Shown here in pieces: positions 1 through 39,792 of a stretch of DNA of 39,792 nt. The stretch covers positions 1-39,792 of the IMG/VR virus record IMGVR_UViG_3300032240_001492; one strand, written 5' to 3'. A program made the position numbers and the translations under genes. Each line of letters starts with the position of its first letter. Within the stretch, counting starts at the first letter, position 1. A model generated the notes under the pieces. It saw only the letters and a list, made by a program, of their open reading frames with translations. It was not told the origin of the DNA and ran no database searches. This DNA is from a virus.

Positions 1-161
1 CAACAATTGTCCATTCCAGATGGAGTACCATTGTACCCCATAGAAATGATATTGCCGTTTTTTACCAAGATAGATCCAACCTTTGCCCTTTCACAATAAG
101 ACAGCGCAGCTATTTCTTTTGCTATGTTTATAAAAGTTGTGTCTAACTTTTTTTGTTTCAC
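1..161 (-). CDS. dCMP deaminase, N-terminal part (runs off the window)
   Basis: Deoxycytidylate deaminases convert dCMP to dUMP, feeding dTMP synthesis. About 53 residues are visible. They include CERAKVGSILVKNG and GYNGTPSGMDNC, the N-terminal signature of the zinc-dependent phage/ComE-type enzymes; the zinc-binding HAE motif should lie beyond base 1. The likely start is GTG at 159-161, whose bases overlap the TGA stop of the MazG-like gene (GTGA, 4-base overlap), so translational coupling is likely. No in-frame ATG fits better. The family call is from visible motifs; the start is an inference. Confidence 0.82.
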   Translation of the reverse strand, partial: MKQKKLDTTFINIAKEIAALSYCERAKVGSILVKNGNIISMGYNGTPSGMDNC

Positions 162-463
162 AGAGATTCTTTTACAAATGTTCCACCGATCATTGTTCCT
201 TTACGTTTAGCTATTTGATTATAAGCTGAGTTGATACACTCTTCGATATTATAGCCTTTAAGTTTTGCTAGATTTGTAAGAACAACTACGCAATCTCCAA
301 TAGCATCAATAAACTCTTCTTCATCATTTTTTAGAATAGCTTTAGCTAATTCTCCAGCTTCTTCTTGCAATTTAATGTACTGAGTCTTCGCATCACCTTT
401 CTCATAAATTCCTCTTTGTTCTGCCCAGTCTCTAATAGACTGAAATTCATTTGTTAATGTCAT
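158..463 (-). CDS. MazG-like nucleotide pyrophosphohydrolase
   Basis: All-alpha NTP pyrophosphohydrolases hydrolyse (d)NTPs to monophosphates; phage versions are thought to adjust nucleotide pools or ppGpp signalling. The protein carries the metal-binding pattern KLQEEAGELAKAI followed by DEEEFIDAIGDCVVVL, which is the EExxE ... ExxD arrangement of the family, in about 101 residues (a single-domain length). I prefer the ATG at 461-463, which follows a long A-rich run and overlaps the upstream gene by 17 bases. An in-frame ATG at 493 would add 10 lysine-rich residues. It sits between the DUF6378-like gene and the dCMP deaminase, consistent with a nucleotide-metabolism operon. Confidence 0.8.
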   Translation of the reverse strand: MTLTNEFQSIRDWAEQRGIYEKGDAKTQYIKLQEEAGELAKAILKNDEEEFIDAIGDCVVVLTNLAKLKGYNIEECINSAYNQIAKRKGTMIGGTFVKESL

Positions 464-734
464 TTCTTTTTTGTTTTTTGTTTTGATAATCATTTAATGA
501 TGCCATATAAGCCACGCAGTCTAGGAGATTATCCTCTTTGTGGTTATATGCTTGCCTTGATAATTTGAGCGCAATCATGGCATTATACATGTCCACAGCA
601 GTGATTTCTTTACGGCTTAATAAAGATGCAATTTGTGCTGCCTCTTCCATGCCTTCTTGCATAGGACCATACTGACGCTCTTTTTCTTCAGATCTTTCGT
701 AGATAATCTTGTTTGCTTCTTGTAAGATATTCAT
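447..734 (-). CDS. DUF6378-like small phage protein
   Basis: A 95-residue protein with RQYGPM near residue 21, an alanine-rich helix, an AMIALKLSRQA segment and an acidic DNLLDCVAYMASL segment. This spacing (R-x-YG ... ALK-x-SR ... D-x-x-D) resembles the DUF6378 family, a common phage protein of unknown function often found near nucleotide-metabolism genes. It overlaps the MazG-like gene downstream by 17 bases (47 if that gene starts at 493). A host-like -7 box lies only 4 bases before its ATG, so its mRNA could be leaderless. No catalytic role is proposed. Confidence 0.65.
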   Translation of the reverse strand: MNILQEANKIIYERSEEKERQYGPMQEGMEEAAQIASLLSRKEITAVDMYNAMIALKLSRQAYNHKEDNLLDCVAYMASLNDYQNKKQKRNDINK

Positions 735-738
735 AGAT

Positions 739-746
739 CAAATATA
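739..746 (-). promoter_or_regulatory. Possible host-type -7 box (TATATTTG)
   Basis: On the coding strand this reads TATATTTG, a full match to the Bacteroidota -7 consensus TAnnTTTG. It lies 4 bases upstream of the ATG at 734. If functional, transcription would start at or inside the start codon. I did not identify a -33 TTG box. Confidence 0.35.
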
Positions 747-770
747 AAATAGAATAAATAAATGGTAAAA

Positions 771-1658
771 CTATTCTCCTAAGTACTTAATAATATCGGA
801 CTTATCTCCCCACTCTCTTTGAGAGTCAATGTCACTTGGTTTAATTGTAGGCTTTGGCATATTTTTAGCTACATTCCAGAACCAATCTCCTAAGTTGCCA
901 TGTTTTTTCATATACTCCCATCCTTTTGCATCATAAGTTTTAATACAATCAAATGGAGTGTCTATTTCTGCATTTTTAAGAAAGTCTTTATGGTGACTAT
1001 AAAATTTAGCTCTACCAAGTTCTCCAGGTTGTACGTTTCTTGCAACCGCTACAGCATTAAAATTAGTTTCTGGAAGTGCAATCTGCAGAGTTCTGGATAA
1101 TACTCCTGTAGAAAATACAGTCCACATATTTGGAATGATCTTATCTTTAAATGCCTCATGAAATATCTTTACTCCTCCAGCTACAACTTGTTCATGTTTA
1201 AGTCCAAACGGTAAATACTTCGCTCCAATTTGTTTTGCAAAATCTTTTGCCCAACCATTAATAGTAGGCATTGCAGGAGTCTTTAAAAATATAGGAGTTG
1301 CTCCGTCTTCTATAACACGAAGTTGATGTTCAGATGCTTCTTTAGATGCTGGCATAAACAAGATCAACTTCTTATTATATTTCTTTGCAAGATAAGTTAG
1401 TGAGTATGGAGCGTAACCTGTTCTCGGTGCTACATAAACTAATGAATCTTCTTTTACTTGACTGATCATGAAGTCTGCCATTTTGGCTTTACTACCATAT
1501 TGAAATTCTCCATCATCGACTATTGTAAAACCTTCTGCTTGTTTTAATTTAAATTCAAAATCAGGCTTATAGTCTTTAGTCATTTCTAAGTAGTAGTTTA
1601 AATCTCTACCATCTGACATGTCTAAGTTTGACTGATCTGTTGCTTTGTTTATAAACAT
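771..1658 (-). CDS. Fold-type-II PLP enzyme-like protein (ACC deaminase / cysteine synthase-like)
   Basis: A 295-residue protein that looks like a phage version of the tryptophan-synthase-beta / ACC-deaminase fold. The segment YGSKAKMADFM (residues 54-64) sits where these enzymes have GxK with the Schiff-base lysine, so Lys57 is the candidate. It is followed by a Rossmann-like stretch (LVYVAPRTGYAPYSLTYLAKK, split here by residue counting at 73-93) and a glycine/serine turn near 183-190 (STGVLSRT) in the position of the phosphate loop. The substrate is unknown. The gene lies 2 bases downstream of the aGPT-Pplase-like gene, so they are probably co-translated. PLP enzymes take part in some phage thymine hypermodification pathways, but those characterised are of other types; the link here is inference. 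A non-catalytic relative cannot be excluded. Confidence 0.5.
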   Translation of the reverse strand: MFINKATDQSNLDMSDGRDLNYYLEMTKDYKPDFEFKLKQAEGFTIVDDGEFQYGSKAKMADFMISQVKEDSLVYVAPRTGYAPYSLTYLAKKYNKKLILFMPASKEASEHQLRVIEDGATPIFLKTPAMPTINGWAKDFAKQIGAKYLPFGLKHEQVVAGGVKIFHEAFKDKIIPNMWTVFSTGVLSRTLQIALPETNFNAVAVARNVQPGELGRAKFYSHHKDFLKNAEIDTPFDCIKTYDAKGWEYMKKHGNLGDWFWNVAKNMPKPTIKPSDIDSQREWGDKSDIIKYLGE

Positions 1659-1660
1659 AA

Positions 1661-2704
1661 CTATTTTAGTTTTTTTGCAAAGTCATAGTACTTATCTTGA
1701 CCCCAGGTTTGTTTAAGAATAGAATTGTTATACATTCTACGACCATTATTTTTTATAATATGATCTTCAGATTGATACTCTTGAAAATAACGTACAACGT
1801 CACAAGCTCTACTATCCTCACAATCAATAGGATTCAAATTATATCTGTTAGATAAGAATTGAAGTACTTCATTAATGTATTCAAACTCTTTTACTCTAGA
1901 ACTAACTTTAGGAAAGATTGCTTTAATACAACGAACTGCATTTGTTCCTGCATAAACCCAACCTTTAGGATTAACATAGTTAGGAAAATACTCTCCTAAA
2001 TCTGCTGCAAAAGCTGTTAAAACAAAGTTTTGCTTTTTAAATCCTACACTATTTAGATAATCATTGCCTAAATCAGTTACTTGATAAATGTCAAGTTTTT
2101 TTGTAGTAACTGCATCGTAAATATGTCTTACAAGTCCTTCAGAATGTTCAAGAATAAACTTTCTTAAATGACCTCTAGTTTCACCTTCGAATGTGAATTG
2201 AGGAAGCAAATAGCCTTTGTTATCTGTAAATGGTGTTATCCTATTATAAAGGTCCTGCTTCCATTCTGGCCATGTGTATTTTTCTTTTAATATAGAATCC
2301 ACAATCCAAAAGTTACCAAAGCCATGCGTCCCTAATATGTCCTTGATTGTGTCTGTCTTATATCTTGGCACATAATTAATACCAGAACCACAAAGTCTAA
2401 ACAAATAGAAAAGCATGAACCAATCAAAGTCATCTTTAATATCATGATGGGTAAAGTGATTACCCATTTTTCTTAGATCTTTTTCTTTGTACCACACTGC
2501 TTCAGTAAATGCGCAGAATGCAGCAAACCTACGATGCGCAGTATCATAAATAGGTACATGATAAATAAGATCATCATTTACGTCTTCATATAAATTGCCA
2601 TTGTAAGGAAGACCTAAACTACCATGTTGTTGCATTAATAGACTACGTTTGTCGTATTCATCTAGTGCTTCAAGGAGTTTTTCGTTTATAATAAATTTAG
2701 TCAT
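1661..2704 (-). CDS. aGPT-Pplase / 5-hmdU-kinase helical domain-like protein (possible DNA base modification)
   Basis: A 347-residue mostly helical protein. The stretch FMLFYLFRLCGSGINYVPRY (about residues 96-115), then HGFGNFWIVDSIL, and a C-terminal GNDYLNSVGFKKQNFV ... AGTNAVRCIKAIF block resemble the glutamyl/putrescinyl-thymine pyrophosphorylase clade 3 family. These are helical, DNA-glycosylase-related proteins associated with phages that replace thymine by hypermodified bases. The match is from memory of the family pattern, not from a search. Neighbours are a PLP-like enzyme (immediately downstream), dCMP deaminase and MazG, which fits pyrimidine or base modification. The start is the ATG at 2702-2704; an AT-rich, promoter-like ACATTTAT lies almost directly before it. 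Confidence 0.45.
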   Translation of the reverse strand: MTKFIINEKLLEALDEYDKRSLLMQQHGSLGLPYNGNLYEDVNDDLIYHVPIYDTAHRRFAAFCAFTEAVWYKEKDLRKMGNHFTHHDIKDDFDWFMLFYLFRLCGSGINYVPRYKTDTIKDILGTHGFGNFWIVDSILKEKYTWPEWKQDLYNRITPFTDNKGYLLPQFTFEGETRGHLRKFILEHSEGLVRHIYDAVTTKKLDIYQVTDLGNDYLNSVGFKKQNFVLTAFAADLGEYFPNYVNPKGWVYAGTNAVRCIKAIFPKVSSRVKEFEYINEVLQFLSNRYNLNPIDCEDSRACDVVRYFQEYQSEDHIIKNNGRRMYNNSILKQTWGQDKYYDFAKKLK

Positions 2705-2730
2705 ATATAAATGTATAAAAATTATGTTTA

Positions 2731-3411
2731 TTAATAAAATCTATCTTTGCAGTGATCAAAATGCCATCGCTGCATAGCATTGTATTGACCTATTTTTTTA
2801 CAATATGGACACTCCACTTTTTTCCTATCTTTAGCTGATTCTGACATTTTAATTTTAGCTTCTTCTGATTTAGGTTTGCGCATCTTACTTATAGTATTTT
2901 TAGAGTGTTTTTTACCAAATCTCCAGTTTTTTTCTCCTATTCTAGAATTTGATATATTCAATCTATGAGATTCAGAAAAAATCTTACCAGTATTAGGTCC
3001 TGGTTTGCCTATTTTAGCTTTTGACAGTTTCTTTTTATGATCTTCAGATAAAATTTTGCCTTTATGAGAGATAGATATTTTTAATTTAGTTTCATCACTT
3101 ACAACTTTTTCTCTCATTTTATTTTTACAATACTCATATACTCTAGAACTTGGTTTATATCTATTTCCTTTCTCTGTAGGTATTATAGACATCATAGAAA
3201 AAGCATAAAATAGACTAGGATTATCAGGATATATTTCATGTAGTAACCAATGACATAAAAAATGTTCTCTTGCAGTAAGCTCTACTATATTATCTTTATG
3301 ATTAGAACCTCCAATACATTTAGGTATTATATGATGCTTTTCTTTATATCCTTTTACAATTCTATTTTTAGCTCTGTATATAATTTGATCATATATTTTT
3401 TTATAATTCAT
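2731..3411 (-). CDS. HNH homing endonuclease with NUMOD3 repeats
   Basis: A 226-residue free-standing homing endonuclease. Residues about 23-62 hold the HNH core (EKHHIIPKCIGGSNHKDNIV ... LTAREHFLCHWLLHEIYP) with the double His and downstream His expected of the family. A lysine-rich middle section has several NUMOD3-like DNA-binding repeats (KGKILSEDHKKKLSKAKIGK; GKIFSESHRLNISNSRIG; GKKHSKNTISKM). The C-terminus has a CPYCKK ... HFDHC zinc-finger pattern. Such enzymes cut DNA at or near their insertion site and spread by recombination. It lies between complete genes and interrupts neither, so an intron is not indicated. Its 5' leader (3412-3522) is unusually structured. Confidence 0.92.
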   Translation of the reverse strand: MNYKKIYDQIIYRAKNRIVKGYKEKHHIIPKCIGGSNHKDNIVELTAREHFLCHWLLHEIYPDNPSLFYAFSMMSIIPTEKGNRYKPSSRVYEYCKNKMREKVVSDETKLKISISHKGKILSEDHKKKLSKAKIGKPGPNTGKIFSESHRLNISNSRIGEKNWRFGKKHSKNTISKMRKPKSEEAKIKMSESAKDRKKVECPYCKKIGQYNAMQRWHFDHCKDRFY

Positions 3412-3422
3412 GAAAAAGAAAA

Positions 3423-3501
3423 TGGTCCAGAAAACAGAGGAGCTACTACCTTCCTAAGTTTAAAGGACCAATAAGTTATATTGTAGATAACTGGTAGTAG
3501 C
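3423..3501 (-). ncRNA. Predicted pseudoknotted RNA leader upstream of the HNH gene
   Basis: In the minus-strand transcript a 9-base GCTACTACC (3501-3493) can pair perfectly with GGTAGTAGC (3450-3442). Directly abutting it, a 6-bp hairpin AGTTAT/ATAACT with a 7-base loop occupies 3492-3474. Inside the long stem's loop, TGGTCC (3470-3465) is complementary to GGACCA (3428-3423), which lies outside the stem, giving an H-type pseudoknot. The element fills most of the 111-base gap between a promoter-like octamer (3516-3523) and the HNH start. It could be a regulatory leader, an mRNA-stabilising structure or a stand-alone small RNA. It does not fit a tRNA cloverleaf. No family is recognised. Confidence 0.5.
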
Positions 3502-3515
3502 AGTTTCTATCTACT

Positions 3516-3523
3516 ATAAATAT
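3516..3523 (-). promoter_or_regulatory. ATATTTAT promoter-like octamer before the HNH leader
   Basis: Coding-strand ATATTTAT overlapping the last base of the SGNH-like gene's TGA stop. It is about 15 bases before the structured leader and 104 bases before the HNH start. It is one member of the recurrent motif set described in the findings. Confidence 0.45.
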
Positions 3524-4458
3524 CATGATCCTATGATTTCGTTTAAGAACGGATAATGTTTTGGCTTTAAATGGACTGATTGTTTCATTTCAAGAATATC
3601 GAGCATCTTAGTACCATCTTGATCAATCCAGTCTTCAGGCCACTGAATAGTTTTGAGTCCTGAGTTATTCATAATTCTGTTAGCAACATCTCTCAATTCC
3701 ATTCTCTCTTGTCTGGTTCCAAAGAAAGGTTGTTTTTTGTATAAGCCTGTTCCTGGAATCTTTCTTGATTCATGTTCTACTGGAAGTAAGTTAACTAGTG
3801 TAACGTTATTAAGTTGTTTAGCGAACTCTACGTACCTTCTGAATAGATCTCCTGTTGCGGCTCTAGGATTTTCTTGTCTCATTAGATGGAATCTCAAATC
3901 AATATTTCCAAAGTACAAAACTACTTCATTGTACTTTTTGTTGATTTCTTCTGTAGTATTACGTTTAAGAAATCCGTGTAAAGTACGGCCAGGTGTGAAG
4001 TCTAAAGCAAATGTAGGTCTCCATACTGATAAAGCGTGAGAATCTCCAATTACACACTTTTTTGTTTTGTTTCCGTAAGACTTGAACAGATCTACAAAGT
4101 TACCTATAGGAAAATTTAGGCCTTCTATCTTAAGTCTCTTATTGAATCCTTCAAAGTCAAATTCATTATTGATGAACTTTACAGGACCTTGATAATTTCC
4201 TATTGCTTTCATCTTTTCGTAGTGCAGATCTTGAGGTCCTCCAGGCACATTAAATACCCCTGGCGTAAAGTTAACTCCTTCACAAATGAATAGAGCATCA
4301 TAATCTTGCCATTTTTCAGGACTAACGTTTACATCGATTTGATCTTCAGGAAATAAATCTTTAATCATTCTTGTAGCGATGAGACCATAGCCACCTCCTT
4401 GAGAATTTAAGGTGGATCCAACATTTCCCATCATACTTACTAGAGCATACTTTGGCAT
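3523..4458 (-). CDS. SGNH/GDSL-hydrolase-like protein
   Basis: A 311-residue protein with the three landmarks of SGNH hydrolases in order. Block I is CVIGDSHALS at 135-144 (candidate nucleophile Ser140). Block III is YFGNIDLRF at 182-190 (Gly184, Asn185). Near the C-terminus is SVHLKPKHY with candidate His296. The canonical Asp three residues before that His is replaced by Gln293, so activity is uncertain. Members deacylate or esterify carbohydrates and lipids; in a phage, a role in modifying or removing surface glycan acyl groups is possible. About 135 N-terminal residues before the GDSH motif form an extra, unrecognised domain. No signal peptide is seen. The start has the AAAGTTATG context. 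Confidence 0.6.
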   Translation of the reverse strand: MPKYALVSMMGNVGSTLNSQGGGYGLIATRMIKDLFPEDQIDVNVSPEKWQDYDALFICEGVNFTPGVFNVPGGPQDLHYEKMKAIGNYQGPVKFINNEFDFEGFNKRLKIEGLNFPIGNFVDLFKSYGNKTKKCVIGDSHALSVWRPTFALDFTPGRTLHGFLKRNTTEEINKKYNEVVLYFGNIDLRFHLMRQENPRAATGDLFRRYVEFAKQLNNVTLVNLLPVEHESRKIPGTGLYKKQPFFGTRQERMELRDVANRIMNNSGLKTIQWPEDWIDQDGTKMLDILEMKQSVHLKPKHYPFLNEIIGS

Positions 4459-4473
4459 AACTTTTATTTTATG

Positions 4474-4481
4474 TAAATATA
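4474..4481 (-). promoter_or_regulatory. TATATTTA promoter-like box before the SGNH-like gene
   Basis: Coding-strand TATATTTA, a variant of the ATATTTAT motif (the next base is C, not T), ending 15 bases before the ATG at 4458. It lies downstream of the groEL terminator, so the SGNH-like gene may have its own promoter. Confidence 0.35.
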
Positions 4482-4524
4482 ACCAATATCTTGGAATCCA
4501 AGAAGTTTATCTTTTAAGTAACAT

Positions 4525-4551
4525 AAAAAACCCCTCCGAAGAGGGGCTTTT
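4525..4551 (-). terminator. Intrinsic terminator after groEL
   Basis: A 6-bp GC stem (CCCCTC/GAGGGG, 4531-4546) with a TTCG tetraloop on the coding strand, followed by six T residues (A at 4525-4530 on plus). It begins about 10 bases after the groEL stop and closes the chaperone operon. Confidence 0.93.
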
Positions 4552-4557
4552 AATTTA

Positions 4558-6174
4558 TCACATCATACCCATCATAGGGTCCATAGACTTTTCGTCTTTG
4601 TCTTTCTTTTCAAACACAACCGATTCTGTGGTTAGAATTGTTCCGGCTACGGATGTTGCATTTTTAAGTGCTGTAATAACCACTTTTGCTGGATCGATGA
4701 TGCCTGATTCAAAGGCGTCTACGATTTTATGATTCTTTGCATCATAGACTTGATCATTTCCAGGGATACAATCAAACCAATTTTCAATACCTGCATTAGA
4801 TAGAATTTTCTTGAATGGAGCTTGTAGTGCATTTCGTACAATGTCTCTAGCAATAGCTACATTACTATTATATTCTGCTCTATGATTGAGTGCAACCCTA
4901 TAAAGAGTAGATCCACCACCTGCTACAATACCGTCTGCGAGTGCTGCTTTAGTTGCAAATAAGGCATCTTCAACTCTATCTTTCTTTTCTTTAATTTCAA
5001 TTTCACTATTTCCACCTACAGAAATGATAGCTACGCCTCCGATTAACTTACCAAGCCTTTCTTGTAGTTTTTCTTTCTCATAGAATGATGAAGCTTTTTC
5101 AATTTGCTTTTTAATTTCGTCTGCTCTTGATTCAATAGCTTGCTCGTCTCCTTTACCATCTACAATTGTAGTTTCATCTTTAGACACAGTAACAAGCCTT
5201 GTTGATCCAAGGAATTGTGAAATTTGACCTGCTTGCATTTTATCAAGCTTAAGACCTTTATCTTTTGAAATAACTTGGCCACCAGTCAAGATAGCAATAT
5301 CTTCCAAAATCAAAGTCTTTCTTTCACCAAAGTCTGGTGCTTTGACTGCACAAACTTGTACGATTCCTCTCATCTTATTTACAATCAATGTAGCCAGTGC
5401 TTCATCTCCAATATCTTCTGCAATAATCAAGATTGGCCTATTTTGTTGATGCGCCAAACCAAGTACTTGTACTAGTTCTTGAGCAGTAGAAATTCTACCA
5501 TCATAAAGTAGAATATAAGGATTGTCGAGCACTGCTTGCATTGTAGTGTTGTTAGTTACAAAATAAGGAGACTTGTAACCACGATCAAATTGCATACCTT
5601 CGACAACTTCAAGAGAAGTTTCACCAGTCTTAGATTCTTCAATTGTTACAACACCTTCACGACCCACTTTATCAAGTGCTTCTGAGATCAAGTTACCAAC
5701 TTCAGGATCATTGTTTCCAGAAATAGTAGCTACTTGTTTAATTTGATCTTCTGATGAAATGTCAATTGATAACTTTCTAATTTCGTCTACTACCTGTGAT
5801 ACAATTTTATCAATTTCATTTTTGATCTCTACAGCATTCACACCTTGGCGAATTTCTTTGATGCCTTGCTTAATCATTTCAGTAGCAAGAAGTGTAGACG
5901 TTGTTGTACCGTCACCTGCTTCATTTGCAGATTTAATACTTACTTGTTTAACAAGTTGCGCTCCAAGATCTTCAATATCATCTTCTAGTTTATGAAATGA
6001 CTTTGCGCATGTTACTCCGTCCTTAGTAACTTTAACTTCACCAGATTGTTCACGAATTAAAACTGTACGTCCACCAGGACCTAATGTAGAAGACACTACA
6101 TCATTTAATTTCGTAACTCCTGAAAGTAGCTTTTCTTTTAGCTCTTGTCCAATAACATGTTTTGTTGTACTCAT
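4558..6174 (-). CDS. groEL: GroEL-type chaperonin (Hsp60), full length
   Basis: A 538-residue group I chaperonin subunit that folds proteins in a double heptameric ring with GroES and ATP. It has the nucleotide-binding [11 protein letters not shown] motif (the counterpart of the Asp87 region in E. coli), the equatorial [16 protein letters not shown] segment with the Asp398 equivalent, the glycine-rich GIVAGGG motif and a short methionine-rich tail ending DPMMGMM. The length matches cellular GroEL (about 540), so it appears intact and probably active. The tail is shorter than the usual GGM repeats. It is 8 bases downstream of groES and ends in a strong terminator. A phage-encoded chaperonin may favour folding of capsid or other phage proteins. 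Confidence 0.97.
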
Positions 6175-6182
6175 AGTTTATT

Positions 6183-6473
6183 TTATTCAATTACTGCAAA
6201 TATTTCTGATTCTCTACAAATGTAATAGTCTTGTCCTTCAATTACTATTCTTTGAGAACCCATTTTAGGGATCAAAGCAATTTCTCCAACTTCTAATGTT
6301 GATATAACCAATTTATCAGTGTGATAATTGTAAACATTAGATGTTGTAACTACTTCTCCCATTTCAGGTCTTTCTTTTCCTAGATCTGGGATGATAATGT
6401 TATTTATCGTCTCTTCTTGAGATTCGATGGGCTTTAAAACTATAAAGCCGTTTAGTGGGGTTATTTTTTTCAT
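6183..6473 (-). CDS. groES: GroES-type co-chaperonin
   Basis: A 96-residue Cpn10-family protein that caps the GroEL ring. It starts LNGFIVLKP, has a mobile-loop region containing the hydrophobic NNIIIPDLGKERPEMGEVV (about residues 24-42) and ends ICRESEIFAVIE like cellular GroES. The length is typical of cellular GroES (about 97) and shorter than T4 gp31 (111), so it resembles a true cpn10 rather than a gp31-type replacement. It lies 4 bases after the small 6478-6672 gene and 8 bases before groEL, in one operon with them. Confidence 0.95.
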   Translation of the reverse strand: MKKITPLNGFIVLKPIESQEETINNIIIPDLGKERPEMGEVVTTSNVYNYHTDKLVISTLEVGEIALIPKMGSQRIVIEGQDYYICRESEIFAVIE

Positions 6474-6477
6474 GATA

Positions 6478-6672
6478 CTAATTTACAATTTCTAATTCAT
6501 TTATTTTAATACAAAAATAGAGTAGATCATCTTTTTTATAGACTGAATCTACACCGTACCATGTTTTTAGTACGTCAAGATCTTTTCCAATCATAAACTC
6601 CTCTTTGAGGACTTTTTTGATTTGAAACAAATCTCCATTAATGTTAATGAAATTTTTACAAAGTGAAAACAT
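6478..6672 (-). CDS. Small unknown protein in the chaperone operon
   Basis: A 64-residue protein without a recognised domain. It has alternating hydrophobic and charged residues (NGDLFQIKKVLKEEF ... DDLLYFCIKINELEIV) suggesting a small beta-rich fold. It sits between hsp20 and groES with short spacers, so it is probably co-transcribed. The ATG at 6672 gives the whole product. An internal ATG at 6592-6594 is preceded by AAAGAGGAGTTT, one of the few Shine-Dalgarno-like stretches in the window, and would give 38 residues; that GAGGA can also pair with a nearby TCCTC. Confidence 0.6.
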   Translation of the reverse strand: MFSLCKNFININGDLFQIKKVLKEEFMIGKDLDVLKTWYGVDSVYKKDDLLYFCIKINELEIVN

Positions 6673-6681
6673 AACTAGGTA

Positions 6682-6692
6682 GTGAGTAGGCC
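6682..6692. repeat. Left arm of an 11-bp inverted repeat flanking hsp20
   Basis: GTGAGTAGGCC on plus, the exact inverse of GGCCTACTCAC at 7167-7177. The arms bracket the hsp20 coding region and are GC-rich for this genome. Confidence 0.6.
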
Positions 6693-6697
6693 GCCTT

Positions 6698-7159
6698 TTA
6701 TTTAATTTTTATTTGTTTTACTGCTTTTCCTTCTGCAGTAGGGACATTCAAAATAAGTAGCCCCTTATCTAATGAAGCTTCAAGCTTATTTAGATCGAAT
6801 TTAGTGGAGATTTTCCAAGTTAAATTAAAAGAAGATCTCTTAATACCTCTGTATATTTGAGACTCTTCTGTTTTGTTTGGTTTTTCGTAAGTAATACGTA
6901 ATTGATCACCTTCGACAACGATACTAATATCTTCTTTGTCTAAACCTACTGCAGCTACTTCAAATCGAATACCTGCTTCTGTTTCAAAAATGTCTACTGG
7001 GTGAGAGATTTTCTGAGTAATATCAGAAAAATGTGATGTTGAGTTGAAAAGATCTTTCCATAAAAGATCGAACTGATCCAATTCAAATGGTCGAATGAAC
7101 GTCATAGTTTCATGTTTTGTGCTTCCTTTTTGGTAAGCGGTTAATAAATGTTTAGTCAT
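6698..7159 (-). CDS. Hsp20 / alpha-crystallin family small heat-shock protein
   Basis: A 153-residue holdase-type chaperone that binds unfolding proteins without ATP. The alpha-crystallin domain spans roughly residues 50-150. It begins HPVDIFETEAGIRFEVAAVGL, has the KEDISIVVEGDQLRITYE strand pair and ends KGLLILNVPTAEGKAVKQIKIK with the GLLxLNVP signature. The partner-binding I-x-I motif is present as IKIK. I chose the ATG at 7157-7159, preceded by AAAGTT as at several other starts. An in-frame GTG at 7177 lies inside the inverted repeat and would add six residues. It leads the chaperone operon. Confidence 0.93.
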   Translation of the reverse strand: MTKHLLTAYQKGSTKHETMTFIRPFELDQFDLLWKDLFNSTSHFSDITQKISHPVDIFETEAGIRFEVAAVGLDKEDISIVVEGDQLRITYEKPNKTEESQIYRGIKRSSFNLTWKISTKFDLNKLEASLDKGLLILNVPTAEGKAVKQIKIK

Positions 7160-7166
7160 AACTTTG

Positions 7167-7177
7167 GGCCTACTCAC
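7167..7177. repeat. Right arm of the 11-bp inverted repeat flanking hsp20
   Basis: GGCCTACTCAC on plus, matching 6682-6692 in inverse orientation. It lies in the hsp20 leader between the promoter-like octamer (7194-7201) and the ATG. Confidence 0.6.
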
Positions 7178-7193
7178 AGTACCCTTATTTTAT

Positions 7194-7201
7194 ATAAATA
7201 T
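7194..7201 (-). promoter_or_regulatory. ATATTTAT promoter-like octamer before the chaperone operon
   Basis: Coding-strand TATATATTTATAT contains the recurrent octamer, 34 bases before the hsp20 ATG. The leader between them carries one arm of the hsp20 inverted repeat. Confidence 0.5.
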
Positions 7202-7235
7202 ATACAACTTTTGAAAAATAAAGAAATTAATCTTT

Positions 7236-9539
7236 TTAGTGACCATCTCTAAGGTTGGGTGCCATTGCTGGCGGCGCTTTCAAAGCGATGCTTAATTTAG
7301 TTGTATTCTCCATCAAATCCTGGACAATTCTGGCCGCTTCTTCTGCCTTAGCATTGTCTACCTCAATTACTAATTGGTCATGGATCTGAGCACACACCCA
7401 GCCTCGTATATTTAGTTCTTGGAACTTTCTATTGATAGCTAATGCTGCACGGTTTACAATTGATGCAGCTAGACCTTGAATCTGAACGTTGCAAGAGTTA
7501 TTAAGACCGTTAATATAGTCTCTAGATAGATTTTTAATCTGATCTACTCCGTATTGTCTTTCCATTTCTTTTTTGATATTCCAATCAAGTAAGTCATCAC
7601 CTATTTTATCATAGATAGCTTTAACTTTAGGAAGGTGGCGAATACGTCCAACTTGAGTTTTAACGAAACCTTGTTCTTTAGCCTGCTTTTTAGATCTTTC
7701 CATCCATTGTTTAAGTTGAGGAAATCCATTCAAATAACCATCAACAAGCTTTTTAGCTTCTTTAGTAGGAATTCCAAGAGTCATACCAAGAGCATAAGCT
7801 CCCATACCGTAAGGAATACCTAATGAATATGCTTTTGCTTTATTCCTAAGTTTAGGATCCATTTTACGTAGGAAGTTAGGAGCTTTTTTATCAGGAGAAT
7901 ATTGATTAAGGCCTTCTGTTTTAATTGCAATAGTAGAATAGAAGTCCCAGTTATTTCTAAAGATGTCTTTTAGTCCTTCGTCTCCAGATACATGGGCAAA
8001 TGTATGTGGCTCCAAACTTTCATAATCGCAGTCAATAAAGATGTTCCCTTCATCATGAATAAAGAATGCCCGAATCAAGTTGTTGTATTCAATAACAATT
8101 GGTTCATCATCTCCTTCTTCTTTAGGACGAGGAAGTTGTTGGGCATCTGAACCATATCTTCCTGATACAGTTCCATGTTGTTTATAATAGAAGTAATACC
8201 TACCGTCTTCTTGAGCATCTAAGAAGCGATCCATGTAAGTACTCTTGATCTTGAGTAGACGATTATAGATACGTAAGTTTCTTGCCCATTCATACTTACC
8301 GGCAATTGATTGAACAGTGTCATCATCAAATTGAGGCTTACCTGTTTTTGTAGTTGATAAAGGTTTAATACCAAGAACTCCGAATGCAATTTCACCCATT
8401 TGATCTTTAGACTGGATATTGAAATAAGCTCCTTCATTATCTTCTTTCCATAGCCTCATACTAATCTTCATTGATACATCTTTATCAAGAACAGAAGGAT
8501 CTCCATGAAGTAGGTAGTGTTTAGCTGAACATTCTGGGAGCCTTATAAGTGATGATTTTGTTATAGTATATTTTCCTGTCTTTTCAGATTGATTTAAATC
8601 AAAATTAGATTCTTTGATCAACTCTTGAGCAAATGTGCCTTTATTATTAGGAGGATATGCATCTATAGCTTTTGTAACTATCCAAGCTCTTACATCAGGA
8701 TTTTTAAGAAGTTCTTTTGTAACTAGGTCTTCATACTCTTTAAGCTTTTCCCCGATAGACTCTCTAGATCTTTTAATCAAATCAAGATCAAGTTTAATAC
8801 CTACTTGTTCCATAGGAATTGTAACCTCTTTATAAAGTGGCATAACTTCATCTTTGAAAAAGAAGTCTTCTAGTCCTTCATCATATAGAGTCTTTATAAA
8901 GTGATTATATACTCTAAGAGTTAGATCTGTATCTGCTGATGCATATTCTGAAAGTAGTTCAAGGTCTGCTTTCCAGATTTCGTAGTTCTCTCTTGTTATT
9001 TGACCTCCATTATTTTTGATAGACTCTTTTAGTGCGATTTGCTCTTCATTTGCTGCCTTATCAATATCAAGCCCGATCTCTTTTTGAATCATTCTTGCAA
9101 TGTCTTTAAGACCGAATGCAGAACCTCCCATAAAACCTGCACCTTCTTCTTTTACTGTATGCACTAAAAGCATTGTATCTACATACAAACTAGAAAGAAG
9201 ATCTACATCATAGAAACACTTGACGAATTTAACGTCAAATGATGCGTTATGCATTATTATTCTTTTTCCAATAAGTAGTGAGATCGTTTTCTTTGCAAGA
9301 TCATGAGCTAATTTATCTTCAATATACGCATCTTGAAGTTCATTATCTTTAAAGATCATTGTAGGCATATAAAAACCTTTGCCTACTTCTCCTGATACTG
9401 AGAAGCCAATGATTTTACCTTTGCGAGGATTAAGACTATTTGTCTCTGTATCAAAGGCAATAACATCAGACAACTTTATATGTTCGATCAGGTCTTTTAA
9501 TTTACTAATCGAATCAACTGTAACATAACTTTTATTCAT
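7236..9539 (-). CDS. polA: DNA polymerase I (family A) with 3'-5' exonuclease
   Basis: A 767-residue replicative family A polymerase. The N-terminal proofreading exonuclease shows VIAFDTETNSL (Asp30, Glu32) and later HNASFDVKFVK and EYASADTDLTLRVY. The polymerase half has a TGRL-like SGRYGSDAQQLPRP. Motif A is DCDYESLEPH, motif B is RNKAKAYSLGIPYG, and motif C is QIHDQLVIEV (His720-Asp721-Gln722). The usual HDE of motif C is HDQ here. There is no 5'-nuclease domain; that activity is encoded separately at 14508-15518. The gene follows the small 9546-9740 gene by 6 bases. Confidence 0.97.
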   Translation of the reverse strand: MNKSYVTVDSISKLKDLIEHIKLSDVIAFDTETNSLNPRKGKIIGFSVSGEVGKGFYMPTMIFKDNELQDAYIEDKLAHDLAKKTISLLIGKRIIMHNASFDVKFVKCFYDVDLLSSLYVDTMLLVHTVKEEGAGFMGGSAFGLKDIARMIQKEIGLDIDKAANEEQIALKESIKNNGGQITRENYEIWKADLELLSEYASADTDLTLRVYNHFIKTLYDEGLEDFFFKDEVMPLYKEVTIPMEQVGIKLDLDLIKRSRESIGEKLKEYEDLVTKELLKNPDVRAWIVTKAIDAYPPNNKGTFAQELIKESNFDLNQSEKTGKYTITKSSLIRLPECSAKHYLLHGDPSVLDKDVSMKISMRLWKEDNEGAYFNIQSKDQMGEIAFGVLGIKPLSTTKTGKPQFDDDTVQSIAGKYEWARNLRIYNRLLKIKSTYMDRFLDAQEDGRYYFYYKQHGTVSGRYGSDAQQLPRPKEEGDDEPIVIEYNNLIRAFFIHDEGNIFIDCDYESLEPHTFAHVSGDEGLKDIFRNNWDFYSTIAIKTEGLNQYSPDKKAPNFLRKMDPKLRNKAKAYSLGIPYGMGAYALGMTLGIPTKEAKKLVDGYLNGFPQLKQWMERSKKQAKEQGFVKTQVGRIRHLPKVKAIYDKIGDDLLDWNIKKEMERQYGVDQIKNLSRDYINGLNNSCNVQIQGLAASIVNRAALAINRKFQELNIRGWVCAQIHDQLVIEVDNAKAEEAARIVQDLMENTTKLSIALKAPPAMAPNLRDGH

Positions 9540-9545
9540 AACTAA

Positions 9546-9740
9546 TTAATCTTCTTTTTTCTCCTGATAAGGAAATAGTTCATTTAGCTTTTCTCTACGC
9601 TTATTACATCCGCAATCTTCTTGACCTAAGGCATTAGCTATTTTTTCTGCTACTACATCAAGACCTGTTGCGTGAGTTATTTTTGCAATAGTGTCTCCTA
9701 AACCTTTTGATTCTTCTTGGTTACCGGTCTTGTTTTTCAT
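9546..9740 (-). CDS. Small conserved cysteine-containing phage protein, unknown function
   Basis: A 64-residue protein with KGLGDTIAKITHATGLDVVAE and then EDCGCNKRREKLNELFPY. Similar short proteins (GLGD ... CGC..R...LN..FPY) occur in other phages of this general type, from memory; no function is known to me. The CGC motif might bind metal. It overlaps the upstream membrane-protein gene by 20 bases and lies 6 bases before polA, suggesting translational coupling. Confidence 0.65.
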   Translation of the reverse strand: MKNKTGNQEESKGLGDTIAKITHATGLDVVAEKIANALGQEDCGCNKRREKLNELFPYQEKKED

Positions 9741-9924
9741 CGATCTTTTTTTCTAATTTTTGTAAAGTATTTCCAGCTGCCATAGCAATAATACTAATTT
9801 GTTCCCAAAGACCGTTTATATCTCTTTTTAGTCTAGAAAATAATACCCACTGCACAAATTGAATGATTAATAATAATAATGTGACTGAGAAATAGACGTA
9901 CTCTGGTTTTATTGTAACTGTCAT
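9721..9924 (-). CDS. Small single-pass membrane protein
   Basis: A 67-residue protein with one hydrophobic helix (about residues 10-29, YFSVTLLLLIIQFVQWVLF), then a basic and amphipathic C-terminal part (KLEKKIDEKQDR) that could form a short coiled coil. Topology is probably N-out, C-in by charge. It overlaps the next gene, and its start has the AAAGTTATG context. Its role is unknown; holin-like, anchor or membrane-remodelling functions are possible but not supported by more than size and topology. Confidence 0.6.
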   Translation of the reverse strand: MTVTIKPEYVYFSVTLLLLIIQFVQWVLFSRLKRDINGLWEQISIIAMAAGNTLQKLEKKIDEKQDR

Positions 9925-9937
9925 AACTTTGTTTTGT

Positions 9938-9945
9938 TAAATATA
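9938..9945 (-). promoter_or_regulatory. TATATTTA promoter-like box before 9721-9924
   Basis: Coding-strand TATATTTA, 13 bases before the ATG at 9924 and just after the stop of the 9948-10130 gene. It is a variant of the recurrent octamer. Confidence 0.35.
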
Positions 9946-9947
9946 AA

Positions 9948-10130
9948 TCAATCTTCTGATTCTTTTTCTTTTATTTTTGTAGTGCCTTTTATCCATTCTG
10001 GGTCATAGGGACAGTGTCTGCAGTTTTTTCCACAGCACTTTTTCTTTTGTAAATGATAGAGGGCAGTAAAAACCACCCTCCCATCTTCCAAGTAATAATG
10101 TACGTCCTCTATGAATTGATTAGGCTTCAC
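9948..10130 (-). CDS. DUF5522-like cysteine-cluster protein
   Basis: A 60-residue protein with YYLEDGRVVFTALYHLQKKKCCGKNCRHCPYDPEW, closely resembling the DUF5522 pattern (YYLE.GRVVFTALYHL ... CCG..CRHCPY). The four-cysteine cluster suggests metal or Fe-S binding. The family occurs in bacterial chromosomes; a phage copy directly downstream of nrdA, with an 11-base overlap, hints at a link to ribonucleotide reductase or redox state, but this is only context. The function is unknown. Confidence 0.7.
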   Translation of the reverse strand: MKPNQFIEDVHYYLEDGRVVFTALYHLQKKKCCGKNCRHCPYDPEWIKGTTKIKEKESED

Positions 10131-11751
10131 AATTTACACACTCTAAAATATTTCTAGCAAATGCTTGTGCTGAATTCTGCGAAAATTGATAATACAAAGT
10201 CTTTACTCCTTCTTCATGCGCATACAAATATAGTTGATTTATATCTTTTGCTGATATCGACGGGTGGATCATTAAGTTCAAACTTTGAGATTGGTCAATA
10301 TACTTTTGTCTTGATGCTGCTTGAAGTATAATTTCTTTTGGAGTAATCTCTAAGAATGTCTTGAATACTTCTTTTGTTGGAAAATCAAGATGCTGAACAG
10401 ATCCGTCTTTTTTAAGAATAGAATCCCAAGTCTCTTCATTATTAAGATCGTATTTTTCTAACTCTTCTACTAAATAAGGATTTTTATATACAGTCTTAAT
10501 CTTAGATAAGTCTTTTATAAAGTAGTTAGATTTAATAGGTTCAATTCCCATACTAACTTGTCCTAATATAAATGATGATGACTTTGTAGGAGCAATAGCA
10601 ACTAGAGTTGAATTTGCAAAACCTGGTCTAATTGACTTATATTTTTCAGGATTAGATTTATAAAGCTCTTGAGAAGCTGAATCTGTTCTTTCTTTTAGAA
10701 CTTTGAATATCTTATTGTTATATTGCTTAGCTTGTAAAGATTCAAAAGGAATCAATTTAGATTGTAGTAAAGAATGATAACCTAAAACACCAACACCAAT
10801 TGCCCTATGTTCAGAAGCAAACCTCCAGGCTCTTTTCATACCAGCTAATTTTTCTGCCTTAATAATGAACTCATCCATTACTGCATTTAAGAACTGAGTA
10901 TATACTTCGATAGCGTCTGTTTTCTCTATCTCATCCCAATGAAGTAGATTGATTGATCCAATGCAACACACAAAAGAATTTTTGCTATCTGTAGGAAGTT
11001 GAATCTCACTACATAAGTTAGATGCATTAATCTCAAAACCTAACTCTTTATAAGGACTATTGTTATTTGAGTTGTCTTTGAACATGATATAAGGAAAACC
11101 AAACTCGCTGCGCCTTTGAATTACTTTAGCCCATATTTTTCTTTTAGCAGGATCACCAGCTTTCATTTCTTCTAACCATTGATCAGTTACAGTAATTCCG
11201 TATTGTAAGTTTTGAATAGGATTTCCTTCAGTTCCGATATCTAAAAAGTCACTAATGTCTTGATGCTCAATAGGAAGATAAACTGCGCATGCACCACGAC
11301 GAGCTTCACTTTGTTTACATACATCAATAGTAGTGTCATACATTCTAGCATAGTGAACAGGACCATCCGCTCTTCCTCCTGTAGAAATATCAGTTCCTCT
11401 AGGTCTAATGTTTCCTAGATATGCAGAAGTACCTCCACCATATTTAGACATTAGTCCAATTTCTCTAGATGCATTAAGTATACTATCTAAAGAGTCATCA
11501 ACATTTGATCCATAACAAGAAATAGGAAGTCCTTTATTCTTACCAAAATTAATCCAAACTGGAGTAGCTAAAGTATAATAACCTTTTGCCATATAGTCTT
11601 CAAACTTCTCTGCAAAACCTTCTATACCAAGATACTCTTGTGCTGTTTTTGCTACTTCTTTAATCCTTTCTTCTGCGGATTCAGAAATATATCCTCTAGA
11701 TAAAAATGTTCTAGCCTCTTCATTTAGCCAATAGTAGTCTTTGTATTCCAT
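10120..11751 (-). CDS. nrdA: Ribonucleotide reductase large subunit (class I NrdA)
   Basis: A 543-residue catalytic subunit that reduces ribonucleotides to deoxyribonucleotides. Visible are PISCYGSN (Cys79, redox pair), the active-site NLCSEIQLP (Asn245, Cys247, Glu249), the second redox cysteine around FVCCIGSINL (262-263), the radical-transfer tyrosines VKTLYYQFS (Tyr520, Tyr521) and a C-terminal CVNC pair (538-541) for re-reduction by thioredoxin or glutaredoxin. The protein is short and begins near the catalytic barrel, so the N-terminal ATP-cone seen in E. coli NrdA is absent and allosteric activity control by dATP is probably lost. It is 5 bases downstream of nrdB. Confidence 0.96.
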   Translation of the reverse strand: MEYKDYYWLNEEARTFLSRGYISESAEERIKEVAKTAQEYLGIEGFAEKFEDYMAKGYYTLATPVWINFGKNKGLPISCYGSNVDDSLDSILNASREIGLMSKYGGGTSAYLGNIRPRGTDISTGGRADGPVHYARMYDTTIDVCKQSEARRGACAVYLPIEHQDISDFLDIGTEGNPIQNLQYGITVTDQWLEEMKAGDPAKRKIWAKVIQRRSEFGFPYIMFKDNSNNNSPYKELGFEINASNLCSEIQLPTDSKNSFVCCIGSINLLHWDEIEKTDAIEVYTQFLNAVMDEFIIKAEKLAGMKRAWRFASEHRAIGVGVLGYHSLLQSKLIPFESLQAKQYNNKIFKVLKERTDSASQELYKSNPEKYKSIRPGFANSTLVAIAPTKSSSFILGQVSMGIEPIKSNYFIKDLSKIKTVYKNPYLVEELEKYDLNNEETWDSILKKDGSVQHLDFPTKEVFKTFLEITPKEIILQAASRQKYIDQSQSLNLMIHPSISAKDINQLYLYAHEEGVKTLYYQFSQNSAQAFARNILECVNCEA

Positions 11752-11756
11752 AATAA

Positions 11757-12734
11757 TTAAAATAAGTCGTCTTCAGTAATTGCTTTTTGTTTTTTTGAAT
11801 AATCGATTTGTTTTTTATAGAAAAAGTCTCCTTCTTTAGTAGATGTTATTTCTATATCAAACCATTTTGTTTTTTCTATTTCATTAGGATCAACTTCAAA
11901 AATAGGATTCATTCCAATCTTATTCAAAGAATTGTTGAATCTATTCATAATGAAGTTCTGAATTGTATTCTTTGACAAGAATTCTAGTTCTCCAGATTCA
12001 AAGATCCAATCTAATATTTTGCACTCTGCTTTATAAGCTTTCTTACATGCTGAGTCGATAAGCTTTTCAAACTCTTCATCAAACCACTCAGGGTTTTCAG
12101 TCTTAATAATATTAATAATCTCGGCTCCAAAATTACCGTGAATCTCTTCCTCTTTAGATGTAGCTTCAACAACATTTGATATTCCTTTAAAAAGATTTTT
12201 CTCTTTATTAAAAGACATCATGATCAAGAATTGTGAGAATAGAGAAACGTGTTCAATGAATAAAGAAAACAAAAGTACAGATTTAGTGTACATTTTATCA
12301 TCTAGACTTCTAGTTCCATCTAAGTATTTTGATAGGTATTTAATCCTGTCTTTAATTGCAGGAATTTCTACCACTGTTTGGAACTCATCTTCTAGTCCTA
12401 AGATTCTAAGTAATCTTGCATAAGCATCTTTATGTCTAACTTCAGATTCAGCAAATGTCATTCCAACATCACCGATCTCAGTGATAGGCATTCTTTTATA
12501 CATGTCTGCCCAAAATGTTTTAACATTTACTTCAATCTGAGCGATAGCCAGCATTGTTTTCTTTATGACATCTCTTTCATTGTCATTTACACTGACTTTA
12601 AAATCATTAATGTCGGTAGTAAAATTGTATTCTGTATCTATCCAATAAGAATGCCTGATAGCATCTTTATATTTTAATAACGATGGATAATCATAAGGAA
12701 GGATATTAATCCTTTTTGTAAATAGCTTGCTCAT
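11757..12734 (-). CDS. nrdB: Ribonucleotide reductase small subunit (class I NrdB)
   Basis: A 325-residue ferritin-like subunit that provides the radical for NrdA. The segment FAESEVRHKDAYARLL carries a Glu-x-x-His-x-x-x-Tyr arrangement matching E. coli Glu115, His118 and the radical Tyr122. A second ligand block is EEEIHGNFGAEII. The position of the first metal ligand (Asp84 in E. coli) appears to be Glu (AQIEVNV). It ends QKAITEDDLF, a typical NrdA-interacting tail. It leads the nrdB-nrdA operon behind a 119-base leader with a hairpin. Confidence 0.95.
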   Translation of the reverse strand: MSKLFTKRINILPYDYPSLLKYKDAIRHSYWIDTEYNFTTDINDFKVSVNDNERDVIKKTMLAIAQIEVNVKTFWADMYKRMPITEIGDVGMTFAESEVRHKDAYARLLRILGLEDEFQTVVEIPAIKDRIKYLSKYLDGTRSLDDKMYTKSVLLFSLFIEHVSLFSQFLIMMSFNKEKNLFKGISNVVEATSKEEEIHGNFGAEIINIIKTENPEWFDEEFEKLIDSACKKAYKAECKILDWIFESGELEFLSKNTIQNFIMNRFNNSLNKIGMNPIFEVDPNEIEKTKWFDIEITSTKEGDFFYKKQIDYSKKQKAITEDDLF

Positions 12735-12778
12735 AAAATAACTTATTGTTTATTTTATCTTATTTATGAAAAAATAGA

Positions 12779-12809
12779 ATGGACCATAGAAGATTTTTTA
12801 GCTCTTCTA
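12779..12809 (-). promoter_or_regulatory. Hairpin in the nrdB leader (possible attenuator)
   Basis: The stem TAGAAGA/TCTTCTA (7 bp, 12787-12793 with 12803-12809) is followed on the coding strand by TGGTCCATTCTATTTTTTC, a U-rich tail that starts a few bases late for a standard terminator. A shorter hairpin TTATT/AATAA lies further upstream. The tail resembles the one after the HNH leader (TGGACCATTTTCTTTTTC). Confidence 0.35.
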
Positions 12810-12853
12810 CAATATAATAGAACCTTTATTAGCCAATAAAATGTTAAAAAAGA

Positions 12854-13075
12854 TTAAACTGTTCCAGGAAGTGTTGATCCTTTTGGATTAGTCTGTGTCA
12901 AAGATGTTGAACTCTTTTGTATCTTATTGATATTATTAGTGGTCAACCTTGTAGACTGATTAGGACTCACAGTGTTTAATTGGGCAATTTTATCATTATA
13001 TCTATCAGGAACGTCTACTTGCCTGTAATTGTCTCCCTTAGATGCCTTTTTAAATAAATCAATTAAGAAGTTCAT
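12854..13075 (-). CDS. Small unknown protein
   Basis: A 73-residue protein with an amphipathic N-terminus (MNFLIDLFKKASKG) and a serine/threonine/asparagine-rich remainder that looks disordered (VSPNQSTRLTTNNINKIQ ... TNPKGSTLPGTV). No family is recognised. It has its own promoter-like octamer 19 bases before the ATG and lies between the helicase and nrdB genes. Confidence 0.55.
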   Translation of the reverse strand: MNFLIDLFKKASKGDNYRQVDVPDRYNDKIAQLNTVSPNQSTRLTTNNINKIQKSSTSLTQTNPKGSTLPGTV

Positions 13076-13094
13076 ATGCTTACTATTTTCTCTA

Positions 13095-13102
13095 ATAAAT
13101 AT
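13095..13102 (-). promoter_or_regulatory. ATATTTAT promoter-like octamer before 12854-13075
   Basis: Coding-strand TATATATTTATTAG, octamer 19 bases before the ATG at 13075, in the short gap after the helicase stop. Confidence 0.5.
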
Positions 13103-13119
13103 ATACTTTTCCTGTAATT

Positions 13120-14505
13120 TTATATTCCTAATTCAAAAAACTTATTAGCTAAATAAGCCTTCTCATCTTTGTCTAAACCAGAACTAAATGGTTTTGATGA
13201 TCCTGAAGCTGGCGATTGTGTATCGAATGTCAATTCGTCATCATCTAGACTATCTGGATTGATCTCAATATTACCATTATTAGTACTGATTTTAGCAGAA
13301 TATGTCATACCGTCCATACCGTAGCGGTTTTTCATGATATGAATACGTCCAGTTCCATTGATTTTATCTTGCCTTTTTCTAGATAAAGATAAAGCAAAGT
13401 CAGCAATCATCATCTTATTATATGAACCTGCTGCCTTATCTCCTTCAATTACATCATCTTTTGCGCCTGCTCTATTTACCTGTGATACTGTCCAGATAGG
13501 TATTTTAAGCTCCCTTGCCATACCTTTCGTTGCAGTATAAACATCATCAATTGCATCTTTAGGATCAATAGACTTTGTTTTGCTCTTTAATAGATCAACG
13601 TAGTCAATAATAACCAAGTCTGGAGGATATCCTAGATCACAGCACTTTTGAATGTGCGCTTCAATTGTATGAGTAGTAGCTTTTCCCATCGGGAACTCTT
13701 TGATAACCAACTTACCTTTCAATTTACTAACTGATTCCTCAATAGCCGCACGATGTTTGTGAACCTGTTGTACATCTATTCCTGTGAATAGAGAGTCATA
13801 ACGTTTGCCTACGTAGTACTCAGATAGTTCTAATGTATAATGACATACAGTATATCCTCTTTGTACCGCCATAGCTCCTAGATTAACTAGCATCCATGAC
13901 TTACCTCCACCAGGATTTCCGAATATAAGACCAAGATCACCTTTACCAAGACCTCCCATTAGAAGTTCATTGATGTGAGGCCATGATGTAGGAATAGCGG
14001 CTCTCTCTTCTTCACGATATCTGGTCTCAATATCTTTTTCATACTCATGACCGATAGACTTATCTTGACCTGCTTTCAATGCAGAGTCCATCATATACTT
14101 AATGTCATCGTATTGACCTTTTTCAAGAAGCGTTACTGAATTTAGGATAGCTTTTTTAATCTGTTGATTTTTACAAAAGCTACTAAACTCTTGCTCTACA
14201 TATTCACGATCTTCATTAGCAGATTTAAATGCTTCTTTTAACTGCTCTACTACACTAACTTTAAGAACTTCGTTCTCTATTTTTCTTACTTCTACTTGAA
14301 GAGAATCAAGTGACGGTGTAGTATGATACTTGTAATAGTATCTTAGAATTTCACCTACGATCCACTTATGTGCAGGATTGTCAAACATTTCAGTATCAAG
14401 AATGTCATTTATATTTTGAAGAAACTCTTTATGCTTCAACAAACTTGACATTACTTTGATTTGAAAACTGACACCGTACTGTTGTAACTGATTTAATGAC
14501 GCCAT
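13120..14505 (-). CDS. Replicative DNA helicase (DnaB / T4 gp41 type)
   Basis: A 461-residue hexameric helicase of the RecA-fold SF4 family that unwinds DNA ahead of the polymerase. Residues 1-150 are the helical N-terminal domain. The ATPase domain has Walker A FGNPGGGKSW (GNPGGGKS at 196-203), Walker B LVIIDYVDLLKS, a TVSQVNR motif and MIADFALSLSRKR followed by KNRYG near the arginine finger. The tail is acidic and serine-rich. No primase gene was seen in the window. It is 2 bases downstream of the exonuclease gene. Confidence 0.95.
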   Translation of the reverse strand: MASLNQLQQYGVSFQIKVMSSLLKHKEFLQNINDILDTEMFDNPAHKWIVGEILRYYYKYHTTPSLDSLQVEVRKIENEVLKVSVVEQLKEAFKSANEDREYVEQEFSSFCKNQQIKKAILNSVTLLEKGQYDDIKYMMDSALKAGQDKSIGHEYEKDIETRYREEERAAIPTSWPHINELLMGGLGKGDLGLIFGNPGGGKSWMLVNLGAMAVQRGYTVCHYTLELSEYYVGKRYDSLFTGIDVQQVHKHRAAIEESVSKLKGKLVIKEFPMGKATTHTIEAHIQKCCDLGYPPDLVIIDYVDLLKSKTKSIDPKDAIDDVYTATKGMARELKIPIWTVSQVNRAGAKDDVIEGDKAAGSYNKMMIADFALSLSRKRQDKINGTGRIHIMKNRYGMDGMTYSAKISTNNGNIEINPDSLDDDELTFDTQSPASGSSKPFSSGLDKDEKAYLANKFFELGI

Positions 14506-14507
14506 AA

Positions 14508-15518
14508 CTATTTATATTTTGATAATTCATTAAAGTGATTAAACAACCACATATACACATTTGGTATAGAATTGCCTAATTCATCTTCATGATACAAATT
14601 AAGAAATTCTTGTGAATTAAACTCTTTCGATGGGCTTAGTAACATACTATTTATTTCTTCTAGTGCATCTTCAGGTATATTAGGATCTTTTAAGTCCATT
14701 AACTTTTTATTGATCCTTAATTGATACTCGTAATTTTTAATATTCTCTAGTATCTTAGCTCTACCTTCACAATTTGCCAATATATCGTCTAATGATATTT
14801 CTGTTTCAGAACCCAATTCAGGAAACATTTTTAGCATGGTCTTACTTCCTAGACCTTTTACTCCAGGTACATTATCTCCAGAATCTCCAAGAAGTATCTT
14901 TTGAGTCAAAAAGTTTTTTGGAGTTACTCCATACTCTTTTAGTACTAATTCTCTATCATAGAACTTTTTCTTAGTAGGAGAATATATTGTAACTCTGTCT
15001 GAAACTAATTGTAAGTAATCTCTATCTGATGAAAGGATGGTAACCTCTCCATCTATTTTTCCTGTAATATAACCAATAACATCATCTGCTTCAATTTTGT
15101 CAATTGATAGTAGATCTACAGGAAGTTGTTTTAGATAATAGATTAGTCTGATTATCTGATTTGTAATTGCTTCAGACTCATCTTGCTGAGATTCAAATGA
15201 ATCCCAATTAGTAACTCTTTTGATACCTCTGTTTCCTTTATAATCTGGATAGATATATCTTTTGTTAGTCGATGCACCTTGACCATCAAATACTAATATC
15301 ACTCTAGTCGGCCTAACTAATTTAATTGCGTAGCCTAAGGAACGTAAAAATCCTGTTAGGCCTCCGATATGTGACAGTTCTTTATTTACCCAGCCAATAG
15401 CAGTGAATGCTCTTAAGAAGGTGTTTAGTCCATCAATAAGTAACACTCTGCTATTAACATGGTCTTCGATCTTTTCTTGTTTTAAAGAATCGAATATTTT
15501 TCTTTGTTCTTCGTTCAT
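14508..15518 (-). CDS. 5'-3' exonuclease / flap endonuclease (T4 RNase H-like)
   Basis: A 336-residue FEN/PIN-domain nuclease that removes RNA primers and 5' flaps on the lagging strand. Acidic metal-binding positions are visible in VLLIDGLNTF, RVILVFDGQGA, DKIEADDVIGYI and VTILSSDRDYLQL. They are followed by the helix-hairpin-helix LGDSGDNVPGVKGLGSKTML. This supplies the 5'-nuclease that the phage DNA polymerase lacks. Its ATG overlaps the stop of the recombinase gene by one base (TAATG), so they are translationally coupled. Confidence 0.95.
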   Translation of the reverse strand: MNEEQRKIFDSLKQEKIEDHVNSRVLLIDGLNTFLRAFTAIGWVNKELSHIGGLTGFLRSLGYAIKLVRPTRVILVFDGQGASTNKRYIYPDYKGNRGIKRVTNWDSFESQQDESEAITNQIIRLIYYLKQLPVDLLSIDKIEADDVIGYITGKIDGEVTILSSDRDYLQLVSDRVTIYSPTKKKFYDRELVLKEYGVTPKNFLTQKILLGDSGDNVPGVKGLGSKTMLKMFPELGSETEISLDDILANCEGRAKILENIKNYEYQLRINKKLMDLKDPNIPEDALEEINSMLLSPSKEFNSQEFLNLYHEDELGNSIPNVYMWLFNHFNELSKYK

Positions 15519-16576
15519 TAATCTTCTACATCAAAAATGTCTGGAGATAGCACTGTTTCTTCTTCTACTACATCGAAAGATGTTGATCCTAAGACTTTCA
15601 TCCACTGATCAGAATATTTCTTTTTGTAGTCATCGAGATCCTTCTTATCATCTTTGATAAAGCCATGAACTGTCATAATAACTTTATTAACGGCTGTAAC
15701 ACCTGTTACGTGATTTTTATCACAGCTAATTCTAGTTCTCTTTGCAAACTCAACTTCTTTACCATTTTTAGTGGCTTTGATTTTATTTGTACCGGCTCTA
15801 GCGATGTTACCAAATGTAAGAATCAATGATGCATCAAAGTACATTGTATTTCCGCCTTTATTATTTAGTGTAGGTTGACCCATTGGTGAATCAGGTTTAG
15901 CTACCCAAACTTTATTTACTGCTACAAGAGTATTAGTATAAGGTTGAGATGCTTTACGAGATAGTACAATTCTTTGATTAATGAAGTTACCGAACTGCTG
16001 AGACATTGCTCCTGCATTCCACTCATTGTTATTAGTAGATTTTTCGATACTCATCTTACAAGGAATAGATCCTACTGAATCCCAGAAGAAACAAATGTCA
16101 TAAGGAAGATTTCCTCTCTTTTGCTCATCTAAAATGTCAGCAATAAAACCTGCTACATCTTCAATACAATCAAGCTTTTCACGATCAATGTACAAAAAGA
16201 ATCCTTTATAGTCTACGATCTCACCATTCTCATCTGCTACTTCATCAAATTGAAAACCCATTTCACGTGCATGTGACCAATCCCATTTCATCTCTGTAAT
16301 AATAAAAACAGGAAGAATTCCCATCTTTTGCGCGTTTACTGCTGCTTCAAGAAGTGCAGTAGTTTTTCCTGTATCTGAATGTCCTCTAAGAAGTGAAATA
16401 TGACCAATTGGAATTCCAGGTATCTGAAGTGTATCTTGAACTGCATTAGAAAGTGGGATCCATTTTTGTTCCTTAAAAACAACCGCAGTAGAAAGATTCT
16501 TACCTTTCTTAAATTTCTCTAGATCGATTGTGCCTTTGATTGCGCTAGACACAGCGCTATTTAGTGATTTTGCCAT
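15518..16576 (-). CDS. uvsX: RecA/UvsX-type recombinase
   Basis: A 352-residue ATP-dependent strand-exchange protein. Walker A is LLRGHSDTGKTTALLEAA (GHSDTGKT at 65-72), Walker B is DICFFWDSVGSIP, and there is an NQRIVLSRKASQPYTNTLVAVNKV segment like UvsX/RecA motif 3. The acidic tail ends SPDIFDVED. In T4 the homologue drives recombination-dependent replication and repair with gp32. It sits between the ssDNA-binding protein gene and the exonuclease gene. The intrinsic terminator after the ssb-like gene lies in its leader, so read-through or a separate promoter must supply its mRNA. Confidence 0.94.
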   Translation of the reverse strand: MAKSLNSAVSSAIKGTIDLEKFKKGKNLSTAVVFKEQKWIPLSNAVQDTLQIPGIPIGHISLLRGHSDTGKTTALLEAAVNAQKMGILPVFIITEMKWDWSHAREMGFQFDEVADENGEIVDYKGFFLYIDREKLDCIEDVAGFIADILDEQKRGNLPYDICFFWDSVGSIPCKMSIEKSTNNNEWNAGAMSQQFGNFINQRIVLSRKASQPYTNTLVAVNKVWVAKPDSPMGQPTLNNKGGNTMYFDASLILTFGNIARAGTNKIKATKNGKEVEFAKRTRISCDKNHVTGVTAVNKVIMTVHGFIKDDKKDLDDYKKKYSDQWMKVLGSTSFDVVEEETVLSPDIFDVED

Positions 16577-16592
16577 ACGTAACTGTTTAGTT

Positions 16593-16620
16593 AAAAAACC
16601 CCGAACTTAATCGGGGCTTT
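16593..16620 (-). terminator. Intrinsic terminator after the gp32-like gene
   Basis: A 6-bp stem CCCCGA/TCGGGG (16599-16616) with a 6-base loop, followed by six T on the coding strand (A at 16593-16598 on plus). It lies in the 52-base gap before the uvsX start, so it probably reduces uvsX relative to the abundant binding protein. Confidence 0.92.
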
Positions 16621-16628
16621 TATTAGAT

Positions 16629-17432
16629 TTAGATGTCGAACAACTTGTCAATCTCTGAATCAACACTAGCTTTTGCAGTATTGAGAGTGTATTGAGCTGC
16701 TGGTTTTTCCCAAGGAAGATCTGACTCTGCCTTTGGTTGTACTTGATCAACTTCTTCTTTCAACTCTTCTTCAGGATTCAAATGTTTTAATAGAGCTTCT
16801 TTCATCTCATCATAAGAATACCTTTTGAATTGTGTCAAAGGATCTGGTTGTGTTTCAAGCCACAATTTAACTTTTACTCCATCATCTGAAAGTGGAGTTG
16901 ATTTAGTCCTTACCCTAACTGTTGACGTATTGTACATCAAACCTGTTGTCTCTTTTCCAGAGGTTTCAACAGTAATGTCACGTCCAGTTACAGGATCAGA
17001 ATAATCTCCTACATCTTCATCTTCAGCAATTGACAAAAGATCCATATAAACCTGCTTACCAAATTCCCAAAGACGAACGCCTTTGTCTTCTTCACCTCTG
17101 ACAATAACAGGGGCAAAGACACGCATTTTTGGTTCAAGTTTCTTTGCAAGAGACCAGTTTTCTTTTTCTGATGACTTACGAAGTCCTTGTGCAAATTCAA
17201 CAATAGGATCTTTTTCATTAAAGTTAGTGAGTGAAATCATGGATCTGTTGTTGATTCCATAATGCATGTACACTTCCTTGAATGGGTTTTGCTTGTTAAA
17301 CACTGATGGTACGATACGTACTGAATGCTTACCCACGCCTGGTCTCCAGATAGTCTGGGATAGGTCTTTTTTTTGTCCTCCACGTGGATTTTGTAGAGCC
17401 GACAGTCTTGACTTAATAACTGATATATCCAT
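16629..17432 (-). CDS. Single-stranded DNA-binding protein (T4 gp32-like)
   Basis: A 267-residue protein placed and shaped like T4 gp32. It has a basic N-terminus (SRLSALQNPRGGQKKDLSQTIW), an OB-like core with KHSVRIVPS and FKEVYMHYGI, and a strongly acidic C-terminal region ending DSEIDKLFDI, similar to the gp32 protein-interaction tail. It contains no cysteine, so the zinc-binding site of T4 gp32 is absent. It coats ssDNA and recruits helicase, polymerase and UvsX. It has a strong terminator and a host-like -7 box upstream, consistent with high independent expression. Confidence 0.88.
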   Translation of the reverse strand: MDISVIKSRLSALQNPRGGQKKDLSQTIWRPGVGKHSVRIVPSVFNKQNPFKEVYMHYGINNRSMISLTNFNEKDPIVEFAQGLRKSSEKENWSLAKKLEPKMRVFAPVIVRGEEDKGVRLWEFGKQVYMDLLSIAEDEDVGDYSDPVTGRDITVETSGKETTGLMYNTSTVRVRTKSTPLSDDGVKVKLWLETQPDPLTQFKRYSYDEMKEALLKHLNPEEELKEEVDQVQPKAESDLPWEKPAAQYTLNTAKASVDSEIDKLFDI

Positions 17433-17445
17433 ACGAAACTTTTAA

Positions 17446-17453
17446 CAAACTTA
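17446..17453 (-). promoter_or_regulatory. Host-type -7 box (TAAGTTTG) before the ssDNA-binding gene
   Basis: Coding-strand TAAGTTTG is an exact match to the Bacteroidota -7 consensus TAnnTTTG, 13 bases before the ATG at 17432. A TTG at the expected -33 distance is not evident. It differs from the ATATTTAT class, suggesting early or middle expression by host polymerase. Confidence 0.45.
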
Positions 17454-17490
17454 ATTCAAAAAACAGAAATGGAAAAATTTATCTTTAAAG

Positions 17491-17931
17491 TTACACAACA
17501 ACTATCTTGTGGATGGTTGTATTTAACTTCTTAAGATCATCTCCTTGAGTAAGAAGAACAGAATTTTTATAGTCTTGCCAGTTGATTGGGAAAGATGTAT
17601 CTAGTACGCCATTGTTTAACTTTTTAATCAAAGTGTTCAACGCATTAATAGTGTACAAAGTATTTGAATCTTTTTTCCTATGTAATAGGATTGTATTTGG
17701 TAGGATCTTAGTTTGCTTTCCTTCTATTTCAATATTGTAGGTGCAGAGAAATTCTCCAGAATCTACTGATTCTAGTACAAATATCTTTTTATATAAAATT
17801 GTGTACTCTTTATTTATTTCCTTTAAAGTATCTTCTAGAGATTCTTTAGGTGAGAAAGTACAGAATAACTTATTCATCATGTCTTCGTTGTTGAGATGCA
17901 GTTCTTTTTCTTCTATTTTCAATTCGTCCAT
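17491..17931 (-). CDS. Conserved phage protein of unknown function
   Basis: A 146-residue acidic protein. The C-terminal half has the recognisable pattern NTILLHRKKDSNTLYTINALNTLIKKLNNG followed by NWQDYKNSVLLT, which I associate with a widespread but unnamed protein of T4-like marine phages. The N-terminal half is variable and charged. It lies between the gp32-like gene and the second polymerase-like gene, where T4 has the helicase loader 59 and late-transcription co-activator 33, but no similarity to those can be claimed from sequence alone. Confidence 0.7.
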   Translation of the reverse strand: MDELKIEEKELHLNNEDMMNKLFCTFSPKESLEDTLKEINKEYTILYKKIFVLESVDSGEFLCTYNIEIEGKQTKILPNTILLHRKKDSNTLYTINALNTLIKKLNNGVLDTSFPINWQDYKNSVLLTQGDDLKKLNTTIHKIVVV

Positions 17932-17949
17932 AACCTTTGTTTAATAATA

Positions 17950-17957
17950 ATAAATAT
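17950..17957 (-). promoter_or_regulatory. ATATTTAT promoter-like octamer before 17491-17931
   Basis: Coding-strand AAATATTTATTATT, octamer 18 bases before the ATG at 17931. Confidence 0.5.
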
Positions 17958-17968
17958 TTAGTAATATG

Positions 17969-19264
17969 TTAGAATGCGTAATTGGTTCCGTATTTGTGTT
18001 TTACAATCATATCTGATCCTTGGAGGATATTTTTGATCTCTTTTAACAAATCTTTTCCATCTTCTTGAGAAAAATCAAACAAGAATGAATCATAAGTTAT
18101 TAATATAAGCTTTGTCTTAGTATTTTCCAAAAGCTTGTTTATGTCTAGTATTTTATATATGTTTTCTTTTGTTTCTAAATTCTGAACAATATAGTTGAAC
18201 AACTTCAATTTATTCATTCCAGGAAGCTTTTTTAATATCCTTCCTGTTGGTAGGATTAGGGCTTTATGAGCAACATATTTTTTCCATTCCTGATCTATGA
18301 ATTCATTCAAAGACTTAAAGAAGTCTATATGTTTGTATTGGGCTTCAATACCTCCATACAGTTGTTTAAACGTGATAGCCTTTGATTCTTTATATTGTTC
18401 ATCAGATAGCTCATCTACGTGGAAATATGCGCGTCCCAGGTATGTGTGCATTGATTCTTTAGGAGGTTCAAAGCCTATAAGTCTTGAGATCAATCTTAGA
18501 TGGTAGGCGTCAAAGTCAAATTCTACCAAGAAGTCATTATTAGGCAAAAAACACTCTCTAAAGTCTTTATCTTTAGGAATTGCTAAAAAGTTAATACCAT
18601 TAAAAGAATTAGTAGGCCTAGCCGTTAAATTATAAAGATTGTAGTAAGAATATATAGTATCTCCTAACAAAGAATGTTCTTTATTCTGGAATTGGAATTT
18701 GGTATCAAAGCATCTTAGATCAACTTTTATTCCTGCCTCTTCTACTTTTTTATAAGCTTCTACTAACTTGTCTTGGAGTTCGATGTCCATCTCAAGTTCA
18801 AAATAATCTTTTATCATGTCATAAAGACATTGACACTTTTGATAATGTTTAGATATAGGAATTATTTCATTTAGAGTAGGAAGTATAGGATGTTTGATAT
18901 AAAAATCCCTGTGGACAGGAGTATTGCAATCAAATGAAGTGTACTCATTATTTTTATCTAGGCAAATAAATTGTACATCAATTGAGTTTTGCAGATTTAT
19001 AAAATAAGAATGAAACTTTTTATCAAGTAGATAAATTTTGTTATGCTTATTTAAAAAAGACTCTACTAACTTTAGATCAAGAGAAAATCCTTCAGAGTGA
19101 TTAATAACAAATATATATCCCTTCTTAGAATTATTATAATAGATAAGACTTACTCTAGCTAACTTTGGATGATAATAGTCATTAGATGAAATGACTTGGA
19201 TAAATGCCTGGTCAGACATTTCTAATTTTAAAAACTGTTCTTTTTCTTCAATGATGAAATACAT
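17969..19264 (-). CDS. Second, divergent family A DNA polymerase-like protein
   Basis: A 431-residue protein whose C-terminal half aligns by eye with the palm and fingers of DNA polymerase I. LTARPTNSFNGINFLAIP (213-230) corresponds to the TGRLSS...NLQNIP block (Arg216). Motif A is EFDFDAYHLRLIS (Asp250; the usual Glu is His255). Motif B is KESKAITFKQLYGG (Lys295, Phe299, Tyr303). NYIVQN (357-362) matches the QGTAAD-region helix, and motif C is TYDSFLF (Tyr391-Asp392-Ser393 instead of His-Asp-Glu). Both catalytic aspartates remain. The N-terminal 200 residues are unrecognised and lack clear exonuclease motifs. A full DNA polymerase exists at 7236-9539, so this is a specialised or accessory polymerase, or a non-catalytic paralogue. 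Confidence 0.8.
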   Translation of the reverse strand: MYFIIEEKEQFLKLEMSDQAFIQVISSNDYYHPKLARVSLIYYNNSKKGYIFVINHSEGFSLDLKLVESFLNKHNKIYLLDKKFHSYFINLQNSIDVQFICLDKNNEYTSFDCNTPVHRDFYIKHPILPTLNEIIPISKHYQKCQCLYDMIKDYFELEMDIELQDKLVEAYKKVEEAGIKVDLRCFDTKFQFQNKEHSLLGDTIYSYYNLYNLTARPTNSFNGINFLAIPKDKDFRECFLPNNDFLVEFDFDAYHLRLISRLIGFEPPKESMHTYLGRAYFHVDELSDEQYKESKAITFKQLYGGIEAQYKHIDFFKSLNEFIDQEWKKYVAHKALILPTGRILKKLPGMNKLKLFNYIVQNLETKENIYKILDINKLLENTKTKLILITYDSFLFDFSQEDGKDLLKEIKNILQGSDMIVKHKYGTNYAF

Positions 19265-19282
19265 AACCTATTATTGATAGCT

Positions 19283-19306
19283 AATATAAGAAACATATCT
19301 TATATT
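19283..19306. repeat. 8-bp perfect hairpin upstream of the second polymerase gene
   Basis: AATATAAG/CTTATATT with an 8-base loop, in the 53-base gap between the 19318-19947 stop and the ATG at 19264. There is no T-run, so it is not a standard terminator. It could be an operator or an mRNA end-processing structure. Confidence 0.45.
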
Positions 19307-19317
19307 GAACAAACAAA

Positions 19318-19947
19318 TTACATAGTAGGTCTTGCAAATTTTGTGTAGTCGCCTCCAATAAAATCTACCATTCCGATAAAAGTTTTATTTGATTGTTCTG
19401 TAAGCCTTTGGTTTGTTTCAATGATGCCTGGGATTACGTTATATTGCGACTTTCTAGTATTATTTAATGGTCCTGTTAATTTCCACAGTATTTGAGTAGT
19501 CTGATATATTGATATATCATAATCTGCAGTTCCATTCACTATAGAATTATATTCATCTTGAGATATCTCTATGATGTAACCGTTCTCATTTTCTTTTTTA
19601 GTAAAATATCTAATAACATATCCTCTAGTATAATCTTGCTCTGTAGGTTTTGGATAATAGCTATTAGGTTTTCCTGGGATTCTGGTTATATTTGCTTCTG
19701 ATTTTCTTGCGATATCTTTTTTCTGTTGATCAGAAATATTCATATTATTTAATCCAGGAGCCGAATTATAATTAGGTCTTTTTGTTAAAGGTTCACTAGG
19801 TCCTATTTCTGGACTAGGTCCTGAAAAAGGTTTACCTGAATAATCTAGATAGTACTTTCCTTTATATTGAACTCCATTTAAAAGAAACTCTCCTCCATTA
19901 GTGGCCAGATTTTTTATAACTCTAAATGATGGATAATATCTAAGCAT
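19318..19947 (-). CDS. Probable baseplate or tail structural protein, unknown
   Basis: A 209-residue protein with an N-terminal NGGEFLLNGVQYKGKYYLDYSGKPFSG pattern (beta-rich, glycine/tyrosine-rich). It is followed by a flexible Pro/Asn-rich linker and a C-terminal YTRGYVIRYFTKKENENGYIIEI ... QTTQILWKLTGPL region. Similar GGEF...YKG.Y proteins occur next to baseplate genes in related phages, from memory. It lies 2 bases after the hub gene stop and has an ATATTTAT octamer 23 bases before its ATG (inside the hub gene's end). Confidence 0.6.
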   Translation of the reverse strand: MLRYYPSFRVIKNLATNGGEFLLNGVQYKGKYYLDYSGKPFSGPSPEIGPSEPLTKRPNYNSAPGLNNMNISDQQKKDIARKSEANITRIPGKPNSYYPKPTEQDYTRGYVIRYFTKKENENGYIIEISQDEYNSIVNGTADYDISIYQTTQILWKLTGPLNNTRKSQYNVIPGIIETNQRLTEQSNKTFIGMVDFIGGDYTKFARPTM

Positions 19948-19949
19948 CT

Positions 19950-22900
19950 TTATATTTGATTATAAGTATTATAAATATTTTTAGTATATCCTATCCTAAA
20001 TCCTACTTCTGCTGCAGCTAAAACTTGTTGATATGTTGGAGATTGCCCTGATATTCCTGCAAATCTTTCATATCCTGCCATTGCTGCAATAGCTTGTTCT
20101 ATAGTAGTAGATTTCTTTAAATTATCTCCAGCTATTTTATTAGATCCTGTTAATTCTTCATAAACAAAAGCTAATTGAGTTTCTAATTTAGAATAATCTT
20201 GTTTATTTAATAATTGATTTTTTCTACTTCCTAACCATTGAGCTATACCATAAGCATGACTTGTTGGATTTTCTGCATTAGGATTTAACTGTGATTCTTG
20301 TAATAATCCTCCTATAATAGCAGAAACTTGTATTTGATTATATCCCTTTTTTTCAAAAAATAATTTTGCTATTTTTATTCTTTCTTTTGCTTCTATAGGA
20401 GGAGATTTTTCTAAAGCTATATTAAAATTACTAATTTCATTTCTTTCATTAATTCCAAAAGGTCCTGTATTTTTATGTAGCTCAGGTTCTCCTTTAAATA
20501 CTGTAGACTCTTTTAAATAGATCATATTAGCTCTAACGCTAGTGATCCATTCATTATTTTCAAAACTATGTTCTAGACCAACTACAACAAACCCTACTTT
20601 ATTAACATAATCTTTAGGAGCTCCTTCAACACTTTTAGTAGTATAAACATATGGAAGAAGCATTTCTGGAATTGTAAATGCTTGGCCTATCTGTAGACCA
20701 GAAAATCCATCAGTTGTAAAATTAACAGATACAGGTATCATTGCTGATGCTCTCGTAGGATAAATATCATTTTTAACCTTTGTCATTTTATCTATGTAAT
20801 AGCTAGTTACATGAGATACGTTGGCTTCAGATGGATTTATTTTACTATAAAAGTCAGATATTGATTGATTGAATTGTTGAGCAGATATTTTTGCTGTTTC
20901 ATAATTTGGCTTAACTACTGCAGGAGATACTTCTAGACGGTCTAGAATGTATCTATCGTAATAGTGAGAATTTAAAAAGCCAAAGTTATCTCCATTTTTA
21001 GAAAGCGTAGCTTTATTTTCTATACTAGAATTAGCAGATATTGCTATCATGTTTCCTAGTTTAGTACTAACGTCAGATTTTATATCTAGAGATCTAGCTA
21101 TGCTATTTTTTCCAAGTAGAGGAAGTTCTGTTCTATTTGATTCACCTACTTTATTAGGTGGAACCATAATTTCATCATCAGTAGTAGGAACTACCTGATC
21201 ATCTATTACTTGAAAAGTGTTTCCAGCATCATTATATGATAATCTAAAAATATTAAAATTACCGGTAGATTTAGATATATCTGAGAGTATATGCTCTATA
21301 AATTGTTTTAGATAAACATTGTTATCTTCATTTTTAGATGCATAACTATGAACTAGATCTACTAAATAGTCTATGTTTAATAAAAAGTTCATGATTCGAC
21401 CTCTAAATGAATTACCGTCTCTAAATTTAAGAATATCATGAGATAAAACGTCTTGTGTTGATGGATTAAATAAATCAACACTATCGCCAGAACCACTAAC
21501 TGCTAAAATTTTATCTCCACTTAAAATATTAGGATCAAATAATTTTTTATAATCTTCAAAACTAGCTTCGCATGGAATTAAAGTTATCCAAGGATTTGTA
21601 CTTAATTGTTGATTATTTGAAAGACAAAAATTATGATTAGGATTAAAATCAACGTAAACTAACGGAGTTTGATCTTTTGATTTACTAGTATCATATATAG
21701 TACACATATGATTTAGTAACATTAATAATGTACCAAAAGAAATATATACAGGATGATTTGTGCTAACTCCTTTCATGATTTCTTTATCCCACTGGTATGG
21801 AACTACATAAGTAGTTAAGAGTTCTTTAAAATCTACTTGTTTTAATTGTTCTGGCTTTGCTAAATTTGCCATTAAGCTAGAAACAAATCCGTATTTTGCT
21901 TGGACTTTTAATAAGTCCATTTTACTTAAATTTGGATATTTTTCTGGGATTTTAATTGTATCCTTATTAGTCAGCTCTTCTATTATTCCAGAAAATATTC
22001 CTGTAGAAAATATTTGAGTTATAAATTTTGAATCTTCAAATAATTTACATTGAAATACAGCTTTACCTATTTGTAAATCTTTTCCTGTTTTATTAATAGC
22101 TTTATTTAAAGAATGAAGTTCTATAGTCCTTAAAAGTATTTCTAAAGCAGATTGATACTTTATAGCCTCAGCTATTTGAGTATTCATTTCTTCTTGCGCT
22201 CTTTTCTGCGCTTCTAAATCCTCTTTCTCTTTTTGATTTTGCTCTTCTAATTTCTTTTTATCTGTATCAGGATCTCTTAAAATAATATCTTGATTATCAG
22301 GAGTTATGTTTTGTATTAGTGAACTATCATTAAAAGACAATACTACTTTTGCATAAACCGATCTTCTTTGTGTATCGGTTGTTGTTGTTGATAAATTTGT
22401 AGCCTGATTAACATCTGTATTTGTAATTGTAACATTATACCCTACTGATTCTACTGGTACATAATAAACTACTGAGAAATAATAGTGCTGATAGTTAGGA
22501 TTTACATTAGGATATATTTGAGGACTTAAAAAATTATCTGTGTCGCCACCGCCTGGGGCTCTTAGATCTCTAAATGATAAATCAGTGCCTCGACCTTTTG
22601 TAGTATTAAAAAATACGCCGCCTTCAATAGCATCTTTTGACATGACTTGATTCAAAACGGAGAATACTTGTTCTCTTGTCATTACTCCATGATTACCATC
22701 ATTTTGATCTTTAAAAGATGTATGAATAGCAATATTAAAGAAATATGGATCATAAGAATCTACACTATTTAAAGCAGGAGAAGTATAGGTTACTCCAAAT
22801 CTATAATACGCATCAAGACCTAAAGATACTGTATTATTATCTAAAAGTAAGTTAGCAGTTGTAGTATCTCTATTGGGAAATTGTTTTACTAAATTTTGAT

Positions 22901-24443
22901 TTTTATTGAAAGCTTCTAAAGATTGTTGTAGTAAATCATTTCCTGCTGAGCTTTTATCTTTAAGATTTTTTAAGTATCTATTTTTTAGATAGGATAGACT
23001 TAAATTAATATTTGAATAGGTAAATTCATCAGATATAATGATATTAGATCTTGTAGAATTTTTTCCTAAGATATATCTATTTCCAGGTATTTTATAATCT
23101 AGTTCATAAAATGCTTTATCATCTAAAGCATAAAAGTTTAAAGCCTCTATTTTTCCTGTTGGTACTTCTGTATTTTTTTTAGATATTTTATATCCAAAGT
23201 TTGATGGAGTATAAATAAGCGTAGTATCATTTATAGAATTTACTCTCTTTAAAAGAATTCTTAACTCCTTTTTTGCACCTTCACTTAAAGGATCAGAATT
23301 AAGAAAAGATATAGTTTGAAATAATTTTAATCCCGATTCTGTAGATGCTAATTTAGCATAGGTTTCTGGTTTAAATTCTCTAGTAACATCAGACGTTTTA
23401 TATATTCTTAAAACTTCAGCAGCTATAGTTTGAAGCAGATCTCCAGGTTTAGAATCTTTTGATATGTATTTATCTAAAGGACTTTGTGGAGGTTCTTGAG
23501 TAGTTACTATATTATTTATAGATAATAAAGTATTATTTAATATTTCTATCTCTTCTTTAAGAATATTAGGAAGTACTCCTGGATTATTTATTTTTATTGA
23601 TTCTCCAAGATATCCTAGACCAGTTATTTTTACTGTGCAATCATAACCTCCATCTTGATTGTAAGAAAAATTAAAGTTAGTTACAATACCAAATAGAGCT
23701 CCGTAGTTACCTTCAGAATCTCTAACATTTTGAGATATTTTTATTAGTATTTGCTCTTTAGTAAGACCTTCTTGAAATGGATCTATACTATTAAGTTCAC
23801 TACTATATACTTTATCAACATTACTAGGATCAAAATATGGAGATTTAAAATAACTTGTATTACCAAACTCTAAAAACATACTATACCCTAATTTGAAATA
23901 TAGAGTATCTATAATGTCTAATTGGTATTTATCCCAACATTTAAATGAAACGGTTGCAACTCTTAATGAACCTAATCTACCTTGAGTCTCAATATGAACT
24001 CCTGTAATACCTGGCATTGGCCTATAACCAAAGTCTTGAATCTCTTTATCTCCTAGCATTCCATAGGCATTATCTTTACCTAGGCCTGATCTTAAACCAT
24101 AAGAATTGTCTTTTAAATACTTTGATGTACCTCCATAAAGAACAAATTTCTTTGCTAATGAAGACGAATTTTGTATAAAATTTTTACCTAATGCAAACCC
24201 TGCACCATCTTCACTTATCTGATTAAAATACTTTTGATCATTTTCATCTCCAACTTCTACTGATGATATTAATCTTATCCAAGAAGTTTTATTTCCTAAA
24301 TAAATAAGATTATCATTAGACCTAGAATTTTGCGTATTTTGATTTGATCTAGTATCTAACTGTTCAATTACCCACTGAGGTAACTTTGTTCCAATAATAT
24401 TAGATAACTTATTATCTATTCCTGGTCCTGTTGATACTCCCAT
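19950..24443 (-). CDS. Very large baseplate hub protein with C-terminal tail lysozyme
   Basis: A 1497-residue virion protein, the largest in the window. The first ~300 residues contain GVHIETQGRLGSLRVATVSFKC and LGYSMFLEFGN, patterns typical of hub proteins that wrap the tail tube tip. A charged coiled-coil stretch (KKKLEEQNQKEKEDLEAQKRAQ) lies near the middle. The last ~140 residues form a phage tail lysozyme domain: GGLLQESQLNP (candidate catalytic Glu1383), then AYGIAQWLGSRK. This domain cuts peptidoglycan during DNA injection. It probably combines roles split between gp27 and gp5 in T4; a separate beta-helix spike is not obvious. It is followed and preceded by genes at 2-base spacing. Confidence 0.85.
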   Translation of the reverse strand: MGVSTGPGIDNKLSNIIGTKLPQWVIEQLDTRSNQNTQNSRSNDNLIYLGNKTSWIRLISSVEVGDENDQKYFNQISEDGAGFALGKNFIQNSSSLAKKFVLYGGTSKYLKDNSYGLRSGLGKDNAYGMLGDKEIQDFGYRPMPGITGVHIETQGRLGSLRVATVSFKCWDKYQLDIIDTLYFKLGYSMFLEFGNTSYFKSPYFDPSNVDKVYSSELNSIDPFQEGLTKEQILIKISQNVRDSEGNYGALFGIVTNFNFSYNQDGGYDCTVKITGLGYLGESIKINNPGVLPNILKEEIEILNNTLLSINNIVTTQEPPQSPLDKYISKDSKPGDLLQTIAAEVLRIYKTSDVTREFKPETYAKLASTESGLKLFQTISFLNSDPLSEGAKKELRILLKRVNSINDTTLIYTPSNFGYKISKKNTEVPTGKIEALNFYALDDKAFYELDYKIPGNRYILGKNSTRSNIIISDEFTYSNINLSLSYLKNRYLKNLKDKSSAGNDLLQQSLEAFNKNQNLVKQFPNRDTTTANLLLDNNTVSLGLDAYYRFGVTYTSPALNSVDSYDPYFFNIAIHTSFKDQNDGNHGVMTREQVFSVLNQVMSKDAIEGGVFFNTTKGRGTDLSFRDLRAPGGGDTDNFLSPQIYPNVNPNYQHYYFSVVYYVPVESVGYNVTITNTDVNQATNLSTTTTDTQRRSVYAKVVLSFNDSSLIQNITPDNQDIILRDPDTDKKKLEEQNQKEKEDLEAQKRAQEEMNTQIAEAIKYQSALEILLRTIELHSLNKAINKTGKDLQIGKAVFQCKLFEDSKFITQIFSTGIFSGIIEELTNKDTIKIPEKYPNLSKMDLLKVQAKYGFVSSLMANLAKPEQLKQVDFKELLTTYVVPYQWDKEIMKGVSTNHPVYISFGTLLMLLNHMCTIYDTSKSKDQTPLVYVDFNPNHNFCLSNNQQLSTNPWITLIPCEASFEDYKKLFDPNILSGDKILAVSGSGDSVDLFNPSTQDVLSHDILKFRDGNSFRGRIMNFLLNIDYLVDLVHSYASKNEDNNVYLKQFIEHILSDISKSTGNFNIFRLSYNDAGNTFQVIDDQVVPTTDDEIMVPPNKVGESNRTELPLLGKNSIARSLDIKSDVSTKLGNMIAISANSSIENKATLSKNGDNFGFLNSHYYDRYILDRLEVSPAVVKPNYETAKISAQQFNQSISDFYSKINPSEANVSHVTSYYIDKMTKVKNDIYPTRASAMIPVSVNFTTDGFSGLQIGQAFTIPEMLLPYVYTTKSVEGAPKDYVNKVGFVVVGLEHSFENNEWITSVRANMIYLKESTVFKGEPELHKNTGPFGINERNEISNFNIALEKSPPIEAKERIKIAKLFFEKKGYNQIQVSAIIGGLLQESQLNPNAENPTSHAYGIAQWLGSRKNQLLNKQDYSKLETQLAFVYEELTGSNKIAGDNLKKSTTIEQAIAAMAGYERFAGISGQSPTYQQVLAAAEVGFRIGYTKNIYNTYNQI
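19971..19978 (-). promoter_or_regulatory. ATATTTAT octamer inside the hub gene end, before 19318-19947
   Basis: Coding-strand AATATTTATAATAC within the last codons of the hub gene, 23 bases before the ATG at 19947. Being in coding sequence, its spacing may be chance, but it equals that of intergenic copies. Confidence 0.35.
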
Positions 24444-24445
24444 AA

Positions 24446-24754
24446 CTATCTTGTTATATTTAGTACTTTATATTCATTTAATACATCTGGTACATTTGAA
24501 GGAATTCTTAATTGCGATCCTGGTTCTGGATACAATGAATCTCCAGTAAGCCCATTTGCTGATGCTATGATCCACCAAAGACTAATGTCTCCATAAAAAT
24601 CATATGCTAATAGATCTAACCTATCTCCAGAAGTAGCTATAAGATAAGTATCATTTTCTGATTGCGGAATATCTGGATAAATGTTATTCAGATAATACAT
24701 GGATCCTGTACCAGATAATTTTGTTTCTTTTATACTTTGGTATCTATTTATCAT
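24446..24754 (-). CDS. LysM-type baseplate wedge protein (T4 gp53-like)
   Basis: A 102-residue protein. The middle is DTYLIATSGDRLDLLAYDFYGDISLWWIIASANGL followed by PEPGSQLRIPS, a LysM-like fold found in T4 gp53 and related wedge proteins that bridge sheath or tube to the wedge. The length is shorter than T4 gp53 (196) and equals the LysM-containing core. It lies between the hub and tube-like genes with 2-base spacers, so the three are co-translated. Confidence 0.82.
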   Translation of the reverse strand: MINRYQSIKETKLSGTGSMYYLNNIYPDIPQSENDTYLIATSGDRLDLLAYDFYGDISLWWIIASANGLTGDSLYPEPGSQLRIPSNVPDVLNEYKVLNITR

Positions 24755-24756
24755 AG

Positions 24757-26520
24757 TTACTTCCTTAAATTATATTTTGTTAATCCTGCTGCTATTTGAG
24801 CTATATCTTGCTCTTGTTGAAATTGTTGTGAAATATCTGCATCACTAATAGCTGTTGCAGATTTTTTAGTTTTAAATCTAAATGGATCTATAGTTTTATC
24901 ACTAGGATTATTTACTATCAATTTAGGAACAGTTCCTTGACTATTTACATTATCATTATTTGATAAATCGCTAATAGTTGTAGGAGCTCTTCTTGGAAGA
25001 ATATCCATGATAGGTTTAAATGTTACAGATATATCAACTACTTGAGGAAGTTGAGCTGAATCTCCATCTAAATTAGTTTCCCATGGACTATTGTTATCTA
25101 CAGTAACATTTACGCTTTCTAAAAATCCAGGAACTCTATAAAGATAATCTCCAATTGTTACTCTAATTAGAGGAGCTCTCATTATACCTTGTTTAGGACT
25201 ATAATCAGGATAAACTTGACTAATTAAGTAGTTTATTTTTTCATATAGAGGAGCTAATTCTTCTTTAGATCCTACTCCAACTCTAAATGAAAATCCTATG
25301 GATCTTTCAAAACCTTGATAGGTGTAAAAGTTTTCACCTCTACCTAAATATTTAAAAGCATTTAATTGTGCTGAATTATTATCGGTTATTCCAGCTGTTA
25401 AAAATGCTCTAAAAAATATAGCTACTGATTTACTAGTAGTATCATTAGACATTGCTTCAAAAACAAATTTAATAATATCTTTTGAATTTTCTTTATCTAT
25501 TTCCCAAGGTGCAATACTATTATCAAATACAAATGGATAAAGTTTATTTAGTTTATCTTTTTTGTTTATAAAGAATTTATAGTCTAAAGTATCTTCTTTT
25601 ACCCAATTCATTTTAGGGTCGTACATTGAAGAATTAGCCAATTTAAAATCCTGTATATTAGTAGTTGCTACTCCGTTTGTAATATTGTTGATGTTTTGTG
25701 CCATCAACTGATCATAGTTCATTGCATTTATTGAACCTATGTTTTTAACTTTGGTTGTATCTACAGCTCTTTTAATTGTAGTTACACCTATACCATAAGT
25801 AGAACCAGGACCTCCTAAATATTGAAATATTAAATTCTTATTTAGAGAGATTCCTAATGTATTAATAAGATTTATGTTTGATGGATCAACAGGTGAATTA
25901 GACATCTTTAACTTCATTAAAGTATAAAGCCTATTTCTTTCAATAGAATTATTTATATTCTGAGAATTAACTACCTCCCAATAGTTCTTTTGGAATGGAT
26001 TAAATGGCATTAGGCCATGTCTAATAGCATGAACACCGGTTCCTTGTACACCAACTTGAGCTAAAGTATTTTTTCCATTATTATAGACTCTAGTATTTTC
26101 AAGTAGTCCAGGAAGAGGAGACCCTTGTCCAAAACCTAATAATGTATTTCCTGTCTCTATTTTAGGATTAGACAATTGAAGGCCTATTTGCTTTTGAATA
26201 AAAGCAGATCCTCTAGGTTTGTCTTCAAAAAACTTTTTAATTCTAGTCTTGTCTACTTGATTAGATAGAGTAAATGTTTGAGATCCGATTTGAAAATCAA
26301 CAGTGCCTCCTCTAATAGGATAGTCTAAATTACCAGTAGATCGTATTCTAAATATTGGAGATGTATTTCCTGCACCGTCTGCTGTGTCAGGATTTGATGT
26401 AATAGCAAATGAAGGAGGTATATTAGTTTGAATATAAGGAAGCCCAGATGATCCACCACCTGGTCTATCCATACTATATTTTAAACTTTTAAGATTAGTT
26501 CTAAGATTTATTAGAGACAT
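24757..26520 (-). CDS. Baseplate protein with tail-tube-like C-terminal domain
   Basis: A 587-residue structural protein. The C-terminal third has FERSIGFSFRVGVGSKEELAPLYEKINYLISQVYPDYSP, then APLIRVTIGDYLYRVPGFLESVNVTVDNNSPWE and LPQVVDISVTFKPI. This order (beta strands, helix, long beta hairpin) is typical of tube-fold proteins such as T4 gp48/gp54 that start tube polymerisation on the hub. The N-terminus is a Pro/Gly/Asn-rich extension of about 130 residues. The position between the wedge protein and tape measure agrees. The exact T4 equivalent is not certain. Confidence 0.65.
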   Translation of the reverse strand: MSLINLRTNLKSLKYSMDRPGGGSSGLPYIQTNIPPSFAITSNPDTADGAGNTSPIFRIRSTGNLDYPIRGGTVDFQIGSQTFTLSNQVDKTRIKKFFEDKPRGSAFIQKQIGLQLSNPKIETGNTLLGFGQGSPLPGLLENTRVYNNGKNTLAQVGVQGTGVHAIRHGLMPFNPFQKNYWEVVNSQNINNSIERNRLYTLMKLKMSNSPVDPSNINLINTLGISLNKNLIFQYLGGPGSTYGIGVTTIKRAVDTTKVKNIGSINAMNYDQLMAQNINNITNGVATTNIQDFKLANSSMYDPKMNWVKEDTLDYKFFINKKDKLNKLYPFVFDNSIAPWEIDKENSKDIIKFVFEAMSNDTTSKSVAIFFRAFLTAGITDNNSAQLNAFKYLGRGENFYTYQGFERSIGFSFRVGVGSKEELAPLYEKINYLISQVYPDYSPKQGIMRAPLIRVTIGDYLYRVPGFLESVNVTVDNNSPWETNLDGDSAQLPQVVDISVTFKPIMDILPRRAPTTISDLSNNDNVNSQGTVPKLIVNNPSDKTIDPFRFKTKKSATAISDADISQQFQQEQDIAQIAAGLTKYNLRK

Positions 26521-26523
26521 TTT

Positions 26524-28842
26524 TTATCCTTTTTTTGCATGATTCATTTTTGTACCATCTATTTCACTAGTCGTAGAACTTCTTGATTCCATATCCTTTC
26601 CAGAATCTCTAAGAGACGTATTAATATTATTGTTTACTATAATGTTTGGACTTCCTGATCCTCCTGATGATGATTGATTGGCCATTCCTGTTGGTTTATT
26701 TGCATTAACAACATTGCCACCTACAGATACTCCTGCAGGAACTAAAGCTCCTAATTTTACATTTCCTATTTCTGTGGCATATCCTCTAAGTCCTTTTCCT
26801 ATTGAATTAGGAATATCAGCCATACCTAGTGTTAGTATTCTAACAACATAATCTACTCCGTCAACTAAAGAAGCAATTGCTTGTATAACTATAGATATAA
26901 AACCTGTTATTTTAGATACTAGAACTTCTATGTTTTTAGGATCTGATATGAAGTTTATTACTTTATCTATAAAGCCTTTGAAACTAGAATTACTTAATAA
27001 GTCAGCAAAAGATTGTTTTATCTTTTCTATAAAGTTAGCTATAGATTCAGTAGCTGTTTGACTCATAACATTTTTAGCTCCTTCTTCACCTAATAAAGTA
27101 ACAAGCTCTTTTTGACCTTCAATAGTCTTAGACATCAAAGCAACTTTTTGTTGATATGCTTTAGTATCATTAACTTGAAGTTTAGAGAACAATTCTTGCT
27201 GTTTTAACATATCAGCAACTTGATCTCTAGTCATACCAGCAGATGAAGCAAGGGCGTCTTGTTGTATTCTATTATACTTCAAAAACTCTCCTGATGTTCC
27301 TAATTGACTTACGAGTTCTTTTCCTGCTGTTACTAAATCATTATTTAAGAAAGCTTCACGAGCTTTAGCTAAATTAATATCTTTTCCTGTTAGTAATTGA
27401 GCTTCAAATTCTTTTGATATAGATGATTCAAAATCTAAGAATGAATCTGCAAGACCGTCTAATTGCTTTAGTTCTAGACCCATAGCTTTAACTGTAGCTA
27501 ATGATCTAGTTAGCTTTTCTGGGTATTTAGCAAATGATAAACCAAGAACTCCTGATAAACTTGACGCTTCTTTAAGTATAGTTTGCCATTTTATAGATAC
27601 TCCAAGAGTTTTACTTAAATACGCAGAAGTGCCTATAGAAGCTTTATATATTCGATCTTGAGATACACCAGAAATTCTTTGAGCTTCTGTTATTTGCTTT
27701 CTTGTTTCTAAATCAATTCCAGCAATTTCTTTTAACTGGATTTGGGTTTGTAAAGCTTCTGTAGATAGTGTATTATTTAAGCCTGTTGCTTCTGAGATTT
27801 CTAATTGTGTCTCCCTAAACTTTTTAGCATTGAATAATACATTTCCTGAATTCTGAGCAATGTTACTATACTGAGCATTTAATTTAGCTGCGTCTTCTCT
27901 AGATATCGCTAAGTTTCTAGCAAACAACTGAACAGCAGACGTTGCGTCTGTTGCATAATCTGCTACGCTTGCTAGCATATCAACAAGGCCTCCAATGAGT
28001 CCTCCTACAATTGGTATTTTTGCTATTAATTCTGTAAATGGAGAAACTAATTTAGCTATAGGACCTCCGCCTCCTGTTAAATTAGCAGTAATTCCTTTAG
28101 CAAATTTTTCAGCTCCTTTAGCAGCTAAACCAAGAGTTCCTCCTAATGCTGCCGCTGCAACTACCATTTTCTTTGTAGCAGTTTCACCGTCTCTAGCCTC
28201 TTCTACTATTTTAGCGTATGTTTCTTTACCTATTCCTAAGTATTTAGAAGTGAATGCTAAAACTTTACCTGTGTTTCCTACAGCTTTTTCAATATCTTTT
28301 TCATTCTTTAAATACTCTTCTGCTGTTTCAACTTGTTTTTGAGAAATATCTAAAGACTTTAATTGAGCTGCATAAGCTGCTTCTTGAGGTCTTATTTCAC
28401 TTTTTATAGTATCTAGATTTCTTTCAGCTAGATTTAATAAATTAGTAGATGCTTTTATTGCCTGTTTATTTCCTGTAGCTCTAGCTCTAGAAACTTCTTC
28501 TTCTAATTTTTTTATATAATTTTGAGACTTTATAAAGTTTTCAGCTCTTTTTTTACCAGCCTCTCCTATTTGATCTTCTAATTCTTTAGCTTTATTAGCT
28601 TGAACTACTTGTTTTGCTTTAGACTTTTCTAATTCTTTTTCTATTCTATTTACATTAATAGTAGAAGCTTTTAAAGAATTTAACGTCCCATTTATTCTTT
28701 CATATGAAGAAACGACTTTATTTAACTCTCTAACAGAATCTCTTATAGAATCTTGAAAGTCACCCTGTCCTTGCCTCACATCTTTTAATGCAGATGTAAG
28801 CTGTTTAGGATCTATATTACCTGCTGGATTATCGTTTGCCAT
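26524..28842 (-). CDS. Tail tape measure protein
   Basis: A 772-residue protein with long N-terminal coiled coils (residues about 10-190, Lys/Glu/Gln-rich). Hydrophobic, alanine/glycine-rich segments follow at about 225-295 (VVAAAALGGTLGLAAKGAEK ... IPIVGGLIGGLVDMLASV) and again near 640-670. The C-terminus is Gly/Ser/Asn-rich. This architecture is typical of tape measures that set tail length and enter the membrane during ejection. If the family's rough relation of 1.5 angstrom per residue holds, the tail tube would be about 115 nm. It has its own ATATTTAT octamer. Confidence 0.85.
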   Translation of the reverse strand: MANDNPAGNIDPKQLTSALKDVRQGQGDFQDSIRDSVRELNKVVSSYERINGTLNSLKASTINVNRIEKELEKSKAKQVVQANKAKELEDQIGEAGKKRAENFIKSQNYIKKLEEEVSRARATGNKQAIKASTNLLNLAERNLDTIKSEIRPQEAAYAAQLKSLDISQKQVETAEEYLKNEKDIEKAVGNTGKVLAFTSKYLGIGKETYAKIVEEARDGETATKKMVVAAAALGGTLGLAAKGAEKFAKGITANLTGGGGPIAKLVSPFTELIAKIPIVGGLIGGLVDMLASVADYATDATSAVQLFARNLAISREDAAKLNAQYSNIAQNSGNVLFNAKKFRETQLEISEATGLNNTLSTEALQTQIQLKEIAGIDLETRKQITEAQRISGVSQDRIYKASIGTSAYLSKTLGVSIKWQTILKEASSLSGVLGLSFAKYPEKLTRSLATVKAMGLELKQLDGLADSFLDFESSISKEFEAQLLTGKDINLAKAREAFLNNDLVTAGKELVSQLGTSGEFLKYNRIQQDALASSAGMTRDQVADMLKQQELFSKLQVNDTKAYQQKVALMSKTIEGQKELVTLLGEEGAKNVMSQTATESIANFIEKIKQSFADLLSNSSFKGFIDKVINFISDPKNIEVLVSKITGFISIVIQAIASLVDGVDYVVRILTLGMADIPNSIGKGLRGYATEIGNVKLGALVPAGVSVGGNVVNANKPTGMANQSSSGGSGSPNIIVNNNINTSLRDSGKDMESRSSTTSEIDGTKMNHAKKG

Positions 28843-28861
28843 TTATTAGTATTACCTACGA

Positions 28862-28869
28862 ATAAATAT
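28862..28869 (-). promoter_or_regulatory. ATATTTAT promoter-like octamer before the tape measure gene
   Basis: Coding-strand AAATATTTATTCG, directly after the stop of the 28870-29127 gene and 19 bases before the ATG at 28842. Confidence 0.5.
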
Positions 28870-29127
28870 TTACTTTTTAGTTTTTACCTTAGAAACAAAA
28901 GTAGGTTCTTCTGATTTCTGCTTAGCAAATTCAGGTATATTAATAGTCTTAGGATCTGTCTTCTCTGTAATTTTTTTCTGATGTTGATTTCTGATCTCTT
29001 CTACTTTTTCAAGATGCTCATTAATCTTTTTAAGATTGAATCTGCGTTTAGCTACATCCATATTCCAGACTTCCGTGTAAGTAAAGCCACCTCCGCCGTG
29101 ATAGGTTAATTCAAAAACCTCGGTCAT
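28870..29127 (-). CDS. Small tail assembly protein (gp51-like; possible frameshift extension of the gene before it)
   Basis: An 85-residue protein starting MTEVFELTYHGGGGFTYTEVWNMDVAKRRF, a pattern I associate with short hub-assembly proteins of T4-like marine phages, then a charged helical tail (IRNQHQKKITEK ... SKVKTKK). It sits between the gp26-like gene and the tape measure, the position used by tail assembly chaperones in many phages. The ATG has no A-rich or Shine-Dalgarno context and follows a stem-loop. The reading frame stays open upstream through that stem-loop, so it may be made partly as a +1 frameshift fusion with the preceding protein. Confidence 0.65.
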   Translation of the reverse strand: MTEVFELTYHGGGGFTYTEVWNMDVAKRRFNLKKINEHLEKVEEIRNQHQKKITEKTDPKTINIPEFAKQKSEEPTFVSKVKTKK

Positions 29128-29131
29128 AAAT

Positions 29132-29164
29132 GCCGACCTATAGTCGGCGCTAGGGAAAAAAGAA
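29132..29164 (-). promoter_or_regulatory. Candidate +1 ribosomal frameshift site: TTT TTT CCC TAG plus stem-loop
   Basis: The gp26-like gene ends TTC TTT TTT CCC TAG (29164-29150). One base after the stop, GCCGAC and GTCGGC (29148-29143 and 29137-29132) form a 6-bp stem with a TATAG loop. A +1 slip at CCC would read AGC GCC GAC TAT AGG and continue open into the 85-residue frame, giving a fusion of about 344 residues. CCC followed by a slow stop codon is a known type of +1 site; use here is inferred. Confidence 0.4.
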
Positions 29165-29905
29165 CTCAGCGGTCATAGGAAGATCAGCTTTGATTTCCGT
29201 GCCATCTTTAAGAGTGAAATTAACTGTTAAATCAATGTCTGGTGTGATTGATTCAATATATTTTCTTAGTTCTATAGAATCTCTTGATAAAAGATATCCT
29301 TGATCAATGAAGTCTCTAATTGTCTTTACTGTATAATCTCCATTAACCGATGTGATTTGATGCTTTAATCTAGTTGAAATTGTACCTGGATCTTGACCAA
29401 TCATTTTTTTTATACCTTTGATCTCTTCGTCTATCTTTTTATCATCTACTAAGGTAAGAAGTTTAAATGTAACAGTATTTTTTGAATAAGGAAGAGTAAA
29501 TGAGAACTCATTTTTATTACTAAACAATGACCAATCTAATTCTTTATACTTAAGAGTTTGAAGATCTGTGTCTATTTTTTCATCTTCTCCTGTATTAGGG
29601 TTCTTATATGTAAATGAATAATCTTTACCATAAGCTAATATCCTGGCAGCGATCAGTAAGCCGTTCCTGTCACCTAAAGTTAGGTCTTCGTAATTGATTG
29701 GTGATTTTATTAGGCTCTTCAACATCTTCTCAATGGCGAGGCCCTGGCGCAACAGGTTGACATTTGTAAGGATGTCTTCCTCTTTTGCTGTCATATACTT
29801 CATTTCAATCTGACCTTCTGATAATGGATTTTCTTTTGCGTATATTAGACCTTTTGAAGGTAGGTCAATCATTTCTGTAGGTACCGTAAACTTTTGTTCT
29901 GCCAT
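29150..29905 (-). CDS. Baseplate hub assembly protein (T4 gp26-like)
   Basis: A 251-residue protein with the N-terminal signature TEMIDLPSKGLIYAKENPLSEGQIEMKYMTAKEEDILTN (residues about 10-48), characteristic of the gp26-type hub assembly family in T4-like marine phages. A helical region (RQGLAIEKMLKSLI) and a domain with GDRNGLLIAARILAYGKDY follow. The protein ends EFFFP at an unusual CCC TAG. It is encoded between the tube gene and the tape measure, where tail chaperones are common. It has its own octamer 18 bases before the ATG, after the tube gene terminator. Confidence 0.72.
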   Translation of the reverse strand: MAEQKFTVPTEMIDLPSKGLIYAKENPLSEGQIEMKYMTAKEEDILTNVNLLRQGLAIEKMLKSLIKSPINYEDLTLGDRNGLLIAARILAYGKDYSFTYKNPNTGEDEKIDTDLQTLKYKELDWSLFSNKNEFSFTLPYSKNTVTFKLLTLVDDKKIDEEIKGIKKMIGQDPGTISTRLKHQITSVNGDYTVKTIRDFIDQGYLLSRDSIELRKYIESITPDIDLTVNFTLKDGTEIKADLPMTAEFFFP

Positions 29906-29923
29906 AAAACTATTCTTTTATAT

Positions 29924-29931
29924 ATAAATAT
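29924..29931 (-). promoter_or_regulatory. ATATTTAT promoter-like octamer before the gp26-like gene
   Basis: Coding-strand GTATATTTATATATAAAAG, octamer 18 bases before the ATG at 29905 and just downstream of the tube gene terminator. Confidence 0.55.
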
Positions 29932-29954
29932 ACTAATATTGAGTTTTATAAAAT

Positions 29955-29982
29955 AAAAAAAGCCCCTAGTAAGGGGCTCTTT
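29955..29982 (-). terminator. Intrinsic terminator after the tail tube gene
   Basis: A 7-bp stem AGCCCCT/AGGGGCT (29961-29978) with a 4-base loop, followed on the coding strand by a T-run. It separates the abundant tube transcript from the gp26-like gene. Confidence 0.93.
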
Positions 29983-30003
29983 TCTAAATGTATTTTTCTT
30001 ATA

Positions 30004-30489
30004 TCAGTAATTTAGTACTGCATAATCCATTCCAATTGAAATTGTAATTTCAGTTGGATCTGATGTTGCCCAGTCATAGTTACCAAAAGTAGCTTCTTTA
30101 ATGAAAGCGCCTTTAATAATCCACTCACTTACAATATCACCTACTGGACCTATAATAGAAAGGTTAAGATCTTTCTTATAGAAGTCAGAATAACCATCAC
30201 GGCCAGTTACTGATTCATGGTGAAGACGCACCCACTCCATTACTGCTTGTTGTCCTGAAGGACTGATTGGATTATAAAGAGACAAACTCATATCTCTCCA
30301 TTCAGCTTTACCTTTGATCTTACGATAAACATTAATGTGATCAAGTTTGATCTCGTTTAAAGTAACACCAGGAGCATCAGCTTTTTTGATCATATATGAA
30401 GGAATACCGTCAATATACATCACAAATCTGTTTGATACTGTAGGTTCAAACGCTGTAAACATTATCTCATTGGGGTCCAATACTGGCAT
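30004..30489 (-). CDS. Tail tube protein (T4 gp19-like)
   Basis: A 161-residue major tube subunit. FEPTVSNRFVMYIDGIPSYMIKKADAP at the N-terminus, the KLDHINVYRKIKGKAEWRDMSLSLYNPI strand pair, QQAVMEWVRLHHESVTGRDGYSDFYKKDLNLSIIGP and the C-terminal NYDWATSDPTEITISIGMDYAVL are hallmarks of the family. The length equals T4 gp19 (163). It forms the inner tube through which DNA passes. Own promoter-like octamer and strong terminator fit high late expression as a single-gene unit. Confidence 0.95.
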   Translation of the reverse strand: MPVLDPNEIMFTAFEPTVSNRFVMYIDGIPSYMIKKADAPGVTLNEIKLDHINVYRKIKGKAEWRDMSLSLYNPISPSGQQAVMEWVRLHHESVTGRDGYSDFYKKDLNLSIIGPVGDIVSEWIIKGAFIKEATFGNYDWATSDPTEITISIGMDYAVLNY

Positions 30490-30514
30490 CTTATATCAAG
30501 TTTTATTTCTACTT

Positions 30515-30522
30515 ATAAATAT
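30515..30522 (-). promoter_or_regulatory. ATATTTAT promoter-like octamer before the tube gene
   Basis: Coding-strand GTATATTTATAAGTAG, octamer 25 bases before the ATG at 30489. Confidence 0.55.
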
Positions 30523-30537
30523 ACGAGAACAAAATTA

Positions 30538-31212
30538 TTATCTACCCCAGGTCCTGGTTGTTTTACTCAACTGAGGTTTTCCTGTTTCTTTTTCTTTTTT
30601 ACTAAGATAAGTACCAACAGTGGTGCCTGCACCTGCTATTAATGCCATTAAAGCTTCTGGGCCATGATTAGCTATAAAATCTTGAACCGCTGTCATTAAA
30701 GGAGATTCTTCAAGCATTCCCTCTTCTACTGTATCCATTCCTTCCATTTCTTGGATTCTGCTTTCAAGTTTAAGTTTAGCAGCTTTTAATTCTTGCAATG
30801 TACGATTTTTCATCTCTGATTCGTTATTTTTTTTATCTAGATTTTGAAATCCTTTTTTAATTTCTGCATTAGCTTTAGCTATAGCCTCTTGATGATTAAG
30901 TCCAGATGCTTCTGCATCTTTTACAAATTTACCAATGCTACTTACTAAGTCTACTATATTTTCTTCACCTTCTTTTTTGATCATGCTTACTGCCATGTCT
31001 TCAGAAGAATCAAATGGAGTACCCATGTATCCGCCACCTTCTTCCATTTTCTTCATACCGTCTTTAGGAACAGTCATTTTCTTTTCTTTAACCACTTTCC
31101 AATCACTAAATGCTTTTCCAGACTTTTTGGCTTCATTAAGAGTAAGCTGTGCTTTTACACTCTCATACAAGTGTGCTGGTACTTTAATTCTTAAAATTGT
31201 ATTATCGTTCAT
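30538..31212 (-). CDS. Probable structural protein between sheath and tube, unknown
   Basis: A 224-residue protein. The start is NDNTILRIKVPAHLYESVKAQLTLNEAK. A Gly/Met-rich linker follows (MKKMEEGGGYMGTPF), then a long charged helical section suitable for a coiled coil (about 130-160, NRTLQELKAAKLKLESRIQEMEGM) and a hydrophobic helix near 185-200 (EALMALIAGAGTTVGTYL), ending basic. It lies 17 bases from the sheath gene and probably shares its transcript. A head-core or tail accessory role is possible; no family is named with confidence. Confidence 0.6.
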   Translation of the reverse strand: MNDNTILRIKVPAHLYESVKAQLTLNEAKKSGKAFSDWKVVKEKKMTVPKDGMKKMEEGGGYMGTPFDSSEDMAVSMIKKEGEENIVDLVSSIGKFVKDAEASGLNHQEAIAKANAEIKKGFQNLDKKNNESEMKNRTLQELKAAKLKLESRIQEMEGMDTVEEGMLEESPLMTAVQDFIANHGPEALMALIAGAGTTVGTYLSKKEKETGKPQLSKTTRTWGR

Positions 31213-31229
31213 CTTAAATTTTATTTATA

Positions 31230-32990
31230 TTATTGACCAAATGTTGTACCAGTTGGAAGAATGTTGAAGTCAAGTTGAATGAATTCCGCAGTCTTTGTAG
31301 GTTGTAAATAAATTGTACCAACTAATTGGTTACGATCTACTACATCTGGAGTGTTATTAGTTTCATCCATTACTACTTGGAATGCATAAAGACCTTGTCT
31401 TTGTTGTACTGATTCTAAGTAAGGATTAACTTGGTTCAAGAATTTATTTCTAGTTACTTGAGTATTTGGTTCGAATACAATTGTTTGTCCAATTTGACCG
31501 ATATAATCTTTAAGAGCAATCAACAATCTTCTTACATTTACACGATCAAGTGCAGATGGTTTAGCTTGAAGAGTCTTTTGTCCGTAGATTACTGTACCAA
31601 CTCCAGGGAAAGAAGCAATTGGGTTAACTTTTCCTTGATAAAGAACGTTACGATCAGCCACACTCAACTTTCTTTCAGGTTGAAGTACAGTTGCCATTGC
31701 ACCTCTATTAAGACCTGCTGGTGCAAACCACTCAGCAGCTACTTTATCATTGTATTCATATACTGCTGGTACTAATGTAGAAGCAGGAACAAAGTTTACT
31801 TTACCAGTTTCACGGCTTCTAACTTGTAACCATGGCCAATATGTTGCTGCATAAGAGTTATCATATGAAGCAGCTTGACTAGTTACAGTTGTTATTTGTG
31901 AACCATATCCAACCATATCAATTACTGCTATAGAATCACCACGATCTTGAGCTAATCCAACTATACTATTTATAGTTGATGGAGCATTTTGAGTTGTTAA
32001 ACCAGGAGCATATAGAACATTAAACTTATATGAATCTTGGTTACTTAGTAAGCTAAGAGCTATTGTATAGTCTGCTGGATGTATACCTTGTATATTTGTA
32101 CTTGGACTGGTTACTACAGAACTTAAAGAAGGTATTGCTTCAAATAAGTTTACAGCGGCTTTTCCAAATGATCCAAAAATAACACCTGTCGCACCTGAAA
32201 ATGCACCATTTAATGAACCAGATCCAATTGCTGGTAGAGATGATGTATATTGAGCTCTAACCTGTCCAGATCCATCAAAATATCCAGGAGTTGGATAGTT
32301 AACAGAACTTACTCTTACATATCTACTCTTATTTTGATAAGACCCAGAAATTTGTAAATAATAGTTACCAGAAGAATCTTGAGTTATAGTTTGTGTTTGG
32401 TCACCAATAACATATGCAATATAGTTATTTTGATTAGGGTCTAATGAAAGACCATTCCATGTTTCAAGAATCGTTTTACTGTTATTATAATCATCACCGC
32501 GACGAATGATTAAGTTAAATAAACCAGATCCTGAGTTTGCAGAAGTGATTTCCCAACGAATATTAGAAGAAGATCCTGAAGCTAAAAGGCCATTTGTAGC
32601 AGATCCTGAGTTGTTCATTGTAACTCCTGAGGACAAAGTCTCAAGTGTAAAGGACATGCTAGTTGCATTAATGTTGGATGGTACAGGAGCACTAGCTGGT
32701 GTATAAGATCCTGATCCTACTCTTGTAACAAGAACAGAAACTCCGCCTTGTTCAAAGTAGTTAAGAACTGCCATACTAGTAAGGTACTCGTAATTAGCAC
32801 CTCCTGAAACAAATGCAGCTCCAAATATAGATTTGTAGTCTGAATAAGATGTTACTAGAGTCGGTGTATTTACTGGACCTGTTACTGTTGGACCTACAAT
32901 CGCAGCGCCTGCTTGAATTGGTCCTTGTGTTATTTGTGATAGATCGTTTTCATTTAAGAAAACCCCTGGGCTAATAAGTGTTTCGGCCAT
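31230..32990 (-). CDS. Contractile tail sheath protein (T4 gp18-like)
   Basis: A 586-residue sheath subunit. The N-terminus ISPGVFLNENDLSQITQGP and PTLVTSYSDYKSIFG, a central variable beta-rich insertion, and the C-terminal RETGKVNFVPASTLVPAVYEYND ... NRGAMATVLQPERKLSVADRNVLYQGKVNPIASFPGVGTVIYGQKTLQAK ... RVNVRRLLIALKDYIGQIG are the family core. The polymer surrounds the tube and contracts on infection. Its presence shows that the virion is a myovirus. It has a promoter-like octamer upstream. Confidence 0.97.
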   Translation of the reverse strand: MAETLISPGVFLNENDLSQITQGPIQAGAAIVGPTVTGPVNTPTLVTSYSDYKSIFGAAFVSGGANYEYLTSMAVLNYFEQGGVSVLVTRVGSGSYTPASAPVPSNINATSMSFTLETLSSGVTMNNSGSATNGLLASGSSSNIRWEITSANSGSGLFNLIIRRGDDYNNSKTILETWNGLSLDPNQNNYIAYVIGDQTQTITQDSSGNYYLQISGSYQNKSRYVRVSSVNYPTPGYFDGSGQVRAQYTSSLPAIGSGSLNGAFSGATGVIFGSFGKAAVNLFEAIPSLSSVVTSPSTNIQGIHPADYTIALSLLSNQDSYKFNVLYAPGLTTQNAPSTINSIVGLAQDRGDSIAVIDMVGYGSQITTVTSQAASYDNSYAATYWPWLQVRSRETGKVNFVPASTLVPAVYEYNDKVAAEWFAPAGLNRGAMATVLQPERKLSVADRNVLYQGKVNPIASFPGVGTVIYGQKTLQAKPSALDRVNVRRLLIALKDYIGQIGQTIVFEPNTQVTRNKFLNQVNPYLESVQQRQGLYAFQVVMDETNNTPDVVDRNQLVGTIYLQPTKTAEFIQLDFNILPTGTTFGQ

Positions 32991-33011
32991 TTACATTATT
33001 TTTATCTAGTA

Positions 33012-33019
33012 ATAAATAT
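33012..33019 (-). promoter_or_regulatory. ATATTTAT promoter-like octamer before the sheath gene
   Basis: Coding-strand GATATTTATTACTAG, octamer 21 bases before the ATG at 32990. Confidence 0.55.
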
Positions 33020-33040
33020 CAATACTTTATTCAAAACACT

Positions 33041-33277
33041 TTACTGAAATTCTCCTGTCTCTATATTTACATTAATGTTTCCGTACTTATCTGTTATATC
33101 TTGGAAAAATTTAGACTCTTCTATTTTTAGAGCTTTAACTTTCTGCTTTTGTTCTGCTGATTGAATATCTAGAATCGTTTTTTGATATTCTAATTCTCCT
33201 AAGATTGAAGCAATCTCTAAAGCGTCTTTTCTGATCAATTGTAACTTCTGAAGTTCTGTTTCTGTAAGTTGTCCCAT
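33041..33277 (-). CDS. Small coiled-coil phage protein, unknown
   Basis: A 78-residue protein with a long helical region (QLIRKDALEIASILGELEYQKTILDIQSAEQKQKVKALKIEE) and a C-terminal YGNINVNIETGEF turn. Proteins of this shape are common in phages of this type, from memory; the role is unknown, perhaps scaffold or tail accessory. I chose the ATG at 33275-33277, because the upstream in-frame ATG at 33307 lies beyond the promoter-like octamer and would add ten unrelated hydrophobic residues. Confidence 0.65.
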   Translation of the reverse strand: MGQLTETELQKLQLIRKDALEIASILGELEYQKTILDIQSAEQKQKVKALKIEESKFFQDITDKYGNINVNIETGEFQ

Positions 33278-33293
33278 AACGAGTGATTTTATA

Positions 33294-33301
33294 ATAAATA
33301 T
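33294..33301 (-). promoter_or_regulatory. ATATTTAT promoter-like octamer before 33041-33277
   Basis: Coding-strand CATATTTATTATAAAATC, octamer 16 bases before the chosen ATG at 33277. Its position supports that start over the upstream ATG. Confidence 0.5.
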
Positions 33302-33315
33302 GTACATTATAAATG

Positions 33316-33345
33316 AAAAAGGCCATTTTATTATATGGCCATTTT
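33316..33345 (-). terminator. Intrinsic terminator after the small membrane-protein gene
   Basis: The stem GGCCAT/ATGGCC (33321-33340), extended by AAT/ATT pairs on either side of the core, is followed on the coding strand by TTTTTC. It also carries a T-rich run on the plus side and might act in both directions. Confidence 0.85.
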
Positions 33346-33373
33346 CTTTATATTAAAAAACAAAATAACGATT

Positions 33374-33661
33374 TTATTTTTGAGTCTTAGTAGATTTTTT
33401 TGTAGAAGGTTTATCAGTTTTTTTTGCTGTTGCTTTCTTAGCTGCTTTTTTTACTTCTTCTACTACTTTTTTTTCTGCTTTAATAAGAACAGGTTTTTCT
33501 TTCTTAATTTCTTCTTTAACTTCAGCTACTACTTCTTCTATCTTTTGTACAAATTTAATAGGAGACGTTTCAGTAGATTCTGTTTGTTTACGATCTTTTT
33601 CTAGCTTGTAGATAATTGCACCTGCTACTAGAAGTGCTGCGATAACTAATGCGATTGCCAT
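33374..33661 (-). CDS. Small membrane-anchored Lys/Ala-rich protein
   Basis: A 95-residue protein with an N-terminal membrane helix (AIALVIAALLVAGAIIYKL, residues 2-20). An acidic/basic helical middle and a C-terminal histone H1-like tail follow (KKAAKKATAKKTDKPSTKKS). The tail could bind DNA or acidic surfaces at the inner membrane. No family is recognised. It is a single-gene unit with its own octamer and terminator among the tail genes. Confidence 0.6.
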   Translation of the reverse strand: MAIALVIAALLVAGAIIYKLEKDRKQTESTETSPIKFVQKIEEVVAEVKEEIKKEKPVLIKAEKKVVEEVKKAAKKATAKKTDKPSTKKSTKTQK

Positions 33662-33678
33662 AGATTGTTTATTTATTT

Positions 33679-33686
33679 ATAAATAT
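33679..33686 (-). promoter_or_regulatory. ATATTTAT promoter-like octamer before 33374-33661
   Basis: Coding-strand GTATATTTATAAATAAATAAAC, octamer 17 bases before the ATG at 33661. The forward T4-type box TATAAATA overlaps it here. Confidence 0.5.
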
Positions 33687-33732
33687 ACAAAAATAAATCA
33701 AAAATTAATAGAGTATATAATTTTTATTATAC

Positions 33733-34092
33733 TTATGAGGTTATGGGATTTAACCATGGTGCAGTCTGTATTAGTACTGGGGGATCAATTTGATTTTGTA
33801 TTTGCTGTGCAAGATTTTCTTTTAGTTGAGTTACTGCATCAGGATTATAATAGTTCATCCTATCCTCTACCCAATGTTGCACTTCAGCTTTAGTTAAATC
33901 ACCAAACTCGATCCATTCTTCATTAGGATCATAAGGAATATCAATTACTCCTATTGAACTAGCATTATAAGATCCAGTATTAGCATATAATTGCCAATGC
34001 ACGTTAAATACCATGTCTGTTTTACCAGATGCAGTTGGATAAGATTCTAATGGGTTAAATTGCCAGTCGTAAGTTACATTATTAATGTCCAT
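33733..34092 (-). CDS. DUF7936-like conserved phage protein
   Basis: A 119-residue protein. YDWQFNPLESYPTASGKTDMVFNVHWQLYA at the start, then EEWIEFGDLTKAEVQHWVEDRMN and a C-terminal LAQQIQNQIDPPVLIQTAPW match the general pattern (VHW ... FGDLT ... WV ... I..Q....P) of a small protein common near T4-like phage tail fibres. The function is unknown; a structural or fibre-attachment role is possible from its position beside the fibre genes. Confidence 0.65.
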   Translation of the reverse strand: MDINNVTYDWQFNPLESYPTASGKTDMVFNVHWQLYANTGSYNASSIGVIDIPYDPNEEWIEFGDLTKAEVQHWVEDRMNYYNPDAVTQLKENLAQQIQNQIDPPVLIQTAPWLNPITS

Positions 34093-34119
34093 TTTATTTA
34101 TTTTTTGTTTTATTATATT

Positions 34120-34743
34120 TTATGAATATTCTATTCTCATAATTAAGTTATCACCAAAATTAACAGCAGAACTTAAAGTCACTACTACATAAGGAAAATC
34201 ACCAGTAGTGTAAGTTCCAGTAACACTATTACTACCTTTAGAGACTCCGTTTATTTTTACATTCGCTGTTACTGTGTAAGTTCCATTAGTTTTTACTTGA
34301 AAATTTGCTCTAACTGAGTTAATTCCTGATGGATATCCTGTACCATTATTATATAAAGTTGATACTGTATTATTATCATCAACTGTGGCGGAAAATCTAT
34401 AGTTAACAGGGCAACTAGTTCCATTAGTGTTAGTACATAAAAGCCCAGCTACTGTAACAGTATCTCCAACTATAATTCCTTTACCGCTCGCTATTATTCC
34501 TTGAGATTGAAATCCAACTACTGATGAGGTTAGATTACTTTTAGTTACTAGCTGATTAGCTGATTTAGCTGCATAAGATGGGGACGATGTGTCTATATTA
34601 ACATACGTATCAGCATCTGTTTTTGTAATTTGCTCATTGCTAGTAGGTATAGTTGTTTTTTGTACTAAAATAGACGTGTCTACTGCGTCTTTAAGATTAG
34701 TAAAAGATATTGTTTGATTATCTGCTAAACCAGCCCAACTCAT
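34120..34743 (-). CDS. Fibre-associated structural protein, unknown
   Basis: A 207-residue protein. It begins MSWAGLADNQTISFTNLKDAV and has KADTYV-like and SYAAKSANQLVTKSNL segments in the first 75 residues. A beta-rich C-terminal region follows (VTVAGLLCTNTNGTSCPVNYRFSATV ... TYTVTANVKINGVSKGSNSVTG), which looks Ig-like. The ATG overlaps the tail fibre stop by 4 bases (ATGA), so the two are translationally coupled. It is likely a fibre connector or a virion decoration. Confidence 0.62.
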   Translation of the reverse strand: MSWAGLADNQTISFTNLKDAVDTSILVQKTTIPTSNEQITKTDADTYVNIDTSSPSYAAKSANQLVTKSNLTSSVVGFQSQGIIASGKGIIVGDTVTVAGLLCTNTNGTSCPVNYRFSATVDDNNTVSTLYNNGTGYPSGINSVRANFQVKTNGTYTVTANVKINGVSKGSNSVTGTYTTGDFPYVVVTLSSAVNFGDNLIMRIEYS

Positions 34744-37700
34744 AAATTGATTAATTTTTTAATTATTGTTTCAAGTTCTAAAACTCTTTTTTCCAATTCA
34801 GCTATTTTAAGAGTGTGCACGTCTATGTATTTTACTGATAGCTCTCCATTAGGATTAATTAGTTCAGGAGCTTGATCTCTAACTTGTTGTGCAGAGTAAC
34901 CGTATCTAATGTCATTAGATTCATCATCTTTTCTTATAAACTTAATTACATCTAAATTTAACCCTACATTTGGGTTAATTTCTAAAACTGTTTTCTTAGT
35001 TATATCTGATGTTTCATAGTATCCAGTTGCTCCAACAGTTCCATTTACCTCAAGTTTATAACTTGCAGGTGATGTAGTACCTATACCAACATTACCACTA
35101 GCGCTAATAAATAATCTAGTACTAGAGTTAGTAATAAGAACCATATCGCCAGTAGCGGCTTCATTTGCTAATGTAAGTTGTTTAGACCCTGCTGATGGAT
35201 AACCAAAATAGCCTTGTCTACCAACAGAGCTTGATGGATAGAACTCCATGTATGTGTGATCTGATCCCTGTAATAAAAAAGTACTTCCATTATCACTTGC
35301 TCTTACCTTTCCAGATACATCTAGTTTATATCCTGGTGATGTAGTATTTATACCAACATTACCTCCGGTTTGATATATTGTGCTACTTCCTAAACTATTA
35401 TTGGTAGACCATATAGGAATATAGTTTGTTGTACCTCCTGATATACTTGAAGCAGTAATAGCGTTATAAGCAACTGTAACTATACTTCCTGTATTATCAT
35501 AACCTAAATATCCATTAAGATATCCTGGGTTTGCTTTAAATGATGTAGTAGATGTATATTGATCAAATTGCACCTGCCCGGTATCATGAAAATAAAAATA
35601 AGATTGTCCTCCATTTAATGGTTTATTATTTCTAAAGACTGTTCGTGTACCTCTACGAACAGGTGATGAGGTCCAATCTTCTGTAGCTTGGATCCACATC
35701 ATTGAACCAATCTGAGAAGTCACTCCATCAAATCCATTATAATAATTTAGAGATATAATTGAACCATTAGTTACCTGTAGTGTTTGACTAGTAGAGTAAC
35801 CTACTTGAGTAGGTCCATACATAGTTATTCCGTCACCAGCTCCTGCATTATATGAACCAGTTCCTTGTGATACTAAAATTGCACCACTTACATGAAGAAA
35901 AGTTTGAGGATTTGGAGTATTTATACCGACATAACCATTTTGATCAATGCGTAGTCTTTCAACTAGGCCTGTGGTATTCATTGTAAATAAACCTAATCCT
36001 CCACCCACACCTTGATTAAGATATCCTCCAATTGCACCTCCATATCCATCTGTAGATGTTGTTGAACCTCCAGATGTTTTTCTTATTGTAAAATAAGTCC
36101 AAGATGTTCCTGATACATTTTCAGCAGATCTTACTCCACCCACAACAACATTTGAAGTAGAAGTTGAATATACTTCTAAAGGTTGAAATGGATTTGTAGT
36201 GCCTACACCTACATTGCCACTAGAATTAATAACAACATTATTTGTAGTTCCTCCATTTACTCTGAAAGAAAAGCCATTACCTGTAGAAGCCATAAAATAC
36301 ATTCCATCTGATGTAGATGTTGATGCTAATATTCTATTACCTCCATCAGCTGCGGAATTAAATCCTAATACTTTATAAGGAGATCCATAACTTGAATCGT
36401 CTCCTGCTACAATACCATTAAGAAATGAATTTCCTCCATTTACATTTAATTTATATGAACCTGGTGATGTAGTACCTATACCAACGTTACCACCTGATAA
36501 AATAGTCATTCTAGTACTAGAATTAGTAATAAAAACTATATCACCAGTAGCAGATTCATTGGCTAGTGTTAATTGTTTAGATCCAGCAGATGGAAATCCA
36601 AAATATGCTTGTCTACCAACAGAGCTTGATGGATAGAACTCCATGTATGTATGATCACTTCCTGATAGTATAAGACTATTTGCTTGTTTATATATAGTTG
36701 TTAAACCAATAACATGAAGTGGTGAGGAAGGGGTTATAGTACCAATACCAACATTGCCTGTTGAAGAGTTGATATACATTCTAACATTGTTAGAATTATC
36801 TTGGAAAGAGTGCGCTGTAGAAGCTGCATAATAGTGATTTCCTGATCCTGCATTATCTATTAGTATATAGCCATTTGTTCCTGCCGCTCTTAGTACTGTT
36901 TGAGCTGATCCTGTTATATCTAATTTAGCATTAGGAGAAGTAACTCCTATACCTACAGCTCCTCCATTTATGTATGAAGGATTATTAGCAGCAATGTAAT
37001 TAGTTAAAACTCCACTAGCATTATATTGACTTATAGTTGAACCATATCCTGAACCTCCTGCTATTATAGTAACATCGCTTCCTCCCTGTGCACCTATTCT
37101 TATTTGGTTTGCAACATCTAGTTTATATGATGGATTTGTAGTACCTATACCAACTTCACCACTAGCGCTAATAAATAATCTAGTACTAGAGTTAGTAATA
37201 AGAACCATATTACCAGTAGCAGCTTCATTAGCTATTGTTAATTGTTTAGAACCTGCTGATGGATAACCAAAATAGCCTTGTCTACCAACAGAACTTGATG
37301 GATAAAACTCCATATAAGTGTGATCGCCTCCTTGTAATAATAATGAGTTACCATTTTTATTAACAAGCGCAGATCCTCCAGAAACATGAAGTAAATAATT
37401 AGGTGTTGTAGTACCTATACCGATACTACTTGCTGATTGATACATTACACTACTACTTAAACTAGTGTTTGTATTCCATAATGGAATATAAGTTGCAGCA
37501 CCACCATTTATATTTGATGCCGTACCTGCGTATGATGCTGATGGTATAGAACCACTAAAATAAGATGCAGTAGCAGCATAAGAAGCAGTAGTACTTAAAG
37601 TATTAGTTGTAGCATTATATGAAAAACTACTACTATTAACTAAAATAGGAGCTTGACCTGATCCGCTAACAACAAAAGTAGGGTAGAATAAAGTACCGGC

Positions 37701-38534
37701 AACTGTATTAGTTATAATACTTGTGCTAGACGTTGCAGCAAGAGATGCAGATGTAGCATTAGTTACAGATGATGTAATAAAGTATGATGCTGTAGCTGCA
37801 TATGACGATGTTGTATTTAATGTGTTAGTTGCAGGATTATATGAAAAGCTAGAACTATTTACATATAGTGATTGACTATTAGAACCAGATACAACAAATG
37901 TGGGATACCATATACCTGTTTGTGTATTATTTATAGTAACAGCAGCAGTAGAAGTTGCTACTCCTTGTGCTACTGTTATAGGAAATGTCGTACCATCACC
38001 TTTTATAAAAGTAATAGTAGATGAATTTACTGTCGCGCTAATAACGCCTTGGAGTGGAAGTGATGCTGTGGTTGCATAAGATGCAGATATTGAACTTGTT
38101 GCAAATGAAGCAGTTGTTGAAAATGTTACTGAACTTGTTATAAAATATGAAGCAGTAGCGGCATAAGAAGCAGAGATTGCTGATCCTGCTGTAGTTGCAT
38201 AATTAGCTGTAGTTGCCGAACCTGCTGTAGTTGCATAAGTAGCGGTAGCTGCATTTCCATCTAAATTGCCTTTAAATCCTCCGGTCACATGAAGAATTCC
38301 GTCATAAGTTAAAGTAGGAACTCCACCAAATGACCCAGCACTATTATATTGAATTTGACCAGATGATCCTCCAGGAGTGCCTCCACCACCGCTACCTCCG
38401 TCTCTATAAAAGAAACGACCATTGCCGTCCGCAACAACATATCGAGTTATCGAACTGCTTACTGTAAGTGCTACTTGTAAGCTATTTAAAGTAGCATTTC
38501 CTTCTTGGCGAACTGCATGTATTGTGAATCCCAT
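34740..38534 (-). CDS. Tail fibre protein with C-terminal S74 self-cleaving chaperone
   Basis: A 1264-residue receptor-binding fibre. After an N-terminal virion-attachment part and a Ser/Ala/Thr-rich stretch with AASYF-type repeats, there are several copies of a beta-rich unit (HTYMEFYPSSSVGRQGYFGYPSAGSKQL ... NVGIGTTSP; DNA at 35073-35261, 36468-36656, 37137-37325). The last ~90 residues are the S74 intramolecular chaperone: TSDITKK with predicted cleavage before Ser1176, the Lys1180/1181 partner, YGYSAQQV and a C-terminal coiled coil ending KKLINL. These domains trimerise the fibre and then cut themselves off. The octamer is only 7 bases before the ATG, so its mRNA could be nearly leaderless. 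Confidence 0.92.
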   Translation of the reverse strand: MGFTIHAVRQEGNATLNSLQVALTVSSSITRYVVADGNGRFFYRDGGSGGGGTPGGSSGQIQYNSAGSFGGVPTLTYDGILHVTGGFKGNLDGNAATATYATTAGSATTANYATTAGSAISASYAATASYFITSSVTFSTTASFATSSISASYATTASLPLQGVISATVNSSTITFIKGDGTTFPITVAQGVATSTAAVTINNTQTGIWYPTFVVSGSNSQSLYVNSSSFSYNPATNTLNTTSSYAATASYFITSSVTNATSASLAATSSTSIITNTVAGTLFYPTFVVSGSGQAPILVNSSSFSYNATTNTLSTTASYAATASYFSGSIPSASYAGTASNINGGAATYIPLWNTNTSLSSSVMYQSASSIGIGTTTPNYLLHVSGGSALVNKNGNSLLLQGGDHTYMEFYPSSSVGRQGYFGYPSAGSKQLTIANEAATGNMVLITNSSTRLFISASGEVGIGTTNPSYKLDVANQIRIGAQGGSDVTIIAGGSGYGSTISQYNASGVLTNYIAANNPSYINGGAVGIGVTSPNAKLDITGSAQTVLRAAGTNGYILIDNAGSGNHYYAASTAHSFQDNSNNVRMYINSSTGNVGIGTITPSSPLHVIGLTTIYKQANSLILSGSDHTYMEFYPSSSVGRQAYFGFPSAGSKQLTLANESATGDIVFITNSSTRMTILSGGNVGIGTTSPGSYKLNVNGGNSFLNGIVAGDDSSYGSPYKVLGFNSAADGGNRILASTSTSDGMYFMASTGNGFSFRVNGGTTNNVVINSSGNVGVGTTNPFQPLEVYSTSTSNVVVGGVRSAENVSGTSWTYFTIRKTSGGSTTSTDGYGGAIGGYLNQGVGGGLGLFTMNTTGLVERLRIDQNGYVGINTPNPQTFLHVSGAILVSQGTGSYNAGAGDGITMYGPTQVGYSTSQTLQVTNGSIISLNYYNGFDGVTSQIGSMMWIQATEDWTSSPVRRGTRTVFRNNKPLNGGQSYFYFHDTGQVQFDQYTSTTSFKANPGYLNGYLGYDNTGSIVTVAYNAITASSISGGTTNYIPIWSTNNSLGSSTIYQTGGNVGINTTSPGYKLDVSGKVRASDNGSTFLLQGSDHTYMEFYPSSSVGRQGYFGYPSAGSKQLTLANEAATGDMVLITNSSTRLFISASGNVGIGTTSPASYKLEVNGTVGATGYYETSDITKKTVLEINPNVGLNLDVIKFIRKDDESNDIRYGYSAQQVRDQAPELINPNGELSVKYIDVHTLKIAELEKRVLELETIIKKLINL
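35073..35261 (-). repeat. 189-bp tail fibre repeat, copy A
   Basis: Encodes 63 residues from HTYMEFYPSSSVGRQ to a GNVGIGTTS segment. Near-identical to copies B and C; differences are mostly at third positions. Confidence 0.85.
36468..36656 (-). repeat. 189-bp tail fibre repeat, copy B
   Basis: Same length and reading frame as copy A; protein shows RQAYFGFPSAGSKQLTLANESATGDIVF, so it is the most diverged of the three. Confidence 0.85.
37137..37325 (-). repeat. 189-bp tail fibre repeat, copy C
   Basis: Same length and frame as copies A and B; the protein is RQGYFGYPSAGSKQLTIANEAATGNMVL. Confidence 0.85.
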
Positions 38535-38541
38535 TCTGAAT

Positions 38542-38549
38542 ATAAATAT
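38542..38549 (-). promoter_or_regulatory. ATATTTAT promoter-like octamer before the tail fibre gene
   Basis: Coding-strand GAATATTTATATTCAG, octamer 7 bases before the ATG at 38534, closer than at other genes. Confidence 0.45.
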
Positions 38550-38570
38550 TCATGATATTATTATCTTAAT

Positions 38571-39170
38571 TTATCTTTTTATCATGTCCACAATCATGTC
38601 TGCAACAACATTCCAGTACTTATCAATCATGAACATTCTAGTCTCTTCATTTTTATTTGCAACTGTTCCATCTTGCCAAACATAATAAATGTTAAATTCA
38701 AAGTCGCAATTAATAGGATAGTGGTCAAGCTTATTCATATCTCTCCATTTTTTATCCCAATAGAAATAACTGTTCTCTGAAATTGGAGGCCACTTGTGAG
38801 TTGGATCTTGAACTGCTCTTACAGATTTGTAGTAAGGATGCATGTGCCTCATCTTCCCTCCAGGTTTTAGAATACGATAACATTCATTAAAGAACTTTAT
38901 TCTTTCTGTTCCATCAAGATGTTCTATAAAATGAGAAGTAAAGATAGCATCAACTGATTCATCTTTAAATGGATATGGAAATTTAGTCAGGTCGTGAATC
39001 TTATCTACACCTTCGCATTTTGCAATATCTACTCCAATAACTTTAGTAACATCAACTTGCATGTTGTCTTTAAAAAATTCTGGAGTGGATTTATTTTGTC
39101 CGCAACCTAAATCTAAAGCTATAACTTCAACTTTTTTTTCTTTTTTAACTGTAACTTTTTCTTTTGCCAT
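38571..39170 (-). CDS. SAM-dependent methyltransferase (class I)
   Basis: A 199-residue methyltransferase. ALDLGCGQNKS (about 18-28) is the SAM-binding motif I. VIGVDIAKCEGVDKIHDLTKFPYPFKDESVDAIFTSHFIEHLDG contains motif II and the DAIFTSHFIEHL loop, and RILKPGGKMRHMHPYYKSV is motif IV. The substrate is not evident; small molecules, sugars or virion surface glycans are possible, since the next gene is a glycosyltransferase-like protein. No DNA recognition domain is seen, so DNA methylation is unlikely. It sits 36 bases beyond the fibre start with no obvious terminator between. Confidence 0.85.
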   Translation of the reverse strand: MAKEKVTVKKEKKVEVIALDLGCGQNKSTPEFFKDNMQVDVTKVIGVDIAKCEGVDKIHDLTKFPYPFKDESVDAIFTSHFIEHLDGTERIKFFNECYRILKPGGKMRHMHPYYKSVRAVQDPTHKWPPISENSYFYWDKKWRDMNKLDHYPINCDFEFNIYYVWQDGTVANKNEETRMFMIDKYWNVVADMIVDMIKR

Positions 39171-39182
39171 TTTACTTTATTT

Positions 39183-39792
39183 TTACCACATTTGGTCGTT
39201 TTCAAAATCGTAATGTCCTACTTTTACTCTAGAATCACAAGCAAATTTGTAACCTAATTTACCTGCATTCTCAAAGAATTTAAGATCTTGAGTATAAGAA
39301 GTTGCACCTTGTCCAGGAATATATTTTTGAACTGTCTCAAAAAATGGTTTTGGTAGTTTTTTATTTTTGAATATATCAAGTTTAAATAATGTAAAACCCA
39401 TTCCTAAACCATTACATCTAACTACAGTATCTGTCTCAGGCATAAATGGAGCAAAGTTAACAGGAAACACATCGTGTTTACCATAACACATTGGTTTTCC
39501 GTCTACTCCTTTTGTCCAATACAATCCTCCTATAACATCGTACTTGTCCATATTTTCATATAGTTTAAGTAGTCCATCTGGAGGAGGCGCATTATCTTCT
39601 TCTAGAGTGAGAATATATTTCCATTTTGATAGATCAGGATGTTGTAGGATACCTTCAATTGTTTGTGTGTAAGCAGCTCCTACTTCCATACCAATAGCAA
39701 ACGTTCTAATGAACTTTTGATTCATTGGAGACATTAATCCCATCCATGATTGAACTACCTTTGCAGGAACTTGACCTCTTGTTGGTACTATA
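39183..39792 (-). CDS. Glycosyltransferase-like protein (GT-A fold), start beyond the window
   Basis: The visible part has about 202 residues and is open to the window edge, starting IVPTRGQVPAKVVQSWM, so the true N-terminus is beyond base 39792. The ATG at 39743 is internal. WKYILTLEEDNAPPPDGLLKLY (EDN in the position of the DxD metal motif), DVIGGLYWTKG, and CNGLGMGFTLFKLDIF are features of GT-A-like sugar transferases in phage genomes. The donor and target are unknown. It lies 12 bases from the methyltransferase gene, so the pair is probably one unit acting on glycans of the virion, host surface or modified DNA. Confidence 0.65.
   Translation of the reverse strand, partial: IVPTRGQVPAKVVQSWMGLMSPMNQKFIRTFAIGMEVGAAYTQTIEGILQHPDLSKWKYILTLEEDNAPPPDGLLKLYENMDKYDVIGGLYWTKGVDGKPMCYGKHDVFPVNFAPFMPETDTVVRCNGLGMGFTLFKLDIFKNKKLPKPFFETVQKYIPGQGATSYTQDLKFFENAGKLGYKFACDSRVKVGHYDFENDQMW

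Follow-up and report, generated by a model that had tools for sequence, protein, structure and literature searches.

A divPolA1 polymerase with an altered family A active site beside the proofreading replicase of a phage

Eukaryotes are the textbook case of DNA synthesis shared between a proofreading replicase and an exonuclease-dead partner, but phages are usually said to have a single DNA polymerase. A compact family A enzyme, divPolA1, is known from 14 phages, including Flavobacterium phage immuto, and accompanies a regular polymerase that belongs to family A, B or C (Yutin et al. 2024, Virol J 21:200, PMC11348598). As published, divPolA1 keeps the catalytic residues of the palm, has a truncated thumb and a dead exonuclease domain, and is followed downstream by replication genes; the same authors infer that polymerase activity was retained, that the exonuclease was lost and that the protein acts in replication (PMC11348598). 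They name records LR796625 and MK892584 as divPolA1 and report chaperonins in all such regular-polymerase neighbourhoods. The divPolA2 of barbaviruses is likewise an extra divergent PolA beside a regular polymerase, but it has an N-terminal globular domain unrelated to PolA, a variable neighbourhood and sometimes several copies per genome (PMC11348598).

CcPol-MP and the PolA-SSB primase pairs, which belong to mobile elements, provide a further comparison. The last thumb helix is shortened in CcPol, in other PolA-SSB primases and in T7 RNA polymerase, and the shorter helix is thought to make space for the triphosphate of the first nucleotide (PMC7581432, PMC10061031). Here we analyse the window, a viral DNA stretch of 39,792 nucleotides, which encodes a compact polymerase of the divPolA1 kind (Table 1).

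Identity and fold of the compact polymerase

The 431-residue protein of the window is a member of the published divPolA1 family and thus not unprecedented. It is homologous to the immuto protein (34.9% identity over 99% of the query, E 4e-74), is the second polymerase of its genome, keeps the palm aspartates, has a dead exonuclease and is followed by replication genes. Length and the P230-R236 spacing suggest that its thumb may be truncated as well. What is new beyond the text of Yutin et al. is the fixation of four replacements (E710 to His, R754 to Tyr, H881 to Tyr and A852 to Glu, in E. coli Pol I numbering), the short thumb helix and a co-occurring partner gene; a search of that text (PMC11348598) for the steric gate, ribonucleotides, Okazaki fragments or an altered Glu found none of them.

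Table 1. Features of the window bearing on the compact polymerase and its neighbours
Feature	Position	Strand	Basis	Remark
Full-length DNA polymerase I	7236..9539	minus		intact 3'-5' exonuclease; probable replicase
DnaB-like replicative helicase	13120..14505	minus		
5'-3' exonuclease (flap nuclease)	14508..15518	minus		5' nuclease of Pol I as its own gene
UvsX/RecA-like recombinase	15518..16576	minus		
gp32-like single-stranded DNA binding protein	16629..17432	minus		
Partner ORF, 146 aa	17491..17931	minus	conservation, model	~140 aa generally; no known family
divPolA1, compact family A DNA polymerase, 431 aa	17969..19264	minus	HMM, structure model, immuto homology	
divPolA1, degenerate exonuclease-like domain	residues ~1-125			
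divPolA1, short thumb	residues ~125-236			
divPolA1, palm and fingers	residues ~200-431			
209-aa protein	19318..19947	minus		function not assigned; between tail genes and divPolA1

Taken alone, the window protein matched the Pfam model DNA_pol_A weakly (E=5e-4) and below the gathering cut-off (19.6 bits, cut-off 34.3), and PHROGs gave no polymerase match for it. The same Pfam model was found in 41 of 95 relatives at E up to 0.01, a profile built from relatives reached E. coli Klenow in the PDB (E=2e-4), and hhalign against E. coli Pol I (E=2e-6, 205 columns) lined up motifs A, B, 6 and C. An AlphaFold2 model computed from a 95-sequence alignment reached a mean pLDDT of 94.5 and a pTM of 0.90. 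Its best PDB matches were all Pol I large fragments (Foldseek E about 1e-17 to 1e-19), and VIA aligned it with them end to end (1-431, 401 residues aligned, Z up to 27.5). These comparisons confirm the second family A polymerase proposed in an earlier sequence-only reading, whose suggested structural check returned a palm and fingers aligned with Pol I large fragments, and whose motif positions were correct (D250, K295, F299, Y303 and D392).

In IMG/VR, we found 414 candidate stretches encoding a relative. Full-length or near full-length homologues occur in immuto, in Microcystis phage Mel-JY01 and in the 484-kb uncultured phage LR756508; a scan of the viral_contigs collection found no relatives of the LR756508 protein.

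Thumb, active site and inactivated exonuclease domain

Compared with E. coli Klenow, divPolA1 shares the fold, the motif order, both catalytic Asp and the counterparts of K758, F762, Y766, R668 and Q849, whereas it is shorter (431 against 605 residues), has lost the exonuclease motifs and is changed at E710, R754, H881, E883 and A852. The N-terminal part had been read as not recognisable as an exonuclease. Structurally it is recognisable: starting at residue 1, the model can be aligned with Pol I fragments across their exonuclease-like domain. No DxE exonuclease motif is conserved there, and the only conserved acids within residues 1-130 are at 58 and 96. The 3'-5' exonuclease-like domain is thus present but inactivated, which would leave the enzyme without proofreading.

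Relative to E. coli Pol I, the last thumb helix, just before motif A, lacks 4 residues, and the hhalign gap falls exactly there. The P230-R236 spacing is 6 in 111 of 112 sequences, whereas it is 10 for the E. coli enzyme and 20 for the regular PolA of the window, and DSSP assigns a helix to residues 233-236 of the model.

A profile comparison of divPolA1 with the large PolA of the window was uninformative (E 0.27), and E. coli Pol I was therefore chosen for residue mapping. In the hhalign map, D250 corresponds to D705, H255 to E710, Y291 to R754, K295 to K758, F299 to F762, Y303 to Y766, Q361 to Q849, E364 to A852, Y391 to H881, D392 to D882 and S393 to E883. All of these except S393 are invariant among 112 sequences under 90% identity. 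Across the total of 297 aligned sequences, D250, R216, K295, F299 and Y303 are each found in 297, and D392 in 295, the other two having a gap; the four residues whose conservation had been put forward as a check (Asp250, Asp392, Lys295 and Tyr303) are therefore kept, gaps aside. The E710 equivalent is His in 297/297, so the steric-gate Glu is lost from divPolA1. The changes R754 to Tyr, H881 to Tyr and A852 to Glu are likewise fixed, gaps aside, and the position of E883 carries Ala (170) or Ser (125).

One paper describes E710 as present in every family A polymerase and its replacement as a mutator change in Klenow (PMC4882331). The replacement of residues described as universal in family A (E710, and R754 in the dNTP site) could make catalysis weak or alter the substrate. 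Within the window clade, dN/dS is about 0.04, and 0.033 for the palm taken alone, with synonymous sites near saturation. Together with the invariant residues, this low ratio indicates that the active-site changes are a fixed redesign and not decay. Judging from the sequences, divPolA1 is very probably still catalytically active, and the loss of the E710 equivalent leads us to predict low fidelity and a relaxed choice of sugar. The invariant E364 might be considered a candidate substitute for a lost carboxylate.

Regular polymerase, replication cassette and partner gene

The complete DNA polymerase I that the sequence-only reading had noticed elsewhere in the window is real, and its exonuclease is intact. 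In the regular PolA of the window and of five related genomes, E710, R754, H881, D882 and the four exonuclease acids are all kept. These regular enzymes, which served as a control, deviate in two places: position 762 is Leu, and motif C reads HDQ where HDE is canonical. In the window, GroEL and Hsp20 (4558-6174 and 6698-7177, minus strand) adjoin the regular PolA; GroEL near the regular polymerase is a trait common to the window and the divPolA1 phages of Yutin et al.

The regular polymerase differs by clade, being of family A in the clades of the window and of immuto and of family B in LR756508 and the clade of Mel-JY01; divPolA1 is therefore the constant part. Family B matches extend over two ORFs in LR756508 (260623-262308 and 266583-266900) and in genome G012 (53555-55532), which suggests split genes. 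In the divPolA1 tree, PolA-type and PolB-type phages are split by one change, with long branches meeting at LR756508, and the window clade lies on a branch separate from immuto. Furthermore, a DnaG-type primase, a relative of that of immuto, was found in 10/10 genomes of at least 150 kb. Since both a replicase and this primase coexist with divPolA1, the compact enzyme is an addition to both, whichever replicase family is used. In ten genomes, neither an NAD-dependent ligase nor a T4-type clamp scored over the Pfam cut-off, so a full set for Okazaki maturation was not seen; the clamp model was silent in every control too, and its absence therefore says little.

Downstream of divPolA1, on the same strand and tightly packed, follow the partner ORF, gp32, UvsX, the 5' nuclease and DnaB. 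In all 82 loci with at least 9 kb of flank, gp32, UvsX and DnaB follow divPolA1 on its strand, and in 81 of them the 5' nuclease does so too. Upstream, the 209-aa protein is a conserved neighbour in the window and Mel-JY01 clades, and beyond it lies a 1497-aa protein with matches to tape-measure families at its C-terminal end. The gene had been placed beside the tail genes: it does border them, but it heads a replication cassette.

Conservation of the partner ORF extends across clades, and within the phage collection the records that have it are exactly the six with divPolA1. It matched no known family. The protein is strongly conserved and has the motif HRKKxxNTLYTINALN. Its model (pLDDT 87) is mixed alpha/beta, with no significant PDB match and no OB-fold match; the best hit, at Z 5.6, was the T-antigen origin-binding domain. 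The model weakly resembles RRM-like and T-antigen origin-binding domains, below significance.

Possible functions of divPolA1

With moderate confidence, we propose that divPolA1 is an active, template-dependent accessory polymerase that has lost proofreading and serves lagging-strand synthesis or synthesis linked to recombination. The intact metal ligands, the loss of proofreading, the altered nucleotide site and the fixed linkage to genes for a single-stranded DNA binding protein, recombinase, flap nuclease and helicase fit such an accessory fork enzyme. It would act alongside, and not in place of, the proofreading replicase, which is of family A here and of family B in related phages. Its probable products are short stretches of DNA on fork single strands covered by gp32, made by primer extension, by gap filling after the neighbouring flap nuclease, or by extension of strand-invasion intermediates made by UvsX. 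We infer the lagging-strand or recombination task from the above, and the tract itself might begin after an RNA primer, in a gap, at a D-loop or from nothing. The gene linkage fits gap filling, primer extension, D-loop extension and translesion synthesis alike and cannot separate them. The separate task that the sequence-only reading had proposed for a second family A polymerase with altered catalytic residues is supported.

The short thumb helix and the partner favour a role at the start of strands. We tentatively suggest that divPolA1 and its partner might together constitute a family A primase-polymerase or a Pol alpha-like primer extender whose nucleotide site has been remodelled (E710 to His, R754 to Tyr, H881 to Tyr, and an additional invariant Glu on helix Q), kept unchanged during the exchange of family A and B replicases. 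If true, phages would have two polymerases at the fork that divide the work. That divPolA1 initiates strands de novo, perhaps with the partner or gp32, seems doubtful, although it resembles the CcPol-MP and PolA-SSB pairs in being a compact PolA without proofreading, with a last thumb helix shortened as in those primases and T7 RNA polymerase, a small conserved partner adjacent and a helicase in the operon, besides a single-stranded DNA binding protein in the cassette. The partners in those pairs are OB folds, whereas that of divPolA1 is mixed alpha/beta and not recognisably OB; CcPol retains the E710 equivalent (PMC7581432, PMC10061031), which is His in divPolA1; and the helicases are D5-type or Cch2 in PolA-SSB elements, in contrast to DnaB here. 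Unlike those elements, divPolA1 phages additionally encode the DnaG-type primase. Priming, which had been listed among the possible tasks, is conceivable, and we reject divPolA1 as the sole primase, given that the DnaG-type primase is present in all ten genomes of at least 150 kb.

A translesion polymerase, or one tolerant of modified bases, that takes over from a stalled proofreading replicase would agree with the absent proofreading, the invariant His at a position whose loss makes Klenow a mutator, and the linkage to recombination genes; immuto, moreover, has genes for 7-deazaguanine DNA modification. We regard this as unlikely, as divPolA1 is tightly linked to core fork genes and not to repair genes, and the modification genes were an incidental find in immuto alone. 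The replacement of E710, R754, H881 and E883 might also suggest a non-catalytic, structural or clamp-like palm, a role raised by the sequence-only reading. Both metal ligands, K295, F299, Y303 and R216 are invariant and purifying selection is strong, strongest in the palm, which makes such a role very improbable. A single-subunit RNA polymerase derived from PolA is, we consider, highly unlikely as well. T7-type RNA polymerases have Ser or Ala following the motif C Asp, as does divPolA1, and the lost steric-gate Glu and short thumb helix would fit as well. However, no RNA polymerase is found among the 50 best structural matches (one lower down is possible), F299 corresponds to Phe762 of DNA polymerases, and the Arg that is kept in both Pol I and T7 RNA polymerase is Tyr in divPolA1.

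Altogether, hundreds of aquatic phage contigs retain a second polymerase irrespective of their replicase family, and its active site lacks residues described as universal in family A. The fixed changes may mean that divPolA1 starts or finishes strands and does not copy whole genomes. This raises the question of which chemistry a His-for-Glu nucleotide site allows, and whether strands are started, extended or repaired with it.

Three observations concern other genes of these phages. Between the partner ORF and gp32, Mel-JY01 encodes a protein that contains an S-adenosylmethionine lyase domain and is possibly an anti-restriction factor (L083:21649-22935). The immuto genome carries QueC, QueD, QueE, FolE, a QueF-like protein and DpdA (NC_055915.1, 18607-37015), which are genes for 7-deazaguanine in DNA. 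Finally, an HNH/NUMOD3 homing endonuclease is encoded in the window at 2731-3411 on the minus strand.
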